From contig CP002190.1 in the NCBI GenBank assembly GCA_000525675.1, positions 372,001 through 436,000 of the forward strand: a stretch of DNA of 64,000 bases, in the 5' to 3' direction. This stretch comes from Bdellovibrio bacteriovorus W. Lineage in GTDB: Bacteria > Bdellovibrionota > Bdellovibrionia > Bdellovibrionales > Bdellovibrionaceae. Shown here one piece after another: positions 1 to 64,000 of this stretch. How positions within the stretch are numbered: the first letter of the stretch is position 1; every line of letters starts with the position of its first letter. The translations under genes were made by a program, and so were the position numbers. The notes beneath the pieces were generated by a model. That model had not been told where the DNA came from, ran no database searches, and was given only the letters and a program-made list of their open reading frames with translations.

Positions 1-152
1 CGAAGCCAGTGGGAACTGTGTGCTTTGCTGTAACAGGACCGAGCTTTGAAGACTCTTTGAGAAAGCAATTCTCGGGAGATCGCAAAGCGATTCAGGATGC
101 TGCCGTTAATTTTTCGGTAGCGTGGCTGTGTGAAGTTCTCGGCAAAAGATAA
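1..152 (+). CDS. cinA: CinA C-terminal domain protein, 3' end only
   Basis: The last 50 codons of a gene that begins before the window, read from base 3 to the TAA at 150-152. The readable piece starts KPVGTVCFAVTGP and continues through FSGDRKAIQDAA, which fits the end of the CinA/PncC domain (nicotinamide-mononucleotide deamidase, pyridine nucleotide salvage). cinA directly upstream of recA is a common bacterial arrangement and supports the call. Only 43 bp separate it from recA and no terminator is seen between them, so recA may be co-transcribed. Whether the full protein also has the N-terminal MoCF-like domain cannot be seen. Confidence 0.75.
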   Translation, partial: KPVGTVCFAVTGPSFEDSLRKQFSGDRKAIQDAAVNFSVAWLCEVLGKR

Positions 153-195
153 TTGGCCCCAGGCCTGCAAATAAAAAATAAATAAGGAGTTAGAG

Positions 196-1323
196 ATGGC
201 AAATCCTACTGCAGATAACAAAGCAAACAGTGAAAAGTTAAAAGCTCTTGAGCTTGCGGTTTCTTCTATTGAAAAACAATTCGGTAAAGGTTCAATCATG
301 CGCCTTGGTGCCAATGATACATTGGTAAAAGACGTTGAGGCGGTAAGCACAGGTTCATTGAGCCTTGATATCGCTCTAGGAATTGGCGGTCTTCCAAAAG
401 GTCGTATCGTAGAAATCTATGGCCCAGAGTCTTCTGGTAAAACAACTCTTTGCTTGTCTGTAATTGCTCAAGCTCAGAAAAAAGGCGGCGTTGTTGCTTT
501 CGTCGATGCGGAACACGCATTAGATGTTAACTACGCTCGTAAATTAGGTGTTAACACTGAAGATCTTTTGATCTCTCAGCCAGACACAGGTGAACAAGCT
601 CTTGAGATCACAGAGACTCTAGTTCGCTCTGGCGCTATCGACGTATTAGTTGTGGACTCTGTTGCCGCTCTAGTTCCTCGCGCAGAGATCGAAGGTGACA
701 TGGGTGACTCTCACATGGGTCTTCAAGCACGTTTGATGTCTCAAGCACTTAGAAAGCTAACAGCAGCGATCAACCGTTCAAATACCCTTGTTATCTTCAT
801 CAACCAAATCCGTATGAAGATCGGTGTTATGTTCGGTAACCCAGAGACAACAACGGGTGGTAACGCATTGAAGTTCTACTCTTCAGTTCGTTTGGATGTT
901 CGCCGTGTAGGTGCCATTAAATCTGGTGAAGACATCACTGGAAACCGCACTGCTGTTAAAGTTGTAAAAAACAAAATGGCTCCTCCATTCACAAAAGTTG
1001 AATTCGACTTGATGTATGGTGAAGGTATTTCTCAAGAAGGCGATATTCTTGATCTAGCAGTTGCTGCAAACATGGTAGATAAGTCAGGTGCTTGGTTCTC
1101 TATCAATGGCGAGCGCATGGGACAAGGTCGTGATGCTGCTAAGACTTTCTTAAAAGAGCATCCAGAAGTGATGGCTGATCTTCGTACGAAGTTGTTAGCT
1201 GCAAACGGTATCGGTAAACTTTTGATCGATGCAACAGAGAACAACACTGAAGATGAAGGCACTGAGCCTGCTTTTGAAGAAGAGGCTTCTCCAAAGAAGT
1301 CTAAAAAGGCTTCTAAGCACTAA
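196..1323 (+). CDS. recA: Recombinase A
   Basis: RecA forms ATP-dependent filaments on single-stranded DNA, drives strand exchange and, where LexA exists, stimulates its self-cleavage. The 375 residues are the normal length. Walker A GPESSGKT lies at residues 76-83, and the family stretches around [21 protein letters not shown] and [13 protein letters not shown] are intact. The start is set by AAGGAG at 184-189, six bases before the ATG. The C-terminal tail is first acidic ([12 protein letters not shown]) and then ends in a lysine-rich run, whereas the E. coli tail ends acidic. I saw no LexA-type operator in the short upstream gap. A bidirectional terminator follows. Confidence 0.99.
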
Positions 1324-1345
1324 GCTTATTTGAATCCAAAAAGAA

Positions 1346-1380
1346 AAAGCCCTGTTAGATATCTAACAGGGCTTTTTTTA
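1346..1380 (+). terminator. Bidirectional terminator between recA and the peroxidase gene
   Basis: A perfect palindrome (AGCCCTGTTAGAT and its complement, 1348-1373) is flanked by an A-run on the left and a T-run on the right. It can therefore stop recA from the left and the convergent peroxidase gene from the right. Confidence 0.9.
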
Positions 1381-1383
1381 TTT

Positions 1384-1869
1384 TTATTGTAAGGCTTTTT
1401 TGATATCGCCTTCGATATCTTCGGGCTTGTCCTGCGGGGCATAGCGATTTAGGACTTCACCATTTTTTCCAATAAGGAATTTTGTAAAGTTCCACTTGAT
1501 AGCTTCAGTTCCAAAAATTCCAGGAGCTGTCGACTTCAGCCATTGATAAAGTGGATCTGCGCTATCACCATTGACGTCAATTTTATTCATTATCGGAAAT
1601 GTGACTCCATAGTTCATCTCGCAGAACGATTGAATCTCTTCATTGCTTCCTGGTTCTTGGGCACCAAATTGATTGCAAGGAAAGCCAATAATAGTGAAAC
1701 CTTGATCTTTATATTTCTTATAAAGTTCCTCTAACCCTTTGTACTGCGGAGTAAAACCACATTTGCTGGCGACGTTGACGATGAGTAAAGCTTGTCCTTG
1801 GTATTTCTCCAAAGATACAGGGTTGTTGTGGGCATCCTTAACTGTAAAGCTAAATATGTTTTGGCTCAT
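1384..1869 (-). CDS. Glutathione peroxidase family protein (cysteine type)
   Basis: Thiol peroxidase of the GPx fold that reduces hydrogen peroxide or organic peroxides. The 161 residues are usual for bacterial members. The catalytic cysteine is in NVASKCGFTPQY (about C37, cysteine rather than selenocysteine). The Gln/Trp/Asn partners are in FPCNQFG and WNFTKF. A second cysteine in SFCEMNYGVTFP (about C83) sits where thioredoxin-dependent members keep the resolving Cys, so thioredoxin is the likelier reductant (inference). There is no signal peptide, so it is cytoplasmic. It stands alone, convergent with recA. Confidence 0.93.
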   Translation of the reverse strand: MSQNIFSFTVKDAHNNPVSLEKYQGQALLIVNVASKCGFTPQYKGLEELYKKYKDQGFTIIGFPCNQFGAQEPGSNEEIQSFCEMNYGVTFPIMNKIDVNGDSADPLYQWLKSTAPGIFGTEAIKWNFTKFLIGKNGEVLNRYAPQDKPEDIEGDIKKALQ

Positions 1870-1997
1870 TCTGAGATCCTTCTTTAGTTGTTCAATAATT
1901 TTTTTAATAGTCTCAACGTGGGACGAATCTATTACATCATTTTTAGAAATCCCAAAACAAGTTGAGAAAAAATTGTATTTCTCCGAGAATTTATATT

Positions 1998-3458
1998 ATG
2001 AGACCATTGATCTTAAAGGCAATCGCCATTTGCGTTATATGCCTCACGCTTCCGGCGTTAACATCGGAAGCCCTCGCAGCCGATTTTCAAGGCTGTCCTG
2101 ATTGGTGTACGAAACTTCATCGCCCCGGAAGAGGGAATCTTGACTCCTATTGGTCTTGTCTAGCGCAAACAAAAAAAGAAGGAAAGTGTGGATCGACGAA
2201 TACGAAGTCGACGAGTCCACGAAAAGAAATTCCAACTCCAACTCCGCGGCCTGAAAACCCTCCTCAGCAGACACAGAGACAAGCTCCAGCAGCACCATCG
2301 CCTGTTCAATGTGTCGTGGACTATACGGCCTACTATCAAGCGTGTGAACATGAAATTCAACAAGCTGCTTATGAGTGTGATGAAGAAAATAATGATGGCA
2401 TGAACTCGGTTACAAATAGTATGTCGGCGATGGCTTTGGCTTTGGGAAATCAAACTAGTGGAAGTATTCAAGCGGCATGTTCAAAGATGGCAAACGTCAG
2501 TCAGGCGGCAAGTGCTGCTTTGGCTGCGTATAGAAACAGTTGTAACAGTGCAATTAACAGGTGCGTTTCCTCATGCGAAAACTATCGTAGATTTACTTCG
2601 AGTAACTACTCTTGTCTTTCACAGAATTTTCCAGAGAATGATGCCATACCTCACTACTCTGAAGCCAGCTCCGTTGCTCGCACCTGTCAAAATTATTCTG
2701 GTAAGCCCGAGCATGCGGGCAAAGCATTGGCAAACTTTGGGGCAACTGCTGCGAATGCGACCCAGTGTGCAAAGCTGACGGATGGGCGAAGCCCACAACA
2801 AGCATTTTGTGATGCAAATCCGCAAGTGGCGGGTTGCTCAAATCCGAATGTCGATTGTACCAATCCAAAAATTGCAGAGGCAAATCTAGTTTGTAAGTGC
2901 ACAGCCAATCCTAGTGATCCTGCTTGCCAGAGGGGGATCGCTTCTGGCGGTGGAAGTTTGTATAACGATACAACAATGGATCAGTCATCTTATCGACTGA
3001 GCGACCAAGGAAGTGATTTTACGACGGATGTTCCAAGTGTTCCAGATATACCAATGGGAGAGAGAGGGCCTGACTCAGCGTCGAGCTTAGATGGAAGTCA
3101 GGGGAGTAATTCTGCGGTATCTGGTTTGACCGGAGCAGGCTCCGGTAAAGGGGCCCAAGGAAGCCAAGACGAAGCTGCAAAGAAAGATGGTTCTGATATT
3201 TATGGTGGTTACGCCAGCGGGAGAGGAGCTGGAGCGACAGGTGGTTTTGGTGGCGGCGGAGGCGGCAGCGGCAGTGGAGGCTACGTGCCAGGGAAAGCAG
3301 GTGGTGGAGTGAAATCTCCTGACCTTGCTAAGTTTCTACCGAAGCACAATACCATGGGAGGAGCTGTGGGGTTGGACGGTATCACTGGCCCACATTCTGA
3401 TATCTGGAAAAAAATTCGCAACCGCTATCAAATATTAGATCCCACGCTACATAAATAA
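1998..3458 (+). CDS. Secreted Cys-rich and Gly-rich protein, paralogue 1
   Basis: Function not recognised. I chose the ATG at 1998 over the upstream TTG at 1962 because it begins directly with a signal peptide (MRPLILKAIAICVICL...EALA). The mature protein has a Cys-containing head (GCPDWC), a Pro/Thr-rich linker, a central Cys-bearing helical segment with the motif [14 protein letters not shown], more paired cysteines, and a long Gly/Ser-rich low-complexity region. It ends in [20 protein letters not shown]. The next gene has the same architecture and the same central and terminal motifs, so the two are tandem duplicates. Export followed by surface or envelope assembly is an inference. The bases TCCGAGAA lie just before the ATG. 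Confidence 0.85.
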   Translation: MRPLILKAIAICVICLTLPALTSEALAADFQGCPDWCTKLHRPGRGNLDSYWSCLAQTKKEGKCGSTNTKSTSPRKEIPTPTPRPENPPQQTQRQAPAAPSPVQCVVDYTAYYQACEHEIQQAAYECDEENNDGMNSVTNSMSAMALALGNQTSGSIQAACSKMANVSQAASAALAAYRNSCNSAINRCVSSCENYRRFTSSNYSCLSQNFPENDAIPHYSEASSVARTCQNYSGKPEHAGKALANFGATAANATQCAKLTDGRSPQQAFCDANPQVAGCSNPNVDCTNPKIAEANLVCKCTANPSDPACQRGIASGGGSLYNDTTMDQSSYRLSDQGSDFTTDVPSVPDIPMGERGPDSASSLDGSQGSNSAVSGLTGAGSGKGAQGSQDEAAKKDGSDIYGGYASGRGAGATGGFGGGGGGSGSGGYVPGKAGGGVKSPDLAKFLPKHNTMGGAVGLDGITGPHSDIWKKIRNRYQILDPTLHK

Positions 3459-3496
3459 TTTTTCTCACATCTTTTTTTGAGACGTTTAAGATTGGT

Positions 3497-3524
3497 TCAA
3501 GGTTGATAAATTTTGAGCCGATAA
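3497..3524 (+). promoter_or_regulatory. Possible sigma-28 promoter abutting the second paralogue
   Basis: An exact GCCGATAA (3517-3524), the consensus sigma-28 -10 element, lies six bases before the ATG. TCAAGGTT at 3497-3504 is a 6/8 match to the -35 TAAAGTTT, but the spacing is one base longer than ideal. If real, transcription would begin at about the ATG and the message would be essentially leaderless. Confidence 0.35.
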
Positions 3525-3530
3525 GGTTGC

Positions 3531-5111
3531 ATGGGTGAAATGACGGCCATGCAAAAGTATTTTTCAATTTTTCTAACTTTCGTTGGACTGACCATGTTTT
3601 ATCAAGCAGCAGAGGCACAATATTGTGAACCACGCTGTGGCCCCGGACTTATTTGCCAAGTCATTTTGAGTTCAGGAAATACCAAAGGTGTTTGTATAAA
3701 CCCTGATGAAGCAGATGATCGTACCCAGCAAGCACTTCAAAGATCCGAAGAATTACGTCGACAAAGAGAGGCGGAAGGTCAGAGTCAGTCCCAATCTCAA
3801 TCAAATCAAACCAGCCAACGTCAAGATCCATCCGAACTGATTTGCACGGGCCCTTGTCAAAATGGTGGCAGGCCTGCAAAAATCAACGGAATTTGTGAGT
3901 GTGTTGTTCAGAATGAATCTCAAGACATTAATCGTACGATAGAGTGCACTACGACCTATGGACATTTGGTTGAGGCATGCCGAGCAGAAATTGCTTCAAC
4001 AGAAAATACATGTGATGAAAAAAATGATTCTCAAATGAACTCTGTGACAGATCAAATGTCTCAGATGGCTTTGGCAATTGGAAATCAGACGAGCGGTAGC
4101 ATTCAAGCCGCCTGTTCTAATATGGCCACTGTCAGCCAAGCTGCGAATGCAGCTGTCGCGGGTTATCGATTGAATTGTAATAATGCTATTCAAGCATGTA
4201 ATTCCAAATGCAATCAGTTACGCAGTTATCTTGATCAAAATTGGCAGTGTATCACAAATAGCTCAGCCGATTTTCGCTCGCGCTTAAGCAATGATGTGTC
4301 TGATATGACGAGGTCATGCCAATCATTTGTGTCTAAGACCAATGAGGCCACAAAGGCGATGCAAAACTTTATGGCAACATCAGCTAATGCGTCGAAGTGC
4401 TCTCAATTGACGGATGGAACTGGTGGTGACATGCCAACATTCTGCGTGGCCAATCCTACAAGTGCTGCTTGTTTGGCAGCGGTGGATTGTAAGAACCCAG
4501 TGATGGCTGGAAATAAAGTTTGTATCTGTGCCGCAAATCCAACCGCGGCGGAATGTCTTACTGGAAGAAGCGAAAACGCTTCAAACTTTCAAGGTGCCAT
4601 CTCGGGTGGTAATCAGTATGACTCGAGCTCTCGCCTTGGAGAATATGCTGCTGACTTTTCGACAGATGTCCCTGGGGTCCCTTCAGTTGCTCTGGGTGAG
4701 AGAGCGGGAGGGGATTCTAGCGCTTCTCTTGACGGTAAACAGGGCGGCGGAGGACTCGGAGGTGGTGGCGGCTCTAGCGGTGGTGGAGCTCCAGGCTCTG
4801 GTGGTGAAGACGGTGGTGGATCGGGAATTTCCAAAGACATCAACGCTGGATTTTACGGCGGCGGTGGTGGGGGATTTTCTGGCGGCGGCTCTTATTCAGG
4901 TTCACGCAATACAGCGGGGGTTGCACCAGGAGTCAGTAGGGCTCAGGATCCAAAATCTCCGGATCTAAGGAAGTTTTTACCGTCTGGTCAATTAGATCCA
5001 AGAAGAGGGGCAGGTATGGGGGGCCTTGATGGTATCACCGGCCCGCATACAAACATATGGCAAAAGATTCAAAATCGTTATCAGGTGATGAAGCCTTCGC
5101 TTCTCCCTTAA
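3531..5111 (+). CDS. Secreted Cys-rich and Gly-rich protein, paralogue 2
   Basis: Function not recognised. It is a 526-residue paralogue of the gene before it. It has a signal peptide (hydrophobic core [14 protein letters not shown], probable cleavage near AEA), a Gln/Ser-rich linker, paired cysteines, the shared central motif [12 protein letters not shown], a Gly-rich region of roughly 90 residues and the terminal motif [20 protein letters not shown]. Three in-frame ATGs (3531, 3540, 3549) compete. AAGG four bases before 3531 favours the first, while the signal peptide is most compact from 3549. The stop overlaps the stop of the convergent aspartate kinase gene within a shared TTAA. The conserved tail suggests a protein-protein or anchoring role (inference). 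Confidence 0.85.
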
Positions 5112-6301
5112 CCAATCAAGTGATGAAGAGCCTCGATCGTATCTTTACGCTGAGAGGCTTCCACAAATGTAGTGATCGACATCGCACTTAAAATAATTTT
5201 TTCCGAAGTGAGATCTTTTCCTTTTAAGGTATTTAGTACAGATTGAGTCATCTCTGGCGAAGTGGCTCCTGTGCAAGTTAAAGTCACAGATGAACGCGCT
5301 TTTTCATCGAGCTTAAACGATGGATGAGAAGCGAGATCTTTTTTTATGGCTGCTAAAACTTCCTGTGGGCCAGTTATATAGAGCTCTGTCGTGTCTTGAT
5401 TTATTTCACACAATAAAAGTTGCGGCGAAGGAATTTGTTTTTTATCCAAGAACTTGGTCAGTTCCATTAAAGACTCCGCAGAGGATGGAAAATCTTTAGA
5501 AGAAATTTTTAAAACAAGTTCGTGGGAATTTAAAGAAAGTGCTTTGCAAGATTCAAACATATTCAAATCCTTTTTAACCGTTGTACCGTCTGTCGTTTTA
5601 TTGCTGGCCGGGCCGATGTACAGAGTTACGTTTCTAAGTTTCGCTAATTCTACAGATCTATAGTGCAGAACTTTGGCTCCCCAAAATGTCATCTCCATAA
5701 GTTGGTCATAGTTGAGTTCTGTAATGGGGCGAGCTGACTTAACGACATTGGGATCAGCGCTAAAAACTGCGGGGACATCTTTAAGAATTTCACAGCGCTC
5801 AGCATTGAAGGCGGCGGCCATCGCAACAGCCGAGGTGTCTGAGCCGCCACGGCCTAGAGTGGTAATTTCTTTCGTCACAGGGGAGACGCCTTGAAAACCT
5901 GCTAGGATAACAACTTTGCCATTCTCTAGAGATTCTTTCACACGGATGGGTTTTACATCTTTAATGAAGGCATTGACGTGAGAATCATCTGTGAAAATCC
6001 CCGCTTGGCTTCCGGTGAAGCTAATCGCATGACAGCCATTTTCGTTCAAAGCCATGCTTAGCAAAGACATACTGATGCGCTCACCAACGGTGAGGAGCAT
6101 ATCCATTTCGCGTCTTTGGGGATTTGAAGAAACCTGGTTGGCAAGATCAATAAGGGAATTTGTCGTCTTTCCCATGGCACTGACCACAACGATCAGAGAG
6201 TTTTCCTGGGACTGTTGAGAAACTCTTGCCGCCACAGATTTAATTTTCTGTGGATCTGCCAGAGTGGCGCCACCGTATTTTTGAACTATGATTGGTTTCA
6301 T
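5108..6301 (-). CDS. lysC: Aspartate kinase
   Basis: Phosphorylates L-aspartate, the first step to lysine/diaminopimelate, threonine and methionine. At 397 residues it is a monofunctional enzyme, not fused to homoserine dehydrogenase. The N-terminal kinase motif is [15 protein letters not shown]. Substrate and ATP-site stretches are visible as [11 protein letters not shown] and [12 protein letters not shown]. The C-terminal third (about residues 260-397) would hold the regulatory ACT domains and is rather divergent. Its ATG overlaps the TGA of the upstream lytic transglycosylase gene (ATGA, 6298-6301), so the two are translationally coupled. The pairing is suggestive because diaminopimelate is a peptidoglycan precursor. 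Confidence 0.93.
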
Positions 6302-7287
6302 TCCAATGCAACTTTCCTAATGTTCTTATGAACGAAAGCAGAAGCAACACTGCTTGATCCGCGAGGTACACGAATAAAGTGTTTGTCTACCTGGCGAGGA
6401 ATGTAACCTAAATGCAGTTCGGCGTTCAAATCTTTTAACGACTTTCTGGTAATTCCCAAATGATCGGCAAGATTATCAAGCTCAGTTCCGCCTGGAACAG
6501 ACACCAGATCGTATTTAAGCGGTTCCATCTTATCTAAATTGCGAAAACCATAGAGATTTGGAGCTTTGGCAATTAACATAGCCGCTAGAATTTTTGGTAC
6601 ATACTCTTGGGTTTCTTTAGGAAGAGCATTGAGCTTTATTAATGTCCAGTAATCCCGAGTACCGTGTTTTTTAATCTGACGACGAAGTCCATTTTCACCC
6701 ATGTTGTAGGAGGCAGCAACTAGGTACCAAGAGCCAAACTCATTGTGCAAATCTTTTAAATAACGAATCGCTGCCAGAGTACTTTTCTTAAGATCTTTGC
6801 GTTCGTCAAGCCACCAGAGTTTGCGCAAACCGTAGCGAGCCCCTGTGGCTTCAATAAATTGCCAAGGACCCACTGCACTTGCGTGGCTCGTTGCACTTGC
6901 AATGAAACCACTTTCGATCATCACCATGTAAGCAAGATCTAGAGGTAGGTTCGCAGCTTTGAGTTCTTCTTGAATGAACGGCATATACTTATAGCTTCTT
7001 TGCAGCCATAGACGAAACCAGCGGTTCCCTTGATTCTGAAAGTAGGCAATCCATTTAGAAACTTGTTTGTTGTAAGTAACCGGAAGATCAAAAATCAAAT
7101 CATCAGATTGCACAGCTTTTGATTTAGCCGTTAATTCTTTAAGCTTTCTTTTGAGTTCATCTTGAGGTGAAGGCGACGACGGGAGCGCTTGCGGAGCCGT
7201 TGCGGGAAGGGTAGCGGGCGCTGCCCATAAATTTTTAGATATCATTGCCAGCAAAAGGGCCACTACAAACGTCTTCATAAATTTCAT
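6298..7287 (-). CDS. MltD-like membrane-bound lytic transglycosylase
   Basis: Cleaves the glycan strands of peptidoglycan between MurNAc and GlcNAc. I place the start at the ATG ending at 7287, where a signal peptide begins ([16 protein letters not shown]). A TTG further upstream gives an unconvincing extension. The SLT domain runs over about residues 90-220. Its catalytic Glu is in [10 protein letters not shown], followed by the family motifs [18 protein letters not shown] and [12 protein letters not shown] single C-terminal LysM-like segment ([19 protein letters not shown]) should bind glycan. E. coli MltD is longer and has two LysM repeats. It may serve ordinary cell-wall turnover or prey-wall work; the sequence cannot tell. 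Confidence 0.88.
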
Positions 7288-7459
7288 TATGGGGCCGATT
7301 CTTTGACACTGTCGACAAAGAACTGACAACGGTTCTCTGGCATCGACAAAGGTCAGTTCCACGGTCAAATCCAAAAAAACTTGAGTCCAATTTTTTTTCC
7401 TAGGACGAAGGTCTTGAAAGGAAAGATCTTCCCTCGGCCTAAGTCGGTCCTGTCAGAGA

Positions 7460-7475
7460 TGGCACATGCATTGCT
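7460..7475 (+). promoter_or_regulatory. Sigma-54 promoter of the flgF operon
   Basis: TGGCAC, five bases, then TTGCT (7460-7475) matches the sigma-54 -24/-12 consensus with the exact GG to GC spacing. It lies 37 bases before flgF with a plausible leader. Sigma-54 control is common for rod, ring and hook genes. An activator site was not identified. Confidence 0.85.
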
Positions 7476-7511
7476 TCTAAATCATGTTGGAGAGATAGCA
7501 GGAGGGGATAA

Positions 7512-8327
7512 ATGTCGGTGAAAGGTGTTTACACAGCATTAAGTGGAGCCATCGCCCAAAGTTCGAAGTTGGATACGATTGCCAATAATTTGGCGAACGT
7601 GAACACTCCTGCTTTCAAACGCGACCAACAGCTTTTCCAAGAATATTTGACGGCCAACGAGAAGCCGCCAACGACGACGCAAATTCCTCGCGACGTCGCA
7701 GCGATTGAAAGTTTCTATAATATGCAAGGTGGAGACAAAAGCTACGTTGATGCCAAAGGAACTTTTACAGATTTTTCTCAAGGCGGTTTGAAGCCAACAG
7801 GAAACTCTTTTGACGTGGCCATCGATGGTAAAGGTTTTTTTGAAGTCGCAACTCCTCAAGGGGTTCGCCTGACTCGTGCAGGTAACTTTACATTGGATGG
7901 CAATGGTCAGCTAGTTACTAAAGATGGACATCCTGTCTTGAGTGCGGGCCAGCCAGGGGATGATCCTGAGGCACGTATAATTCGTTTTCAGGGAAATGGT
8001 CAGTTAACTATCTCAGATAGTGGCGAAGTTTTCGAGGGGACACAGAGTCTTGGGCAGCTTTCTTTAGTAGATGTGACGAACCCAGACTCGCTGCAAAAGG
8101 TCGGAAGCTCGATGTATAACTTTAAGGCCGACAGTGTTCCTGACATGCTCAATGTACAAAATCCAAGTGTGAAGCAAGGTTTCCTAGAGACATCGAACGT
8201 AAATATTGTTCAAGAGATGACAGACATGATTGCCACCAATCGCGTGTTTGAAAGTACTCAGAAAGCCATCAGTGCCTACGATCAAATGGCAGACAAGATG
8301 GTCAATGTGGTTGGTAAAACGAATTAA
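7512..8327 (+). CDS. flgF: Flagellar basal-body proximal rod protein FlgF
   Basis: Rod subunit of the flagellar basal body, secreted through the flagellar type III apparatus. The 271 residues show the N-terminal rod/hook motif (LDTIANNLANVNTPAFKRD), the central FlgE/F/G core (IDGKGFFEVATPQGVRLTRAGNF) and the C-terminal signature LETSNVNIVQEMTDMIATNR. It is called FlgF rather than FlgG from its position before a better FlgG match and from the less regular N-terminus. It is first in an operon with flgG, flgA, flgH and flgI and is preceded by AGGAGGGG at 7500-7507. Confidence 0.93.
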   Translation: MSVKGVYTALSGAIAQSSKLDTIANNLANVNTPAFKRDQQLFQEYLTANEKPPTTTQIPRDVAAIESFYNMQGGDKSYVDAKGTFTDFSQGGLKPTGNSFDVAIDGKGFFEVATPQGVRLTRAGNFTLDGNGQLVTKDGHPVLSAGQPGDDPEARIIRFQGNGQLTISDSGEVFEGTQSLGQLSLVDVTNPDSLQKVGSSMYNFKADSVPDMLNVQNPSVKQGFLETSNVNIVQEMTDMIATNRVFESTQKAISAYDQMADKMVNVVGKTN

Positions 8328-8362
8328 CTTTTTTAGAAATTTTTTGAAGGAAGGATTCTTCA

Positions 8363-9148
8363 ATGCTTAAGAGTTTGAATACTGCGGCAACAGGCATGGC
8401 GGCTCAGCAAACAAACATGGACGTGATCGCGAATAATATTGCGAACGTTTCTACAAATGGATTTAAACGCTCACGTGCAGAGTTTGAAGATCTCATGTAC
8501 CAAACTCAAAAAGAGCCTGGCACGGCAACGGGCATGAATTCATATTCACCGAATGGCGTTCAGACAGGTTTGGGAGTAAGAACAGCAGCGATTCAAAAAG
8601 ATTTCGCGGGTGGAAATGCTCAGGTGACTAAGAATCCATTAGATATGCAAATTGAGGGTTCAGGTTTCTTTCAAGTTCTCACTCCGGATGGTCAGCTTGC
8701 CTACACAAGAGACGGTGCTTTTAAAAAGGATGCACAAGGTCGTCTTGTTGATAAAAATGCCAACCTTCTTCAGCCTGAAATCGTTGTACCTCCTGATGTT
8801 GCGGGTATTGAAGTTTCTCCAAATGGAGAAGTTCGTGTGATTCAAGGATTGAACGATGCGCCTCAAACAATCGGACAAATTGATCTGGCGAACTTTGTAA
8901 ATCCAGCAGGATTAAAGGCTCTTGGTAAAAATCTTTTTGCACAAACTCCATCTAGCGGTCAGCCGATTCAAGCTCGTCCAGGGCTCAATGGAACAGGCTA
9001 TTTGGCGCAAGGACAGCTCGAAGCAAGTAACGTAAATATCGTGGATGAAATGGTGAACATGATCACTTCGCAAAGAGCTTACGAGACAAACTCGAAAGTG
9101 ATTCAAGCTTCTGATCAGATGCTTCAGTCCATTAACAATTTGAGATAA
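8363..9148 (+). CDS. flgG: Flagellar basal-body distal rod protein FlgG
   Basis: Distal rod subunit of the flagellar drive shaft. At 261 residues it is the standard FlgG length. Visible motifs are N-terminal MAAQQTNMDVIANNIANVST, core IEGSGFFQVLTPDGQLAYTRDGAF and C-terminal LEASNVNIVDEMVNMITSQR. It has a good Shine-Dalgarno (AAGGAAGG) and lies 35 bp after flgF. Confidence 0.97.
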   Translation: MLKSLNTAATGMAAQQTNMDVIANNIANVSTNGFKRSRAEFEDLMYQTQKEPGTATGMNSYSPNGVQTGLGVRTAAIQKDFAGGNAQVTKNPLDMQIEGSGFFQVLTPDGQLAYTRDGAFKKDAQGRLVDKNANLLQPEIVVPPDVAGIEVSPNGEVRVIQGLNDAPQTIGQIDLANFVNPAGLKALGKNLFAQTPSSGQPIQARPGLNGTGYLAQGQLEASNVNIVDEMVNMITSQRAYETNSKVIQASDQMLQSINNLR

Positions 9149-9156
9149 TAGGTTTT

Positions 9157-10089
9157 ATGAATTTCTTGGTCTTTTTATTAGCTACATTGGTTTCAGGGGT
9201 TGCGCTTGCAAGGCCTGAGATTATTGTACCAGCACAGATTGAAATTTCACATCGTCCCGTTCTAATGTTAGGGGATGTTGTAGATCTATATGGATTTTCT
9301 GTGAAGGGCCAAGGAATTTTGGATAGTATCGTATTGGTTGAAAATGCCAAGGAGCTATCGATCAGCCAAAAGATTCAATCTTCCGAAATTCTTTCTGTAT
9401 TGCGCCAGGCTCTTAAAGAAAACGAAGACTTGAGATCACTGAATCCGTCTTTGAAAGTTCCTTCGGAAGTAAAAGTGAGTTTTTCTAAAACTCAAATTTC
9501 TGCTCAAGAAGTTGAAAGAAAAATCTTAAATCATTTAAGAACGCGCTGTGGACAGTGTGATTACAGTGTTTCTATCCAAAGTGTGCCTGCTGTGGAGTCT
9601 TTGGATTGGACAATGGATTATAAGCAAGTCAGCGATAAAGGGGGCTTTTTAGTCCCATTGCGTGAAAAGGGCCAAGCCAGCGTTAAATGGATTTCTGGAA
9701 CAATAAAGCTTTCAAAATTAACCCCTGTGGCGAAGAGATTGATCTTACAGGGAGAGCGTTTAACTGACGCTGATATTCAATTTGAAATGAAGGATGTCAC
9801 CTATCAAGAAGCGTCGGATTTAAAAATTGAAGAAATTGCGGGGCAAACAGCCTCTCGTAACCTCTCCCGTGGCAGTCTGATTCAGGTCCGTGACCTGCGC
9901 CGCGAACCAGCAGCTAAAAGAGGTCAAATAGTAAAAGCGCTTTTAGGTGATGAAGGCTTTGAAATTACTCTCAGTATGCAAGCTGAGGATTCTGGGCAAA
10001 TTGGTGATGTCATTAAGCTAAAAAATTTAGAAAACTCTAAAGTATTCTCTGGAACCATTGTTGAAAAAGGTGTGGTTAAGTTGCAATGA
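9157..10089 (+). CDS. flgA: Flagellar P-ring assembly chaperone FlgA
   Basis: Periplasmic chaperone that helps FlgI assemble into the P ring around the rod. The 310 residues begin with a signal peptide (MNFLVFLLATLVSGVALA). The C-terminal half is the SAF/FlgA domain, with RLILQGERLTDADIQF, RNLSRGSLIQVRDL and the family ending GDVIKLKNLENSKVFSGTIV. The N-terminal part is longer than in E. coli FlgA (about 220 residues) and resembles the long delta/epsilon-type FlgA. It sits immediately before its partners flgH and flgI, with an ATGA overlap into flgH. Confidence 0.92.
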   Translation: MNFLVFLLATLVSGVALARPEIIVPAQIEISHRPVLMLGDVVDLYGFSVKGQGILDSIVLVENAKELSISQKIQSSEILSVLRQALKENEDLRSLNPSLKVPSEVKVSFSKTQISAQEVERKILNHLRTRCGQCDYSVSIQSVPAVESLDWTMDYKQVSDKGGFLVPLREKGQASVKWISGTIKLSKLTPVAKRLILQGERLTDADIQFEMKDVTYQEASDLKIEEIAGQTASRNLSRGSLIQVRDLRREPAAKRGQIVKALLGDEGFEITLSMQAEDSGQIGDVIKLKNLENSKVFSGTIVEKGVVKLQ

Positions 10090-10859
10090 AGAATTTGAAA
10101 TTTGTTTTAGTACTTTTAACTATTACGAGCCTCCTCAGCGGTTGTGCGACGATGAATGATTTGATGGCTTCTTTAGAAGGAAGACCGGCAGAGCCATCGT
10201 TAAAAAATATCAAATCAGCACCTCGCTATTCAGATACACAAAACTTGGGTATTCCTACAGATCGCCAATACAAGCGGATGACAAGAAATCGCATGGAAGA
10301 GGAGTCTGATCTTGGTGCCAATGCAGGATCTATGTGGGTGATGGATGGCCAAGGTGCCTATCTTTTTGCGCAAAATAAAATGCGTAAAGAAGGTGATCTC
10401 CTGAATGTGAAGCTTGAAGCTGCAGCGATGAAACAAGTTGAAACCAAAGTGGGCGTGATCAAAAAACTTTTAAAACAGTTGGATGATCAACAGGCGGCTT
10501 TGAATAATTCTTTAGCGGGTGTTGGACGAGATACGACTCGTAATCTTGCTTCAGCAGAAGGGGGAGCTACTCCTGTTGAACCGCAAGCAACAGCTGCCGC
10601 CACTCCTGCGACAGACACTCCTGAGAAGGAAGAAGCGCCTAATGTTGAGAACATTCCAACTCGTCTTGTAGAAAAACTTGCCGATGGAAATTATAGAGTC
10701 AAAGGGCAACAACCCTTCATGATTGGTAAACGAGAATACAAGGTCATTGTTACAGGTCTCATTCGACCTGAAGACTTCAATGATCAAGGAATTTCTTCGG
10801 ATAGATTATTAGATCCACAATACGATGTTGTGAGTATTAGAAAGAGCCGCAATGAATAG
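10086..10859 (+). CDS. flgH: Flagellar L-ring protein FlgH (lipoprotein)
   Basis: Outer-membrane lipoprotein that forms the L ring. The signal peptide ends in lipobox LSGC. The C-terminal segment GKREYKVIVTGLIRPEDFN matches the conserved FlgH end (KVSGIVRPxD type). The middle carries an Ala/Pro/Thr-rich insertion of about 40 residues not usual in E. coli FlgH, where the pre-lipoprotein is about 230 residues against 257 here. Start and stop overlap flgA and flgI, showing tight operon coupling. Confidence 0.9.
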   Translation: MKNLKFVLVLLTITSLLSGCATMNDLMASLEGRPAEPSLKNIKSAPRYSDTQNLGIPTDRQYKRMTRNRMEEESDLGANAGSMWVMDGQGAYLFAQNKMRKEGDLLNVKLEAAAMKQVETKVGVIKKLLKQLDDQQAALNNSLAGVGRDTTRNLASAEGGATPVEPQATAAATPATDTPEKEEAPNVENIPTRLVEKLADGNYRVKGQQPFMIGKREYKVIVTGLIRPEDFNDQGISSDRLLDPQYDVVSIRKSRNE

Positions 10860-11868
10860 AATCATTTCTTTTGGAATCGTACTTATTGCCGTTGTATTTG
10901 CATTTCTTGAAAGTGCAGAAGCCGCGCGCTTAAAAGATATCGCAAGTGTGCGTGGATTCCGCGAAAACCAATTGATTGGTTACGGGATTGTTGTGGGACT
11001 TAAAGGAACAGGTGATGGGAAAAACGAATACATGAGTAAGAGCATGGTTCGTATGTTCGATAAGCTCGGTATGAAATTAGACTCTCCAGAGTTTGCCAGT
11101 AAAAACGTTGCAGCAGTGATTGTCACGGCTTCTATGCCAGCTTTTGGAAAAGCGGGTAATCCGATCGATATCACAGTCAGTGCCGTCGGTGATGCTTCTT
11201 CCCTCGTCGGTGGAACTCTTTTGCAGACTCCGCTTCGCGCTGCAAACGAGCAAGTTTTTGCTGTGGCACAAGGTAATATTGTGATCGGGAGCGATGGAAA
11301 AACACAGCATACAACATCTGGTCGTGTGCCAAATGGAGCTATTATCGAGAGAGATATGTCAGCCGATTTTTCTTCGCGGCAGATGTACCGGTTGACTCTC
11401 ATTAACCCTGATTTCACGACGGCAGCTCGCAGTGTTCTTACTATTAACAAAGAGCTTGGCGGTCACTATGCGACGGCTAAGGATGCAGGTACAATTGATA
11501 TTATCACTCCGTTTGCCTATGAAAATCGCGGAGTCGAATTGCTTGCGACGATTGAATCTATTGAGATCAATCCAGATATGAAAGCGCGAGTGGTGGTGAA
11601 TGAAAAGACAGGAACCATCGTGATCGGCGACAAAGTCAAAATTTCCAAAGTCGCCATTTCTCATGGTGGTCTTTCTGTTAAAGTGGGTGACGGTAAAAAG
11701 GGCTCAGCTGTTACGGAAGAAAAAATTGCTGTGCTCGATACAGGTGTCAATGTAGGCGAGCTCGTCCAAGCTTTGAACAAGTTGGGTGTCACGCCTAAAG
11801 ACCTGATAACTATACTTCAGTCCATTAAATCAGCTGGAGCTTTGCACGGGGAACTCGAAGTATTATGA
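10852..11868 (+). CDS. flgI: Flagellar P-ring protein FlgI
   Basis: Periplasmic P-ring subunit. A signal peptide (about 24 residues, ending ESAEA) precedes the canonical start ARLKDIASVRGFRENQLIGYG. Other family stretches are GDGKNEYMSKSMVRM, TASMPAFGKAGNPIDITVSA and the C-terminal LNKLGVTPKDLITILQSIKSAGALHGELEV. The 338 residues are slightly under the usual 345-370. It is the last protein-coding gene before an unusual 636-bp structured gap, so the transcript probably continues into that gap. Confidence 0.97.
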   Translation: MNRIISFGIVLIAVVFAFLESAEAARLKDIASVRGFRENQLIGYGIVVGLKGTGDGKNEYMSKSMVRMFDKLGMKLDSPEFASKNVAAVIVTASMPAFGKAGNPIDITVSAVGDASSLVGGTLLQTPLRAANEQVFAVAQGNIVIGSDGKTQHTTSGRVPNGAIIERDMSADFSSRQMYRLTLINPDFTTAARSVLTINKELGGHYATAKDAGTIDIITPFAYENRGVELLATIESIEINPDMKARVVVNEKTGTIVIGDKVKISKVAISHGGLSVKVGDGKKGSAVTEEKIAVLDTGVNVGELVQALNKLGVTPKDLITILQSIKSAGALHGELEVL

Positions 11869-11883
11869 AAATTGTGTTTCAGA

Positions 11884-12118
11884 ATGACACAATGTTTACT
11901 AGAATATTATTAGTATCCAACACATGGATGTGCTGGGTACGCGGGGAGGGTGAGGAAGAGATCGCGAACCATGGATGGTCAAGAGTCAAAAGTTTCTCGC
12001 AGGAAACAGGAGCAAAAGGTCAGCGGACACCAAGGATTGGTGGACAGAAGCCGAAGCTACACTCTAAGAATCAAGTGCAGGATGCACATGATTCTCCGAC
12101 TCAACTCCCCTTTTTTTA
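11884..12118 (+). ncRNA. Candidate CsrA-sequestering RNA (CsrB/RsmZ-like)
   Basis: Not a coding stretch. Ten GGA triplets occur between 11926 and 12082. Four sit in apical loops: CACA-TGGA-TGTG (11921-11932), ACCA-TGGA-TGGT (11968-11979), CACCA-AGGAT-TGGTG (12028-12042) and GTGC-AGGAT-GCAC (12075-12087). The last is extended by AGAATCA/TGATTCT (12067-12095). Others lie in unpaired A-rich stretches (for example AGGAAACAGGAG at 12001-12012). It ends in CCCCTTTTTTT (12107-12117), and GGGGAG at 11943-11948 could pair with CTCCCC just before the T-run. CsrA is known to bind GGA in hairpin loops. A weak sigma-70-like pair (ATGACA at 11884, TATTAT at 11905, spacing 15) would start RNA near 11917; alternatively it is processed from the flgI mRNA. 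csrA and fliW are encoded about 5 kb downstream. The function is inferred. Confidence 0.6.
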
Positions 12119-12355
12119 AAACCCATTTGGAAACCCCATCTGCTTTGTTGGTCGTGCCAAGGGCTCCTGCCCTTGTCCCTTCGGGCTGCGCGCAAAAAGA
12201 GCATCATGCTCTTTTTGTCGTCGGCGTACTGTAAGTACGCTTTCCTCCTCCCGCCGCACATCTGGGATTTCCAAATGAGTTTTAAATCTTTCAAGCGATG
12301 CATGGGTGGCTTTTCTCGCCGCGCATCTGTGGCTTTTAAAATGATTTTTCTAGTT
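12118..12355. repeat. Composite palindromic element, copy A (flgI-flgJ gap)
   Basis: Outer arms AAAACCCATTTGGAAACCCC (from 12118) and the near-complement ending at 12283 enclose three hairpins: GGGC-TCCT-GCCC (12161-12172), a 25-bp palindrome with 12-bp arms around 12205, and GCGTACT-GTA-AGTACGC (12224-12240). The right-hand motif CCGCCGCaCATCTG recurs at about 12316-12330 (TCGCCGCGCATCTGTGGC), which suggests a second degenerate unit. The motif is shared with copy C near 58485. No protein-like reading is credible. Confidence 0.65.
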
Positions 12356-12504
12356 AAGAATCTTCTCCTTGTTGCTATTACCCATTCAAAAATATTGTTC
12401 TCTGGTAAAATTTTTGAAGCCAAGTTTTTAATGAAGTCATTTATGAAGTTTTGTGTTAGCCCCCTTTCTTTAAATGCGTTTGTGGTGCCTGTAGGGGGGA
12501 CTCT
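12356..12504. other. Unassigned gap before flgJ
   Basis: About 150 bases between the palindromic element and flgJ. A weak inverted repeat (TCAAAAAT ... ATTTTTGA, 12386-12417) is visible. No recognisable promoter was found. The purine-rich AGGGGGGA just before the flgJ ATG is its ribosome-binding site. Confidence 0.4.
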
Positions 12505-13215
12505 ATGAGTGATGTGGGTGGTTCATCGGGGGCGGGAAAGTTTAAGCCTCTGGATAGTACATTCATGCGTCAGCCGCAGCAGAAATCTCCGGAGCAAAAG
12601 CTGCGTGATGTTTCTGAAATGTATGAGAAACATTTTTTGCGCGAAATGATGAAAGCTATGCGCTCTACGGTGCATGAAAGTGGATTCATTAAATCAAATC
12701 ATGCAGAAAAAATTTTCAGAGACCAGTTAGATGATCAGTACGTTGAAAAATGGAATGATCGCGGAGGCATTGGACTCTCTGGAATGATCTTCGAACAGCT
12801 TGTTGAAAAGTTCGGTGCGCAGTTGGGTATGAAAGCCCCGATGCATAAACCTCAAGGCCCATTGCCACTCGACGAGAAAAGTAATTTCAGACCGACAGGT
12901 TTTCAACACCCAGGGAAGAAAGAATCGCTTTCGTATAAGTTTGATATCCCGGAAAAAATTTCACTCGAAGAGTCTTCGGTGAAGAACCCTTGGGATGGGG
13001 TTTTGCTAGGAACCAAGTCCCTAGCGGATTCCCAGACAGCCCTTGAGATCCAACACGACAATGGTCTAAGAAGCCAGATGGTGTTTAAAGGGGGAGTGTC
13101 TAAAGTTTCGACAGGGGAACGATTGCAAGCTGGCGAGACTCTTGGCTTTTTAAGTCCTGAAGCGAAAATGCTGTATTGGACTGTAGAACCTAGACCAGAA
13201 ACTGCCTCAGAATGA
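12505..13215 (+). CDS. flgJ: FlgJ-like rod-binding protein with a degenerate LytM-like C-terminus
   Basis: The N-terminal half (about residues 25-110) is the rod-binding domain of FlgJ (LRDVSEMYEKHFLREMMKAMR, EKIFRDQLDDQYVEKW), a rod cap or scaffold. Instead of the C-terminal muramidase of E. coli FlgJ, residues about 150-230 look like an M23/LytM peptidase fold (NPWDGVLLG, ALEIQHDNGLRSQMVF, VSTGERLQAGETLGFLS). The metal-binding HxH end is replaced by LYWTVEP. It is therefore probably a non-catalytic wall-binding domain (inference from motifs). Its position between flgI and flgM supports the flagellar role. Confidence 0.83.
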   Translation: MSDVGGSSGAGKFKPLDSTFMRQPQQKSPEQKLRDVSEMYEKHFLREMMKAMRSTVHESGFIKSNHAEKIFRDQLDDQYVEKWNDRGGIGLSGMIFEQLVEKFGAQLGMKAPMHKPQGPLPLDEKSNFRPTGFQHPGKKESLSYKFDIPEKISLEESSVKNPWDGVLLGTKSLADSQTALEIQHDNGLRSQMVFKGGVSKVSTGERLQAGETLGFLSPEAKMLYWTVEPRPETASE

Positions 13216-13293
13216 TTTGGTGTAAATGTCTCAATATGGTATTATTGGAAATAGTAGAGTGTGCTTTAGCACTCTGAAAGATGGAGGATCGCA

Positions 13294-13626
13294 ATGAAGA
13301 TCACGCACAATAAAATCGGACAAAATTTGAATCTTTCTGATTCTGCAAGAGCCGATAAAGCCGACGGCATTAAAAACAAAGCCACGGGTGCGATGGACAA
13401 AGCGCAAGCAGATGCATTGTCTTCTTCATCATTAGGGGATGCAACTCGTGTTGAGTTATCTCCGAAAGCTCAAGAGGCGAAAAGAATTAAAGAGCTTGCA
13501 ACAGCAGCTCCAGATGTTGACGAAGCCAAAGTCGCAAAGTTTCGTAAGTTGATCGACGAGGGCAAGTATAACATCGACGCCAAAGCAATCGCTGACAGAA
13601 TGGTCGACGATCATTTGGAATTCTAA
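13294..13626 (+). CDS. flgM: Anti-sigma-28 factor FlgM
   Basis: Small (110 residues) anti-sigma factor that binds FliA (sigma-28) and is exported once the hook is complete, releasing late gene expression. Evidence is the small size, charged unstructured N-terminus and C-terminal family pattern (DEAKVAKFRKLIDEGKYNIDAKAIADRMV), where FlgM contacts sigma-28. It sits between flgJ and flgN, the usual neighbourhood. It has a good GGAGG site. A short inverted repeat AGAGTG/CACTCT (about 13255-13277) lies in its leader. Confidence 0.92.
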   Translation: MKITHNKIGQNLNLSDSARADKADGIKNKATGAMDKAQADALSSSSLGDATRVELSPKAQEAKRIKELATAAPDVDEAKVAKFRKLIDEGKYNIDAKAIADRMVDDHLEF

Positions 13627-13713
13627 TTATCTCTTCGGCTTTATGATGAAGACGAAGTTTTAATTTTTTAACTCGCCAAAGCAGAATGCAACGGCGGCAT
13701 CAAGGATGATGAA

Positions 13714-14232
13714 ATGGACGCAACAGTTGATAGAGCGTTTCAAAAGTTAGAAGCAAATCTTGACGAACTTACAAAAATCTATCGTTCACTTCTAGATATC
13801 GTTCGCAAAGAAAAAGAAATTCTAATCAATGCAGATCGCGAAGCGTTGGATGAAAGCAATAAGTTAAAAGAAGACTTGTTGTTTAAATTAAGAACGCAAG
13901 ACTCTCTGAGAGCACGCTATGCATTTGACCTAGCAAACCTGATTGGTGCAGATACCGAAAATCCAAGACTTCTAGAGCTTGCACAAAAACTTGCAGGCAC
14001 AAAAGCCGCTGATCGCCTTCGCAATCAGCACGCAGCTTTAGATATCTTGATCAAACGTATCACAACACTTAATCAGGAAAACGAAGAGTACGCGAAATCT
14101 GCATTGAGCACTTTGAATGGCGCTCTTACAGATATCAAAGACACTCTTTCTGGTAAAAAAACTTACGGCGGAAAAGGCCAATACAAAACCGGACCACAAG
14201 TAGCCGGCAACTTCGTAAGCAAAGAGGCCTAG
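13714..14232 (+). CDS. flgN: FlgN-like flagellar export chaperone
   Basis: Probable cytosolic chaperone for the hook-associated proteins FlgK and FlgL. The 172-residue, helix-rich protein has the FlgN pattern (FQKLEANLDELTKIYRSLLDIVRKEKEIL, then a second long helix with LIKRITTLNQENEEYAKSAL). Position between flgM and flgK is the classical flgMNKL order. The AAGGA seven bases before the ATG fixes the start. Its stop codon lies inside the left arm of a 102-bp palindrome. Confidence 0.85.
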   Translation: MDATVDRAFQKLEANLDELTKIYRSLLDIVRKEKEILINADREALDESNKLKEDLLFKLRTQDSLRARYAFDLANLIGADTENPRLLELAQKLAGTKAADRLRNQHAALDILIKRITTLNQENEEYAKSALSTLNGALTDIKDTLSGKKTYGGKGQYKTGPQVAGNFVSKEA

Positions 14233-14330
14233 CGCTGGATCTTGCTTTTCCCCTGCGTTGCCGCCGTCTCGGCGTATTACAATACGCCTTCGCCGACAGC
14301 GCCTTGTGGAAAAACAAGCTTCAGCACTAG
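14229..14330. repeat. 102-bp symmetric palindrome, copy B (after flgN)
   Basis: The arms CTAGCGCTG...CTTGCTTTTCC (14229-14251) and GGAAAAACAAG...CAGCACTAG (14308-14330) are inverted around a perfect core GGCGTATTACAATACGCC (14271-14288). Core and outer arms share the same centre (14279.5). The left arm includes the flgN TAG. It may act as a terminator-like or mRNA-stabilising hairpin, or be a mobile REP/MITE-type unit. Confidence 0.7.
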
Positions 14331-14619
14331 GAACAAGTACTGGGGCAAACGGAAGAAAGCCATAGAAAGTAAGTAAGAGTACGAACGAAGCAACTTCGGC
14401 ATAACCTCGAAAGCAGTAAAATGCTGAGGAAAGAAGAAACACAGGAAGTGTTTTAAACGAACGAAGGAAAGGATGCCAGAGCTTGATACTGTTACCTAGT
14501 AAGTCCCGCTGCGAGTTCCGCAGCAGCGTCTCCCAAAGGGAGAGCGTCAGCGAGGACTGTCCGAGCATAAGGGGCTTACTAGGTAACAGTATCAAGATCG
14601 GGTTCCGACAGGAGACAGG
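14331..14619 (+). promoter_or_regulatory. Highly structured flgK leader with GGA hairpin and branched fold
   Basis: Successive hairpins are visible: CGAAG-CAA-CTTCG (about 14386-14398), CCTC/GAGG with inner AGCA/TGCT (about 14405-14429), AAACAC-AGGAA-GTGTTT (14437-14453), and a 22-bp perfect stem (14482-14503 with 14575-14596). That stem encloses GCTGCG/CGCAGC, TCTCCC/GGGAGA and GGAC/GTCC-like branches. TCGG-GTT-CCGA (14598-14608) follows, then the Shine-Dalgarno GGAG and ACAGGATG overlapping the start codon. The GGA loop and the start-site ACAGGA are CsrA-type sites. I found no promoter consensus here. Confidence 0.55.
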
Positions 14620-16026
14620 ATGTCTAAGATTTCGGCAATGATGGACACAGGTAAACGCTCTCTGATGAATTCTCAGACGGCGCTTCAAACTGTCGGTCAT
14701 AACATCGCCAATAAGACAACAGAAGGCTTCTCTCGCCAACGTGTGGAGCTGACGACCAATCAGCCGATCGGAGAAGGGAATCTTCAGATCGGAATGGGCG
14801 CGCGCGCTAGTGTCGTTACACGTGTTAATAATCCTTGGTTAGAAAAACAAATCCAAAAAGAAGGTACGAGCATGGGATTTCAAGATGCTCGTACAGACGC
14901 TTTGTCTCGCGTTGAGCAAGTATATAACGAACAGTCGAATAAAGGTCTAAACCAGTATCTGACTGATTTTTTCAATTCTTTTAGAGAGCTTTCAAATAAT
15001 CCAGAGAGTTTGGCCTCTCGAACAATGGTGCGTGAAGCGGGCTTTGCGCTGACAAAGGATTTCTCAAGAGTTGTTGGGCAACTTAAAGACGTGCAAGAAG
15101 ATCTTGATGGTCAGTTGATTACAACAGTTGACGAGATCAACCAGCTTTCAAAAGAAATTGCGTCTTTGAATGAAAAAATTCAAATGATTGAAGTCCAAAA
15201 TACTCCAGCCAACGATGAGCGTGATCGCCGTGATCTTTTGTTAAAAAAGATGGGTGAGAAAATTGATATCACCTGGGCTGAGGGAAAAGATGGCATGGTG
15301 ACGGTCACTGCGGGAAGAACTGGGATTCTAGTCTCTGGCAGTGGATCTAGCGAATTGAAAACTCAAGCCTCCGCTGAAAGAGATCGCGTGGAGGTTTATT
15401 TTGTAGGAACAGGATCGCCTGCGAACATCACAAAGCAAATCAGTGGTGGGCGTATTGGTGGCATTTTGGAAGTGCGTGATCAGATCGTAGAGGATTTATT
15501 ATCTCATGTAGATAAGATGGCCTACACGGTTGCTACAGAAGTAAATAAAGCCCACATCGAGGGGTATGATAAGTCCGGTCGTCCTGGTGTTCTATTCTTT
15601 GAAATGCCAGAAAATGTTAAAGGTGCCGCTGGGCAAATTTCTCTTAATAAAACTATTTTCAATGATGTCAGTCGTATTTCAGCAGCATCTCGCCCAGGGG
15701 CGGCTGGGGACAATACTGTTGCCAACGTTATCTCTTCTTTGCAGTATCGTGAAGTCATGGATGGTGGCACTGCTACTTTAGATGATTACTATAATACGCA
15801 AGTGGGGCAAATCGGAGCGATTGCTCAAAGAGCTGTGAAGTCACAGGAGTCACAGAAAAACGTAATGAGTCAATTGACGAACATTCGTGAAAGCATCAGT
15901 GGCGTGTCTTTAGATGAAGAGACAACGAAGATGATTGAATTTCAAAAAATGTATGATGCCTCAGCTCGGCTTATCAGAACAGCCGACGAAATGTTTGATA
16001 CAGTTCTAAACATTAAGAGACTGTAG
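14620..16026 (+). CDS. flgK: Flagellar hook-associated protein 1 (FlgK)
   Basis: First junction protein between hook and filament. The 468 residues carry the axial-family N-terminus (LMNSQTALQTVGHNIANKTTEGFSRQRVE) and C-terminal coiled coil (SLDEETTKMIEFQKMYDASARLIRTADEMFDTVLNI), which form the D0/D1 zones. The variable middle is short compared with E. coli FlgK (547 residues). A strong GGAG site stands five bases before the ATG. flgL follows after 13 bp. Confidence 0.96.
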   Translation: MSKISAMMDTGKRSLMNSQTALQTVGHNIANKTTEGFSRQRVELTTNQPIGEGNLQIGMGARASVVTRVNNPWLEKQIQKEGTSMGFQDARTDALSRVEQVYNEQSNKGLNQYLTDFFNSFRELSNNPESLASRTMVREAGFALTKDFSRVVGQLKDVQEDLDGQLITTVDEINQLSKEIASLNEKIQMIEVQNTPANDERDRRDLLLKKMGEKIDITWAEGKDGMVTVTAGRTGILVSGSGSSELKTQASAERDRVEVYFVGTGSPANITKQISGGRIGGILEVRDQIVEDLLSHVDKMAYTVATEVNKAHIEGYDKSGRPGVLFFEMPENVKGAAGQISLNKTIFNDVSRISAASRPGAAGDNTVANVISSLQYREVMDGGTATLDDYYNTQVGQIGAIAQRAVKSQESQKNVMSQLTNIRESISGVSLDEETTKMIEFQKMYDASARLIRTADEMFDTVLNIKRL

Positions 16027-16039
16027 GGTGGAAGAGTAA

Positions 16040-17122
16040 ATGAGAATTGCAGATAAAATGGCTTTTAACCAAGTGAATCAGAATCTGACGAAGAATCGTT
16101 CGGATATGGCCGACTTGCAAAACCAAGCTGCAACTCAGAAGCGTATTAATAAACCTTCGGATGATCCTTTGGCATCGGCGAGGGTTCTTGCCGCTCGCAC
16201 AGAAGAGCGTGGCAATACACAGTTTATTAAAAATATTGATAATGCTCGCTCGTTCCTTGAGTTTTCAGATCAGTCCTTAGGGGAGCTTTCTGAGATTCTA
16301 ATGCGCGCTAAAGAACTAGCAATCAGCCAGGCGAATGATGCCAGTGGAAATATGGAAAGCCGTACAGTGACGGCGGCTGAGGTTGAGCAAATTTATAATC
16401 AAGCTGTCCAGATTGGTAATCGAAAACTAGGCGAGAGATATATATTTGGGGGATATAAGACCCAAAACATGCCTTTTGATCAAACGGGGCAGTATCGTGG
16501 GGATGATGGCGACATAAAAATCCAAACGCACAAAGATTCCTTTGTCGCGATGAACATTCCGGGTAGTAAGGTTTTCTTGGGAAGGGGCTTAGGCAATGAT
16601 GGAACGGCTCGCCCTCGTTATGAGGCTCCAAAATCTGTTGAACAGTTAAAAGATTTTCAACAAGAAGAGATTCAGCGCCAACAGCACAATCAAGAGCTCG
16701 AGAATAACTTTATTGAAACCAGAGGCCCGGCTTCAGTGAGGCGTCATCAAGCCGCGGACCGTGAGGATCCTGTAACTGGGGCTGCAGGAGTGAACATCTT
16801 CTCAACCCTCAAGGGGCTTGAGACGGCGCTTCGTACCAACGATAAAGAGGGTATTCAAGAAAGCCTAGATACTTTAGATCAGGCCATTTCACAGGTGGTT
16901 TTATCCCGCTCTGAAGTGGGGTCTAGAGTTATGGCTGTGAACAGCACCAACGACTCTTTGCAGAAAGCTATTGTGGACAACAAAGTGACCGCTTCTCAGC
17001 TTGAGGATGTGGACGTTTTCCAAGTTATTTCAGACATAAACAAGACCGATAGTACCTTAAAGGCGACTTTAGAGACTTCGGGTAAGTTAATTCAACCAAG
17101 CCTTCTTGACTTTCTAAGATAA
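16040..17122 (+). CDS. flgL: Flagellar hook-associated protein 3 (FlgL)
   Basis: Second hook-filament junction protein. Its flagellin-like N-terminus (MRIADKMAFNQVNQNLTKNR, then QKRINKPSDDPLASARVLAAR) and helical C-terminus (LRTNDKEGIQESLDTLDQAISQVVLSRSEVGSRV) are diagnostic. The motif GERYIFGGYKTQNMPFD is typical of FlgL. It has 360 residues. It ends 60 bases before csrA, with a sigma-28-like promoter between them, so csrA can be read both with flgKL and independently. Confidence 0.95.
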   Translation: MRIADKMAFNQVNQNLTKNRSDMADLQNQAATQKRINKPSDDPLASARVLAARTEERGNTQFIKNIDNARSFLEFSDQSLGELSEILMRAKELAISQANDASGNMESRTVTAAEVEQIYNQAVQIGNRKLGERYIFGGYKTQNMPFDQTGQYRGDDGDIKIQTHKDSFVAMNIPGSKVFLGRGLGNDGTARPRYEAPKSVEQLKDFQQEEIQRQQHNQELENNFIETRGPASVRRHQAADREDPVTGAAGVNIFSTLKGLETALRTNDKEGIQESLDTLDQAISQVVLSRSEVGSRVMAVNSTNDSLQKAIVDNKVTASQLEDVDVFQVISDINKTDSTLKATLETSGKLIQPSLLDFLR

Positions 17123-17132
17123 AAATAATACC

Positions 17133-17159
17133 TACAGTTCCGCTTAAAACTGCCGATAA
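17133..17159 (+). promoter_or_regulatory. Sigma-28 promoter of csrA
   Basis: TACAGTTC (17133-17140; 6/8 to TAAAGTTT), eleven bases, then an exact GCCGATAA (17152-17159), with the canonical spacing. The predicted start of RNA is near 17166, leaving a short leader containing AAAGGAG before the csrA ATG. This places csrA in the late flagellar class. Confidence 0.8.
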
Positions 17160-17182
17160 CGACTGCAGCAAAAGGAGTTGTC

Positions 17183-17410
17183 ATGCTGGTTCTCACACGG
17201 AAGTTGGGTGAAAGCATCGCTATCGATGACCACATCAAAATTAGAGTTGTCCAAATCAAAGGAAAGCAGGTTCGTTTAGGAATCGAGGCACCTAAGGACA
17301 CAAAAATTCATAGAGAAGAAGTTTATTCCGCTATTCAGGATCAGAATGAACAGTCTGCTAACGTGCCCGCCGATAAGTCGCGCAGCGTCGCAAAGCTATT
17401 GAAGCCCTAA
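17183..17410 (+). CDS. csrA: Carbon storage regulator CsrA
   Basis: Dimeric RNA-binding protein that recognises GGA in hairpin loops and usually blocks ribosome binding. The first 55 residues (MLVLTRKLGESIAIDDHIKI, then GKQVRLGIEAPKDTKIHREEVY) are a classic CsrA, including the conserved GIEAP and HREE regions. The C-terminal tail of about 20 residues extends beyond the E. coli protein (61 aa), as in FliW-regulated CsrA types, where the extension is part of the FliW contact. It is adjacent to fliW, so FliW-CsrA-flagellin partner switching is expected. Confidence 0.97.
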   Translation: MLVLTRKLGESIAIDDHIKIRVVQIKGKQVRLGIEAPKDTKIHREEVYSAIQDQNEQSANVPADKSRSVAKLLKP

Positions 17411-17550
17411 AATGGGCTTCAATGCGTCAATCTACGTATAATTTTATTGAGTCTCCCTAGATTTAAGTCCAGATTTATAATGATATGCACCGCCAATATA
17501 TCTTGGTGTGTCTAAAATATTAGGTGTGGACCTAATGTTTGGGGGGAAGA

Positions 17551-18075
17551 ATGATTATTTCGACATCACGCTTCGGCCAGGTTGAGCTGAAGGAAGAAGA
17601 TGTTCTGAATTTTCCTGAAGGCCTTTTGGGTTTCGCAGACCTAAGAAGTTTTGTCCTTTTGGATGATCCAAATGATGAGATCTTTGCATGGCTTCAAAGC
17701 TGTGAGTCTCCTCAAGTGGCGTTTCCAGTGCTTGAGCCAGAGCTTTTCATGTCACAATACAAAGTGAATTTAACGAAGGGTGACCTTGAGGGTTTGAAAA
17801 TGACCGCTCAAGATAAAGCTCGTTATTTTTCTATTATCACAATTCCAGATGATCCTACGATGATGACGGCAAACCTTAAGGCGCCAGTCGTTGTGAACGT
17901 TGAAAAGCGTACAGCTCGTCAGTGTGTTCTTCAGGATAACAATTTAGCGATCCGCGAACCGATCTTCGCAAAGCTTCAGCAACGTGTCGTTCAGAACCCT
18001 TCAGTGGCGATCAAAAACCAATCTTCTGGTATTGATGTAGCGACGAAGCTAGTGGTTAGGGACGCTGATCTTTAA
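17551..18075 (+). CDS. fliW: Flagellar assembly factor FliW (CsrA antagonist)
   Basis: Binds flagellin and CsrA: free flagellin releases CsrA to repress flagellin mRNA, and flagellin export frees FliW to inhibit CsrA. I start at the ATG at 17551 (MIISTSRFGQVELKEED), directly after GGGGGGAAGA, not at the TTG four codons earlier. Family motifs are LNFPEGLLGFADLRSFVLL, WLQSCESPQVAFPV and ITIPDDPTMMTANLKAPVVVN. A small hairpin TTAGGT-GTGG-ACCTAA lies directly upstream of the ribosome-binding site. The 3' end overlaps the convergent gene by 20 bases. Confidence 0.95.
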   Translation: MIISTSRFGQVELKEEDVLNFPEGLLGFADLRSFVLLDDPNDEIFAWLQSCESPQVAFPVLEPELFMSQYKVNLTKGDLEGLKMTAQDKARYFSIITIPDDPTMMTANLKAPVVVNVEKRTARQCVLQDNNLAIREPIFAKLQQRVVQNPSVAIKNQSSGIDVATKLVVRDADL

Positions 18076-18775
18076 TCTGTCTTGATTCAGCAAGATTGTT
18101 CTCTTGCTGACTTTGTACGTTTCTCCAGATTTTCTGACTCACAGGGCCTGGTAGGGAAGCTTGTAAGCTCCCTGCCTCTTCGGGTCTTTCCGAACTTAAT
18201 TGATAAAGTATCTCTGCCTTCACTCCTGCCAGTGCTTTGCGCTCTTCAATTTTTATCTTATTACTTTCGACGGTCTTGTCAGCCACGATGCTCTTGAGAG
18301 CTTCAATGGCTGCAGCACTGTGAGGCCCTTTGAGAGATTCAAATAGGTAATCCAAAGCAATGTTCTGCAGAACTTGGTCTTCAGGTTCAAGGGCAGGTTG
18401 AAGCAAAAGCTTCTTCGCAGTTAGAAGAACTTCCTTATTGGAGAGTAAATCTTTCTTCAGTTTTTTATCAGCAGCCTTTGGCATCACCTTTTGCTGAACA
18501 GAAAAGAAAGAGTCAAAAAGCTCTCTTTCTTTTTCGCTGGCAAAATCACTGTGGGCAATCTGTACTTCGGGCTTTTCTAAAACCGGGTCCAATCCTTTGC
18601 GCGGAGATTTTTTTTCAGTCTCGTCTATAGCTGGATTCTTCTTTTGTAAAACTTCTTCTTTCTGTGAGCTTGGGGTGCGCGCAGTGCGCTCCCCAAGTCG
18701 ATTCGGTTTTATGAAGATCAAGGTTCCTGCACACATCCACAATAGTACTGCGACTCCTAAAAATCTTGATTTCAT
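18056..18775 (-). CDS. Hypothetical membrane-anchored or secreted protein
   Basis: Not recognised. The 239 residues begin with an uncleaved-looking hydrophobic anchor (FLGVAVLLWMCAGTLIFI), then a Lys/Glu/Pro-rich linker, then an all-helical region of about residues 80-210 (KLKKDLLSNKEVLLTAKKLLL, ALDYLFESLKGPHSAAAIEALKSIV) that may form alpha-solenoid-like repeats. Its ATG shares one base with the stop of the large PKD/Hint lipoprotein upstream (TAATG), so the two are translationally coupled and probably work together. A helper or maturation factor for that lipoprotein is a guess. Confidence 0.75.
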   Translation of the reverse strand: MKSRFLGVAVLLWMCAGTLIFIKPNRLGERTARTPSSQKEEVLQKKNPAIDETEKKSPRKGLDPVLEKPEVQIAHSDFASEKERELFDSFFSVQQKVMPKAADKKLKKDLLSNKEVLLTAKKLLLQPALEPEDQVLQNIALDYLFESLKGPHSAAAIEALKSIVADKTVESNKIKIEERKALAGVKAEILYQLSSERPEEAGSLQASLPGPVSQKIWRNVQSQQENNLAESRQIKDQRP

Positions 18776-21495
18776 TATTCGAACACTCCTTGTGTTAATT
18801 TATTGCGTAAGAGCGTTCTGTTAAGATCCTTAGCGCCTTCGTTTTGGAAGTAAGCCGTACCGTTTAAGTATCCATTAGTAACTACAATGTTATGGTAAGG
18901 GTTGTTTGAGTTCACAAACACGTTATAGACCTTACCGAAGTATTTGATCGGTGTGATAGACACGATCGGATCAAGCACTCCACCTAGCATTACAAGTGAA
19001 TCTTTAGTTGTGAACTTCTCCGCAACTTCCATATGTCCATTTGGATGAACGAGGACGTGGTTGCGAGTCACTTTCAGTTCTCTTCCAGACTTCAATTTGA
19101 ATACCAAGATATCATGTTCAGTGTCGATAAGTTCAGTCACCCATCGATCGACTTTAGTTTGAGTTACTTTTCCGTCTAATAAAGACTTCTCGTTACGAAG
19201 AGATGCTACGTGTGCCGTATTGTTGAGGAAAGCCTCAATGAACGGTGAGTAAACCATTTTCTTCGTACTTTCATCGCGCACTAAGATTTGTTGCTCTGGT
19301 GTTGAACATGAAGATACACACACCGTGGCAACGTAAACTGTGGCTGGCATATCACAAGCTGCGTTTTTATTTTTTGGCGCAATCCAAGGTTTCTCTGGTT
19401 TCGTCGCATAGTTCATAAATGTCGGATAAAGCTCTTGTCCTGATCCGCCTAGTGTAACTACGCTACCACCAACAGTTACTTTTACATTTGAGAAGTTCGC
19501 TAAGAAGTCTTTAATGATTGGAAGTTGGTCCTGACATTTCAACATCCACTCGTAACGACCTTTAGCTTCTGAGTTGCTTAAAGAGTCTTGCGAACATCTG
19601 CGCGCTACGTAGTCACGGCAGTAGCTTTCTTCAACCCAAGCGCCCGGAGCAAGAGACTCGCTTTCTTGTTGAACCTTATGGTCGATACAAGCAAAGACTT
19701 GAGTTTTAGTAACCTCGCGAGTCTTCACGATTGTACCGATTTGATTTTTCGGACAAAGGTTTGAGCTGTTGGCTTCTTCTGTATAAGTAGAAACTTTTTG
19801 GCTACGAACCGCTTCTGGATTCGCATCACAAAGCCTTTGCTCTACAGGAGCTGCTTGGGAAGCACAGCGTACCGCATCTGCTAGGTTTCCTTTATCATCG
19901 CGACATTCGAAGACACGTGTTTGAACGCCACCACAATCCGCCGTACAAGCTGTGAAGTTTTCTGTTGCTGCATGATTGTATGTAGGACATTTTCCCGCAA
20001 GTTTGAGGCTGCCTTCGCGGATATTGGAATCCTTAATAGATCCATCCACGCAAGTTTTGTCAGCAAGTTGGTGATAAGTATCAAAGAAGCCCTGTTCTCC
20101 GAACTGACAAGTTAAAGGAGATTGAACTTCACCAACTGTAACACCTGTTTTCACAGTCCCATGAGAGCCGAAGTCACCACAACCATTATGACAAGTAAGT
20201 TGTGTATGGCTAGCGGAACCAGACAGACTTCCATTATTACAAGTACGAGTTTCGCTCACAGTCGAGCAAGACCCTGCAGGAGTGGAAGTTGAGTAGAAAA
20301 CTTTTGAAGCGCCATCAGCCATGATATCACCATTTGGTAATCTGCAAGACTGGCCTTCACACTGACCTTCGTGAGTAGTTTCTTGAGACTTAGAAATTTC
20401 TTTCCATACTGCTGTTTTACCTACAGACGAACACTCTTCTTTGATGTGATCTCTATAAGTAACTACTTTTGTTCCGTTCAATCCGCAGGCAACGCGATCT
20501 GTATAAAGCTCGCTTGTGTGTTCGCGAGTTTGACCGACATCTTTACAAGCATTTGGATCTAGAGGTTCTTCTGGTTCTGGTGGAATCACAAGATCTTCAG
20601 TGACGCGGATAGCGTGATCTAGAGTAATAAATGGATTTGATGAACCATTTTCGTAAAGAACTGCCGTGACTTTGTAATCACCTTTTTCTTGGTAAGCATG
20701 GCTTACTGATTGATTAGAACCAGAGTTACCATCGCCAAAATCCCAACGAACTGCGCCGATTTTATCAGCAAGACATTCTGGGATATAGACGTGCATTGTC
20801 GTGGCTACTTTTACTTTTGCTTCAGAAGCTCCGGTAATTGAAAGATCTAAGATACAGTTGTTACCATCAATATAGTCGATAGTACGAATACGATGCTGAA
20901 GATTAACGATCTGCCCTTCGCTATCAGTCACTTCTGCTTTAACTAAGAACTCGTTGTTCTCATAAAATGTATGGTTGTGATTGCTAGCGCCGGCAATCAC
21001 GCCAGAGCCATCACCGAAATCCCACTTTACAGAAGCAACGCTGACACTATTGGGAGCAACAACTGAGAAAGCAATATCTTGGAATGAAAAAGCAAGTTGT
21101 GGAGCCACAAGTTTCATCTCATTAGAAACAACAGTTGTGCGAAGAGATGGCGACTGTATTTCAGAGGACATTTTTTCACGTCCACTGATGACGTAAGTTC
21201 CCGCACGTTGGAAGACAGAGTTAAGACCGGCGTTGGTCGTCAAAGTCTTCGTTGCGCCTGCCGCTTTCCAGTGAACATTCTCACCAGGAATACAAACACC
21301 GTCTTTATTCAGAGAATATTGAGCGACTGCTCCACTTTGATTGGTGGCGCTTCCAACTACCTTCAGACCCTGACTTTCTGGATCTGACTGACATGAGGCT
21401 CCTGCACTTTGCAGAGCTTGATCAATGCCCATTTGGTTAGAACAACCTAAGGCTGTTAGAACAGTAACCGTCAACAACGCTTGAACGAACTTCAT
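18775..21495 (-). CDS. Large PKD-domain lipoprotein ending in a Hint-like domain
   Basis: The start at the ATG ending at 21495 is set by AAGGAG and a lipoprotein-type signal (MKFVQALLTV...ALGC). The 906 residues contain two PKD-like domains (WDFGDGSG about residue 158, WDFGDGNSG about 251) and a Cys-rich middle. One segment there resembles a thrombospondin-1 repeat (FTACTADCGGVQTRVFEC). Residues about 726-885 form a Hint-like domain: Cys near the start (SSCSTPEQQILV), a TxxH block (VTRNHVLVHPNG) and a terminal block (YHNIVVTNGYLNGT). The usual final His-Asn reads Leu-Asn. Hint domains self-cleave or splice; whether this one does is unknown. Probably surface-exposed. Confidence 0.85.
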   Translation of the reverse strand: MKFVQALLTVTVLTALGCSNQMGIDQALQSAGASCQSDPESQGLKVVGSATNQSGAVAQYSLNKDGVCIPGENVHWKAAGATKTLTTNAGLNSVFQRAGTYVISGREKMSSEIQSPSLRTTVVSNEMKLVAPQLAFSFQDIAFSVVAPNSVSVASVKWDFGDGSGVIAGASNHNHTFYENNEFLVKAEVTDSEGQIVNLQHRIRTIDYIDGNNCILDLSITGASEAKVKVATTMHVYIPECLADKIGAVRWDFGDGNSGSNQSVSHAYQEKGDYKVTAVLYENGSSNPFITLDHAIRVTEDLVIPPEPEEPLDPNACKDVGQTREHTSELYTDRVACGLNGTKVVTYRDHIKEECSSVGKTAVWKEISKSQETTHEGQCEGQSCRLPNGDIMADGASKVFYSTSTPAGSCSTVSETRTCNNGSLSGSASHTQLTCHNGCGDFGSHGTVKTGVTVGEVQSPLTCQFGEQGFFDTYHQLADKTCVDGSIKDSNIREGSLKLAGKCPTYNHAATENFTACTADCGGVQTRVFECRDDKGNLADAVRCASQAAPVEQRLCDANPEAVRSQKVSTYTEEANSSNLCPKNQIGTIVKTREVTKTQVFACIDHKVQQESESLAPGAWVEESYCRDYVARRCSQDSLSNSEAKGRYEWMLKCQDQLPIIKDFLANFSNVKVTVGGSVVTLGGSGQELYPTFMNYATKPEKPWIAPKNKNAACDMPATVYVATVCVSSCSTPEQQILVRDESTKKMVYSPFIEAFLNNTAHVASLRNEKSLLDGKVTQTKVDRWVTELIDTEHDILVFKLKSGRELKVTRNHVLVHPNGHMEVAEKFTTKDSLVMLGGVLDPIVSITPIKYFGKVYNVFVNSNNPYHNIVVTNGYLNGTAYFQNEGAKDLNRTLLRNKLTQGVFE

Positions 21496-21655
21496 TGGCG
21501 ACTCCTTGCTTCTCTTAATCGTTGCAAGCCCAAAGGGGAATCTCCAATAAATTATTGTCGTCGAGTCATAATGAGTTAGTGCACTCATCAGACTTTAAAC
21601 ACTTTATGAAACCTTTTTTGAATGTTCATTTTTCTGTAAAAAGAATGGTCATTCC

Positions 21656-21683
21656 TCGAGTGAAAGAAGCTCATTTCGAGGAA
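21656..21683 (-). terminator. Hairpin terminator after the coiled-coil gene
   Basis: CCTCGA/TCGAGG stem extended by TGA/TCA (21656-21683). Read on the minus strand it is followed within about 12 bases by a T-rich run (TTCTTTTT). It lies between the stop of the 191-residue gene and the promoter region of the PKD lipoprotein. Confidence 0.55.
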
Positions 21684-21707
21684 CGACGGGAAGTCATTTA
21701 AGAGTCT

Positions 21708-22283
21708 TCAGTTGTTACTTTTTTCGGACGGGTATTTCGCAGGAATTGATGGGCTTTCTTGAGCCTCAATCATAGCTGGAGCATTTTTGTCGGTAATAGA
21801 GCGATTGATTCTATTGGCTTCGATAGCTTCTTCAAGGGCCGAGTTGGCAATTAAATTTGAATGATATGCTATTCCCAGAGCTATTGCGTTTGCCAAGAGG
21901 CTAATGATTGCCACATAGGCAAGCCAGCGTTGAATTTTAAGCGACTCAACCTGAGTGTCTTTATTGGTTGATTGAAGCTTTAGATTCTCTCGGTTCATTT
22001 CTATAGCATGAAATTGCATTTCTCTTGCAAAGTCTTGGGTGTCTTCATTTTTTGCGCTTTCTATGGCGTGTACTTCATCATGAAGTAACATTTTCAAGCG
22101 TATAAGTTCTCTGTCGATGAGAATACGCTCGTGTTTTTGATCGTCAGATAAAGGATGGTTTTGGTTGGCTAGCTGAAGTTCATTGTGAATTTTCAAATTC
22201 TCTCGGAGCATTTTAACAAGATTTTGAACTTCAGCATTGTCTGGATATTTTTCCGAATATCGAAGAAGTGATTTTTCTGTCAT
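21708..22283 (-). CDS. Hypothetical coiled-coil protein with one membrane segment
   Basis: Not recognised. The 191 residues begin with about 120 residues of charged amphipathic helix (ENLKIHNELQLANQNH, ERILIDRELIRLKMLLHDEVHAIESA). One membrane helix follows (WLAYVAIISLLANAIALGIAY, about residues 125-146), then a short polar tail. It is predicted as a cytoplasmic coiled coil anchored by the helix. It lies 52 bp after rmuC on the same strand and may be co-transcribed. Confidence 0.7.
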   Translation of the reverse strand: MTEKSLLRYSEKYPDNAEVQNLVKMLRENLKIHNELQLANQNHPLSDDQKHERILIDRELIRLKMLLHDEVHAIESAKNEDTQDFAREMQFHAIEMNRENLKLQSTNKDTQVESLKIQRWLAYVAIISLLANAIALGIAYHSNLIANSALEEAIEANRINRSITDKNAPAMIEAQESPSIPAKYPSEKSNN

Positions 22284-22335
22284 TTCCTAGGGCCTTTCTC
22301 TCATCCAAAATTTATTTAGTGAGAATATTAAAGGC

Positions 22336-23568
22336 CTAAGACTTTACAGTTTCAAGCTGTGGAAGCGTTTTTTCTGTTTTTGCGCCTAAGCGCTTCAATT
22401 CCTCGACTTGATCCATCAGGTTTCCGCGTCCATCACTGACTTTCTTTAAAACTTCCTCGTGGGCTTTTTGCGCAGCCGAGAGTCTTTCGCCCAGAGTTTG
22501 TAGATCCTTCATAAGGCCCGCAAACTTTTCATAGAGAAGCCCACCACGACGGGCGATCTCAAGAGCATTTTTTTCTTGGCGATCTTGTTTCCATAAAGCA
22601 GCGACCGTGCGCAAAGTCGCCAAGAGAGTTGTTGGGCTCACGATGGCGATGTTTTTCTCCCAAGCATATTGGAAGAGGTCGGGCTTTAAGCGGAATGCCA
22701 ATGCAAAGGCTGGTTCCAGCGGCATAAATAAAATAACAAAGTCGGGAGAGATCAGTTTTTCGGCCGTATGGTATTTCTTTTGTGAAAGCCCATCGATATG
22801 TTTTTTCAAAGCCTCAACGTGAAGTTTGCCTGCGCGATCTTGCATTTCAAGATCTTCGCTTGAAGAGTACTCTTCGTAGGCGTTGAGGGTCATTTTAGAG
22901 TCGACGACAATGTGTTTGTTATCGGGCAGGTGGACGATGACGTCAGGTCTTAAAATTTGACCGTCTTCTCCGCGTAGGTCCATGTCAGTTCCCTGAACTG
23001 TGAACTCTTCACCTTTACGTAGACCAGAACGTTCTAGGATGTTTTCTAGAATCAACTCGCCCCAGTTTCCTTGGGTCTTATTTTCCCCTTTAAGTGCCTT
23101 GGTCAAATTTTGAGCTTCAAGAGACATGACCTTATTGAGCTCCATCAGTTTGGTAAGCTCTCCGCGTAAAACCCCGCGTTCAGATCTCTCGTTGGAGTAG
23201 GTCTCTTCCACTTTCTTTTCAAAGTCTTTGATGCGCTCTTTAAGTGGCTCTAGTACAGAAGCTAGGTTTTTCTGATTCTGATCCGTAAAACGAGCTGACT
23301 TTTCTTCAAAAATCTTTTGCGCTGCCATTTCAAATTGCAGATTCATTTTTTCAGCTAAGTCTTCTTGTTGTTTTTTAGATTCTTCAAGAAGGCTCTTTTG
23401 CCCTTTCAGGCTTTGCTCTAAAAGGTCGGCCTTGATTTGAAGTCCTTGGGCCTGAGCCATAATCTCAGATTTTTCAATGGCGTGAATAGCTTTGGCACGT
23501 AAATGGACAAATAGGCCAAAAATGAGGGCTCCAGCCAGAAATGTAAGAATAGGGATAATAATATTCAT
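22336..23568 (-). CDS. rmuC: RmuC-family DNA recombination protein
   Basis: RmuC limits recombination at inverted repeats; the family has a nuclease-like core. The 410 residues comprise an N-terminal membrane helix (IIIPILTFLAGALIFGLFV), a long coiled coil (about 30-140) and the RmuC core with NWGELILENILERSGLRKGEEF, RPDVIVHLPDNKHIVVDSKM and FMPLEPAFALAF. DxK-type residues are preserved in VVDSKM. It is divergent from menA across a 108-bp gap. Confidence 0.94.
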   Translation of the reverse strand: MNIIIPILTFLAGALIFGLFVHLRAKAIHAIEKSEIMAQAQGLQIKADLLEQSLKGQKSLLEESKKQQEDLAEKMNLQFEMAAQKIFEEKSARFTDQNQKNLASVLEPLKERIKDFEKKVEETYSNERSERGVLRGELTKLMELNKVMSLEAQNLTKALKGENKTQGNWGELILENILERSGLRKGEEFTVQGTDMDLRGEDGQILRPDVIVHLPDNKHIVVDSKMTLNAYEEYSSSEDLEMQDRAGKLHVEALKKHIDGLSQKKYHTAEKLISPDFVILFMPLEPAFALAFRLKPDLFQYAWEKNIAIVSPTTLLATLRTVAALWKQDRQEKNALEIARRGGLLYEKFAGLMKDLQTLGERLSAAQKAHEEVLKKVSDGRGNLMDQVEELKRLGAKTEKTLPQLETVKS

Positions 23569-23676
23569 TGAAAGCCTCCTCTATAGGTCTTTTGCCTCTA
23601 GAAATTGCTTTGGTCACGAGAAAAGAATCTGGTACAAAGACAACGTAAAACAAATACCTAACAATGCGACGCAAAA

Positions 23677-24564
23677 ATGAATACTCAAAGTAAATTTAAA
23701 AGCATCCTTCTGGCATTTCGCCCTAAAACCCTAACAGCGGCTCTTGTTCCTTGTTTGGCGGGAACGGCCTTGGTGAAGGCTATCGGTTTAAGCTGGGATG
23801 GCTGGGTTCTTTTCTATGCCTTAGCGGCAGCCTCTTTCATTCAAATTGGAACAAACCTTGTGAATGATGCTGTGGATTTCAAAAAAGGTGCGGACACTGA
23901 AAAGCGCATAGGCCCTCAGCGTATCACCCAAGCTGGAGTTCTATCGGCTTCCCAAGTGATGGCTTTGGGGAGTTTGTGTTTTCTTCTGGCGATTCTTTGC
24001 GGAGTTCCTCTTGTGATGAAGGGCGGCTGGGTGATTGTCGGAATCGGACTTGTTTCAGTTCTGATGGGATATGCATATACGGCGGGACCTTTTCCTTTAG
24101 CCTATTTGGGGCTCGGCGATTTGTTTGTGATTTTGTTCTTTGGTCTTCTCGCTGTTTCTGGAATTGTTTTCCTCAATACAGGGGAGTGGTATTCAGAAGC
24201 CATGATCCTAGGTTTACAGATTGGGTTTCATGCCACAGTACTCATTGCGATTAACAACTTGAGAGATCATAAAGGGGATGCCTTGGTGAATAAAAAAACC
24301 ATGGCTGTGCGCTTTGGCGAAAAATTCTCTCGTTATGAAATTGCCTTTCTTGCCTTTGCTCCATTTGCATTAAATATTTACTGGTGGTTTGAGGGATTTA
24401 AGATTCCTGCTATCGTATCTTTATTCGCCCTGCCTTTGGCGATCAAAGTCACTCGTAATGTGTTTAAGACAGAACCAGGGCCTATCTATAATAAATTTTT
24501 GGGCCAAGCTGCAGGTTTACATCTTGTATTCGGAATTCTTATCGCCATAGGATTTTATCTATAA
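23677..24564 (+). CDS. menA: 1,4-dihydroxy-2-naphthoate polyprenyltransferase
   Basis: Attaches the polyprenyl tail to DHNA in menaquinone synthesis, in the inner membrane. The 295 residues form multiple membrane helices of the UbiA fold. The first Asp-rich motif is in IGTNLVNDAVDFKKGADT (NDxxDxxxGxD). The second lies in NNLRDHKGDALVNKKTMAVRFG, typical of MenA. The RPKTLTAALVPCLAGTAL start is also characteristic. It is first of an operon menA-menC-menE-ferredoxin-like. The ribosome-binding site is weak. Confidence 0.95.
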   Translation: MNTQSKFKSILLAFRPKTLTAALVPCLAGTALVKAIGLSWDGWVLFYALAAASFIQIGTNLVNDAVDFKKGADTEKRIGPQRITQAGVLSASQVMALGSLCFLLAILCGVPLVMKGGWVIVGIGLVSVLMGYAYTAGPFPLAYLGLGDLFVILFFGLLAVSGIVFLNTGEWYSEAMILGLQIGFHATVLIAINNLRDHKGDALVNKKTMAVRFGEKFSRYEIAFLAFAPFALNIYWWFEGFKIPAIVSLFALPLAIKVTRNVFKTEPGPIYNKFLGQAAGLHLVFGILIAIGFYL

Positions 24565-24567
24565 AAA

Positions 24568-25533
24568 ATGAAGATCTTTTACTCTCCTTATTTTTTAAAG
24601 CCCAAACATTCACTGAATTCTTTGTCGCAAAAGAATCAGCGTGAAGGTGCTTTGATCAAGGTAGAAGAGGGGAATTATTCGGGATTTGCGGATCTTCATC
24701 CTTTGCGTGAATTTGGCGATGCCCCGATAAGCGATCATTTAGAATCTTTAAAAACTTCAAGCCCAAGTCCTCTTGTGGCACGCTCTCTTTTTTTAGCACA
24801 ACGAGATTTGGAAGCACGTAAAGCAGGTGTTTCCCTGCTTGGTGGCGCAAAACTTAAGAATAATTTTTCAATCCCAGATATTCAGTCTTTTGATTTGCAA
24901 GATCTTGGGGAGCTTCAAGAGTTCAAAACACTCAAAATTAAAATCGGTCGAGACTGGAAAAAAGAGGCGGAAATTTTAAATAGTCTTCAAAGAGATTCTT
25001 TTAAACTCCGCTTGGATGCCAATGCGAGCTTTACTGAAAAAAGCTTTAATGAATTCTTAGATCTTCTAGATAATCGTGTGATTGAAAGTCTTGAGTACAT
25101 TGAAGACCCGACTCCTTACGATCTTGAAACTTGGAAATCTCTTCAGAAGAGGGTGCCGATAGCGATTGATTTTGAATATTCAAAAGCACCAGAATCCTTG
25201 CTAGATGCGGGTTTCTCGGCAGTTGTTTTAAAGTCCTCGCGACAAAATGTGGAAGACATTGTTGATAAGTCGGTGCGTGCAGGTTTGAAAATCACTTTTA
25301 CTAGCTCTATGGACCATCTTGTGGGAATTGCCCATGGAGTTTCGATTGCACAGCATTTCAAATTAAAATTTCCAGAGAGTATTTTGGACTCGGGCTTTTT
25401 GACCCATGATCTTTTCGAGGAAGATATGTTTTCTTTGAAGGTTTCGATCAAAGAAGCCACTTTGCATTTCTCTGAAGAAAGTGGAATTGGTTTTACAGCG
25501 GAATTGAATTCTTGTCAGTGGGTAGGGTTATGA
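24568..25533 (+). CDS. menC: o-Succinylbenzoate synthase
   Basis: Enolase-superfamily dehydratase that makes o-succinylbenzoate in menaquinone synthesis. Key residues can be followed in order: the Lys pair in TLKIKIG, metal ligands in LRLDANASF, EYIEDPTPYD and AIDFEYS, and the second-side Lys in AVVLKSS. The 321 residues are typical. It starts three bases after menA and its TGA overlaps the menE ATG. Confidence 0.92.
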   Translation: MKIFYSPYFLKPKHSLNSLSQKNQREGALIKVEEGNYSGFADLHPLREFGDAPISDHLESLKTSSPSPLVARSLFLAQRDLEARKAGVSLLGGAKLKNNFSIPDIQSFDLQDLGELQEFKTLKIKIGRDWKKEAEILNSLQRDSFKLRLDANASFTEKSFNEFLDLLDNRVIESLEYIEDPTPYDLETWKSLQKRVPIAIDFEYSKAPESLLDAGFSAVVLKSSRQNVEDIVDKSVRAGLKITFTSSMDHLVGIAHGVSIAQHFKLKFPESILDSGFLTHDLFEEDMFSLKVSIKEATLHFSEESGIGFTAELNSCQWVGL

Positions 25534-26672
25534 TGGATTTATATTCATCTGAGAATGAAATTTTACTCAATCCTCGCTGGCCGGAAGAGGATCTCAAGGC
25601 GCTGACAGATCTTGCGAAGGCCTCTCAAGAAGAGCTTGGTCTTCAAGGGCATGTGTGGATTGCAACCTCAGGGAGCACTTCTGACAGTGTTCAAAGTACA
25701 AAGCTGGTGGCTATTTCGAAGGAAGCTCTTAGGGCTTCTGCCGAGAGTGTGAATCGTCATTTACAGACGACCTCTTCTGATATTTGGACTCAAGTACTGC
25801 CATCGTTTCATGTCGGAGGATTGGGAATTCAGATTCGTGCGCAACTTTCAGGTGCTCGCGTTGTTAATGCCTTAAATAATCAAAAGTGGGATGTCGAACA
25901 CTTTTATAAAGTTTTAATAGAAGAAAAGTGTACGCTCTCAGCTTTGGTGCCAACGCAAGTCTATGATCTTGTGCAGAGGCAATTCAAAGCACCGGCCAGT
26001 GTGCGCGCCGTGGTCATCGGTGGCGGAGCCTTCTCAGAAGATTTGTACTTAAAAGCCCGCCACTTAGGTTGGCCCGTTCTTCCCAGTTATGGAATGACGG
26101 AGACGTCTTCGCAGATTGCGACGGCATCTTTAGAGTCCTTAGAAACTTTAGAGTATCCTGAAATGAAACTTCTATCTCATGCCCAAGCCAGAAAGAGTGC
26201 TGAAGGCTTTTTAGAGGTGAGGGCCTCGTCGCTATTTACCTGTTATGCTCGCTTAGAAAAAGGTCACAGAAAATGCTGGAGCCCTCAAGTGAGTGGTTGG
26301 TTTACGACGGAGGATCAAGGGGATGTTCATGACTCTGTGATCTCCGTTCAGGGCCGTAGTCAGGATTATATAAAAATTGGCGGCGAAGGGACAAATTTAG
26401 GGCGACTGCGCCAGATATTTGAGTCTTGCGTGAATCAGGTCGATGCAAGTCTTCAACAAGAACTTGTGCTGCTCGACATGGAGTCCGAGAGGCTTGGCAG
26501 CGAGATTCATCTTGTTGTGCAGACAAGCAGTTTACAAGTTTCTGAAATTCAAGAACTGTACTCGCAAAAAGTTTTACCATTTGAGAAAATTCGAAAAGTT
26601 CATAAAGTCGATCAGATTCCTCGCTCGGATCTTGGCAAAGTACTTTGGAAACAATTAAGGAGTTTACTATGA
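25530..26672 (+). CDS. menE: o-Succinylbenzoate-CoA ligase
   Basis: Adenylate-forming enzyme that activates o-succinylbenzoate with CoA. It is chosen over a general acyl-CoA ligase because of its place after menA-menC and its small size (about 380 residues; MenE enzymes are usually 450 or more). The P-loop-like stretch is WIATSGSTSDSVQSTKLVAISK. The A5 region is LPSYGMTETSSQIAT, and the hinge region is SVQGRSQDYIKIGGEGTNL. The start is the ATG in an ATGA overlap with menC; an upstream TTG is less likely. The C-terminal catalytic Lys region (DLGKVLWKQL) is present. Confidence 0.88.
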   Translation: MMDLYSSENEILLNPRWPEEDLKALTDLAKASQEELGLQGHVWIATSGSTSDSVQSTKLVAISKEALRASAESVNRHLQTTSSDIWTQVLPSFHVGGLGIQIRAQLSGARVVNALNNQKWDVEHFYKVLIEEKCTLSALVPTQVYDLVQRQFKAPASVRAVVIGGGAFSEDLYLKARHLGWPVLPSYGMTETSSQIATASLESLETLEYPEMKLLSHAQARKSAEGFLEVRASSLFTCYARLEKGHRKCWSPQVSGWFTTEDQGDVHDSVISVQGRSQDYIKIGGEGTNLGRLRQIFESCVNQVDASLQQELVLLDMESERLGSEIHLVVQTSSLQVSEIQELYSQKVLPFEKIRKVHKVDQIPRSDLGKVLWKQLRSLL

Positions 26673-26986
26673 AAAGAGAAGAGAATCCTTGGTCAACGGG
26701 AATTGTTATGGTCTGCACCAAGTGCCACAAAGCCATTGCGCCAGAGAGCTTAAAGGAAGAGGGAAACTCTGGTGAGAATCTGAAGAATTTTTTGAAGAAG
26801 AGCCTTAAAGAATCAGGTGACGCAGGTAAGATTCGCGTTGTGACTTCAAGTTGTTTGGATGTTTGCATTAAGGACTATCAAGCGTTAAGCTACGCTCCTG
26901 TAAATGGAGATACAGAAACGTTCATCGTTCACCCAGAGTTAGAACGTGAGAAAATTCTAAGTTATTTAAAGTCCAAGCTGCCTTAG
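26669..26986 (+). CDS. Small cysteine protein, thioredoxin-like ferredoxin type
   Basis: A 105-residue protein with cysteines spaced VCTKC (near residue 15) and SSCLDVC (near residue 66). This pattern resembles thioredoxin-like [2Fe-2S] ferredoxins or a metal-binding relative, but the spacing is not fully canonical. Translation is coupled to menE by ATGA. A redox role next to quinone synthesis is inference only. Confidence 0.7.
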   Translation: MKREENPWSTGIVMVCTKCHKAIAPESLKEEGNSGENLKNFLKKSLKESGDAGKIRVVTSSCLDVCIKDYQALSYAPVNGDTETFIVHPELEREKILSYLKSKLP

Positions 26987-27019
26987 AAATAACTATTCTA
27001 AAAATGATTTAATAATGTG

Positions 27020-27060
27020 AGCCCCATCTATGGTTTTTTTTGATGGGGTTTGTTTTTTTG
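27020..27060 (+). terminator. Terminator of the menACE operon
   Basis: CCCCATC (27022-27028) and GATGGGG (27042-27048) form the stem, followed by TTTG and a run of seven T. Confidence 0.85.
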
Positions 27061-27124
27061 CTCTATCATTTTCACCACCTACCGAAAAGTCATCCGCAAT
27101 AACTCTTTTTAGGATAGGCTTTCG

Positions 27125-27844
27125 ATGAAGTTCGGAATTTTCTTAGGTTCTTTTTTGCTTTCGTCTTTTTGTTTCGCTTCAAATTGGTCTCAAACAAATA
27201 TCCAGTTTCTCCATGGTGACACTTATAGAAAAGCGGATGGTAGCGATACCGTGGGCTCAGTGATGACCGTTGAGCATTTGAGTCACTGGGACTATGGATC
27301 GAATTTCTTTTTCTTCGATATTTCAAATCCTGAAACTGAAAGCAGCACTTCTTACTACGGTGAGTTTTCGCCCTCTTTAAGTATGAGAAAATTAGATCTC
27401 TACAAAGAGGGAAGTTATGTGAAAGACATTTCTTTTCAGTTAAACTTTGAATTGCCTCAAGGACCTGCGAAAAGAGCTAATCTCGCGGGATTGACGTTTG
27501 AATGGAAAAACGTAGGCTTTGATTACCTTGCCACTCAGTTTCTATATCGAGACACAATGGGAGTGGAGGGTAATACTGGGCAGCTAACTCTTGTTTGGAT
27601 AAAACGATTTGGATCTGAAAGAGCACCTTTTGAGTTTTCTGGCTTTTTAGATTGGGCGGGTAAGGAGGGGTATTTGAGTAGTAATATTCACACACAGATA
27701 AATCTTCTCTATGACATTGATCGCAAGACCGCCCAAAGGGTTCCTCTGAAGCTTGGAGTTGAGTACAAGCATTGGGATAATAAGTTTGGCATCGATGGGC
27801 TCAATGAACGAGTTCCGCAGGTGAAGCTTCAGTGGAATTTTTAA
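27125..27844 (+). CDS. Tsx-like nucleoside channel / outer membrane beta-barrel
   Basis: Outer membrane protein of the Tsx family (12-stranded nucleoside channel). A signal peptide (MKFGIFLGSFLLSSFCFAS) is followed by the family pattern TVEHLSHWDYGSNFFFFDI and YYGEFSPSLSMRKL, and later by GVEYKHWDNKFG. It ends in a beta-strand with terminal Phe (VKLQWNF), as outer membrane barrels do. At 239 residues it is slightly short of E. coli Tsx. Nucleoside uptake would suit a predator that recycles prey nucleic acids, but substrate specificity is not visible. Confidence 0.87.
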   Translation: MKFGIFLGSFLLSSFCFASNWSQTNIQFLHGDTYRKADGSDTVGSVMTVEHLSHWDYGSNFFFFDISNPETESSTSYYGEFSPSLSMRKLDLYKEGSYVKDISFQLNFELPQGPAKRANLAGLTFEWKNVGFDYLATQFLYRDTMGVEGNTGQLTLVWIKRFGSERAPFEFSGFLDWAGKEGYLSSNIHTQINLLYDIDRKTAQRVPLKLGVEYKHWDNKFGIDGLNERVPQVKLQWNF

Positions 27845-27886
27845 AAAATCAGCACAAAGAAATGTTAGATAAAAAGTAAATATTGA

Positions 27887-27920
27887 AATGGGGAACTTTT
27901 TTTAAGTCCCCCAAGTTTTT
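27887..27920. terminator. Bidirectional terminator between the Tsx-like and Cys-cluster genes
   Basis: GGGGA(A)CTT and AAGTCCCC pair with one bulged A. T-runs follow on the plus strand, and the structure overlaps the 3' end of the convergent gene. Confidence 0.6.
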
Positions 27921-28357
27921 TCGCTTTCGATCTGTTCGCGGATTTGCTTTTCGATAGTGTCACCATCAATGACTTTACCTTTGCCGACTCCAGGGCAGAA
28001 GGCTTTCACGTCTTTCGCCCAAGACTTTGCATTCATCACTTCAGGCCAGAAAGGCCAAGTGCGACACTGAGTAGGGCGTGCTTCGTAAACTCCGCAACTG
28101 CTGCCTTTAAGGAAAATACAATCCGGATTGATGCGATCTTCTTTGAGGTGCCAGATGCCGCCGGTTTTTTCACAGTAACGGCGAGTGAAGGCCGAAGTGC
28201 TAATTTTTAAATGCTTTGCAAATCTTTGGCGATCTTCGAGATTCAAATACACAAATCCATACTCACCACGGGACATGCAACATTTGCCAGAACCTGTGCA
28301 TTCAAACTGCACGCCTTTGCGCCACCACTCTTTACCAGTAAATTTAAAGTCTTCCAT
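27902..28357 (-). CDS. YkgJ-family cysteine cluster protein
   Basis: Putative zinc- or iron-chelating protein. The 151 residues hold the family cysteines in order: FECTGSGKCCMSRGEYG near residue 20, RRYCEKTGG, NPDCIFLKGSSCGVYEARPTQCRTWPFWP, and a C-terminal KAFCPGVGKG. Start and the stop of the upstream thioesterase share a base (TAATG), so they form one transcription unit. The exact biochemical role of this family is not established. Confidence 0.9.
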   Translation of the reverse strand: MEDFKFTGKEWWRKGVQFECTGSGKCCMSRGEYGFVYLNLEDRQRFAKHLKISTSAFTRRYCEKTGGIWHLKEDRINPDCIFLKGSSCGVYEARPTQCRTWPFWPEVMNAKSWAKDVKAFCPGVGKGKVIDGDTIEKQIREQIESEKTWGT

Positions 28358-28782
28358 TAGGGTGTCACCTCATTTTCTAAATAGGCTGCCAGACGTTGTT
28401 TCATAATGTCGGGAAGCTGCATCTTTTCTTTCGTTTTACCGTTCACTAAAGCATGAACCATAAAAACTTCCGAATGTGTACGGTCGTTTCTAAAGAAGCG
28501 ATAATGCATCTTAAATGAGGTATTGCCAATCGAAGCGACTTTGACTTCAACGTTATAAGTTTTTCCCGGAAAGAAAGGGCTTAGAAACTGTGCCTCTGTC
28601 TGGCGAATAGGAATTATTATATCGCGCTGATTAAACCAGTCGTCATAGGAATAGCCAGCTTTGCATATAAATTCTTCGAAAACATCGTGGGCTATTGAGA
28701 AGATATTCCCAAAAAACATGATTCCAGCAGCGTCTGTTTCACGAAAAGTGATGGTCTTCGTGGTCGTAAATACTTTATTCAT
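28357..28782 (-). CDS. Hotdog-fold acyl-CoA thioesterase, possibly DHNA-CoA hydrolase
   Basis: The start at the ATG ending at 28782 (MNKVFTTTKTITFRETDAAG) removes an improbable N-terminal extension. The motif RETDAAGIMFFGNIFSIAHDVFEEF is the active-site loop and long helix of the 4-hydroxybenzoyl-CoA thioesterase family, with the catalytic Asp in TDAAG. Standing among men genes and facing the polyprenyl synthase, it is a candidate for the thioesterase step of menaquinone synthesis (DHNA-CoA to DHNA). It could equally be a general YbgC/FadM-type enzyme. Confidence 0.85.
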   Translation of the reverse strand: MNKVFTTTKTITFRETDAAGIMFFGNIFSIAHDVFEEFICKAGYSYDDWFNQRDIIIPIRQTEAQFLSPFFPGKTYNVEVKVASIGNTSFKMHYRFFRNDRTHSEVFMVHALVNGKTKEKMQLPDIMKQRLAAYLENEVTP

Positions 28783-28868
28783 AATGACTCGAACTTTAAG
28801 GGGCAGAGCCCTTGACAGCAAGCGGATAAATCGACAAGTTATCGACTTAAAGCCTGTAGGAGTATGTT

Positions 28869-29822
28869 TTGCAGCGAAGCGTTAATGATCTCAAAGTCTA
28901 TGATCCAAAGGATTTTCCGGCCTATTTGCCAAAGCTGAATAAGCTCTATGATGACTTGTTTGCTGGTGGGAAAGGTTTTAGAGCAAAACTCATCAAAATG
29001 ATGGCGAGCTCATTGAAGATTGATGCTTCTGCTGAATTGCTTTTAGCTCAGACGATTGAGTTTATTCACAATGCCTCCTTATTGCATGATGATCTGATTG
29101 ACCGCTCTCATCTACGTCGTGGAAAGACGGCCGCTTGGCTTAAGTACACACCTGAGTACGCTGTTTTGGCGGGGGACTATCTCTTAGCGCGCGTGATGGT
29201 GAATCTTTCAAGTCATGGCAACATCCATCTAGTTCAGTATACAGCGCAAGTTATCTCAGACCTTTTAGAAGGAGAGTGGCTGCAAGACTCTGTTATTGGA
29301 GACTTCTTCGTTTCCCTTGAACAACTGGATCGTATTCATAATTTGAAAACGGCTAGTTTGTTTAAGTGGTGTATCCGTGCGCCGTTTATTGCGCAAGAAC
29401 GTTACGATAAAGAATTGCACCAAACTCTTGAAGAGATGGGTACTCTCTTGGGACAGTTGTTCCAGCGCAGTGATGATCTTCTCGACTACAATGTGCGCAA
29501 TGATGAGGGAAAGGCAATTCTTGGAGATTTGAAATCTGGCTACTTAAACTCTTTCGGAGCATACGTTTGTAGTGACAGGTCTCGCCAAGACATTGATCGT
29601 ATCGTAAAAAGCCGTGATCTGAACGAGTTCTATTTGTCTATTGGTGGCGAAGATAAGTTCAAAGAGTTTGTGGCAAATTTTGATAAAATGAATGAAGAGC
29701 TTATTCAGATGTACGCTCATCATTTAGAGCGTCTTTCAAAAATGCTTAAACCTGAAGAGCAAAAGCTGATTGATCATCTCCGTCCTCTTACGGAAATTTT
29801 ATACTGGAGAAGGAAACCGTAA
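28869..29822 (+). CDS. Polyprenyl diphosphate synthase (quinone side chain)
   Basis: Trans-prenyltransferase that makes the long isoprenoid tail of menaquinone. The first Asp-rich motif is in LLHDDLIDRSHLRRGK and the second in FQRSDDLLDYN. The upstream IEFIHNASLLHDD resembles hepta/octaprenyl synthases. Translation seems to begin at TTG 28869 because TAGGAG lies six bases upstream, while the nearby ATG at 28864 is out of frame. The GTG of the UbiA-like gene follows immediately. Confidence 0.9.
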   Translation: MQRSVNDLKVYDPKDFPAYLPKLNKLYDDLFAGGKGFRAKLIKMMASSLKIDASAELLLAQTIEFIHNASLLHDDLIDRSHLRRGKTAAWLKYTPEYAVLAGDYLLARVMVNLSSHGNIHLVQYTAQVISDLLEGEWLQDSVIGDFFVSLEQLDRIHNLKTASLFKWCIRAPFIAQERYDKELHQTLEEMGTLLGQLFQRSDDLLDYNVRNDEGKAILGDLKSGYLNSFGAYVCSDRSRQDIDRIVKSRDLNEFYLSIGGEDKFKEFVANFDKMNEELIQMYAHHLERLSKMLKPEEQKLIDHLRPLTEILYWRRKP

Positions 29823-30890
29823 GTGATCGAGCTTAAGACCCTATCAAAAAAATCTCCGGAGTTTGTCTCTTATCTTACAGGGACTTTCTCAAAGACTTTA
29901 AGAGCTCTGCCCGTGCAGTCCTTAAATGTGAATTCATCGGCAGAGACTGTGACGTTTAAAATTGTTCCGATTGATTCTATCCAGAGGCCTTCGACAACAG
30001 TTTTTTTGGCTCAGATGTTTAAGGTGCGTAGTTTTTTATTGGTACTGGTGCCTCTGTTTTTAATTCTGACCAAAAATATTGATGATAAAACTCTTTCTTC
30101 AGTTTGGTACACGATCGTTGCTTCTATTGGAGTGCTGTTTGCATTTACGGCAGTGAATCTTCGCAACGATTACATGGATCATATCTCAGGTGTTGATCGC
30201 ATTTTGGAAAGAAGCGGAAGTCGCGCTATTCAAAACGGCTGGGTCAGTGCTGATCGAGTGAAACGCCTATCGACTTTCTTTCTAGTGATCTCGGTTTTGT
30301 TTTCTGTTCCCATCGTCTTTGTTTTCCCATCAGTGTCTTGGATTATTATAATCAGTCTTGCCATTGGTCTTTGGGCTCAATTCATGAAGTCTCAGTCCTT
30401 CAAATATAAAGTAGGCGGAGAGATTGCTTTATTTTTGATGTTCGGCCCTCTTTTGACCGTTGGCTATCAGTTGGCAATGGGCGTGCCTTTTGACGAAGAG
30501 AGCTTTTGGTTGGGTTGTGTATGGGGATGGTTGGTTATGTTTATTATCCATCTGCGCAACTTTGAAAACATTTTGCCTAGTGCTCAAGCTGGATTTACCA
30601 ATACCATCAATTGGTTGGGGTTTGATAGATCTCGCCGTTTGTTAGCTGCATGGTGGATCGTCTTTATGGCCCTGAACTTTGCCTACCATATGGTATATGC
30701 GGGTTCTTATTGGGCAGTTTATTTGACAATCGTTTTGGCCCTTTTTTCGTTTTCATTCATTGCGCGTTTAAAGTCTATTTCAAGCCCTGTCGGTAGCGAG
30801 CTAAGAGTGGTTTTTAAAAGAGGATTCCGCCTTTTCCTCATCACTATTTCTCTTTGGATATTTGAATGCATTTGGTACATCCTGGATTAA
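29823..30890 (+). CDS. UbiA-family prenyltransferase-like membrane protein
   Basis: A second UbiA-superfamily protein in the same neighbourhood as menA. The 355 residues have about eight membrane helices. The first Asp-rich motif is preserved as NLRNDYMDHISGVDRI. The second region (FIIHLRNFENI) lacks a clear DxxxD, so activity is uncertain. An N-terminal extension of about 60 residues precedes the first helix. It starts with GTG directly after the polyprenyl synthase stop. It could be a divergent MenA or use a different acceptor. Confidence 0.8.
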   Translation: MIELKTLSKKSPEFVSYLTGTFSKTLRALPVQSLNVNSSAETVTFKIVPIDSIQRPSTTVFLAQMFKVRSFLLVLVPLFLILTKNIDDKTLSSVWYTIVASIGVLFAFTAVNLRNDYMDHISGVDRILERSGSRAIQNGWVSADRVKRLSTFFLVISVLFSVPIVFVFPSVSWIIIISLAIGLWAQFMKSQSFKYKVGGEIALFLMFGPLLTVGYQLAMGVPFDEESFWLGCVWGWLVMFIIHLRNFENILPSAQAGFTNTINWLGFDRSRRLLAAWWIVFMALNFAYHMVYAGSYWAVYLTIVLALFSFSFIARLKSISSPVGSELRVVFKRGFRLFLITISLWIFECIWYILD

Positions 30891-31618
30891 GTCAGAAGGT
30901 CTGTGTAGTGAGCACTAGTGGCTGGGAGAGATCTCAGCACTGGAGTCACTTTTTTCAATGTCCTTTAAATCCGCCAGAGCCAAGTATCTTTCCATTTCAG
31001 TTTCACTCGGATCCAGAAGCTACATATCTATTAGATTCCCAAGGGCGACGCCTAGAAATTGATTTTGATAAAAATCATCTCGACTATGCTCGTAAAGGGC
31101 ATCGAGGGAAAAGTGAACTGATCGCCAAAGCTCTTGGTGCTAGTAAAGGCTATAAAAAGATTTTAGATCTTTCAGTCGGCATGGCAGTTGATAGTGTATT
31201 TCTTTGTCAGTTAGGCTTTGAGGTGATCGGAGTCGAAAGATCACCGATTCTCTATGCGCTCTTATCGGAAGCTTTTCAGAAAACTCAGAATCCGCTTCTG
31301 AAAAATTATCAGCTTCACTTTGACGATAGTTTAAATTTTTTAAAGACTCAGAAGGGGAAAGTCGAAATAGACGCCATCTATTTTGATCCCATGTATCCTC
31401 ACAAGAAAAAATCGGCATTACCTAAGCAGGAGATGGTGGTCTTTCGAGAGCTTGTCGGCGATGACTTAGATTCGACCGAGGTCTTTCAAGAGGCTCTTTC
31501 TTGGCCAGTGCACAGAGTGGTCGTCAAACGCCCTCTGCATGCTGAAGTTTTAGGAGAACGCTGCACTCATTCTTACACGGGAAAGGTAGTTCGTTATGAT
31601 ACTTATGTGGTTGGGTAG
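30866..31618 (+). CDS. rsmJ: 16S rRNA (guanine-1516 N2)-methyltransferase RsmJ-like
   Basis: SAM-dependent rRNA methyltransferase. Family stretches are KILDLSVGMAVDSVFLCQLGFEVIGVERSP (SAM-binding), DAIYFDPMYPHKKKSALPKQEM (catalytic DPMY motif) and HRVVVKRPLHAEVLG. The 250 residues match RsmJ length. The ATG at 30866 overlaps the upstream gene by 25 bases. Confidence 0.9.
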   Translation: MHLVHPGLSQKVCVVSTSGWERSQHWSHFFQCPLNPPEPSIFPFQFHSDPEATYLLDSQGRRLEIDFDKNHLDYARKGHRGKSELIAKALGASKGYKKILDLSVGMAVDSVFLCQLGFEVIGVERSPILYALLSEAFQKTQNPLLKNYQLHFDDSLNFLKTQKGKVEIDAIYFDPMYPHKKKSALPKQEMVVFRELVGDDLDSTEVFQEALSWPVHRVVVKRPLHAEVLGERCTHSYTGKVVRYDTYVVG

Positions 31619-32768
31619 TCTTGCCTTGATGATGTTTGGTTTTCTAAGTGCTAGAGCTGCTCTTCGCGAGATATTCTCTCAGTTTACACTTTCTCTGTTT
31701 GAAAAAGAATTGCCACAGCAGCCAGTTTCTTCATTGTTGAAAGCATCTGTGTTTGCTCTTTTGCAGCCTTCTCCAGTGCAAACTCAATACGGAGCCATTT
31801 CTTTTTTGAGTTTAAAAAAGTGGGGGACGCGCTCTAGTGCCCTGATGATGTGCACAAGCATTCTTGGTGTGGCATTTATTTTGGTACTTGGGTTCTTGTT
31901 TGCAAACTTAAGTGGTGCGCTCTTAATGGGTGTTGGAAGTTTCTATTTAATTTCTCAGCGTCTTTCAAAAACTATGAAGGCTGTTTTAAAATTGATATTC
32001 TTTTGCGGCTTGTTTTTGATGGGCGGGGAAGTGGCTCTTCGTAGTTCAAGCATTCTACAAACTCTTTTAGGGCAGTCCGAGTTTGCTTTCTTCTTAGCTG
32101 ATGGAAGATTTTCTGCGGTTCTGCCGCTGTTATTTTTAGCCTTAGCATTGAGCCTCATTATTGATTTTGAGTATTGGTCTTTTGTTCTTGGCCTGAGCTT
32201 ACTTTTGACAAACGTAGTTTCTATGAATGGAGCTTTAGCACTTGTGAGTGGGGAGTTGGTGGGAAGGCAGGTTCTTTTAGTTATTAGAACTTGGACTCTG
32301 GAGGAGACCGTGGCTAAAATTGCGCGCGGTTTTGCGCTTGTTTCTGTTGTCGGGATTATCTTGGGTTTCTTATTCGCAGGCGAAGCACGCAGTGTTTTTG
32401 GACTGGGCTTTACTGAGGACTTCACAGCAAGCCAGGCAAAGCTCTTTGATTTTGTGACGATGATAGCTTTGGTTCACGCCGTGTGGTTTCTAAGCGTTAT
32501 GGTTTGGGGACACTTTGCGGGGAATAAGACTTATGCACCGAGTGACAAAGCTGTTTATCCACCGGTTTCTTGGTGGGACCAGGGGCTGTTCAGCCATGAG
32601 GTCGAGGTCCTGCAGCGTAAGACGATCATACAAAGACTGTCAGAAATTCGCTATCATTTAAAAGGCCTTGAAACTATCGACAAGGCTCAGATCCCAGGCC
32701 CTATTCAAGCGCGTCTTGTGAGTGAAGAGAAAGATTTATCCGTACTCGACCAAAGACTGAGACCGTGA
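31596..32768 (+). CDS. Polytopic membrane protein, possibly Na/Pi-cotransporter related
   Basis: The 390 residues form roughly eight or nine membrane helices and a C-terminal cytoplasmic tail (ETIDKAQIPGPIQARLVSEEKDLSVL). The paired Gln/Ser-containing segments (LLQPSPVQTQYGAISFL, then a later GALLMGVGSF) vaguely recall the QSSSA repeats of Na/Pi cotransporters, but the signature is not intact. Function is therefore unassigned. The ATG lies within the end of rsmJ (23-base overlap), preceded by AAAGG. Confidence 0.6.
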   Translation: MILMWLGSLALMMFGFLSARAALREIFSQFTLSLFEKELPQQPVSSLLKASVFALLQPSPVQTQYGAISFLSLKKWGTRSSALMMCTSILGVAFILVLGFLFANLSGALLMGVGSFYLISQRLSKTMKAVLKLIFFCGLFLMGGEVALRSSSILQTLLGQSEFAFFLADGRFSAVLPLLFLALALSLIIDFEYWSFVLGLSLLLTNVVSMNGALALVSGELVGRQVLLVIRTWTLEETVAKIARGFALVSVVGIILGFLFAGEARSVFGLGFTEDFTASQAKLFDFVTMIALVHAVWFLSVMVWGHFAGNKTYAPSDKAVYPPVSWWDQGLFSHEVEVLQRKTIIQRLSEIRYHLKGLETIDKAQIPGPIQARLVSEEKDLSVLDQRLRP

Positions 32769-32809
32769 AGTTCGTGACTTTTTAAGGGATGATTCTACAA
32801 TAAGTTTAC

Positions 32810-33700
32810 ATGTCTAAAGAAGCAGAACTTAAAGAGAGAATTTCCGAGTTAGAACACGAGCTGGCAGTTAAAGAAGCTGAGCTTCATCGCTATCGCTTGG
32901 AGCTGGGCAAGGTGAACTCGGCTCTTGAGAAAATCATTCTGCAAGTCAGTCAAGAACTGACGATGGCGCAAGCACTGCAAAAGGTGCTAACGCCGACAGA
33001 GCTTCCGCAAGTTCAAGGTTTTGATTTTAGTACGAAGTTTGTTCCGGGGACGCGGTCTGGTGGAGACTACTTCGATATCTTTGAACACGAAGATAAATTA
33101 AAGTTCGGAATTTTAATTTCTAGCGCCAGCGGTTATGGTCTTTCTTCGACGCTTCTTTCGGTCATTATTAAATTCTCCTCGCAAATCGAAGCTCGCCGTG
33201 GGCTGTCTGCTGACAAGGTGGTGGGTCTTCTTGCTAAAGAAGTGGTGGGGACTATCCAAGGGGCTGACACTGCCAGTTTGTTCTATGGAATCGTGGATCG
33301 TAGAACCTATGAACTGGAGTACAGTTCTATCGGTGGCATTGACGGGTTTCTTCAAGTATATGGACAAGACGAGCTTGTGGCTCTGACGCCAACGGCTCCA
33401 GTATTGGATAAGGATTTTAACACGGAGCCTCAAAGTCAGGTTCTGCAACTCAACCCTCGGGACCGCTTAGTGATTGCAACCGAAGGTCTGAAGCTTTCTC
33501 AGAACTCGAAGGGCGTGGCTTGGGGGTCGCAAGGTATGAGTCAGGCAATTCTTCGTGCTCCAAAACAAGGTGTTCATGAGCTACGTAATGAGATCCTTTT
33601 TAGCAATGAGAAGTACAGTGGCTTAAGTGATCCTCAGCGTGACCAGACTCTGATTGTCACTGAGGTGAAGGACCGAGTCATTAAGCTTGCGAAAACGTAA
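32810..33700 (+). CDS. SpoIIE/RsbU-type phosphatase-like protein with altered metal ligands
   Basis: An N-terminal coiled coil (residues 1-50) precedes a PP2C-like domain. GGDYFDIFE (D86, D89) and the final DQTLIVTE are preserved. Where active members have GDVSGHG, this protein reads SSASGYG (Ser105 for Asp, Tyr109 for His), and TDG reads TEG. Two metal-site positions therefore differ, and the protein may be a non-catalytic regulator of a partner-switching pathway (inference). No anti-sigma or STAS partner is encoded nearby. Confidence 0.8.
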   Translation: MSKEAELKERISELEHELAVKEAELHRYRLELGKVNSALEKIILQVSQELTMAQALQKVLTPTELPQVQGFDFSTKFVPGTRSGGDYFDIFEHEDKLKFGILISSASGYGLSSTLLSVIIKFSSQIEARRGLSADKVVGLLAKEVVGTIQGADTASLFYGIVDRRTYELEYSSIGGIDGFLQVYGQDELVALTPTAPVLDKDFNTEPQSQVLQLNPRDRLVIATEGLKLSQNSKGVAWGSQGMSQAILRAPKQGVHELRNEILFSNEKYSGLSDPQRDQTLIVTEVKDRVIKLAKT

Positions 33701-33776
33701 AGCTTTCTAAATAGACAAAGTATCATTTTTAATTTGTATTCACTTGCGACCTTTTGGCGGGTTTAAAGGTGACTTA

Positions 33777-33804
33777 TTGCGCTTACGTTTGATATGAGTA
33801 CAAT
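33777..33804 (+). promoter_or_regulatory. Sigma-70-type promoter of gltA
   Basis: TTGCGC (33777-33782), 16 bases, then TACAAT (33799-33804), followed by about 23 bases to a GTG start. Confidence 0.55.
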
Positions 33805-33833
33805 GTTTATCGAACGTTACGAAAGGACTGACC

Positions 33834-34973
33834 GTGGCAATTAATATTTATGAAGGTGCTGTAGATAAGGGTTTAGAAGGCGTTGTTGCTTGTACAACAA
33901 AGGTGTCTTTTATCGTTGGTGATTCTTTGAATTATCGTGGTTACACAATCGAAGATTTAGCTGCTAACTCTACTTTTGAAGAAGTGACTTTCCTACTTTG
34001 GAATGATCGTCTTCCAACTGCAGCTGAGTTAAAAAAGTTCTCTGCTGAACTTCACTCTGAAATGACTTTAAGCCCCGAGTTAATCAACGTGCTTAAAGGT
34101 ATCCCTACAAATGTACATCCAATGGGCTGGTTAAGAACTGCTGTTTCATTGATGGCTCACTGGGATAAAGATGCTGGTGACAACGAAGCAGATGCGAACC
34201 TTCGTAAATCTGTACGTTTGACAGCAAAGATGACTTCTCTTCTTTGCGCATTTGAAGCAATCCGCAACGGTAAAGATGTTGTAGCTCCAAACACTGATAA
34301 ATCTATGGCTTGGAATATGATGTACATGCTGACTGGCGGTAAAGAGCCTAATGCTGAACACGTAAAAGTTATGGATACTTGCCTTATCCTTCACGCGGAC
34401 CATGAGTTGAATTGCTCTGCGTTTGCAACACGCGTAACGGCTTCTTCTCTTTCTGATTTACACTCTGCGATCGTATCAGCAATCGGCGCTCTTAAGGGGC
34501 CTTTGCATGGTGGCGCGAATGAGCAAGTTATCTTGATGCTAAAACAAATCGGCACAATGGATAAAGCTCAACAGTTTGTTAAAGATGCTCTTGCAGCAAA
34601 AGAAAAAGTTATGGGTATCGGTCACCGTGTTTACAAAAATGGCGATCCTCGTGCAAAGATCCTTCGTCAAATGTCAGAGAAGTTGACTAAAGACGCTGGT
34701 ATCCATGAGATGTACGAAATGTCGACATTGATTGACGATACAATGTTCAGAGAAAAAGGCTTAATGCCGAACGTAGATTTCTATTCAGCGACCGTGTATT
34801 ACTCAATGGGTATCCCAACTGATCTGTTTACACCGATCTTCGCAGCATCCCGTATTTCTGGCTGGTGTGCTCACGCATTTGAGCAGTATGCGAACAACCG
34901 TATTTACCGTCCAAGAGGAAACTGGGCAGGTAAAGAAGGCCTTAAATGGGTTCCAGCTGAGCAAAGAGCTTAG
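33834..34973 (+). CDS. gltA: Citrate synthase
   Basis: Condenses acetyl-CoA and oxaloacetate, the entry step of the TCA cycle. The 379 residues are the short (type I-like, Gram-positive/archaeal/2-methylcitrate-related) form rather than the longer E. coli enzyme. Active-site regions are GPLHGGANEQV, MGIGHRVYKNGDPRA and VDFYSATVYYSMGIP, with catalytic His and Asp in place. Its length overlaps that of 2-methylcitrate synthase, but standing alone with no prp genes it is best called citrate synthase. It starts with GTG, has its own promoter and is closed by a strong terminator. Confidence 0.93.
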   Translation: MAINIYEGAVDKGLEGVVACTTKVSFIVGDSLNYRGYTIEDLAANSTFEEVTFLLWNDRLPTAAELKKFSAELHSEMTLSPELINVLKGIPTNVHPMGWLRTAVSLMAHWDKDAGDNEADANLRKSVRLTAKMTSLLCAFEAIRNGKDVVAPNTDKSMAWNMMYMLTGGKEPNAEHVKVMDTCLILHADHELNCSAFATRVTASSLSDLHSAIVSAIGALKGPLHGGANEQVILMLKQIGTMDKAQQFVKDALAAKEKVMGIGHRVYKNGDPRAKILRQMSEKLTKDAGIHEMYEMSTLIDDTMFREKGLMPNVDFYSATVYYSMGIPTDLFTPIFAASRISGWCAHAFEQYANNRIYRPRGNWAGKEGLKWVPAEQRA

Positions 34974-34980
34974 TTTTAAA

Positions 34981-35007
34981 AAGGAGGCGCAAGCCTCCTT
35001 TTTTTAT
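34981..35007 (+). terminator. Terminator of gltA
   Basis: AAGGAGGC-GCAA-GCCTCCTT perfect stem followed by a T-run. Confidence 0.95.
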
Positions 35008-35168
35008 TTCTCGAACAAGCAATTAACAGTTTCTATTTTAAATCCATGTCACCTGTCGCTGAGTTCATTTTCTTTCAGTCATAAACTGGTCTTTTTCTAG
35101 GCTTTGTCTCGCAAATTTTCTGTGTCCATCCCAAAATTTTTAATGAGTTCTTAGGGAGGGAGAAGAAG

Positions 35169-36713
35169 ATGAATTTGAAGTGGATCGTTCCTTTATCATT
35201 AGTCATTTTTTTTCAATCAAACTCATGGGCGCAGCAGTCAAGTTATGGCGCCTATCTCGCGGTTGTGCAGGAGTTGAGCTTAAGCGACATTCGAACGACG
35301 ATTCTGAATGCGGGAACTCATGGGCTAAATCCCAAAATTTATTGGACTGACGGCATGGAAAAGTTATTCCGTGCAGGTGGAGTTGCGCATAATGAGCTTC
35401 GGCCAGAGGCTGATCGCGCCTATTTATTACTGCTTCAACATGCTTCCATTGGCATCGTGGATCCCGAGTCTATGGGCGTTGACGTGAAGATCAAGCGCAA
35501 AAGTTTTATCTCGGCTCAAAATCTTCAGACCTTGCGATTGATTAGCGCCAACCGTGCTATGCCCTTATTAGGCAATGTGGTGCCGCAAAACTCTCAGTAC
35601 AATTCCTTAAAAGAGGCTCTGCGCCGATTTACAATTTACTGCCAAAGTCCTTGGGAAAAAATACCTTCGATTTCAAAAGCTATTAAAAAGGGTGACTCTC
35701 ACAATGCAATGCCCGCGATTAAGAAAAGATTGAAGCAATTGGGTTATCGGATATCGAGCGTCGATAATACGTATGATACAGAGGCAGAAAGTGCCGTGAA
35801 TGATATTCAGTGGACTTTGGCGATGAAGCCGGATGGAACGATTTCTCCAGGGGGAAAAACCCTGCGATACTTAGAAAAAAGTTGCGAAAGCCGTATTCAG
35901 CAAATTCGTTTAGATATGGAGAAAGTTCGTTGGTTCCCACAAAAATTTGAAGACCGACATATCTTTGTGAATCTAGCTTCGGCACATTTTAGCCTGACAG
36001 ATAAGACAGGGCATATGACTTTTAAAACTATAGTGGGAAGGGATGCGCGTAAAACACCGACCATGAGTGATCGCATCACCTATATAGTCTTGAATCCTTA
36101 CTGGGTGGTGCCACCGACGATCTTCCGTGAAGATAAAATGGAAGAGATTCGCTCGTTAGATCCCAGTCAGGTAAACGCCTATTTTGAAAGTCGCAACTAT
36201 GAAGTGTGGAATCGTGCCTTCACAAAGAAAATCGATCCATCAACGATTGATTGGTGGAAAGATAATCCTAATTTAGATATGGAAATTTATATCCGACAGA
36301 AACCTTCCACAGCAAATGCGCTGGGGGTTCTGAAGTTCATGATGACGAACTCCTTTGCAATTTATCTGCACGATACAAATCAGCCAGAACTTTTTAGTTC
36401 TGCGCGCAGGCAGATCAGCTCAGGATGCGTGCGCCTAGAGCGCCCCTTTGATCTTGCAGAATATCTTTTACGAGGAACAAAGTGGACTCGTGCTGAGATT
36501 GAAAACCACGTTGCCAAGCCAGGAGAGGTTATGAGTAGGGACACGCGGGTGAATTTAGCGCAGGCGATGCCAGTGTATATGGCGGCGCTAACATCTCAAC
36601 TATCTTCAGACGGGGTGACTCGATTCACAGAGGACATTTACAAACAAAATGCCAGATTGATTGAGAAGGGCGCGTTGATGTCAGAACTTGCCAATGAACT
36701 GGGAGATGAATAG
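35169..36713 (+). CDS. YcbB-like L,D-transpeptidase
   Basis: Cross-links peptidoglycan (3-3 links) or attaches proteins to it. A signal peptide (about 22 residues, ending SWA) precedes a peptidoglycan-binding_1-like domain (AIKKRLKQLGYRISSVDNTYDTEAESAVNDIQW, about residues 175-235). The YkuD catalytic domain has the His region AIYLHDTNQPELF and Cys in SSGCVRLERPFDLAEYLL. A capping insertion between these two suggests the large YcbB subtype. In bdellovibrios such enzymes are candidates for remodelling predator or prey wall; the sequence does not say which. Confidence 0.92.
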   Translation: MNLKWIVPLSLVIFFQSNSWAQQSSYGAYLAVVQELSLSDIRTTILNAGTHGLNPKIYWTDGMEKLFRAGGVAHNELRPEADRAYLLLLQHASIGIVDPESMGVDVKIKRKSFISAQNLQTLRLISANRAMPLLGNVVPQNSQYNSLKEALRRFTIYCQSPWEKIPSISKAIKKGDSHNAMPAIKKRLKQLGYRISSVDNTYDTEAESAVNDIQWTLAMKPDGTISPGGKTLRYLEKSCESRIQQIRLDMEKVRWFPQKFEDRHIFVNLASAHFSLTDKTGHMTFKTIVGRDARKTPTMSDRITYIVLNPYWVVPPTIFREDKMEEIRSLDPSQVNAYFESRNYEVWNRAFTKKIDPSTIDWWKDNPNLDMEIYIRQKPSTANALGVLKFMMTNSFAIYLHDTNQPELFSSARRQISSGCVRLERPFDLAEYLLRGTKWTRAEIENHVAKPGEVMSRDTRVNLAQAMPVYMAALTSQLSSDGVTRFTEDIYKQNARLIEKGALMSELANELGDE

Positions 36714-36748
36714 ATTAGAGCCATCATCTCTTTATTAGGAGTATAAGT

Positions 36749-37147
36749 ATGGCTTCGATTTTTACAAAAATTATTCAAGGGGAACTTCCATCATATAAAT
36801 TGTATGAGGACGATCAAATCATTTCTTTCTTAGCTTTAGACCAAGTGAACTTAGGACATGCCTTGGTTGTTTGTAAGGAAGAGGTGAATCATTGGACGGA
36901 AGTTCCAGCCGATACTTATGCACATCTACATAAGATTTCTCAAAAAATTGGCAAAGCAATTTTGAAAGCCTCAGGCAGTCCTCGTGTTGGACAAATCGTA
37001 GCAGGTTTCGAGGTCCCTCACTATCATCTTCATCTTATTCCAGCTTGGTCGATTCCTGATCTTGATTTTAAAAGAGCTCAACGTCGTTCAGATCAGGAAA
37101 TGAAGGACGTGCAGGCTAAGATTATCGAAGCCCTTAGGGAGCTCTAA
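36749..37147 (+). CDS. HIT-family nucleotide-binding protein
   Basis: Histidine-triad hydrolase or transferase acting on nucleoside phosphoramidates or dinucleotide polyphosphates. The triad is HYHLHLIP near residue 91; the N-terminal SIFTKIIQGELPSYKLYEDD and NLGHALVVCKEEV are typical. The 132 residues are the usual length. It is followed by a terminator. Confidence 0.93.
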   Translation: MASIFTKIIQGELPSYKLYEDDQIISFLALDQVNLGHALVVCKEEVNHWTEVPADTYAHLHKISQKIGKAILKASGSPRVGQIVAGFEVPHYHLHLIPAWSIPDLDFKRAQRRSDQEMKDVQAKIIEALREL

Positions 37148-37157
37148 AAATTAGATC

Positions 37158-37196
37158 GGGCTATGATTGCAACAAAGACCGTAGCCCTTATTTTCA
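37158..37196 (+). terminator. Terminator after the HIT gene
   Basis: GGGCTATG and CGTAGCCC (one G-T pair) enclose a 14-base loop, then TTATTTTC. Confidence 0.6.
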
Positions 37197-37304
37197 TTTG
37201 AGTTTCATCTAGCAGTCAGCACGTTATCACTTGAAAATCACTTTTTGACCTTTTCCTAGCGTGGGCCTAAAAGCCAGACCTCAAGGCACTTATATGGGGT
37301 TCAG

Positions 37305-38663
37305 ATGGCTTTAGCGCTGGCAAAAAAATCGTTTTTTCTAAGTCTTTTTACAATTTTAGCAATTCAAGCTGAGATCGCATATGCGCAAGCTGAAGCCGCT
37401 TCTTCCGTTCTCTCAGACAGTGAGACAACAACTGATAGCAGCTCTGCCTCTGAAGCAGTTCCTGCACAAATTTCTGTTGCATCGGCTTCTACAAAGACAA
37501 AATCTTTTCCAGATTTCTCTTACACTTCTTATGGATATATGACTTTCACGCAGAAAGAGACTTTCCGTTCTGTTGCTAACTTAGATCCTTACGTTAAAAG
37601 AACTTTGGATTTGAATGAGTTCGCCTTCGAGGGAACTTACAAATTGAACGATCACGCAAAGATCGAGTTTGAAGTGGAGTTTGAGCACGGCGGTGTTGGC
37701 TCGACCATGGAGTATGATCCCTTTGAAGAGTTTGGAGAGTTCGAGCAAGAGATTGAAAAGGGCGGTGAAGTCGTTCTTAAAGAAATCTACTATGTGAAAG
37801 ACTTTGCCAACACGAATAGCCAACTTAAAGTCGGTAAGTTTCCTATGTTCATCTCATTGGGATCAATTCTGACGAAGCCACATCGTTATCCAAGTATTAT
37901 CGCTTCGGATGTTGAAGCGCGTATGATTCCTTATTCTTGGAATGAGATGGGTCTTCAAGTTCAGCAAAAAATGTTTGGATTCCTGACGGCGCGAGCAGCT
38001 CTGGTTTCGGGTTTGAATTCAGAGTTTTTTAGAACATATAACTGGGTCGGCGGTGGTTACCAACGCCACTTTGAGTATAACAATGCAGATAACCTTGCGA
38101 CTCTATTGAATATTGAATTTGGAGATCTAAAAAAGGCCAAAGGTTTCGCACTTTCTTATTATAGCGGTAACACCACGGATAATAGACACAAACTTGGCAA
38201 AGTCAGTGTTGAAGCAGAAGTAAAGATTCTTTCTGCAATGACCAATTATAAATACAAAGGCTTTGGAATCGCCGCTCAAGTTTTACGTGGGGAACTGCAA
38301 AATTCAGATCTGGTGGTTTTGGGAAATGCCACACTGGGTGGGCTGGCAAAGCCAAAAGCCTTTGCACCACTGGGTCACAAGGCCGAGCTAGAGAGCTTAC
38401 AGCTATCTTACGACTTCACATCTGACTTCACAGTTTTTGTGAAGGGTGAGCACGTAAATACGTTTGCGGATGTTCAAGGAAGCGTGAATAAGAATCCTCG
38501 TTACGACGTCAGCACACGCAGTGCGGGTTTTATGTGGTTCTGGGATCAAGCTGCATTTATGAAAGCAGAATATTTAAGAGAGAGAACGGAGCTTCTGGGA
38601 TTGCCAGAGACTTACCAAGCGTCTCTTTCATTCGGATTTGATTTAGATAAATTTAAACAATAA
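37305..38663 (+). CDS. Outer membrane porin-like beta-barrel protein
   Basis: The 452 residues start with a signal peptide (ending IAYAQA), then a Ser/Thr/Ala-rich linker of about 45 residues, then alternating beta strands (DFSYTSYGYMTFTQ, EFAFEGTYKLNDHAKIEFEVEFEHGG, LKVGKFPMFISLGS), like phosphate-selective porin O/P or other 16-18-stranded porins. It is first of a three-gene unit with an imelysin and a di-haem oxidoreductase. This arrangement resembles metal-uptake loci in which the porin is the outer membrane gate. I saw no Fur-box-like sequence in the leader. Confidence 0.82.
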   Translation: MALALAKKSFFLSLFTILAIQAEIAYAQAEAASSVLSDSETTTDSSSASEAVPAQISVASASTKTKSFPDFSYTSYGYMTFTQKETFRSVANLDPYVKRTLDLNEFAFEGTYKLNDHAKIEFEVEFEHGGVGSTMEYDPFEEFGEFEQEIEKGGEVVLKEIYYVKDFANTNSQLKVGKFPMFISLGSILTKPHRYPSIIASDVEARMIPYSWNEMGLQVQQKMFGFLTARAALVSGLNSEFFRTYNWVGGGYQRHFEYNNADNLATLLNIEFGDLKKAKGFALSYYSGNTTDNRHKLGKVSVEAEVKILSAMTNYKYKGFGIAAQVLRGELQNSDLVVLGNATLGGLAKPKAFAPLGHKAELESLQLSYDFTSDFTVFVKGEHVNTFADVQGSVNKNPRYDVSTRSAGFMWFWDQAAFMKAEYLRERTELLGLPETYQASLSFGFDLDKFKQ

Positions 38664-38673
38664 AGGAGAAGCC

Positions 38674-39756
38674 ATGTCATTTTTTAAAACATTGCTTGTT
38701 TTAGCTCTGAGCTTTGGGATGTCAGCAAACGCTGCTTCTAACAAAGAAATTATCAATAACATTTCTCATAATGTTATTCTTGCAACTTACAACGATCTTG
38801 CGAAGACTTCAGCAGCCTTAAAAGTTGCTGTTGAAAAATTGAATGCCAATCCAACTCAAGAGAATCTTGAGGCTGCACAAAAGGCATGGCAAGAAACTCG
38901 TGTACCTTGGGAGAGTTCAGAGGCGTTTCTATTTGGTCCCGTAGATGCATTAGGTATCGATCCAATGTTGGATACATGGCCTTTGAATATTTTAGATCTT
39001 GATAACGTACTAAGATCTTCTCGTCCAATCACAGTAGATTTCATTCGTGCGCTTGGAACGAACCTTCAAGGTTTCCACACGATTGAGTACTTACTTTTTG
39101 GTGATGGGGTAACTCAAAACACAAAACCTGTTGCTAGCTTAACAGCCAAACAAAAAGAATATCTGCTTTCAACTTCTGCAGTTCTTGCAGAGCACACAGC
39201 AGAGTTAGCTCACGCTTGGTCACATAACTATGATCCAGAGAATCCAAAAGCTCCTGGATACGTACAAATCATCAGCAACCCATCTTTTAGCAATCCATTC
39301 TACACTTCTGAAAGAGCTGTGATGGAAGAATTTGTTCAAGGCATGATGGGAATCTTAGACGAAGTTGCCAATGGTAAAATGGCTGATCCTATGGGTGCTG
39401 ATATTCGCTCTGCGGATATGTCATTGGTTGAGTCTCCGTTTTCTTGGAATTCATTGAGTGATTTCCAAAACAACATTCGTTCAGTACAGAGTATCTATAC
39501 TGGTAAATACAAAAACCATGTAGGCCCAGGTATTAAAGACCTAGTTGTGCGTGTAAACCCTTCTCTTGCAACTCGTGTTGAGGCTGAAATTGCAAAGAGC
39601 ATTCAATTAATCGGTGATATTCGCCCAGCAGTGGGTGATTTCGGAGCTGCGATTAAAGATCCTGCAGGGCGCGCAAAAACTCAAAAAGCAATTGATGCTT
39701 TAAATGCACTTCATGCTTTGATGGAAGATGAAGTATTGCCAACTTTGGATATGTAG
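38674..39756 (+). CDS. Imelysin-family periplasmic protein (iron-regulated IrpA type)
   Basis: The signal peptide MSFFKTLLVLALSFGMSANA is followed by two helical-bundle halves of the imelysin fold. The GxHxxE motif is GFHTIEYLLFG (about residue 130), and the second typical block is WSHNYDPENPKAPGYV and AVMEEFVQGMMGILDEVANGKM. The family is linked to bacterial iron uptake or haem handling rather than proteolysis. It lies ten bases after the porin-like gene and twelve before the di-haem gene, so all three should be one operon. Confidence 0.92.
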   Translation: MSFFKTLLVLALSFGMSANAASNKEIINNISHNVILATYNDLAKTSAALKVAVEKLNANPTQENLEAAQKAWQETRVPWESSEAFLFGPVDALGIDPMLDTWPLNILDLDNVLRSSRPITVDFIRALGTNLQGFHTIEYLLFGDGVTQNTKPVASLTAKQKEYLLSTSAVLAEHTAELAHAWSHNYDPENPKAPGYVQIISNPSFSNPFYTSERAVMEEFVQGMMGILDEVANGKMADPMGADIRSADMSLVESPFSWNSLSDFQNNIRSVQSIYTGKYKNHVGPGIKDLVVRVNPSLATRVEAEIAKSIQLIGDIRPAVGDFGAAIKDPAGRAKTQKAIDALNALHALMEDEVLPTLDM

Positions 39757-39768
39757 AACGGGGATTTC

Positions 39769-41286
39769 ATGAAAGGTCTAACTTCCTTAACAGCAGTTTT
39801 TGTATGTTTGTTTTTTGCATCTCTTGCAAAGGCAGAGTTAGACCTTGATTATACGAATGTTCTAAAATTGGGTGGCGATACAACCATTCATATTCAAGGT
39901 GAAAGCGTTAGAGCCTATCGCAATCCCGCGGCGAATCTGACCGAAGAGCAAGTGGCAGCTCATTTAGCAGGAGACGCGTTGTTTGAGAGAAACTTTTCAG
40001 ACAACCCAACTCGTCCTTTAAAAGGATTGGGCCCTGTCTATAATAATACGAGCTGCATTGCCTGCCACGCTAAAGATGGCCGTGGAGCTTTGCCGGTGGT
40101 GCCTGTAAATCAAGAGTGGGTACCCTTTAAGCAGAATGAATCTATTTTTCTAAGAATCAGTATTGAAAATTCGCATATTAAAAACACACCTAAGAGTGCC
40201 ATGAACTCTTGGGGAGCTCCGGTGCCAGTGCCTGGGTTTTCGGATCAGCTTTTCCATCTTGGATCTTATGGTGTTCGAGAGGACGCGCCTGGCGTTGGGC
40301 AAGCGCGTGTTTGGATGAAGTATGAACATTCTGAGTTTGTATATCCTGATGGTGAGGTTGTTTCTTTAAGAAAGCCTTTGTTTAAGATGACAGATGCCTA
40401 TGATGAAGTCGTTCTTCCAGATGGAAGTGTGCAAAGCCGTCTCTATGCAAAGGATGTAAAGATCAGCCCGCGCATGTCGCAGCCCATGTTCGGCTTAGGG
40501 CTTTTAGAGGCGATCAAAGAGTCTGATATTCTCAGCCTTGCGTCTCGCGATCTTCGTCATGAGGGTATTGCTGGAAAAGTAAATTGGGTGTTTGATATCG
40601 AAAAGTTTCTAAGTGGAAATATCTATCCCGTCAGTATGGGAAGATTTGGACTTAAAAATAATACTCCCACAGTACTTCATCAATCTTTAGGTGCCTTACG
40701 CGGTGACATTGGTGTCACGAATTATGCATTTCCTGAGGAGAGCATTTTCGGCACGCCTTTATATGAAAACTACGTGCAAAGTTCTGCACACAGAGCTGAT
40801 GGACTTGAAACAACGAACGAGATTTCAGACGCTCTAGTTTTTTATTCTCAGACCTTGGCTGTTCCTAGCCGTCGTAATATCGAAGATCCAGAAGTGATCC
40901 GTGGTGGTCGTATTTTCAATCAAGTTGGCTGTGCCTCTTGCCATCATCCTCGCTACGTAACGGGATCTCATCCTATTCAAGCATTTAGCCAACAAACGAT
41001 TTACCCATTCACAGATATGCTTTTGCATGACATGGGAGAAGAACTTGCGGATGATCGCCAAGACTTCGACGCCAGTGGAAGAGATTGGAAGACCCGCCCT
41101 CTATGGGGGATCGGTCAAACTCAGACCGTAAATCCTCGCGCAGGTTTTCTGCATGATGGAAGGGCTCGCACTATTGAAGAGGCGATTGTATGGCATGGTG
41201 GCGAAGGTTCCCATTCAAGGAAGCGATTCTCTCAGCTTAAGAAAGAAGAGCGCGCAGCACTGATTCGCTTCGTGAGATCTCTTTAA
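39769..41286 (+). CDS. Di-haem oxidoreductase (DUF1111 type, peroxidase-like cytochrome)
   Basis: A secreted c-type cytochrome. The signal peptide (ending SLAKA) is followed by two CxxCH sites (SCIACHAKDGRGA near residue 95 and CASCHHPRYVTG near 386). The family stretches NTPTVLHQ, GSVQSRLYAKDVKISPRM and RPLWGIGQTQTVNPRAGFLHDGRARTIEEAI follow, then a final FVRSL. The family is often paired with imelysin in iron-acquisition operons, where it may change the metal's redox state (family association, function not proven). Confidence 0.93.
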   Translation: MKGLTSLTAVFVCLFFASLAKAELDLDYTNVLKLGGDTTIHIQGESVRAYRNPAANLTEEQVAAHLAGDALFERNFSDNPTRPLKGLGPVYNNTSCIACHAKDGRGALPVVPVNQEWVPFKQNESIFLRISIENSHIKNTPKSAMNSWGAPVPVPGFSDQLFHLGSYGVREDAPGVGQARVWMKYEHSEFVYPDGEVVSLRKPLFKMTDAYDEVVLPDGSVQSRLYAKDVKISPRMSQPMFGLGLLEAIKESDILSLASRDLRHEGIAGKVNWVFDIEKFLSGNIYPVSMGRFGLKNNTPTVLHQSLGALRGDIGVTNYAFPEESIFGTPLYENYVQSSAHRADGLETTNEISDALVFYSQTLAVPSRRNIEDPEVIRGGRIFNQVGCASCHHPRYVTGSHPIQAFSQQTIYPFTDMLLHDMGEELADDRQDFDASGRDWKTRPLWGIGQTQTVNPRAGFLHDGRARTIEEAIVWHGGEGSHSRKRFSQLKKEERAALIRFVRSL

Positions 41287-41423
41287 GAAAATAAATTTTT
41301 CTCATTTTAAAACATCCAAGAAGAAAAGGTCTGGATTCCTATTCAAGGGACTCAGCATCAGTTATTATTTTTGAGGGTTTTATAAATTTATACCCACGAC
41401 TAATTCCTAATAAATGAGGCTTC

Positions 41424-41888
41424 TTGAATACTCACTATCTGTATCCTGGACAATTGATTGTCTTCAAGGAAGAGACTTTGATCACGACTCTTTTGGGTTC
41501 TTGTGTGGCTGTGGCTCTTTATGATCGCCAAAAGAAAATCGGTGGTTTGAATCACTATCTGATTGATCGTCTGCCGGATGTGAATCATGCGACTCCTCGC
41601 TATGGTTGCTTTGCGATCCCTGAGCTTGTGCGACAGCTTGAAGAGCTTGGTAGTCAGAGAAAGGATCTGATTGCTAGAGTCTATGGCGGTGCCAACGTTG
41701 CCGAGATTGCGATCGGGGGAGAGAGTGTGGGCGAGCGGAATATTCAATACGCCCTAGATTTTCTGAGAGAAAATGGCATTCCCATTCAAGAAAAGGATCT
41801 AGGGGGTAACTCCGCAAGGACCATAAAGTTCAATACAGCAACCGGAGAAGTGCGAATCACACGCCCAGATGACGAGATGCAGTCCTAG
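41424..41888 (+). CDS. cheD: Chemoreceptor glutamine deamidase CheD
   Basis: Deamidates glutamines in methyl-accepting chemotaxis proteins. The 154 residues carry the active-site motif TTLLGSCVAVALYDRQKKIGGLNHYLI (Cys and His), and later RVYGGANV and GGNSARTIKFNTATGEVRI. The start is TTG at 41424 with GAGG four bases upstream; no better start codon exists. No other che genes lie alongside, so it acts in trans. Confidence 0.95.
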   Translation: MNTHYLYPGQLIVFKEETLITTLLGSCVAVALYDRQKKIGGLNHYLIDRLPDVNHATPRYGCFAIPELVRQLEELGSQRKDLIARVYGGANVAEIAIGGESVGERNIQYALDFLRENGIPIQEKDLGGNSARTIKFNTATGEVRITRPDDEMQS

Positions 41889-42015
41889 TTTAAAACCATA
41901 TATTCCATCAAGATTGCGTTCTTAGCTCTTATCGCATAGGTAAAATATCTAATCGCTTTGGGAAATTCCCAAGAGTGCGATATGCTTTCGTGGGCGCTGA
42001 AAAAGAGAGGTTGCT

Positions 42016-43392
42016 ATGGAGATTTTAAATTACGTTGCTGGTGAGTTTGTTTCTTCTCAAAGTCAGGAAAGCTTTGAAAAGATTTCTCCATTTACAGGTG
42101 AAGTTCTAGCAAAAGTGACTTGTTCTTCGGCGATGGATTTTATTTTCTCTCTTCAGCATTCAAAAAAAGCAGCGGCGGCATTTAAAGATTCTAGCCTTGA
42201 AGAGCGTGCCGCTCTTTTAGAAAAAATTGCGCAAGCAATCTCAGAATCCGAAACAGAGATTGCCTATCAAGAGGCTCTGCATCAGGGATTGTCTGCGTCC
42301 TTCGTTTTAAAAAATGGAGTTAGACCCGCGATTGCGCATTTTACAGCCAATGCTCAAAGCTTACGCGCAGAACAGAGTCCCGAACTCTATTCTGCGGTGG
42401 GTGTTGTCGGGATTGTGGCTTCATGGTGTCTTTCTTTGAAACTCATTTCAGAAAGACTGGCTCCGGCACTAGCTGCGGGTAATGCCGTTATCATAAAAGT
42501 CTCCGAACAATCGCCAGTCACTGGAAAAATTTTAGCAGAGGCTCTGTCTAAAGCTGGTGTTCCAGTGGGGCTCGTGACAATTCTTCAGGGGAAGAAAGAC
42601 TTGGCAGAATTGCTGGCTGGCCATCCGGGAATTGCTGCCATTGCAGCGGTGGGAAGCCAGGCGATGTTAGAGAGCCTCGCTAAGTCAGCCTTAGGAACCT
42701 TAAAGAAAGTTCAACTATCGGGCGCTAATAAAGGGGCTTCAATTGTCTTGAATGGTTTTGCCTACCAAGATCGCATGGCAGATCTTTTTGAGAGCTTTCT
42801 GATGGGCCAAGGACAGATGTGTTGGAACTCAACTCGTTTATTTATTCTAGAGAGCTTTGCGAAAGAATTTATCTCTGACACTCAAGATTACTTCAATCAG
42901 TTAAAGCCTCTTCTAGACCCATCAGGGGCAGAGACTTGGTCTCCAGTTATTAATGCTGATGTTCAAGCGCGAACTGGAAAAAGCCTCGCTCTAGCGACTT
43001 CAGAAATGGGAAAGGTTCATAACTTTTCAGACAGGCTTCCGGTAAAAGGTTTTTATGTTCAGCCTCATTTTGTTTTAGATCTTCCAAATTGCAGCGCTCT
43101 TCAACAGGACGACCTACAATCTCCGGCTTTACTGATCACATCTGTAAAGTACCAACATGAATCCGTGAAGTGGGCCAACACAGGGTATCTTGCGCACTCT
43201 TCGGTGGTGTGGGGCCCGGAAGAGAAACTCGACAAGGTTGTGCGTGGTCTTGAGTTTGAAAGAGTCTGGAAGAATCGCTGGTTAAATGGTGATACAGCAA
43301 CAGTGCTTGGAATGAAGCAAAGTTTTTATGGCAATCCTGAATTGAGCTGGCAAGGGCGCTTTTATTCAAATGTAAAAACCTTGACGACATAG
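42016..43392 (+). CDS. Aldehyde dehydrogenase superfamily protein with missing catalytic residues
   Basis: The fold is recognisable over all 458 residues: ALAAGNAVIIKVSEQSPVTG (cofactor site), and the Cys loop in GQGQMCWNSTRLFI. The usual Asn of PWNxPL reads SWCLSL, the general-base Glu of LELGGK reads LSGANK, and EIFGPV is replaced by DDLQSPALLI. Only the nucleophilic Cys and the cofactor Lys seem kept. It may be a pseudoenzyme or have changed chemistry. Its 3' end and stop codon lie within a strong hairpin. There is no obvious operon partner. Confidence 0.85.
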   Translation: MEILNYVAGEFVSSQSQESFEKISPFTGEVLAKVTCSSAMDFIFSLQHSKKAAAAFKDSSLEERAALLEKIAQAISESETEIAYQEALHQGLSASFVLKNGVRPAIAHFTANAQSLRAEQSPELYSAVGVVGIVASWCLSLKLISERLAPALAAGNAVIIKVSEQSPVTGKILAEALSKAGVPVGLVTILQGKKDLAELLAGHPGIAAIAAVGSQAMLESLAKSALGTLKKVQLSGANKGASIVLNGFAYQDRMADLFESFLMGQGQMCWNSTRLFILESFAKEFISDTQDYFNQLKPLLDPSGAETWSPVINADVQARTGKSLALATSEMGKVHNFSDRLPVKGFYVQPHFVLDLPNCSALQQDDLQSPALLITSVKYQHESVKWANTGYLAHSSVVWGPEEKLDKVVRGLEFERVWKNRWLNGDTATVLGMKQSFYGNPELSWQGRFYSNVKTLTT

Positions 43393-43410
43393 TTAAAGCG
43401 TCAAGGTTTT
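43375..43410. terminator. Bidirectional terminator spanning the ALDH stop codon
   Basis: A perfect 12-bp stem AAAACCTTGACG / CGTCAAGGTTTT with a 12-base loop that contains the TAG. T-tracts on both strands allow it to end the ALDH gene and the convergent small gene. Confidence 0.85.
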
Positions 43411-43442
43411 GTTAAAAATCGCCATCAAAATTCTGACGTTTT

Positions 43443-43679
43443 CTAGTGCAGAGTGTGGCTTTTCGTTCGAGTTTTGACATCACAAGCAGGACAAAAGGCT
43501 TCCTCTGTGAGGCTCAAACTATCGAGGCTCTTAAAATGCCTCACTTCGAGGTTGGTATTGCAGAGAACGCAGTTGTCTTGTGCACAAACGAATTCCTTCT
43601 GTTTGGGCGTCTCTGTTTTTTCAAAATAACTAATTTTAACAACGTCCATGAGTTCATCCTTGATGACAAGGGCCTTCAT
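43443..43679 (-). CDS. Small zinc-ribbon-like protein
   Basis: About 78 residues from the ATG ending at 43679 (MKALVIKDELMDVV). Two CxxC pairs stand in CVLCNTNLEVRHF and FCPACDVKTRTKSHTLH, separated by about 24 residues with an acidic stretch, as in a zinc ribbon. A longer frame to 43790 exists, but its extension looks non-coding. The ribosome-binding site is weak. The plus-strand open frame over the same bases lacks any protein-like features. Confidence 0.62.
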   Translation of the reverse strand: MKALVIKDELMDVVKISYFEKTETPKQKEFVCAQDNCVLCNTNLEVRHFKSLDSLSLTEEAFCPACDVKTRTKSHTLH

Positions 43680-43876
43680 CCTGGAGGCCCAAAAAGAAAG
43701 ATCCTTTCTCGAGCAAACTCTCAAAAAATCCTTCCAAGGTCTCTCTATGCAAAAGCTGTTCACAGACCAATGTCCGAAACCCGAATGCAACGAGGGATAG
43801 AGAACTCTCTCGGTAGAGGGGGCGCTTTCTGCAAGGGCAAATCTTTGAATTTCATAGCCCTATCTGGAGAAGTCCC

Positions 43877-44749
43877 ATGTGTGATTTAAAATCGATCTTG
43901 TTTTTGGCGTTTTTAGGATGTGTTTCGTGTATTCATGTTGAGGATATAGATCAGCCACCTGAAGAGCCGCTCCAATTGTTTCAAAGAAATATCGGAAATT
44001 TTATCGTCGATAGTGAACTCTATGTAATTCGTGGAGAAATTCTAAACAAAGAGGCCTATCAACAGAGACTATCTCTTCCACAGCCGTTGCCAGAGGAAGA
44101 TTTATCCTCAGAAACTATTGACCTCTCTTTTCAGTCGCTCACGCTAAAAAAGAACGGAGTGATCTATACCATGGGAGAGAATGTGCGGTTTAAAGTACAT
44201 CAGCTCAATGCTGAGGGCGGAAGAATTGCAACATTTCCCAAAGATCAAGTGGCAGCTCCGCAAAAAGATGGTCGTAGCGGAGGCTTTGTTTATCTCCATG
44301 CGGATATCGCCCAAGGGGACCTCTATATATCTTTATTGGGTGAAAAAGGTGGAACGGGAGAGCCTGGCAAAGATCCCGATCTCAGTCTTCGTGGTAAAGA
44401 CGGCATAGCTGTTTTTGGCCGTTGTGGGGAGGATGCCTATGTCACTGTCGGAACAAAAGGAGAGCCTGGGTTTTCCGGGGGGGCCGGTAAGAGGGGTGGC
44501 GACACTGGAAACTTTGAGCTGAATATTTCTGATCAAACGAAGTTCAGATATCACCTCGAAAAAATCCCAGGCAAAGGCGGTGATGGTGGAATGGGAGGCA
44601 GAGGTGGCGAAGGTGGACATACTCCGAATCTTTGTGGGATGGGAAGGAAACCTGTGGAAGGGGACCGAGGAATACCTGGCTCTCCGGGAGCAGATGGTGG
44701 ACTTGGAAGTCTTTGTCTGACCAGTCACGGAGCAACAACCTGTTTATAA
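43877..44749 (+). CDS. Collagen-like Gly-X-Y lipoprotein
   Basis: A 290-residue lipoprotein (signal peptide with VSCIHVE as the probable lipobox region). The central beta-rich part ends near residue 150. The rest is collagen-like: GEKGGTGEPGKD, GTKGEPGFSGGAGKRGGDTG, GKGGDGGMGGRGGEGG and GDRGIPGSPGADGGLG. Cys pairs (GRCGEDAY, NLCGMG) interrupt it. Collagen-like tails in bacteria form extracellular fibres or stalks; outer-surface location is inferred. GGAG lies about eight bases before the ATG. Confidence 0.85.
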   Translation: MCDLKSILFLAFLGCVSCIHVEDIDQPPEEPLQLFQRNIGNFIVDSELYVIRGEILNKEAYQQRLSLPQPLPEEDLSSETIDLSFQSLTLKKNGVIYTMGENVRFKVHQLNAEGGRIATFPKDQVAAPQKDGRSGGFVYLHADIAQGDLYISLLGEKGGTGEPGKDPDLSLRGKDGIAVFGRCGEDAYVTVGTKGEPGFSGGAGKRGGDTGNFELNISDQTKFRYHLEKIPGKGGDGGMGGRGGEGGHTPNLCGMGRKPVEGDRGIPGSPGADGGLGSLCLTSHGATTCL

Positions 44750-44751
44750 AT

Positions 44752-44788
44752 AAAAAAAAGCCTCTGAGATTTCCCAGAGGCTTTTTTA
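44752..44788. terminator. Bidirectional terminator between the collagen-like gene and ddl
   Basis: AGCCTCTG and CAGAGGCT form an 8-bp stem flanked by A- and T-runs. Confidence 0.92.
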
Positions 44789-44805
44789 TTTTCTAAGGTT
44801 CAAAC

Positions 44806-45897
44806 TTACTCTAAATACGAAGTTTTAAGAGACTGCTCTTCTTTAAACTTTTCAAAGCCTAAAGAGATCAACTCTGAAATCAAGGCAGAGTATTTAATTC
44901 CAGTGGCTTCCCACATTTTTGGGTACATAGAAATTTTTGTAAAACCCGGCATTGTGTTGATTTCGTTGACGTAGAAACTACCGTCTTTTCTTAAGAAGAA
45001 ATCGACGCGAGTGAGGCCATCGCAACCCATCACCTGATAGGTTTTTTTAGCAAGCGTTTGAAGTTTCTCCACGCTGCCAGCATCTAGTTTCGCCGGAATT
45101 TCTAAAAGAGCTCCGTTATCGTCTAAATACTTTGCTTCGTAAGAATAGAACTCGTGCTGAGGAATGATTTCCCCAGGGAGAGAGGCTTTCGGAGATTGGT
45201 TAAGACCCATCACCGAACACTCAATCTCACGTCCTTGGATAAACTCTTCTGCTAAAACTTTGTGATCAAATTGAAAAGCGTCTGCAAGTTTAGTCGGAAA
45301 ATCTTCTTTGGACTTAATCTTATGCACACCCACAGACGATCCCGCATTGGCAGGCTTAATGAAAAAAGGACTTCCCAGCTGAGCTACGACCTCATCATAA
45401 GAAGGAGTCTTTTGTGGTGTTAAAAGAACGTACTTCGCATTAGGTATTTCAGCTTCAGTAAAAAGGCGCTTCATCGTCTCTTTATCCATACCAGAAGCTG
45501 AAGACCAAACGCCGCAGCCTACGAATGGTAATTGAACCATTTTGAAGAGACCTTGAATCGTACCATCTTCTCCCATAGTTCCGTGCAATATAGGAAATGC
45601 AATATCCACAGAGGTAAAGCTTTGATCCTTAAAAGAGAAAAGCTGAGGTTTACCATCTTTAGAAAGAAGGCACACTGGAGTACCCACGCCTTGCGCTGTC
45701 GAGTTTTCAATTTTAGTGAACTTTTCAAAAACACTATTGTCGTCAAAGCGGAACCAATCGCCACACTTGCTAATACCGATTAACAATGGAGCGAATGCCG
45801 TCTTATCCATTGCTTCGACGATATTGCGCGCTGAGCGCAATGAAACTTCATGTTCTGCAGATCTTCCACCAAAAATGACAGCTACTGTTTTTTTCAT
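44806..45897 (-). CDS. ddl: D-alanine-D-alanine ligase
   Basis: Makes the D-Ala-D-Ala dipeptide for peptidoglycan. The 363 residues are the long DdlA-like type. ATP-grasp signatures include [47 protein letters not shown] and [22 protein letters not shown]. It is second in a two-gene unit after elbB (30-base gap). Confidence 0.97.
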
Positions 45898-45927
45898 AGT
45901 TCAAATTCCGTTTTTTAAAATACTAAA

Positions 45928-46581
45928 TTAAGCCCATTCAACAATTTCATGCGCAAGGCCGAAGATGCCTTTAAATACCTCATGAGGTTTTGCATCGCCA
46001 TACATATATGCGGGTGTTGTGACGACTTTTGTTTCTCTGTCAGTAATGTAATCATCAACAGGGCACTCTTCGTGAACGGCTCCGGTCTTTTGTATTTCTG
46101 CAATTGTGCCGGGATCGTTGCCGATGGTGACCGTTACTTTTTCTTTACCAAGAACTTTTGCAATTAATACCGGTGCGATACACATAGCACCGATGGGTTT
46201 GCTGGCTTCGTGAAACTCTAAGATGACTCTGCGAACATCGGCATCGACTTCGCAGGCAGAACCTTTTTCTGCCCAATTAGAAAGATTCTTAGCCGCACCA
46301 AATCCACCTGGGAAAACAATAGCGTCAAAATCTTTTGCATGAAGGTTTGAAAGTTTTTGAATTTCTCCGCGAGCGATGCGAGCAGCCTCAGTAAAAACGT
46401 CACGAGTTTGTTCTGTCGCTTCGCCTTTAGTGTGATCAACAACAGAGAAAGATTTTTCTGGAGCAAAACAAAAAACTTCAGCACCAGCTTGGTTAAGCGC
46501 TATCAGTGTGCTTACAGACTCTGTAATTTCTGAGCCATCCATGTGGCCACATCCTGATAATACGACAGCAATTTTCTTCAT
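45928..46581 (-). CDS. elbB: Glyoxalase/DJ-1-like protein ElbB
   Basis: Class I glutamine-amidotransferase-like (DJ-1/PfpI) protein. The 217 residues contain VVLSGCGHMDGSEITESV, AIVFPGGFGAAKNLSNWA and the nucleophile Cys in KPIGAMCIAPVLIAKVLG. ElbB has glyoxalase activity in vitro. It is encoded ahead of ddl, and no terminator separates them. Confidence 0.92.
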   Translation of the reverse strand: MKKIAVVLSGCGHMDGSEITESVSTLIALNQAGAEVFCFAPEKSFSVVDHTKGEATEQTRDVFTEAARIARGEIQKLSNLHAKDFDAIVFPGGFGAAKNLSNWAEKGSACEVDADVRRVILEFHEASKPIGAMCIAPVLIAKVLGKEKVTVTIGNDPGTIAEIQKTGAVHEECPVDDYITDRETKVVTTPAYMYGDAKPHEVFKGIFGLAHEIVEWA

Positions 46582-46691
46582 AACTTCTTAACCTCCACAA
46601 TGAGAGGTCAGATTACTTGTATTCTTTGAAGCTGGCAACGATCGAGTCAATGCATTGTCGGGAGATCGACCTTTTGTAAGGAGCGAAAAGT

Positions 46692-46727
46692 AAAAAAAAA
46701 GGCCCTCACTGATGGAGAGCCTTTTTC
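46692..46727 (-). terminator. Terminator after the Cys-rich lipoprotein gene
   Basis: AAAAAGGCTCTCC and GAGGGCCTTTTT read on the minus strand, with one G-T pair, then T-rich sequence. Confidence 0.75.
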
Positions 46728-46732
46728 AAGTT

Positions 46733-47605
46733 CTAGGGTTTAGCTTCAGGGAGATAGTTCCTGAGATGGGTGCATGTGCTTACTAGAATCTTCTGCCCTT
46801 GAACGGGGAAAAGTTGCTTGAAACAATAATTAGTCATGCGTGCGAAGAAAGGCAGGTCCTGACTCAGTGAGATGGAGTAGTTGACGCGTTGTTTTTCTAC
46901 GTTCTCGCCCTTAATCAAAGAGACTGTCCAATCAAAGCTGACTTTTTTGGTTTTAAATTGGCAGTTGGCAAAGTTTCCACACTGCTCCTGTTTTTTAATT
47001 TCTTCAGGAACAGGTTCTCCACTTGTTTCTACTTTGAGATTTGAACATTGGATGTCGCAGCGATCGAGGCCGAGTTCTTGTTGGCAATATGTATCAAGCT
47101 CAGGTGTTTTCACGCAGGCGTAAAAGAGACTGCTGACTCGCTCGTAGCCTAAAGTCATTTCTTGATCTTCAGCCATGGGTCTTAGATCACTTTGATTTTG
47201 CAAAAGATTGTTAAGAGCTTTTACTTGAAATGACGGGGAAGCTTTAAAAATTGTGCGTTCTTGTTCGCGCGAAGAGACAGGGCCAGCCTGGCCTTGTTTG
47301 TACTCTCTGGTTTGATAGGTAAAAATATAACGGTAAGAGTCTGTTTTATCCTCAATGCGAGCCACCGTCGTACCTTCTTGTAAAACATAGAAAGGCTCGG
47401 TTACGCCATCGATCTTTTGTTCGGTCTCTTGGAAAATAAAATTGCCGGGCTTCATGGTCATGGGATCTGCCACGCCCCAAGCGTCAGCCAAAGCAGATTG
47501 AACTTGATCCAAGGTGGCAGGATTTTCCTCTTCATCCAAAGGAGGCTGGATGCAGGAAGTAAGTAGGCTCACAGTCAGTGCACCCAATAAAAGTTTTTTA
47601 ATCAT
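46733..47605 (-). CDS. Hypothetical Cys-containing lipoprotein
   Basis: Not recognised. The start at the ATG ending at 47605 yields a lipoprotein signal (MIKKLLLGALTVSLLTSC, lipobox LTSC). The 290-residue product has a beta-rich middle and several paired cysteines near residues 175-220 (YACVKTPELDTYCQQEL, RCDIQCSNL, EQCGNFANCQFKTKK), so it is probably disulfide-stabilised in the periplasm. ATGA overlap couples it to the upstream GNAT gene. Confidence 0.8.
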   Translation of the reverse strand: MIKKLLLGALTVSLLTSCIQPPLDEEENPATLDQVQSALADAWGVADPMTMKPGNFIFQETEQKIDGVTEPFYVLQEGTTVARIEDKTDSYRYIFTYQTREYKQGQAGPVSSREQERTIFKASPSFQVKALNNLLQNQSDLRPMAEDQEMTLGYERVSSLFYACVKTPELDTYCQQELGLDRCDIQCSNLKVETSGEPVPEEIKKQEQCGNFANCQFKTKKVSFDWTVSLIKGENVEKQRVNYSISLSQDLPFFARMTNYCFKQLFPVQGQKILVSTCTHLRNYLPEAKP

Positions 47606-48693
47606 ATCGAGTCCCAGCCCCAAACCCATAAGTTGAGCGGAAAAATGGTTTCAAACTTTTTGATCGTCTCTTCTTTGAATAAATCCAAGGCACGATAGTC
47701 CACAGGACCAAAAAGCAGTTGAACCATATCGGTTTCATTTTTAAGAGTAAAAAGATCTTGGCCAATTCCGAAGACAAAGTGATCAGCGTGCTTTTCGAGA
47801 ACAAAGTCCGCGATTCCTTCGGCACGGAAGGCGCGTTTGATTTTTGAAGCTAACTGATCAAAATTCACCATCTTAATCATTCCCAAATAGCCTTCATTGA
47901 TGGTGACAGGGAGCTCTTTTAAATGACGAATCAGGTTTTGTGAATGACGTGGGCAGATAATTGTAAAAGGCTGTTGCTTGTGCAAGCGGATGAATCCCAG
48001 TAAGGAAACCAAGCTCTGAACATTGCCGCCCCATTCGTGAATATAGCCACCAAGATCAATGCCTTTGCCTTCGATAGCGTAGGCAGCTAGCTGGCCATTG
48101 CTTTCCCAGGCCGTGTAAACTTTAGTTTGCGGGATTGAAAGAAATTTTCTGGTTTCTTCGGTACTGCGAATAGAGCTCACGGAGTGACTTGAGTACAGAC
48201 GATGGATAGCTTCAGGGGAAACTTTTGAGTCCGTTGAAAAGCGGAGATTATTATTTGGAAGCTCGAACTCATTTTCAATAACGAAGCTAATCTCACTTCC
48301 GGCTAATTCAAACCCCATGCGGCGGTAGAAATCAAAAATATCTGTCCAAAGAATGGCGATATCACAAGATTGTTCTTCCGCTTTTTTAAGACAGTCTTGA
48401 ATGACTTGTGTGCTGAGACCTTGCCCGCGATGGGCATCGTCCGTCACCACAGAGCCAATAGCCCCAACTTTGAAGATGATATGCGGGGATTTAATCACCA
48501 GCGGTTTTAGAACCGCATGTGATAAAACGTGGCCTTCGTTGGCGATAATACACATATTGTGCAAGTTGTTAGGATTGAAAGCCGTTGGATATTCGGCAGC
48601 AATCGACCAACCAGCTTCTTGGCGCAACGATTTGTTTAAAAAATCCATGACTGACGGAAGCTCCGTCATCGAAGGTGAACGAGGTCCTTCCAT
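47602..48693 (-). CDS. GNAT-family N-acetyltransferase
   Basis: An N-terminal acetyl-CoA domain (GAIGSVVTDDAHRGQGLSTQVIQDCL, then FYRRMGFE) is followed by a C-terminal half of about 200 residues that may be a second degenerate GNAT, as in Eis-like proteins. I prefer the ATG ending at 48693 over a GTG two codons upstream because AAAGG lies at the correct distance. The substrate is unknown. Coupling to a lipoprotein gene is unusual. Confidence 0.82.
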   Translation of the reverse strand: MEGPRSPSMTELPSVMDFLNKSLRQEAGWSIAAEYPTAFNPNNLHNMCIIANEGHVLSHAVLKPLVIKSPHIIFKVGAIGSVVTDDAHRGQGLSTQVIQDCLKKAEEQSCDIAILWTDIFDFYRRMGFELAGSEISFVIENEFELPNNNLRFSTDSKVSPEAIHRLYSSHSVSSIRSTEETRKFLSIPQTKVYTAWESNGQLAAYAIEGKGIDLGGYIHEWGGNVQSLVSLLGFIRLHKQQPFTIICPRHSQNLIRHLKELPVTINEGYLGMIKMVNFDQLASKIKRAFRAEGIADFVLEKHADHFVFGIGQDLFTLKNETDMVQLLFGPVDYRALDLFKEETIKKFETIFPLNLWVWGWDSI

Positions 48694-48827
48694 GAACACC
48701 CTTTCTGGCTAACTCAGCAAACTGCTGATTTTTCACACTCTTTTATAGTCTAGCTTGGGTTTTCGGGGTTCTGACAGCCCCAAGGGGGACAGGGGTGAGA
48801 AAATGCGACTCAAGTCTGGATGTTGAT

Positions 48828-48855
48828 TTGACTTAGGGGCCAAAAGTTCTATATT
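48828..48855 (+). promoter_or_regulatory. Sigma-70-type promoter of the ferredoxin-nth pair
   Basis: TTGACT (48828-48833), 16 bases, TATATT (48850-48855), with a start expected near 48862, ahead of the AGGGAG ribosome-binding site. Confidence 0.75.
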
Positions 48856-48879
48856 AAGGGCGATTTTTAGGGAGTAGAC

Positions 48880-49116
48880 ATGGCTGAAAAAGGTCAAAAG
48901 TGGAATGAAAACGTGGCTGGTAAAATGTATGTGGACCAGTCTTGTATTGCTTGTGACGCCTGCATTTTGACGGCTCCTAACAACTTTGCGATGCACGATG
49001 AAGACGGGCATGCATTCGTTGTTAAGCAACCTTCCACGCCAGAAGAAGAAGAATTGTGTCAAGAAGCGATGGATGGCTGTCCTGTAGAGGCCATCGGTAG
49101 TGATGGCGATCAGTAA
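48880..49116 (+). CDS. Single-cluster [4Fe-4S] ferredoxin
   Basis: Electron carrier of 78 residues. The cluster cysteines are in CIACDAC (near residue 23) and a later DGCPVEAIG; the second CxxC of the other half is replaced by NNFAMHDEDG, giving the one-cluster type. It overlaps endonuclease III by 14 bases. Transcription should start at the promoter just upstream. Confidence 0.9.
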   Translation: MAEKGQKWNENVAGKMYVDQSCIACDACILTAPNNFAMHDEDGHAFVVKQPSTPEEEELCQEAMDGCPVEAIGSDGDQ

Positions 49117-49801
49117 AAAGAAGATTTCCAAGAAGGCGACATCAAAGCCTGCCGAAAAGGCTGCTAAATCTCGAAAAGCAGCCCCTTTGCTAGAAACAAT
49201 TGCTCTATTTAAAAGATATTATCCAGATGCTCATTGTGCTCTGAATTTTACCAATCCTTTTGAGCTATTGGTAGCGACCGTCTTGTCGGCTCAATGTACC
49301 GATGACCGAGTCAACATGGTGACTCCGGCACTTTTCAAAAAATACCCAACTCCTGCAAAAATGGCGAAGGCCGATTTGAGTGACCTTGAGGCATTGGTGC
49401 GCTCGACGGGATTTTATAAGAACAAAGCCAAGAACCTAAAGTCAGCCGCGCAAACTTTGACGGATGAATATGGCGGAAAAGTTCCCAAGGACATGGAGGC
49501 TTTGGTCGAGTTGGGAGGAGTCGGGCGTAAGACGGCGAATGTGGTGCTAGGCAATGCCTATGGCATCGCCAGCGGCGTGGTTGTGGATACGCACGTCACA
49601 AGACTTTGCAATCGCTTGGGGTGGGTGAAGTCCACCAATGCCGTGATCATTGAACGCGAGTTGAACAAAAAAGTGCCCCAAGAAGATTGGGTGATGTTCT
49701 CTCACTATCTGATCTCGCATGGTCGAGCTATCTGTAAGGCGAGAAAACCGTTATGTAATCATTGCTTCTTAGAGGAGACTTGCCCTAAGAAGGGTGTCTA
49801 G
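49103..49801 (+). CDS. nth: Endonuclease III
   Basis: DNA glycosylase/AP lyase for oxidised pyrimidines. The HhH catalytic Lys is in ELGGVGRKTANVVLG and the Asp in VVVDTHVTRL. The [4Fe-4S] loop C-x6-C-x2-C-x5-C lies near the end (CKARKPLCNHCFLEETC). A Lys/Ala-rich N-terminal extension of about 25 residues precedes the core. The coupled ferredoxin may be incidental, or may supply electrons; that is speculation. Confidence 0.97.
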   Translation: MAISKKKISKKATSKPAEKAAKSRKAAPLLETIALFKRYYPDAHCALNFTNPFELLVATVLSAQCTDDRVNMVTPALFKKYPTPAKMAKADLSDLEALVRSTGFYKNKAKNLKSAAQTLTDEYGGKVPKDMEALVELGGVGRKTANVVLGNAYGIASGVVVDTHVTRLCNRLGWVKSTNAVIIERELNKKVPQEDWVMFSHYLISHGRAICKARKPLCNHCFLEETCPKKGV

Positions 49802-49815
49802 TTCACAATAGCTTC

Positions 49816-50298
49816 ATGTTTGTCGCATTTTTTGAGAGCGTGAAGTACGTTGGACATCTTTTGCCCATTTCTTTTCTAAGAATTTTCTTGGGCTATTATT
49901 ATCTTGAACATGCTATGCAGAAGTTCAAGGGCGACTATTTAACTCGCCCGCGAGTCGCTGACCAGATGGCAGAGTGGTTGCCTGTGAGCAATGCCCCAAA
50001 CTGGTTGAAGATGTTTGCCAGTGCAGAGTTGATTCCCAATTGGCAAACTGTAGCCTTTATTATTCTGGGGTTAGAGTTCGCCGTCGCCATTTCTTATATC
50101 TTAGGATATGTCGTGCGCCCCGTGGCTTTGTTAGGCATTTCTTTGTGTGTGGTGATGCTATTTATTTCTGGTCCGGCACAAGAGGATCTGTATAAAACAT
50201 TTTTAGCTATTCATCTAACTCTTGCATGGGTTGGAGCTGGGCGCTGCCTAGGGTTTGACTACTATTTCTTTAAACGCCGTCGTGGATTCTGGTGGTAG
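49816..50298 (+). CDS. DoxX-family membrane protein
   Basis: 160 residues, four predicted membrane helices with the family start FLRIFLGYYYLEHAMQKFKGDY, and later AFIILGLEFAVAISYILGYVVRPVALLG. Members are often linked to thiol or sulfur redox and respiratory membrane complexes. It sits between nth and thiB on the same strand; no functional link is evident. Confidence 0.85.
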   Translation: MFVAFFESVKYVGHLLPISFLRIFLGYYYLEHAMQKFKGDYLTRPRVADQMAEWLPVSNAPNWLKMFASAELIPNWQTVAFIILGLEFAVAISYILGYVVRPVALLGISLCVVMLFISGPAQEDLYKTFLAIHLTLAWVGAGRCLGFDYYFFKRRRGFWW

Positions 50299-50301
50299 GC
50301 G

Positions 50302-51342
50302 ATGAAGCATTTTATTTTCTTTTTAATCATCGTATTTTCAGGGCTATTCTTAGCTGTCCTCAATAAGACAGAAAACAATGCAGCGAACACATTGCCAACC
50401 TTAAGAGTTTTTGGCTACGCCTCGTTCACAGGAAGGTGGGGACCAGGTCCACAACTCAAAGAAATGTTTGAAAAGACCTGCAACTGCAAAGTGGATTTTA
50501 TCGAAGGCAGTGATTCTGGGATTCTTTTGCAAAGACTTAAGATCGAAGGGGAAAGCCTTGGGGCTGACGTCGTTGTTGGTTTAGATCAGTTTGACCTTTC
50601 GAAAGCTATCGGAGAGCAAGCTTGGCGAAAACTCAACGTTGGCACTCTTGATGTCTACGATTCAGTGCGACCGGCTTTTGCAAATTCTTTCTTCGTACCC
50701 TATGACTGGGGTGTTTTAACATTTATCGCAAGAAGGAATGAGTTGAATAGCTATCCAGCATCTTTGGATGATCTATTGGCTCTTGAGCTGAAAAAGAAAA
50801 TTGCTTTGCAAGACCCGCGAACAAGTTCTCCTGGTATGCAGTTTCTGCATTGGTTGATTCGCTCTAAAGGTGAAGAGGAAGGCTTTCGTTTCTTAAAAGA
50901 ACTGATGGAGCAAGTTCATAGTTATTCACCGAGCTGGTCATCGGCATACGGATTATTTACGAATAAGCAGGCTAAGTTAGTTTTTTCTTATGTGACTTCT
51001 CCGCTCTATCACGAGATTGAAGAGAAGAAGAAAGACTTCATTGCCCTGCCTTTTGATGAACCTCTTCCCGTGCAGTATGAGTTTGTAGGCATCCCTGAGT
51101 TTTGTCGTCATTGTGACTTAGGAGAAAAGTTTATCAACTTGATGCTGTCTCCTGAGGGGCAGAAAGTGATTATGGAAAAGAACTATATGTTTCCAGTCAC
51201 AAAGGGTGTGATGGAGGGAACTCCATTTGCAGCCGCAGCTTCTGGATTAAAGACTCTTCCGCAAGTTGAATTTCCTTCCTCTGTTGAAGTAGATCGTCTT
51301 TTAAAGCGATGGACAGAAATTAGAAGAGGTGGATTCAATTGA
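50302..51342 (+). CDS. thiB: Thiamine ABC transporter, substrate-binding protein
   Basis: Periplasmic thiamine-binding protein. The stretch near residues 30-95 (LRVFGYASFTGRWGPGPQLKEMFEK, then GADVVVGLDQFDL) closely follows the ThiB pattern rather than ferric-ion binders. The N-terminal hydrophobic segment serves as signal peptide or anchor. The gene overlaps thiP by ATGA-like coupling. I found no TPP riboswitch ahead of it. Confidence 0.92.
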   Translation: MKHFIFFLIIVFSGLFLAVLNKTENNAANTLPTLRVFGYASFTGRWGPGPQLKEMFEKTCNCKVDFIEGSDSGILLQRLKIEGESLGADVVVGLDQFDLSKAIGEQAWRKLNVGTLDVYDSVRPAFANSFFVPYDWGVLTFIARRNELNSYPASLDDLLALELKKKIALQDPRTSSPGMQFLHWLIRSKGEEEGFRFLKELMEQVHSYSPSWSSAYGLFTNKQAKLVFSYVTSPLYHEIEEKKKDFIALPFDEPLPVQYEFVGIPEFCRHCDLGEKFINLMLSPEGQKVIMEKNYMFPVTKGVMEGTPFAAAASGLKTLPQVEFPSSVEVDRLLKRWTEIRRGGFN

Positions 51343-52793
51343 GTCCTCAGCGGATCATAGCTTTAGCCTCGACGGCTCTTTTACTTTTTCCATTCATATT
51401 TCTTATATACCAGTTTCGCCTCTTTTCATTTCCGGAAGCAGGCGAAATTTTCTGGGCATTTAAAAATAGTTTTATACAGTCTTTTTTTTCTGCTTTGCTT
51501 TCAATACTATTGGGGTTCATCGGTGCTTTAGGCATCGTGCGCTTAGCTCAGAATAAGCTGCGTCTGCTTTTAGAGTGGATCTGTTTGATTCCTAATTTTG
51601 TGCCGCCTCTTTTTATTCTTTTGGCGGTTTTAAATGTGCTTCAGCCATTTCCGATGGGTGTTTGGGGAATTGTACTCATTCACTCGTTTATTAATATCGG
51701 GCTCTGTGCAGTGATTCTTGCTCGTGCGATTGAGAATAAAGCGGGGGGAATGATTGAGCTTGGATATATCGAGGGAGCTTCCCGCACGCGCCTTTTTTGG
51801 GCAGGTGTTGTGCCGATGCTCAAATCCGATATCGGGCGGTTGTTTTTATTTGTTTTTATTCTCTCTTTTGCAAGTTTCTCGGTGCCTCTGATTGTGGGTG
51901 GAGGAACGGGTACGACGTTGGAAGTTTTAATCTATGAGCGTATTCGTCTATCTGCAGACTGGGGAGAGGCTGTTTTCATTGCAGCCCTTCAAAGTTTATT
52001 TATTTTTGGACTTTCTTTATTGGTCATGAAATCAAGAATTCAAGGAGCCAATAGACGCATTCCTGCTCTTGCCTTGGGCTCGTGGTTGGGAATTGCATTT
52101 ATAGGAATTCTGAATTCATTTCTTTTTTATGGGTATCTTAAGGGAGTTTTTGCTGGATTTTCAAATCTCGCGACCTTCTCGGGGATGAGTCAGGAAATTC
52201 TATCCGCCTTTTTAAACACGGTCTGGGTGGGGCTTCTTGTCGGTCTATTCAGTCTTCTTGGATTATTAATATTTGCATTTTGCTGGCCTTTAAATTGGTT
52301 CGAAAAGTTTCTAAATGGGTATGTGGCACCATCAACAGCTTTAGCTTGTTTTGCATTTTTGGTGATGGGTGGAAGTACAGTTGTCGTTTCTTATTTAAAG
52401 ATTCCTTTTGTACTTTTTCTTCTAAGTATCACCAGCCTTTATCGTTTGGGTTGGTCTTCTCATTTAGAATCTTTGCGCAGGCAGTACGTAGTGGCGGAGG
52501 CAATGGGAGCTACCCATCGAGAAACATTCAAAGCGGTGATACTGCCTCAGCTTATTGATAAGGTAGGGCTTCTGGCAGGCATCGGTGCTGTTTGGGCTTG
52601 TGGGGACTTTGCAGTTTCAAGAATCTTAGCTCATCGTGACTTCACAATCGGGATGCTCACTGAAACATTGATGAGCACGTACCGATTAAATCAAGCGGCG
52701 ACTTTAAGTACGTTATTAATATTGGCATCTGGTGTATGTTTTCTTGTGTTCTGGGGAGGTTGTCGTGTCCTTAGTAAAAAACTTAATTCGTAA
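51339..52793 (+). CDS. thiP: Thiamine ABC transporter, permease protein
   Basis: A fused two-domain permease with about twelve membrane helices and two inner-membrane EAA-type loops (IELGYIEGASRTRLFWAGVVPML and VVAEAMGATHRETFKAVILPQL). The 484 residues are somewhat shorter than E. coli ThiP (536). It is encoded between thiB and thiQ. Confidence 0.93.
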   Translation: MSPQRIIALASTALLLFPFIFLIYQFRLFSFPEAGEIFWAFKNSFIQSFFSALLSILLGFIGALGIVRLAQNKLRLLLEWICLIPNFVPPLFILLAVLNVLQPFPMGVWGIVLIHSFINIGLCAVILARAIENKAGGMIELGYIEGASRTRLFWAGVVPMLKSDIGRLFLFVFILSFASFSVPLIVGGGTGTTLEVLIYERIRLSADWGEAVFIAALQSLFIFGLSLLVMKSRIQGANRRIPALALGSWLGIAFIGILNSFLFYGYLKGVFAGFSNLATFSGMSQEILSAFLNTVWVGLLVGLFSLLGLLIFAFCWPLNWFEKFLNGYVAPSTALACFAFLVMGGSTVVVSYLKIPFVLFLLSITSLYRLGWSSHLESLRRQYVVAEAMGATHRETFKAVILPQLIDKVGLLAGIGAVWACGDFAVSRILAHRDFTIGMLTETLMSTYRLNQAATLSTLLILASGVCFLVFWGGCRVLSKKLNS

Positions 52794-53397
52794 GTACGAT
52801 GACTTTCTTATTGAAATCCCAGATTGGGAGATTCTCGATGAAGGCGTTACAGTTTTAATGGGGCCGAGTGGCTCTGGCAAAACATCAGTGTTTAGAATTC
52901 TTCTGGGCCTGGAAGAGTGCCCTGGTCTGGTTTGGGACTTTAAGGGGATTGATCTTGCTCAACTAAAAACTCCAGAGCGTCGTTTGGGAGTGGTCTTTCA
53001 AACGCTGGATCTCTTTCCGCATATGTCAGCTCGAGAGAATATTTTGTTTGCAGCTAAGGCTCGTAAGATTTCTGAGACAAAAGTAAAAATACGGATGACA
53101 CAGTTGATTGAAGAATTACAAATGGAGAAATTTATCCACCGTAAAGCCGATGTTCTTTCTGGTGGTGAGAAACAAAGAGTGGCCATTGCCCGTGCAATCA
53201 TGGGCGAACCAAGACTACTTCTTTTAGACGAACCGTTTTCTGCTTTAGATCAAGAACTTCGCGAAGAAAGTCGCAAACTTTTAAAGACTGTCATTGCGAC
53301 TGAGAAAATTCCGACGTTACTTGTGACTCATGATCCCCGAGATGTTGAGGTTTTAGCGAACAAAGTGACGAAGATTTCTGAAGGGCGATTGCTCTAA
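52765..53397 (+). CDS. thiQ: Thiamine ABC transporter, ATP-binding protein
   Basis: ATPase subunit with Walker A GPSGSGKT, signature LSGGEKQRVAIARA and Walker B LLLLDEPFSALD. I place the start at the GTG at 52765, five bases after GGGGAGG, within the end of thiP. The 210 residues fit ThiQ. Its stop overlaps the stop of the convergent kinase gene in CTAA. Confidence 0.93.
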   Translation: MSLVKNLIRKYDDFLIEIPDWEILDEGVTVLMGPSGSGKTSVFRILLGLEECPGLVWDFKGIDLAQLKTPERRLGVVFQTLDLFPHMSARENILFAAKARKISETKVKIRMTQLIEELQMEKFIHRKADVLSGGEKQRVAIARAIMGEPRLLLLDEPFSALDQELREESRKLLKTVIATEKIPTLLVTHDPRDVEVLANKVTKISEGRLL

Positions 53398-56096
53398 GTC
53401 TTTCTTGTATAGCGATTGACCATATCAATGAACGCCGCTTTCTTAATTGGTGTCGTGGCGTGTTCGGTACATCCAGCATCCATAGACTTCTGAATATCTT
53501 CAGCCATCGCATTGGCACTGACGGCGATAATGGGAACGGGTGATTTTCCAAGGCTTGTTTCCCACTCGCGGATACGACGAGTCGCCTCATAGCCATCCAT
53601 AACGGGCATCTGGATGTCCATAAGTATAAGATCGAAGTCATTTTTAAAAACGGCTTCGATAGCTTCTTGTCCGTCAGAGGCTTGATGGACAATGTACGGT
53701 AGTTTCTTCAGATAAGTTTGCAATAAGAAACGATTATCATCTGTATCATCTACGATGAGAATATGCTTTGGAGTCTCTTCGTAGTTTGCGACTTCCGATC
53801 GAGTTTCAACCTCAGGGGCTGAGGTAGATTCAAGATAGATTTGTTCCACGGGCGTGAATGGAATTGTGAAATAAAATTCACTGCCTTTGCCCTCTTGGCT
53901 CTTAAACCAAATTTTACCACCCATTAGCTCAACAAGATTCTTTGAAATTGTTAAGCCAAGGCCTGTGCCACCATATTTTCGAGTGATGGAACTGTCAGCT
54001 TGTACAAAGTTTTGAAAGAGCTGGCTCTGTTTACTAACTGGAATACCTGTCCCAGTATCTTTTATGCAAAAACGTACAAAACGACTGTCATAATCATCAA
54101 AGCGTAGAGAGACTGTGATCTCACCACTTTGTGTAAATTTAATAGCATTACCAATAAGATTTAAAAGAATCTGACGAAGGCGTGTGGGGTCGCCGAGGAT
54201 GACGTGCGACTTTTCATGATCAATCTGAATGTCTAAGGTAAATTGTAAATCTTTTTCCGCGGCTTTTTGTTTTAAAATCTCGCAGATATTATGGGTTGTA
54301 GCTTCCAAATTAAAGGGAATATTTTCTAGTTTAACTTCGCGAGCTTCGATTTTTGAAATGTCGAGAATATCGTTAATAAGTGCCAAGAGATTCTCTCCGG
54401 CATTTGCACATACCTTTAAAAGCTTTGCCTGATCTGGCTTCAAATCACTTTCAGCTAGGACGTCCGTGATGCCTATAATGGCATTTAAAGGAGTTCGAAT
54501 TTCGTGACTCATGCGAGCTAAAAACTCAGATTTTGCTTGCGAGGCTTTTACGGCGGTCTCTCGCGCTTCAATGAGCTCACGCTCAGCAGAAATTCGTTCG
54601 GCAATATCGGTTGCTACAAAAACGAACGTCAAGTCCTTGCTCGCTCTATTAGGCAAAGCCGCCCAGTTTATAAGGACAGGAATCTTTTGACCTTTATGGT
54701 TTAGGATTTCGGCCTGAATACTATGGCGTGTCTGTAGCAGCCAAGAGTAGTTATTAAACTCAGGTTGGGCGATAATTATTTTCTTTAGATCCGTTTCATG
54801 TAAATTTTCAGGGCTGACCCCGATAAGCCTCATCGCCGATTCGTTGGCCTGTGAAATTGTATAAGTTGAATCCCAGTTTTCTTGGTCCACAGAGACGCGC
54901 ACAATAAATAGAAAGGCTTTGATGGATTGAATAACACTATCAAGAAATTCCTTAGAAACGGTTGTGGTCTCTAGACGGTCCGCCAGCTGGTTGTATTTGC
55001 TAACAAGCAAACCAATTTCGTCTTGTGAACTGTAATTAATTTTTTGTGTGAGATTGCTCGTGCCTAGGTTTTCAAAACGATCGATAAGAAGCTGAATGGG
55101 TTCTACGACCTTTCCGGTGGCTGCAAAGGTTGCAAAGAAAAAGAGAATAAAGATTAATGTGGCTGCGGCTCCAGAGGCGATCGCGATTCTCTCTAAGACC
55201 GCAAAGGCTTCACTTTCATCAATCTTTGTTTGAATATACCAAATCTCTCCGTTGGGTAGGAAGATCTTCCCAATAGATCGAATGACCCTGTGGCCACGAT
55301 AGTCGGTTCCGATTTCCTTAATTTCGCTAATGTTTTCAATTTTCTTGATATCTTCATTTCCACGATTGGCATGGTCGGTAATGCTTTGTGCTTGCGTATC
55401 CATCGCAAAGCGGCCGGTGTTGCGCAGGCTCCAGTCTTCACCGTAAATAAGAGTCTCCCCAGTTTTTCCAAGGCCGTGGACAGCCCACGAGAAGTTGTCG
55501 CTTGTTAAACGATCAATTTCTGAAATAGAAACTTTTAACATCAATACACCCAGATGCTTTCCGTCTCGATAAACTGTGGTGGCTAGATAAGCCATAGCAT
55601 CTGGCTGCGCACTGGTAATCCGATTAAAATCTATAAAAAGCGTAGTGCCCTCGACAGCAGAAAGTCCCCAGTTATACAGATCTTCAAGCTTTTCGTGCTC
55701 AGCAGAGCCCTTCAGTATATTTTCGCCGTCTTTGACATCTTTTCTTGTCGAATAAACAACACGTCCTTTGGGGTCCACAAGAATAAGATCATAGATATTA
55801 AAATCTAGAACGTAGTTATCTAGAATTCTTCTGAAGTGAGGAATCGAATTTGTAGATTTAGATAAGAGGAGATCGTCAGTTTGCCGGTGCGAGGCGACCA
55901 TATTGATCGCGACATGTAAACTTTTAAAGTATCCTTCGATGGCGCTGGTTTTGGTAACGCGAATCAGAGTGAGCTTGTCGTAGGTACTATCGATGATCGT
56001 AGATTCAACAATCTTAAGACCAATAAGCGCCACAACGACTGTCGCTAATAAAACGGAAATAAGATTAAATAAAAATATTCTGAGTCTAATAGTCAT
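53394..56096 (-). CDS. Hybrid sensor histidine kinase with periplasmic sensor domain
   Basis: Order: N-terminal membrane helix (about 5-28), a periplasmic sensor region of the dCache type (30-300), a second helix (about 303-325), HAMP, PAS (about 390-500), HisKA (phospho-His in FLARMSHEIRTPLNAIIG), HATPase_c (GTGLGLTISKNLVELMGG) and a C-terminal receiver (LILMDIQMPVMDG). No HPt domain is visible, so phosphotransfer to a separate partner is expected. The ligand is unknown. The gene is convergent with thiQ and has no adjacent response-regulator gene. Confidence 0.93.
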   Translation of the reverse strand: MTIRLRIFLFNLISVLLATVVVALIGLKIVESTIIDSTYDKLTLIRVTKTSAIEGYFKSLHVAINMVASHRQTDDLLLSKSTNSIPHFRRILDNYVLDFNIYDLILVDPKGRVVYSTRKDVKDGENILKGSAEHEKLEDLYNWGLSAVEGTTLFIDFNRITSAQPDAMAYLATTVYRDGKHLGVLMLKVSISEIDRLTSDNFSWAVHGLGKTGETLIYGEDWSLRNTGRFAMDTQAQSITDHANRGNEDIKKIENISEIKEIGTDYRGHRVIRSIGKIFLPNGEIWYIQTKIDESEAFAVLERIAIASGAAATLIFILFFFATFAATGKVVEPIQLLIDRFENLGTSNLTQKINYSSQDEIGLLVSKYNQLADRLETTTVSKEFLDSVIQSIKAFLFIVRVSVDQENWDSTYTISQANESAMRLIGVSPENLHETDLKKIIIAQPEFNNYSWLLQTRHSIQAEILNHKGQKIPVLINWAALPNRASKDLTFVFVATDIAERISAERELIEARETAVKASQAKSEFLARMSHEIRTPLNAIIGITDVLAESDLKPDQAKLLKVCANAGENLLALINDILDISKIEAREVKLENIPFNLEATTHNICEILKQKAAEKDLQFTLDIQIDHEKSHVILGDPTRLRQILLNLIGNAIKFTQSGEITVSLRFDDYDSRFVRFCIKDTGTGIPVSKQSQLFQNFVQADSSITRKYGGTGLGLTISKNLVELMGGKIWFKSQEGKGSEFYFTIPFTPVEQIYLESTSAPEVETRSEVANYEETPKHILIVDDTDDNRFLLQTYLKKLPYIVHQASDGQEAIEAVFKNDFDLILMDIQMPVMDGYEATRRIREWETSLGKSPVPIIAVSANAMAEDIQKSMDAGCTEHATTPIKKAAFIDMVNRYTRKT

Positions 56097-56345
56097 AAGT
56101 CGCTATTCTTAATTTTGCTAAACGCCCTGAAGAGGAGCAAGCAGTGTGTACCTCTGGGAGTAAATCAGGTCTTTCCTACATATCAAAGATCCCTCTTTCA
56201 TCGAATCATTTCAAAGCTGAAATAATTGTGGACCAAAGATGTTTCTTATCAACTTTAGTATGTTTGTGAAGAGCGGATACATTTTGTCGAGTAAAAGTGG
56301 GGAGGTATTGGAACTGATTCTTCGCAGAACGAAAAGGGGATATTC

Positions 56346-57050
56346 ATGCGATCAGGTGCGCTGCTACTCGGTTTGTCATTACTTGTGGGATGTGCTGCCT
56401 CTAAGTCTACATCCGGAAATTCTATGAAGCCGACGATCTACTATAAACCCACAGTCTATTATGATGATACAGGATGCACTGTTGACGAATTAAGGGATGT
56501 GAAGAATCCACAAGGTGAGGTCTTGATAACGCTTTGTGAATCAGATTATGCCCAATGTTTGATGGAGGGATCTTGCTTTGTTTTATCAGCGGGTGATCTG
56601 CGTTCTTACAACTACCACTCTACTATCGCAGGCATTCCACGCTTTGTTGAGGTCAATTTAGAAGAGTGCCCGTTCGGCTATGGCGTTAAGAGCAGTTGCT
56701 TAGATCCTTACTACACCGTGGCTGCTGATTTGAAGTTTCATAAAGCGGGAGATGTTATTTTTGTTCCTCGCCTACAGGGCGCTAAGTTGCCGAGTGGAGA
56801 AGTACACGATGGATTTTTAGTGATCCGTGACTCCGGAGGAGGAATTATTGGTGAGCATCGTTTTGATTTCTTCACAGGCTTTTACAACCATTTAGCTCGT
56901 CCTAATACTTTGGCGAGATTAGGTTTTGGCGATCCAAAAAATCGCTTCGAGTATCGAAAAGCGACAGAAGAAGAAGCTGAAAATATTCGCCAAAGGCGCA
57001 ATTACCCAAAACTGACGGAGAAAGTTTTGCACTCGGGGAAAAGGCGCTAA
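56346..57050 (+). CDS. 3D-domain lipoprotein (MltA-like double-psi barrel)
   Basis: A 234-residue lipoprotein (lipobox LVGC). The C-terminal half bears the 3D motif: YTVAADLKFHKAGDVIFVPRLQG, then GFLVIRDSGGGIIGEHRFDFFTGF, with the conserved Asp residues. This domain is shared with MltA transglycosylases and resuscitation/stationary-phase proteins. The N-terminal part has cysteines (CTVDELRD, ITLCESDYAQC). Glycan binding or cleavage is likely. AAAAGGGG precedes the start. Confidence 0.88.
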   Translation: MRSGALLLGLSLLVGCAASKSTSGNSMKPTIYYKPTVYYDDTGCTVDELRDVKNPQGEVLITLCESDYAQCLMEGSCFVLSAGDLRSYNYHSTIAGIPRFVEVNLEECPFGYGVKSSCLDPYYTVAADLKFHKAGDVIFVPRLQGAKLPSGEVHDGFLVIRDSGGGIIGEHRFDFFTGFYNHLARPNTLARLGFGDPKNRFEYRKATEEEAENIRQRRNYPKLTEKVLHSGKRR

Positions 57051-57442
57051 CTAGGCAAAAGTCTTGGCTTATTAGGACTATTGTCGTGCGAGTACAAACC
57101 AAAAAATCTCAATAAAATTAAGAAAAATAAAAAATACCCAGACAAAGGTCTAAAGTTCTCTGGACGAAAGTCCGAGAAGTCATGCGTTACTTGTTGGGAA
57201 GTTTAGTTGCGAAAGAAATCCATTAGGAAATCCTTCGAGGCTTAAGGTTTCTAAGTGAGGTCAGTCACCCTCATTTAGAAACTCTTTCCAGCCCTACAAA
57301 ATAAGTTTTTGAAAAATTGAATACAAATAAACACTCGTAGCACGTTGTTGGATGTTCGAGGTATATGGGTAAGTGGTGCGACCCATTCACTGAAAAATCC
57401 CTTTATACAATTTGCTGCGATTTAAATCCCAAGGAGGTTCTC
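57051..57442 (+). promoter_or_regulatory. Leader of the first flagellin gene with sigma-28-like promoter and hairpins
   Basis: A gap of 392 bases. TAAA at 57151-57154, 16 bases, then TCCGAGAA (6/8 to GCCGATAA) makes a fair sigma-28 promoter, one base over ideal spacing; the same bases also form a GNRA-capped hairpin (GGAC-GAAA-GTCC with outer TTCTC/GAGAA). The following leader of about 260 bases has a strong hairpin TTTCTAAGTGAGG/CCTCATTTAGAAA (about 57248-57283) and GGA sites at 57226, 57350 (GGATGT) and in the Shine-Dalgarno AAGGAGG (57431-57437). CsrA control is inferred. Confidence 0.5.
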
Positions 57443-58264
57443 ATGGGCTTAAGAATCGCAACCAATACGGCATCTATTTCCGCGCAAAGGGTTTTAGGTG
57501 CGCAACAAAAAAGAGCCGAGCACTCTGCTCAGGCTATCGCTTCAGGATCGCGCATTGTGAGTGCCGCAGATGACGCTGCGGGATTAGCGATCTCTGAAAA
57601 CTTCAAAGGACAATTAAGAGGGATTAGCCAGGCAAGAAATAATGCCAACAACGCTATTTCCTTCTCGCAAGTTGGTGAAGGGGGATTGAGCGAGATCTCT
57701 AATATCTTAGTTCGTTTGCGTGAACTTGGAGTTCAAGCATCTTCGGATACTGTTGGCGAAACAGAGCGGGGATTTTTAAATAACGAGGCCAATCAATTAA
57801 TTCAAGAGGCTGATCGTATTGCCAAAACCACGGTATTTGGTAACACGAAGCTCTTAGATGGATCGGGTGGAAAGCTTGAGTTCCACGTCGGACCTAATGG
57901 TGGAAAAGAAAATATTGTTAGTTTTGATTTTGATTCGAATGCCACGACGAGTTCATTGGGAATTAGTGGTTTAAAAGTTAGTAGTAAATCTAATGCACGA
58001 AGTTCACTCGAGGCTGTCGATAAGGCTATGCAAAAGGTCGGGACGCTCAGAGCAAACTTCGGTGCGATGCAATCAAGAATGGAGTCGACGGTAAATAATC
58101 TCGATATTTCTTTTGAGAACTTATCGGCGGCGAATTCACGAATTCGTGACACAGACATTGCTAAAGAAACTGCGGAATTAACATCTGCAGGAATTTTACA
58201 AAATGCAGCAGTATCAGTTTTGGCTCAGGCCAACCAACTGCCGGCTGTTGCAATGAAGTTAGTG
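57443..58264 (+). CDS. fliC: Flagellin (first copy)
   Basis: Filament subunit. The start at 57443 (MGLRIATNTASISAQR) is set by AAGGAGG six bases before. The 274-residue flagellin has the N-terminal D0/D1 region (ASGSRIVSAADDAAGLAISENFKGQ) and a C-terminal SRIRDTDIAKETAELTSAGILQNAAVSVLAQANQLP. It keeps a short variable middle, like other bdellovibrio flagellins. A close paralogue follows. Confidence 0.97.
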
Positions 58265-58350
58265 TAGTTCAGGTTTGGAAGTATCTTTTGGGAGAGGATA
58301 CTTTCATGCACGAGGGGTCGCCCACACAAACTCCTCATGTTCTTAAGCCC

Positions 58351-58385
58351 GCCCGTGGGGGGGAAGAATCCTCACGGGCATTTTC
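58351..58385 (+). terminator. Terminator after the first flagellin gene
   Basis: GCCCGTG (58351-58357) and CACGGGC (58373-58379), then ATTTT. A second hairpin GAAGTATC/GATACTTT lies a little upstream (about 58276-58302). Confidence 0.8.
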
Positions 58386-58387
58386 GT

Positions 58388-58514
58388 CGAGATTGATGAA
58401 ATGAGCTCACCTGCTTCGTTGTCGAGCCTCATCCTCACTCCGGCGTACTTAGAGTACGCCTGCGCTGCGGGTGAAGCTCTCCGCCTCGCATCTGAACTCA
58501 TTTGATCAATCTCG
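58388..58514. repeat. 127-bp symmetric palindrome, copy C (between flagellins)
   Basis: Arms CGAGATTGATGAAATGAG (58388-58405) and CTCATTTGATCAATCTCG (58497-58514) differ by one base as inverted repeats and enclose the core GGCGTACT-TAG-AGTACGCC (58442-58460). Core and outer arms share the centre 58451. The right half contains CCGCCTCGCATCTG, as in copy A. The remaining arm sequence is only partly complementary. Confidence 0.75.
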
Positions 58515-58896
58515 TTAGTGGTTTTGTGAGAAATAGGTAAGAAATCTGGGTTTGATCTCTGCAAACCTCTACTAGCCTTTCGTTGGCGCTGAATCTTGCG
58601 CAACATAAGAATTTCAAAATGACTCAATTTAAATCGATATGATGTCGAAAAGCTCGACCTTGGTCTGGTTTCGCCAGAAAAAGGTCTAGTTTTCCAAGAC
58701 TCGACTAAAGACGTTCTGGACCTCGCCGAAAGGTATGCAAGCAACGACGACATAGAGTTCAAAAGCTCTTTAGATCTTTCATGATGAGTGACTGCTGATT
58801 GAAGGATTGCTTGAGAGAGTTCGCGAGCGAAGTGAAGTCCCTAACAAGTAACAGCAGCCTAAGTAGGTATAGGGCTGCTCCTAATGGAGGTCCCTC
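58515..58896 (+). promoter_or_regulatory. Leader region of the second flagellin gene
   Basis: A consensus sigma-28 promoter lies within (58706-58732, listed separately). The leader after it, about 160 bases, has GGA at 58804 (GAAGGATTG) and within the Shine-Dalgarno ATGGAGG at 58884-58890. Two alternative pairings compete: AGCAGCC (58853-58859) with GGCTGCT, or AGGG/CCCT plus CTCC/GGAG (58871-58895), in which the Shine-Dalgarno is paired. This is a plausible CsrA-responsive leader. Confidence 0.55.
58706..58732 (+). promoter_or_regulatory. Sigma-28 promoter of the second flagellin gene
   Basis: TAAA (58706-58709), exactly 15 bases, then GCCGAAAG (58725-58732), 6/8 to GCCGATAA. The spacer shares TTCT-TGGAC with the corresponding site ahead of the first flagellin. 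Confidence 0.8.
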
Positions 58897-59730
58897 ATGG
58901 GAATGAGAATTTCTACGAACGTTTCAGCAATCAACGCGCAAAGAACGATGACGAGCTCACAGCGCGCAATCGGGAAATCAATGGAGCAATTGTCTTCAGG
59001 TTCTCGAATCAACAAAGCCGCAGACGACGCTGCCGGTTTAGCAATTAGTGAGAGTTTGAAATCGCAAGTTCGCTCTCTTAGCCAAGCTTCTCGAAATGCG
59101 AACGATGGTATTTCCATGGTTCAAACAGCAGAGGGGGGTCTGAGTGAAGTATCGAACATTTTAGTGAGAATGCGCGAATTAGGAGTTCAAGCATCTTCTG
59201 ATACCATTGGGGACACAGAGAGAGGATTTCTAAATAAAGAGGTCCAGCAACTCAAAGAGGAAGCTCAAAGGATTACGCAAACTACGAAGTTTGGTACGAC
59301 GAAGCTTCTTGATGGCTCTGCGAATAAGTTCGATTTCCAAGTGGGGATCGGGAATGATCCAGAGGCCGATAGAATTTCATTTAATGCCGGTGAAACAAAT
59401 GCATCGATTGATAAACTAGGAATTTCAAATTTCGACTTCTCGTCGAAAAGTGGCGCACAAAAAGCACTCAGTGCGATTGATAATGCGCAAACAACAGTGA
59501 ACGGTTATCGTGCGAATCTAGGGGCCCTACAGAACCGCCTATCTTCGACAGTCGATAACTTGGGTGTTCAGCATGAAAATATCTCTGCCGCAAACTCGCG
59601 AATCAGAGATACGGACATCGCAGCAGCCTCAGCAGAGTCCACTCGTAACTCAGTTCTCTTACAAGCGAACACGAGTGTTCTTGCCCAGGCCAATGCAATG
59701 CCAAATGCAGCCCTTCGCTTAATTGGATAA
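58897..59730 (+). CDS. fliC: Flagellin (second copy)
   Basis: 277-residue filament protein, similar to the first copy (MGMRISTNVSAINAQRTMTS; SSGSRINKAADDAAGLAISESL; SRIRDTDIAAASAES near the end). It is translated from ATG 58897 behind GGAGG. Two tandem genes with individual promoters suggest that different filament zones or growth phases use different subunits, as known for multi-flagellin bacteria. Confidence 0.97.
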   Translation: MGMRISTNVSAINAQRTMTSSQRAIGKSMEQLSSGSRINKAADDAAGLAISESLKSQVRSLSQASRNANDGISMVQTAEGGLSEVSNILVRMRELGVQASSDTIGDTERGFLNKEVQQLKEEAQRITQTTKFGTTKLLDGSANKFDFQVGIGNDPEADRISFNAGETNASIDKLGISNFDFSSKSGAQKALSAIDNAQTTVNGYRANLGALQNRLSSTVDNLGVQHENISAANSRIRDTDIAAASAESTRNSVLLQANTSVLAQANAMPNAALRLIG

Positions 59731-59780
59731 TTGGAACATCACTGAAAGGTTACCTCCGTTTCCTTTCGGTACCAACCTAC

Positions 59781-59809
59781 CCAGAGAAAGAGCATGCCTC
59801 TTTCTCTGG
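59781..59809 (+). terminator. Hairpin after the second flagellin gene
   Basis: A perfect 12-bp stem CCAGAGAAAGAG / CTCTTTCTCTGG with loop CATGC. It is not followed by a strong T-run, so it may also protect the 3' end of an abundant message. Confidence 0.75.
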
Positions 59810-59856
59810 GGTACTTAGATGAAGGTCTTATCTTATGGTAAGGTCTTTTTTGTATT

Positions 59857-59883
59857 TTAAGTTTTATTTAAAAAAACCGATAT
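59857..59883 (+). promoter_or_regulatory. Sigma-28 promoter of flaG
   Basis: TTAAGTTT (59857-59864; 7/8 to TAAAGTTT), 11 bases, ACCGATAT (59876-59883; 6/8 to GCCGATAA), ideal spacing. Only nine bases separate it from the flaG ATG, and there is no Shine-Dalgarno, so the message may be leaderless. Confidence 0.6.
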
Positions 59884-59892
59884 AAAGCTCGT

Positions 59893-60267
59893 ATGAATAT
59901 AAAAGGCTTTATCGCTAACATTCTACCCAGTACTGAAGTGCGCCATGTAGATGGTATTGGTAAAACTATTAAGTCGGATCAGACAAATGATCGCGATGCC
60001 AACGGTCAAGAAAGCTATAGCTCGCAAGAGGAACATCGTGAAAAAATGAGCGATGAACAGTTCGAAGCAGCTCTTGAACATCTCCGTAAATTACCTGCTA
60101 CTAAAGAACATAGATGGACAGTTTCTTCTCTGATTCACGAGGGAAACCGTTTCGCTATTGTTAAAGACAATCTTGGAAATGTGATCCGCCAAATTCCCGA
60201 ATTAGATTTATGGACTTTACCGTCTGAAGACTCTCCAAGAGGACAGTTGCTGAAGCGAACTGCTTAG
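59893..60267 (+). CDS. flaG: FlaG-family protein
   Basis: A 124-residue protein with the C-terminal FlaG pattern (WTVSSLIHEGNRFAIVKDNLGNVIRQIPELD), often found between flagellin and fliD; it affects filament length in some species. The N-terminal half is polar and probably disordered. Its position here matches the usual order flagellin-flaG-fliD-fliS. Confidence 0.85.
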   Translation: MNIKGFIANILPSTEVRHVDGIGKTIKSDQTNDRDANGQESYSSQEEHREKMSDEQFEAALEHLRKLPATKEHRWTVSSLIHEGNRFAIVKDNLGNVIRQIPELDLWTLPSEDSPRGQLLKRTA

Positions 60268-60439
60268 TTTTTTTATTCACCCTAGAATATCATTCCTAGC
60301 TAGAGGTCTTGCTTATAGACCCTCTGTCAAAATTGCTGCAAAATTAAGCCTGTTTCAGCTCGAAAGCCTTGTCCACTGGTCTTTTCGGCAGACATTTAAT
60401 TGACTCACGGTCAGCGCCTCAGTTTGACACAATAAATTC

Positions 60440-61801
60440 ATGGCAGGAATTCGTATAACAGGCATGGCCTCTGGGTTACCACCAAATATCGTTGAGCAGC
60501 TTATGGAAGCTGAACGTATTCCTGTGCAACAAATGGAAGTTCAAAAAACCAAACAAGAAGACAAGCTGAAGTTGGTCAATGAACTCGAAACGAAAATTAC
60601 AGATATTACGAAGAGCTTAGGGGAGCTGACATCAACACGTGGATTCTCTGATAAAAAGTTTGTTTCTAGTGACGAGAACGTCATTGCAGGAAAAGTAGAT
60701 CCTGAAGTGGCCGTCGCGGGAGAGCACACACTTGAGGTTGTTCAGTTAGCGGAAAACCCTGGAGCTATGTCGAATGGTTTTCCGGATAAAAACGAATCCC
60801 AAGTAGGGGTTGGTTATATCAAGTTTAAAACCTCTGAAGGAACGAAAGAGGTTTATATCAACGGCAAGAGTAACACTCTTGAGGGTGTGGCTCGTCAGAT
60901 CAATGCGGCGGACGTAGGCGTCACGGCTCAAGTGGTTGAAGACCGTAAAGATAAAAGCAATCCGTTCAAGCTCATGATTTCAGGGCTTGAAACTGGTGAT
61001 GATAAGCAAGTGACGTTTCCAAAGATTTATCTTTTGGATGGCGATAGGGATTTATTCTTTAAAGAATCTCGCCCGGCGAAGAATGCCAAGGTGAAGGTCA
61101 ATGGATTTGAAATTGAAATCCCAGAGAATAAATCAACGGATTTAATTCCTGGTGTGGCTCTTGATTTAAAGTCAGCAGCTCCAGGAAAACAAATTCGTAT
61201 GAGCGTGCAAGAAAACTATGAAGTTATTAGCGGCAAGATTAAGAGCTTCGTTGAGGCTTATAATGGCGCCTTAGACTTTATTCAGAAGCAAAGTAAGTTG
61301 CAGGCTTCAAATTCTGGAACTCCTCGCTTAGGCCCATTAGGCGGCGATGGAATGATCCGCTCTGTAGAGAGTGCTCTACGTCGAATCATTCTTAATCCAC
61401 AGCTTTCTGGAGAATCGCCAATTCGTCGTGTGGGAGAGTTGGGGATTGAATTTAATAGAAATGGATCTTTGGACTTTAAAGAAGACAAGTTCAATAAGGT
61501 TTTACAAGAAAAACCGAATGAAGTGGCGGCCTTCTTTAGAGGAGATGGTTTTAATACTGGGTTTGTGGCGACGATCCGTCGCGAAGTCGGCTCGATGGTG
61601 AATGGTTCGTTTGGAACTGTTTCAAATCGTAAGCGGGGTTTGCAAGATCGTATCTCTCAAGTAAACACGCGTATTGAAAACAAAGAGCGTCAGCTTGAAA
61701 GAAAAGAAGATAGCTTACGTCGTAAGTTTGCAGATTTAGAACAGAAGATGTCAGACCTCGGTGCGCAGCAGGCGCGGGTCGCAGCTATGGGGCAAGGATA
61801 A
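60440..61801 (+). CDS. fliD: Flagellar filament cap protein FliD (hook-associated protein 2)
   Basis: Filament cap that folds and inserts flagellin at the tip. The 453 residues show the N-terminal start (RITGMASGLPPNIVEQLMEAERIP), the FliD core and the coiled C-terminus (NKRKGLQDRISQVNTRIENKERQLERKEDSLRRKFADLEQKM-type heptads, residues about 395-445). No strong Shine-Dalgarno is seen before the ATG. fliS follows after 33 bp. Confidence 0.94.
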   Translation: MAGIRITGMASGLPPNIVEQLMEAERIPVQQMEVQKTKQEDKLKLVNELETKITDITKSLGELTSTRGFSDKKFVSSDENVIAGKVDPEVAVAGEHTLEVVQLAENPGAMSNGFPDKNESQVGVGYIKFKTSEGTKEVYINGKSNTLEGVARQINAADVGVTAQVVEDRKDKSNPFKLMISGLETGDDKQVTFPKIYLLDGDRDLFFKESRPAKNAKVKVNGFEIEIPENKSTDLIPGVALDLKSAAPGKQIRMSVQENYEVISGKIKSFVEAYNGALDFIQKQSKLQASNSGTPRLGPLGGDGMIRSVESALRRIILNPQLSGESPIRRVGELGIEFNRNGSLDFKEDKFNKVLQEKPNEVAAFFRGDGFNTGFVATIRREVGSMVNGSFGTVSNRKRGLQDRISQVNTRIENKERQLERKEDSLRRKFADLEQKMSDLGAQQARVAAMGQG

Positions 61802-61834
61802 TTTTTAAGCTCGTTTGAGATGTGAGGGGATTCT

Positions 61835-62245
61835 ATGAATAAAAATGCGTATCAAAAGTACAAAACAACTTCTGTACAGAGTGCTAGTAAAGAAAAGATT
61901 CTTCTAATGCTTTACGAAGGTGCGATTAAGTTTACAAAGCTTGCGATTAAAGCGATCGACGAAAAGAAGATTGCGGATCGTGGAGTTAATATCGGACGTG
62001 CTTTTGATATTATCATGGAACTAAATAATACCCTCGATCACAAAGTGGGTGGTGATGTAGCGATCCAGCTTGAACAGCTTTATATGTTCATGATGGAGCA
62101 ATACACAAAGTCAAATATCTCTGGAGATCCAGAGCCATTGAAATCAAATCTTAAGCTTTTAGAAACTCTTTATGATGGCTGGGTTCAGGCCGTTGAAAAA
62201 ATCAAAAGAGATGCTGAAGGCACAACAGAAAAAAAAGTGGGCTAG
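61835..62245 (+). CDS. fliS: Flagellin chaperone FliS
   Basis: Binds the flagellin C-terminus and prevents cytosolic polymerisation. The 136 residues carry the family motifs NKNAYQKYKTTSVQSASKEKILLMLYEGAIKF and GRAFDIIMELNNTLDHKVGGDVAIQLEQLYMFMMEQ. It stands after fliD as usual, with a GAGGGG site. Confidence 0.97.
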   Translation: MNKNAYQKYKTTSVQSASKEKILLMLYEGAIKFTKLAIKAIDEKKIADRGVNIGRAFDIIMELNNTLDHKVGGDVAIQLEQLYMFMMEQYTKSNISGDPEPLKSNLKLLETLYDGWVQAVEKIKRDAEGTTEKKVG

Positions 62246-62264
62246 TCGAATCATGGAGGGGAAC

Positions 62265-62693
62265 ATGAGCAGAATTAACACCTTGTTAAACGAAAAGAAT
62301 CATTATCTCGAAAAGTTCTATGCCTTAAATGAAGTTGAATTGGTCAACTTTGCTCAAGGGAATTTCGATAATATTGAAACTTTCTATCAGAATCGCGAAG
62401 GTATTCTTGAAGTACTTCAATATATTGATGCTGAGATCGACAAAGCTCATAATGATGAGGCGTCTCTTTCAGAAGAAATGTCTGCCCAAGATAAAAAAGA
62501 AGCGCACGAATCTTTAAGAATTAAAGATGAATATGTGGCGCGAATTATTGAGCAAGATATTCAAGTTCTTTCATGTATTGAGTCTGCAAAGAACTCAATT
62601 ATTCGTGAACTTCAAGAAGTTCGTAGCGGACGTAAGGCTGTAAGAGGCTATAAGTCTAATACGTTCCAACATCTAGTGAACGAAGAAGTCTAG
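62265..62693 (+). CDS. FliT/FlgN-like flagellar chaperone candidate
   Basis: 142 residues from the ATG at 62265, which is preceded by GGAGGGG; a longer frame reaching into fliS is an artefact. All-helical, with a probable coiled coil (EKFYALNEVELVNFAQGNFDNIETFYQNREGILEVLQYI) and a Lys/Arg-rich end (ELQEVRSGRKAVRGYKS). Its position after fliS and its size match FliT or FlgN chaperones. Sequence motifs alone are not decisive. Confidence 0.7.
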   Translation: MSRINTLLNEKNHYLEKFYALNEVELVNFAQGNFDNIETFYQNREGILEVLQYIDAEIDKAHNDEASLSEEMSAQDKKEAHESLRIKDEYVARIIEQDIQVLSCIESAKNSIIRELQEVRSGRKAVRGYKSNTFQHLVNEEV

Positions 62694-62720
62694 GAAAAAT
62701 ATTCCTGACAAAACACTGAC

Positions 62721-62762
62721 GGCAAGTTTGGAGAAAGAGCCAAACTCTTGGCTGAACTTGCC
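62721..62762 (+). other. Two-level hairpin after the FliT-like gene
   Basis: GGCAAGTT (62721-62728) pairs with AACTTGCC (62755-62762) and encloses GCCAA-ACTC-TTGGC (62739-62752). It lacks a following T-run, so termination is uncertain. Confidence 0.6.
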
Positions 62763-62792
62763 CCAAATCAAAACTAAGCACAACTGAGCTTT

Positions 62793-62808
62793 TGGCATCC
62801 GAGTTGCT
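62793..62808 (+). promoter_or_regulatory. Sigma-54 promoter ahead of the TPR gene
   Basis: TGGCAT, five bases, TTGCT with exact GG to GC spacing, 30 bases before the TPR gene start. This would separate the TPR gene from the sigma-28-type flagellin cluster and place it in the middle class. Confidence 0.75.
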
Positions 62809-62838
62809 CTCTAGAATATTCGCGAGGGAGAAAAATCG

Positions 62839-63882
62839 ATGTTAGAAAGCCAGTTATTGCAAAAGTCCAGCGATCATTACTTTGATCCTATCGAACAGAA
62901 TTCTGAAAAGAATTCGTCAAATATTTATTTTGATGTAGAGACTGCTGTGTCTTCGTTCGAAGGCGAAGTTGAAACTCAAGAGTTTCAAGTAGTAGATTCT
63001 AAAACTCAAAAGTACCTAGCAAATGCACAAGTTCTTATTAAGCATAAAGAGTATGACCTTGCCCTTAATATCTTAAGACAAGCAAGCACACGCGACTCGA
63101 AGAATCCTTCAGTCCTAAAGATGCTTGGAAATTGTCTAGAGAGAAAAGGCAATTTCAAAGAGGCGATGTTTGCCCGTAAAGCCCTTGTAAAATATGACTA
63201 CGGTTTTGAGAGTCTCTATTTACAAGCGACTTGTCTTTATAAGCTTGGCCAAGACGAAATGGCCTTGGAAAAATACTACGAAGCTCTTTCTGTTCTAAAA
63301 GAAGAGGACACTCAACTTTTCGAAGCCTATAAAAATATGGGAAATATCTTTGTTCGCCAAGGCGACTTTGAAGGTGCTGAGGAGTTCTATAACAAAGCTT
63401 ATACCATGAACTCCCAATCAGATATTTTGTTGGTAAACTTAGGAACGCTTCAAGTTCAAAGAAATGACTTTGAAAAATCACTTTACTGCTTCCGAAAAGC
63501 CGTAGAAGTAAATTCTTTAAATGACAAAGCTTGGGTTGGATTGGCTATGGTACATAACCAACTAGGCGATTCAGATCTAGCATGGGCTAACTTACAAAGT
63601 GCTATCGATATCAATCCTGGCAATAGAACAGCAGTTCATCTTCTGGCGAATTGGTCTTTACGTGATAAGAAAATTAAAGCTGGGATCTTAGCACTTCAGC
63701 AGTATTTAGCTTCTGTAGAAAGTGATGAGGACATGTCCTTAGTTCTTATCAATCTACTTTGCTCTGACGGTCAAATTGAATGGGCTCTTATGGAGATGGA
63801 AAGAGTTCTACTGTGGAATCCAGAGCATCAAGAAGTAAAAGCATTAAAGAAACGTCTTAATAATACTGTGGGAGCCGCTTAG
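62839..63882 (+). CDS. Tetratricopeptide-repeat protein
   Basis: 347 residues with several TPR units from about residue 55 onward (for example PSVLKMLGNCLERKGNFKEAM, YLQATCLYKLGQDEMALEKYY, YKNMGNIFVRQGDFEGAEEFYNKAY, WVGLAMVHNQLGDSDLAWANL). There is no signal peptide, so it is a cytosolic scaffold. It is preceded by a sigma-54 promoter and follows the fliD-fliS group. A role in flagellum or motility assembly is inferred from position only. Confidence 0.82.
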   Translation: MLESQLLQKSSDHYFDPIEQNSEKNSSNIYFDVETAVSSFEGEVETQEFQVVDSKTQKYLANAQVLIKHKEYDLALNILRQASTRDSKNPSVLKMLGNCLERKGNFKEAMFARKALVKYDYGFESLYLQATCLYKLGQDEMALEKYYEALSVLKEEDTQLFEAYKNMGNIFVRQGDFEGAEEFYNKAYTMNSQSDILLVNLGTLQVQRNDFEKSLYCFRKAVEVNSLNDKAWVGLAMVHNQLGDSDLAWANLQSAIDINPGNRTAVHLLANWSLRDKKIKAGILALQQYLASVESDEDMSLVLINLLCSDGQIEWALMEMERVLLWNPEHQEVKALKKRLNNTVGAA

Positions 63883-63886
63883 TTTT

Positions 63887-64000
63887 ATGGGAACAATTGT
63901 ATTTTCTGAAAACCGTCATGCATTTATGATCCCCTACGAAGATGGAGAAGCGCTTTGTAATCCTTCAACGCCGCAAGAAGAAGGCGCGAAATGGGTTTAC
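63887..64000 (+). CDS. N-terminal part of an unidentified protein, runs off the window
   Basis: Only 38 codons are visible, starting MGTIVFSENRHAFMIPYEDG, with no signal peptide. It starts four bases after the TPR gene stop, so it is co-transcribed. The stretch PSTPQEEGAKWVY faintly recalls the start of Maf/DUF115-type motility-associated proteins, but this is weak. Confidence 0.5.
   Translation, partial: MGTIVFSENRHAFMIPYEDGEALCNPSTPQEEGAKWVY

Follow-up and report, generated by a model that had tools for sequence, protein, structure and literature searches.

The GGA-rich element lying between flgI and flgJ in Bdellovibrio bacteriovorus W (+ strand, 11911-12117 of the window, i.e. of the whole stretch of 64,000 nucleotides that was analysed) was found to be a discrete, structured, non-coding RNA of 207 nt. 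We consider it very probable that this region is the gene of a small RNA which sequesters CsrA, acting beside FliW to release flagellin synthesis; neither binding nor genetic data are available. Transcription of the RNA from its own promoter is established in B. bacteriovorus, where it corresponds to APsRNA1, and selection on its structure and on its GGA loops across the class is shown, as judged from the comparison of homologues. Short of CsrA binding and antagonism in vivo, the criteria for a CsrA sponge are met, namely several hairpin loops containing GGA, a discrete non-coding transcript with its own promoter and terminator, and a CsrA with intact RNA-binding residues. Coordinates of all features are collected in Table 1.

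Table 1. Features of the flgI-flgJ interval and of the csrA-fliW locus, in window coordinates
Feature	Position	Strand	Remarks
flgI, upstream neighbour	10852..11868	+	PF02119
Inverted repeat TGTTTCAGAATGACACA, putative operator	11875..11891	+	over the -35/spacer region
-10 box TAGAAT, the RNA's own promoter	11900..11905	+	TANAAT-like box kept in most homologues
Small RNA	11911..12117	+	207 nt; counterpart of APsRNA1 in HD100; start deduced from -10 spacing
Hairpin P0, core ACAUGGAUGU	11913..11940	+	GGA 11926-11928; precedes the closing helix
Closing helix P1a, 5′ strand GGGGAG	11943..11948	+	pairs with 12105-12110
Closing helix P1b, 5′ strand GAGGAAGAG (GAGUUAGAG in other genera)	11952..11960	+	pairs with 12094-12102; compensated changes
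Hairpin P2 ACCAUGGAUGGU	11968..11979	+	GGA 11973-11975
Hairpin P3 GUUUCUCGCAGGAAAC	11992..12007	+	GGA 12002-12004 at loop/stem edge
Hairpin P4 CACCAAGGAUUGGUG	12028..12042	+	GGA 12034-12036
Hairpin P5, AGGAU apical loop	12067..12095	+	GGA 12080-12082
Closing helix 3′ strands (CUCCGACUC, CUCCCC) and U7 tract	12094..12117	+	pairs with 11943-11960
flgJ, downstream neighbour	12505..13215	+	PF10135, rod-binding
csrA, presumed binding partner	17183..17410	+	PF02599; L4, R44, N55 present
fliW, protein antagonist of CsrA	17551..18075	+	PF02623

The transcript itself is documented in strain HD100. The merRNA coordinates given in PMC3627812 land on a c-di-GMP-I riboswitch in the relative genome G006, which was taken as HD100; its identification as HD100 rests on such agreement of coordinates and not on a name. 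The element spans 499336-499585 in that genome and contains APsRNA1 (499,375-499,581, + strand, 207 nt; Karunker et al. 2013, PMC3627812), a sequenced transcript with a mapped start site, to which no function was given, and whose expression is 16 fold up in attack phase (50,451 RPKM, versus 3,181 in growth phase; PMC3627812). The HD100 start lies 6 nt past the end of a TACAAT box, and the 3′ end falls in the U tract after CUCCCC, as in the window RNA, whose bounds were set by applying the HD100 spacing between -10 box and start. A previous reading of the same DNA, made from the sequence alone, had predicted a discrete RNA of about 200 nt, and APsRNA1 bears this out. That sequence-only reading had the stretch begin at 11884; the RNA is indeed there on the + strand, but so early a start takes in promoter DNA. 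No further mention of APsRNA1 was found in other open-licence papers, and we cannot exclude one in a paper that was not seen. The other attack-phase sRNAs of HD100 have GGA counts near or moderately above expectation.

A promoter scan detected TTCAGA-16-TAGAAT ahead of the RNA, and the distance of the TANAAT box to the RNA is constant in most homologues. The repeat TGTTTCNNAATGANACA precedes the RNA across the genus and in several other lineages and families, and the genome has 5 further near-matches, with 1 mismatch each, versus 1 for the reversed control. The 17 nucleotides of this repeat listed in Table 1 are a putative operator of the RNA promoter, for a regulator that is unknown. Among the six matches or near-matches of the genome (L177-L182), one (L181) lies upstream of a CheW-like gene. 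It had also been proposed that the RNA couples transcription of rod and ring genes to flagellin translation. This is doubtful, given that the RNA is transcribed from a promoter of its own, with a conserved -10 box and a mapped start. Read-through from flgI may add to the level of the RNA.

Ten GGA are present within 11926-12082, as first reported, but the expectation of two or three put forward with this count was too low. From local composition 6.2 would be expected, and shuffling the 207-nt RNA yielded means of 5.1 with mononucleotides (p 0.012) and 6.5 with dinucleotides (p 0.039). Glycine-rich coding stretches of the same window (at 44588, inside a Gly-rich ORF, and at 3220) reach 10 to 13 GGA. 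Because the stretch is purine-rich, with an expectation of about 6, the number of GGA by itself is a modest surplus and weak evidence. Their placement in loops, rather than their number, is the exceptional feature, and gives strong evidence: five hairpin loops of the MFE fold contain GGA, versus 0.5 on average after dinucleotide shuffling (none of 600 shuffles reached 5), and the z-score of the folding energy against shuffles is -3.4. The four apical GGA loops described earlier were all recovered, as UGGA at 11925-11928 and 11972-11975, and as AGGAU at 12033-12037 and 12079-12083, together with the terminal C4T7 (12107-12117). The last stem consists of 7 + 5 pairs around an A-A mismatch, and equals the 11 pairs with AGGAT pentaloop of the former description.

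The RNA starts with the 5′ hairpin P0, followed by helix P1, which encloses P2 to P5 and closes onto the U tract (GGGGAG...GAGNNNGAG pairs with CUCNNNCUC..CUCCCC). The closing helix and U7 form an intrinsic terminator. Covariation was scored on a MAFFT alignment of 41 homologues that had not been fitted to any structure, with 45 pairs specified by hand. These pairs formed in 87.4% of the cells, and 24 of them were changed on both sides; the covariation score was 0.304, where shuffles gave 0.139 and slid versions did not exceed 0.080. In P0, 9 of 10 consensus pairs were changed on both sides and GGA was kept in 41/41 homologues. All 6 pairs of P4 were changed in the same way (GGA in 33/41), and the apical stem of P5 was compensated (GGA in 41/41). 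Covariation was small in P2, the stem of which is conserved (GGA in 40/41), and also in P3, nearly invariant in sequence, with a stem compensated in L043 and a GGA that stays at the loop edge in 39/41 and is partly paired. As to P1, GGGU/ACCC substitute for the P1a strands in L046 and L047 (family f10), where the helix reads GGGU..GGUGGGUUGGAG / CUCCGAUCCACC..ACCC, and in the B. exovorus-like genus it is reshaped with compensation, into GGGGAGGGUCC / GGACACUCCCC or GGGAGGGGUUCUU / AAGAACUCUUCUC. Compensatory changes in the stems of homologous flgI-flgJ gaps, with the GGA loops kept, had thus been rightly anticipated. Such a turnover of stems around a constant GGA is what protein-binding hairpins are expected to show. 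P0 and P5 are in addition similar to the published ligand consensus RUACARGGAUGU and to the CsrB element CAGGA(U/A/C)G (PMC7652899). The shortest form of the RNA, 130 nt (L048, in genome G049), has P3 and P4 deleted and retains P0, P2, P5 and the closing helix.

By blastn, the element was detected throughout the genus and in further families; wherever flgI and flgJ could be located, it lay in the gap between them. With a covariance model, the window copy scored E 2.6e-70 and no second copy was found in its genome; matches were obtained in 110 of 141 genomes of the order, representing 55 of its 66 genera; for the class the figure was 113 of 144, with one strong copy per genome. The order flgI-RNA-flgJ held in all of the ~60 strong copies whose neighbours were checked. 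A pattern scan of named genomes returned 22 records, nearly all titled as Bdellovibrio, Bdellovibrionaceae, Bdellovibrionales or Oligoflexia. One record titled as a Streptomyces griseus MAG (CALQIT020000063.1) also has the RNA; it matches G062, of the window's family, and is probably mislabelled. The covariance model gave no strong match elsewhere in the phylum. Three weak ones outside the class (E 4e-4 to 9e-3) were rejected: one lies next to a tRNA, another falls within a 5′ leader, and the third is a short partial match. In a weak out-of-class match on the - strand (L114, genome G259), GCCATGGACGGTTAAGAGC and GCTAAGGATGGC stand ahead of an ORF start, possibly as the leader of a CsrA target. 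A non-flagellar leader (L111, genome G114, ~2012-2169, - strand) has several GGA hairpins and runs into an ORF with a signal-peptide-like start; it may belong to a strongly CsrA-controlled mRNA.

In the window, an insert (12117-12345), bounded by the near-inverted repeats TTTAAAACCCATTTGGAAA / TTTAAAACTCATTTGGAAA, separates the U tract from flgJ. It has no second copy in the window and a partial likeness in L132 only; other species have unrelated inserts, up to 524 nt, at the same site. The RNA is gone from three genomes (G069, G077 and G081), where flgI abuts flgJ though the flg-csrA-fliW cluster is intact; relocated copies were sought there with a model of the B. exovorus lineage, and only weak, unconvincing matches came out. 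Since these species keep csrA, fliW and the flg genes, the RNA is dispensable in some species. Reduced genomes of the order (1.2-2 Mb; G102, G103, G109, G111, G125, G128-G131) retain a diverged CsrA. In G102, G103, G125, G130 and G131, neither FliW nor the flg cluster was found near csrA, and the RNA is absent.

The genes csrA and fliW lie ~5 kb downstream of the RNA, and all three are contained within about 6 kb, both in the window and in HD100. CsrA is present in 103/103 good-quality genomes of the order, and that of the window has relatives with solved structures. Residues L4 and R44 of CsrA are RNA contacts. Both the adjacency of fliW to csrA and the presence of N55, the CsrA residue contacting FliW in other species (PMC13407953), hold in the window and in HD100. 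Immediately ahead of csrA (17133-17159) lies a sigma-28-like promoter, TACA-N15-GCCGATAA, so that FliA may drive csrA-fliW separately from the flg genes upstream. The leader of the main flagellin in the window's genome (L172) reads CUGAGUUUC-AAGGAUC-GAAACUCAG, then AAGGAGGAGG and AUG. Its GGA hairpin, ~30 nt before the start codon, was found in 29 of 30 orthologues, versus 7% of shuffles. In other families, compensated changes have rebuilt the stem; in distant leaders, stems were compared one by one and not by alignment. The flagellin gene that follows shows two further GGA hairpins, and its ribosome site also contains GGA. The same layout, with a GGA hairpin of the leader preceding the ribosome site, is known from CsrA control of B. 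subtilis hag. Flagellin is likely a CsrA target here, independently of the RNA, the binding being inferred from leader sequence and covariation.

In the mechanism that we propose, each hairpin would hold one RNA-binding face of a CsrA dimer, and we infer that one RNA would take up about two to three dimers. CsrA would repress flagellin translation via the GGA hairpin of the leader and the adjacent GGAGGAGG ribosome site, where binding is again an inference. The rise of the RNA in attack phase would take CsrA off flagellin leaders and other mRNAs, and FliW, encoded in the same cluster, would block CsrA by a different mechanism, alongside the RNA. Sequestration of CsrA, as suggested by the sequence-only reading, is well supported by the transcript, the covariation and the conserved GGA loops, without data on CsrA binding. 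It is also favoured by the reduced genomes that keep CsrA, in which neither a flg cluster near csrA nor the RNA was found. Against it stand the small number of good sites, only about five beside the 22 GGA of CsrB, the partly paired GGA of P3, the small covariation of P2 and the loss of the RNA in three genomes. For a sponge, abundance matters more than length.

The class-wide synteny with flgJ also fits a role in cis. The element could be an attenuator sensing CsrA, which would open or close the terminator helix (5′ strand GGGGAG), and set read-through into flgJ, flgM, flgN, flgK, flgL and perhaps csrA-fliW. The flgI-flgJ location is seen in every strong match checked, the closing helix is itself the terminator, and the U tract ends at most 60 nt from the flgJ start in 24 of the 41 homologues, leaving little room for a separate promoter, so that downstream genes may depend on terminator read-through. 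However, the gap to flgJ ranges from ~0 to 524 nt with unrelated inserts, flgI abuts flgJ without the RNA in G069, G077 and G081, and csrA has its own sigma-28-like promoter. APsRNA1, moreover, is abundant and was called only once intergenic signals continuous with a downstream gene, or resembling a 5′UTR, had been dropped (PMC3627812). We regard such an attenuator as quite improbable: a role in trans is favoured by a transcript that is both discrete and abundant, by the variable spacing and by the clean losses, but both could be true. An ancient switch with two antagonists would combine them, FliW and the RNA restraining CsrA throughout the class, and the terminator of the RNA also sensing free CsrA in cis, setting flgJ and later genes. 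The cis sensing is suggested by the fact that the terminator is the closing helix next to the CsrA sites; this combined scheme is possible, and in our opinion unlikely.

The RNA might also act on mRNAs by base pairing through its unpaired linkers, merely stabilised or chaperoned by CsrA, which is able to assist sRNA-mRNA pairing (PMC7652899). Within the family, linkers such as AGGUCAGC and GAGCCGAAGC are conserved; in other families, as in the 130-nt form, they are variable or missing where the GGA hairpins stay, and this makes the possibility a very slim one. We give hardly any weight to the view that this is a structural or processing RNA, or one serving another protein (6S-like or other), whose GGA loops are coincidental. 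Abundance in attack phase and the lack of direct CsrA data would be compatible with it; yet Rfam gave no match whatsoever, chance does not account for the GGA in all five hairpins (0/600 shuffles), and hairpins of the same type occur at flagellin ribosome sites. Finally, an 84-aa ORF (11865-12119) is open in 32 of the 41 homologues, mostly of the same genus. Its variable columns have no codon periodicity (36/41/36), its frame is not kept in other families, and the constraint is explained by covariation; the small protein was rejected on the lack of codon-position bias and the loss of the frame, we attach next to no credence to it, and the earlier statement that the stretch has no protein-like reading stands despite this ORF.

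The preferred reading, sequestration of CsrA, bears on a question left undetermined. In reviews, antagonism of CsrA by sRNAs is treated as a mainly gammaproteobacterial trait, replaced by FliW in other groups. According to one of them, Gammaproteobacteria lack fliW, and it has yet to be determined if any species uses FliW and sRNAs jointly against CsrA (PMC7652899). A 2026 paper on Geobacter likewise describes sRNA control as principally gammaproteobacterial, with no characterised sRNA of the CsrB/C family there (PMC13407953). Here, FliW and a class-conserved candidate sponge are encoded no more than about 6 kb apart, and this holds for the window as well as for HD100. A function is thereby suggested for the orphan attack-phase RNA APsRNA1, as well as a post-transcriptional level of control when the predator changes between swimming and growth, and the sponge reading is directly testable since HD100 is the model strain.

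Among known RNAs, APsRNA1 of HD100 is the same RNA by position, strand, length, -10 box and terminator; the paper describing it proposes no function, reports no homologue beyond B. bacteriovorus and is silent on CsrA (PMC3627812). B. bacteriovorus merRNA is another attack-phase RNA proposed as a sponge, but has a c-di-GMP riboswitch (RF01051) and not GGA hairpins. Like CsrB/CsrC and RsmX/Y/Z, the RNA is non-coding and has multiple GGA hairpins, its own promoter and an intrinsic terminator. Unlike these RNAs, it occurs in another phylum, is closed by a long-range terminator helix and lies in a flagellar cluster near csrA-fliW; it also differs in having about five sites, versus 22 GGA in CsrB, and a promoter with a TGTTTC..GAAACA-type repeat, an inverted repeat different from that of the Csr RNAs controlled by BarA-UvrY/GacA. 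At the Rfam gathering score, neither the window nor the HD100 locus matched CsrB (RF00018), CsrC, RsmY, RsmZ/PrrB or TwoAYGGAY, and none of these appeared even at E 10. The RNA would work like CsrB/RsmZ, yet outside their described sequence families, a likeness that no binding data support so far. The setting resembles the CsrA-FliW-flagellin circuit of B. subtilis hag, C. jejuni flaA and Geobacter, with csrA-fliW downstream of flgL, N55, and a leader GGA hairpin ahead of the ribosome site. Those systems are said to lack antagonist sRNAs (PMC4894983, PMC13407953), whereas both antagonists are encoded here.
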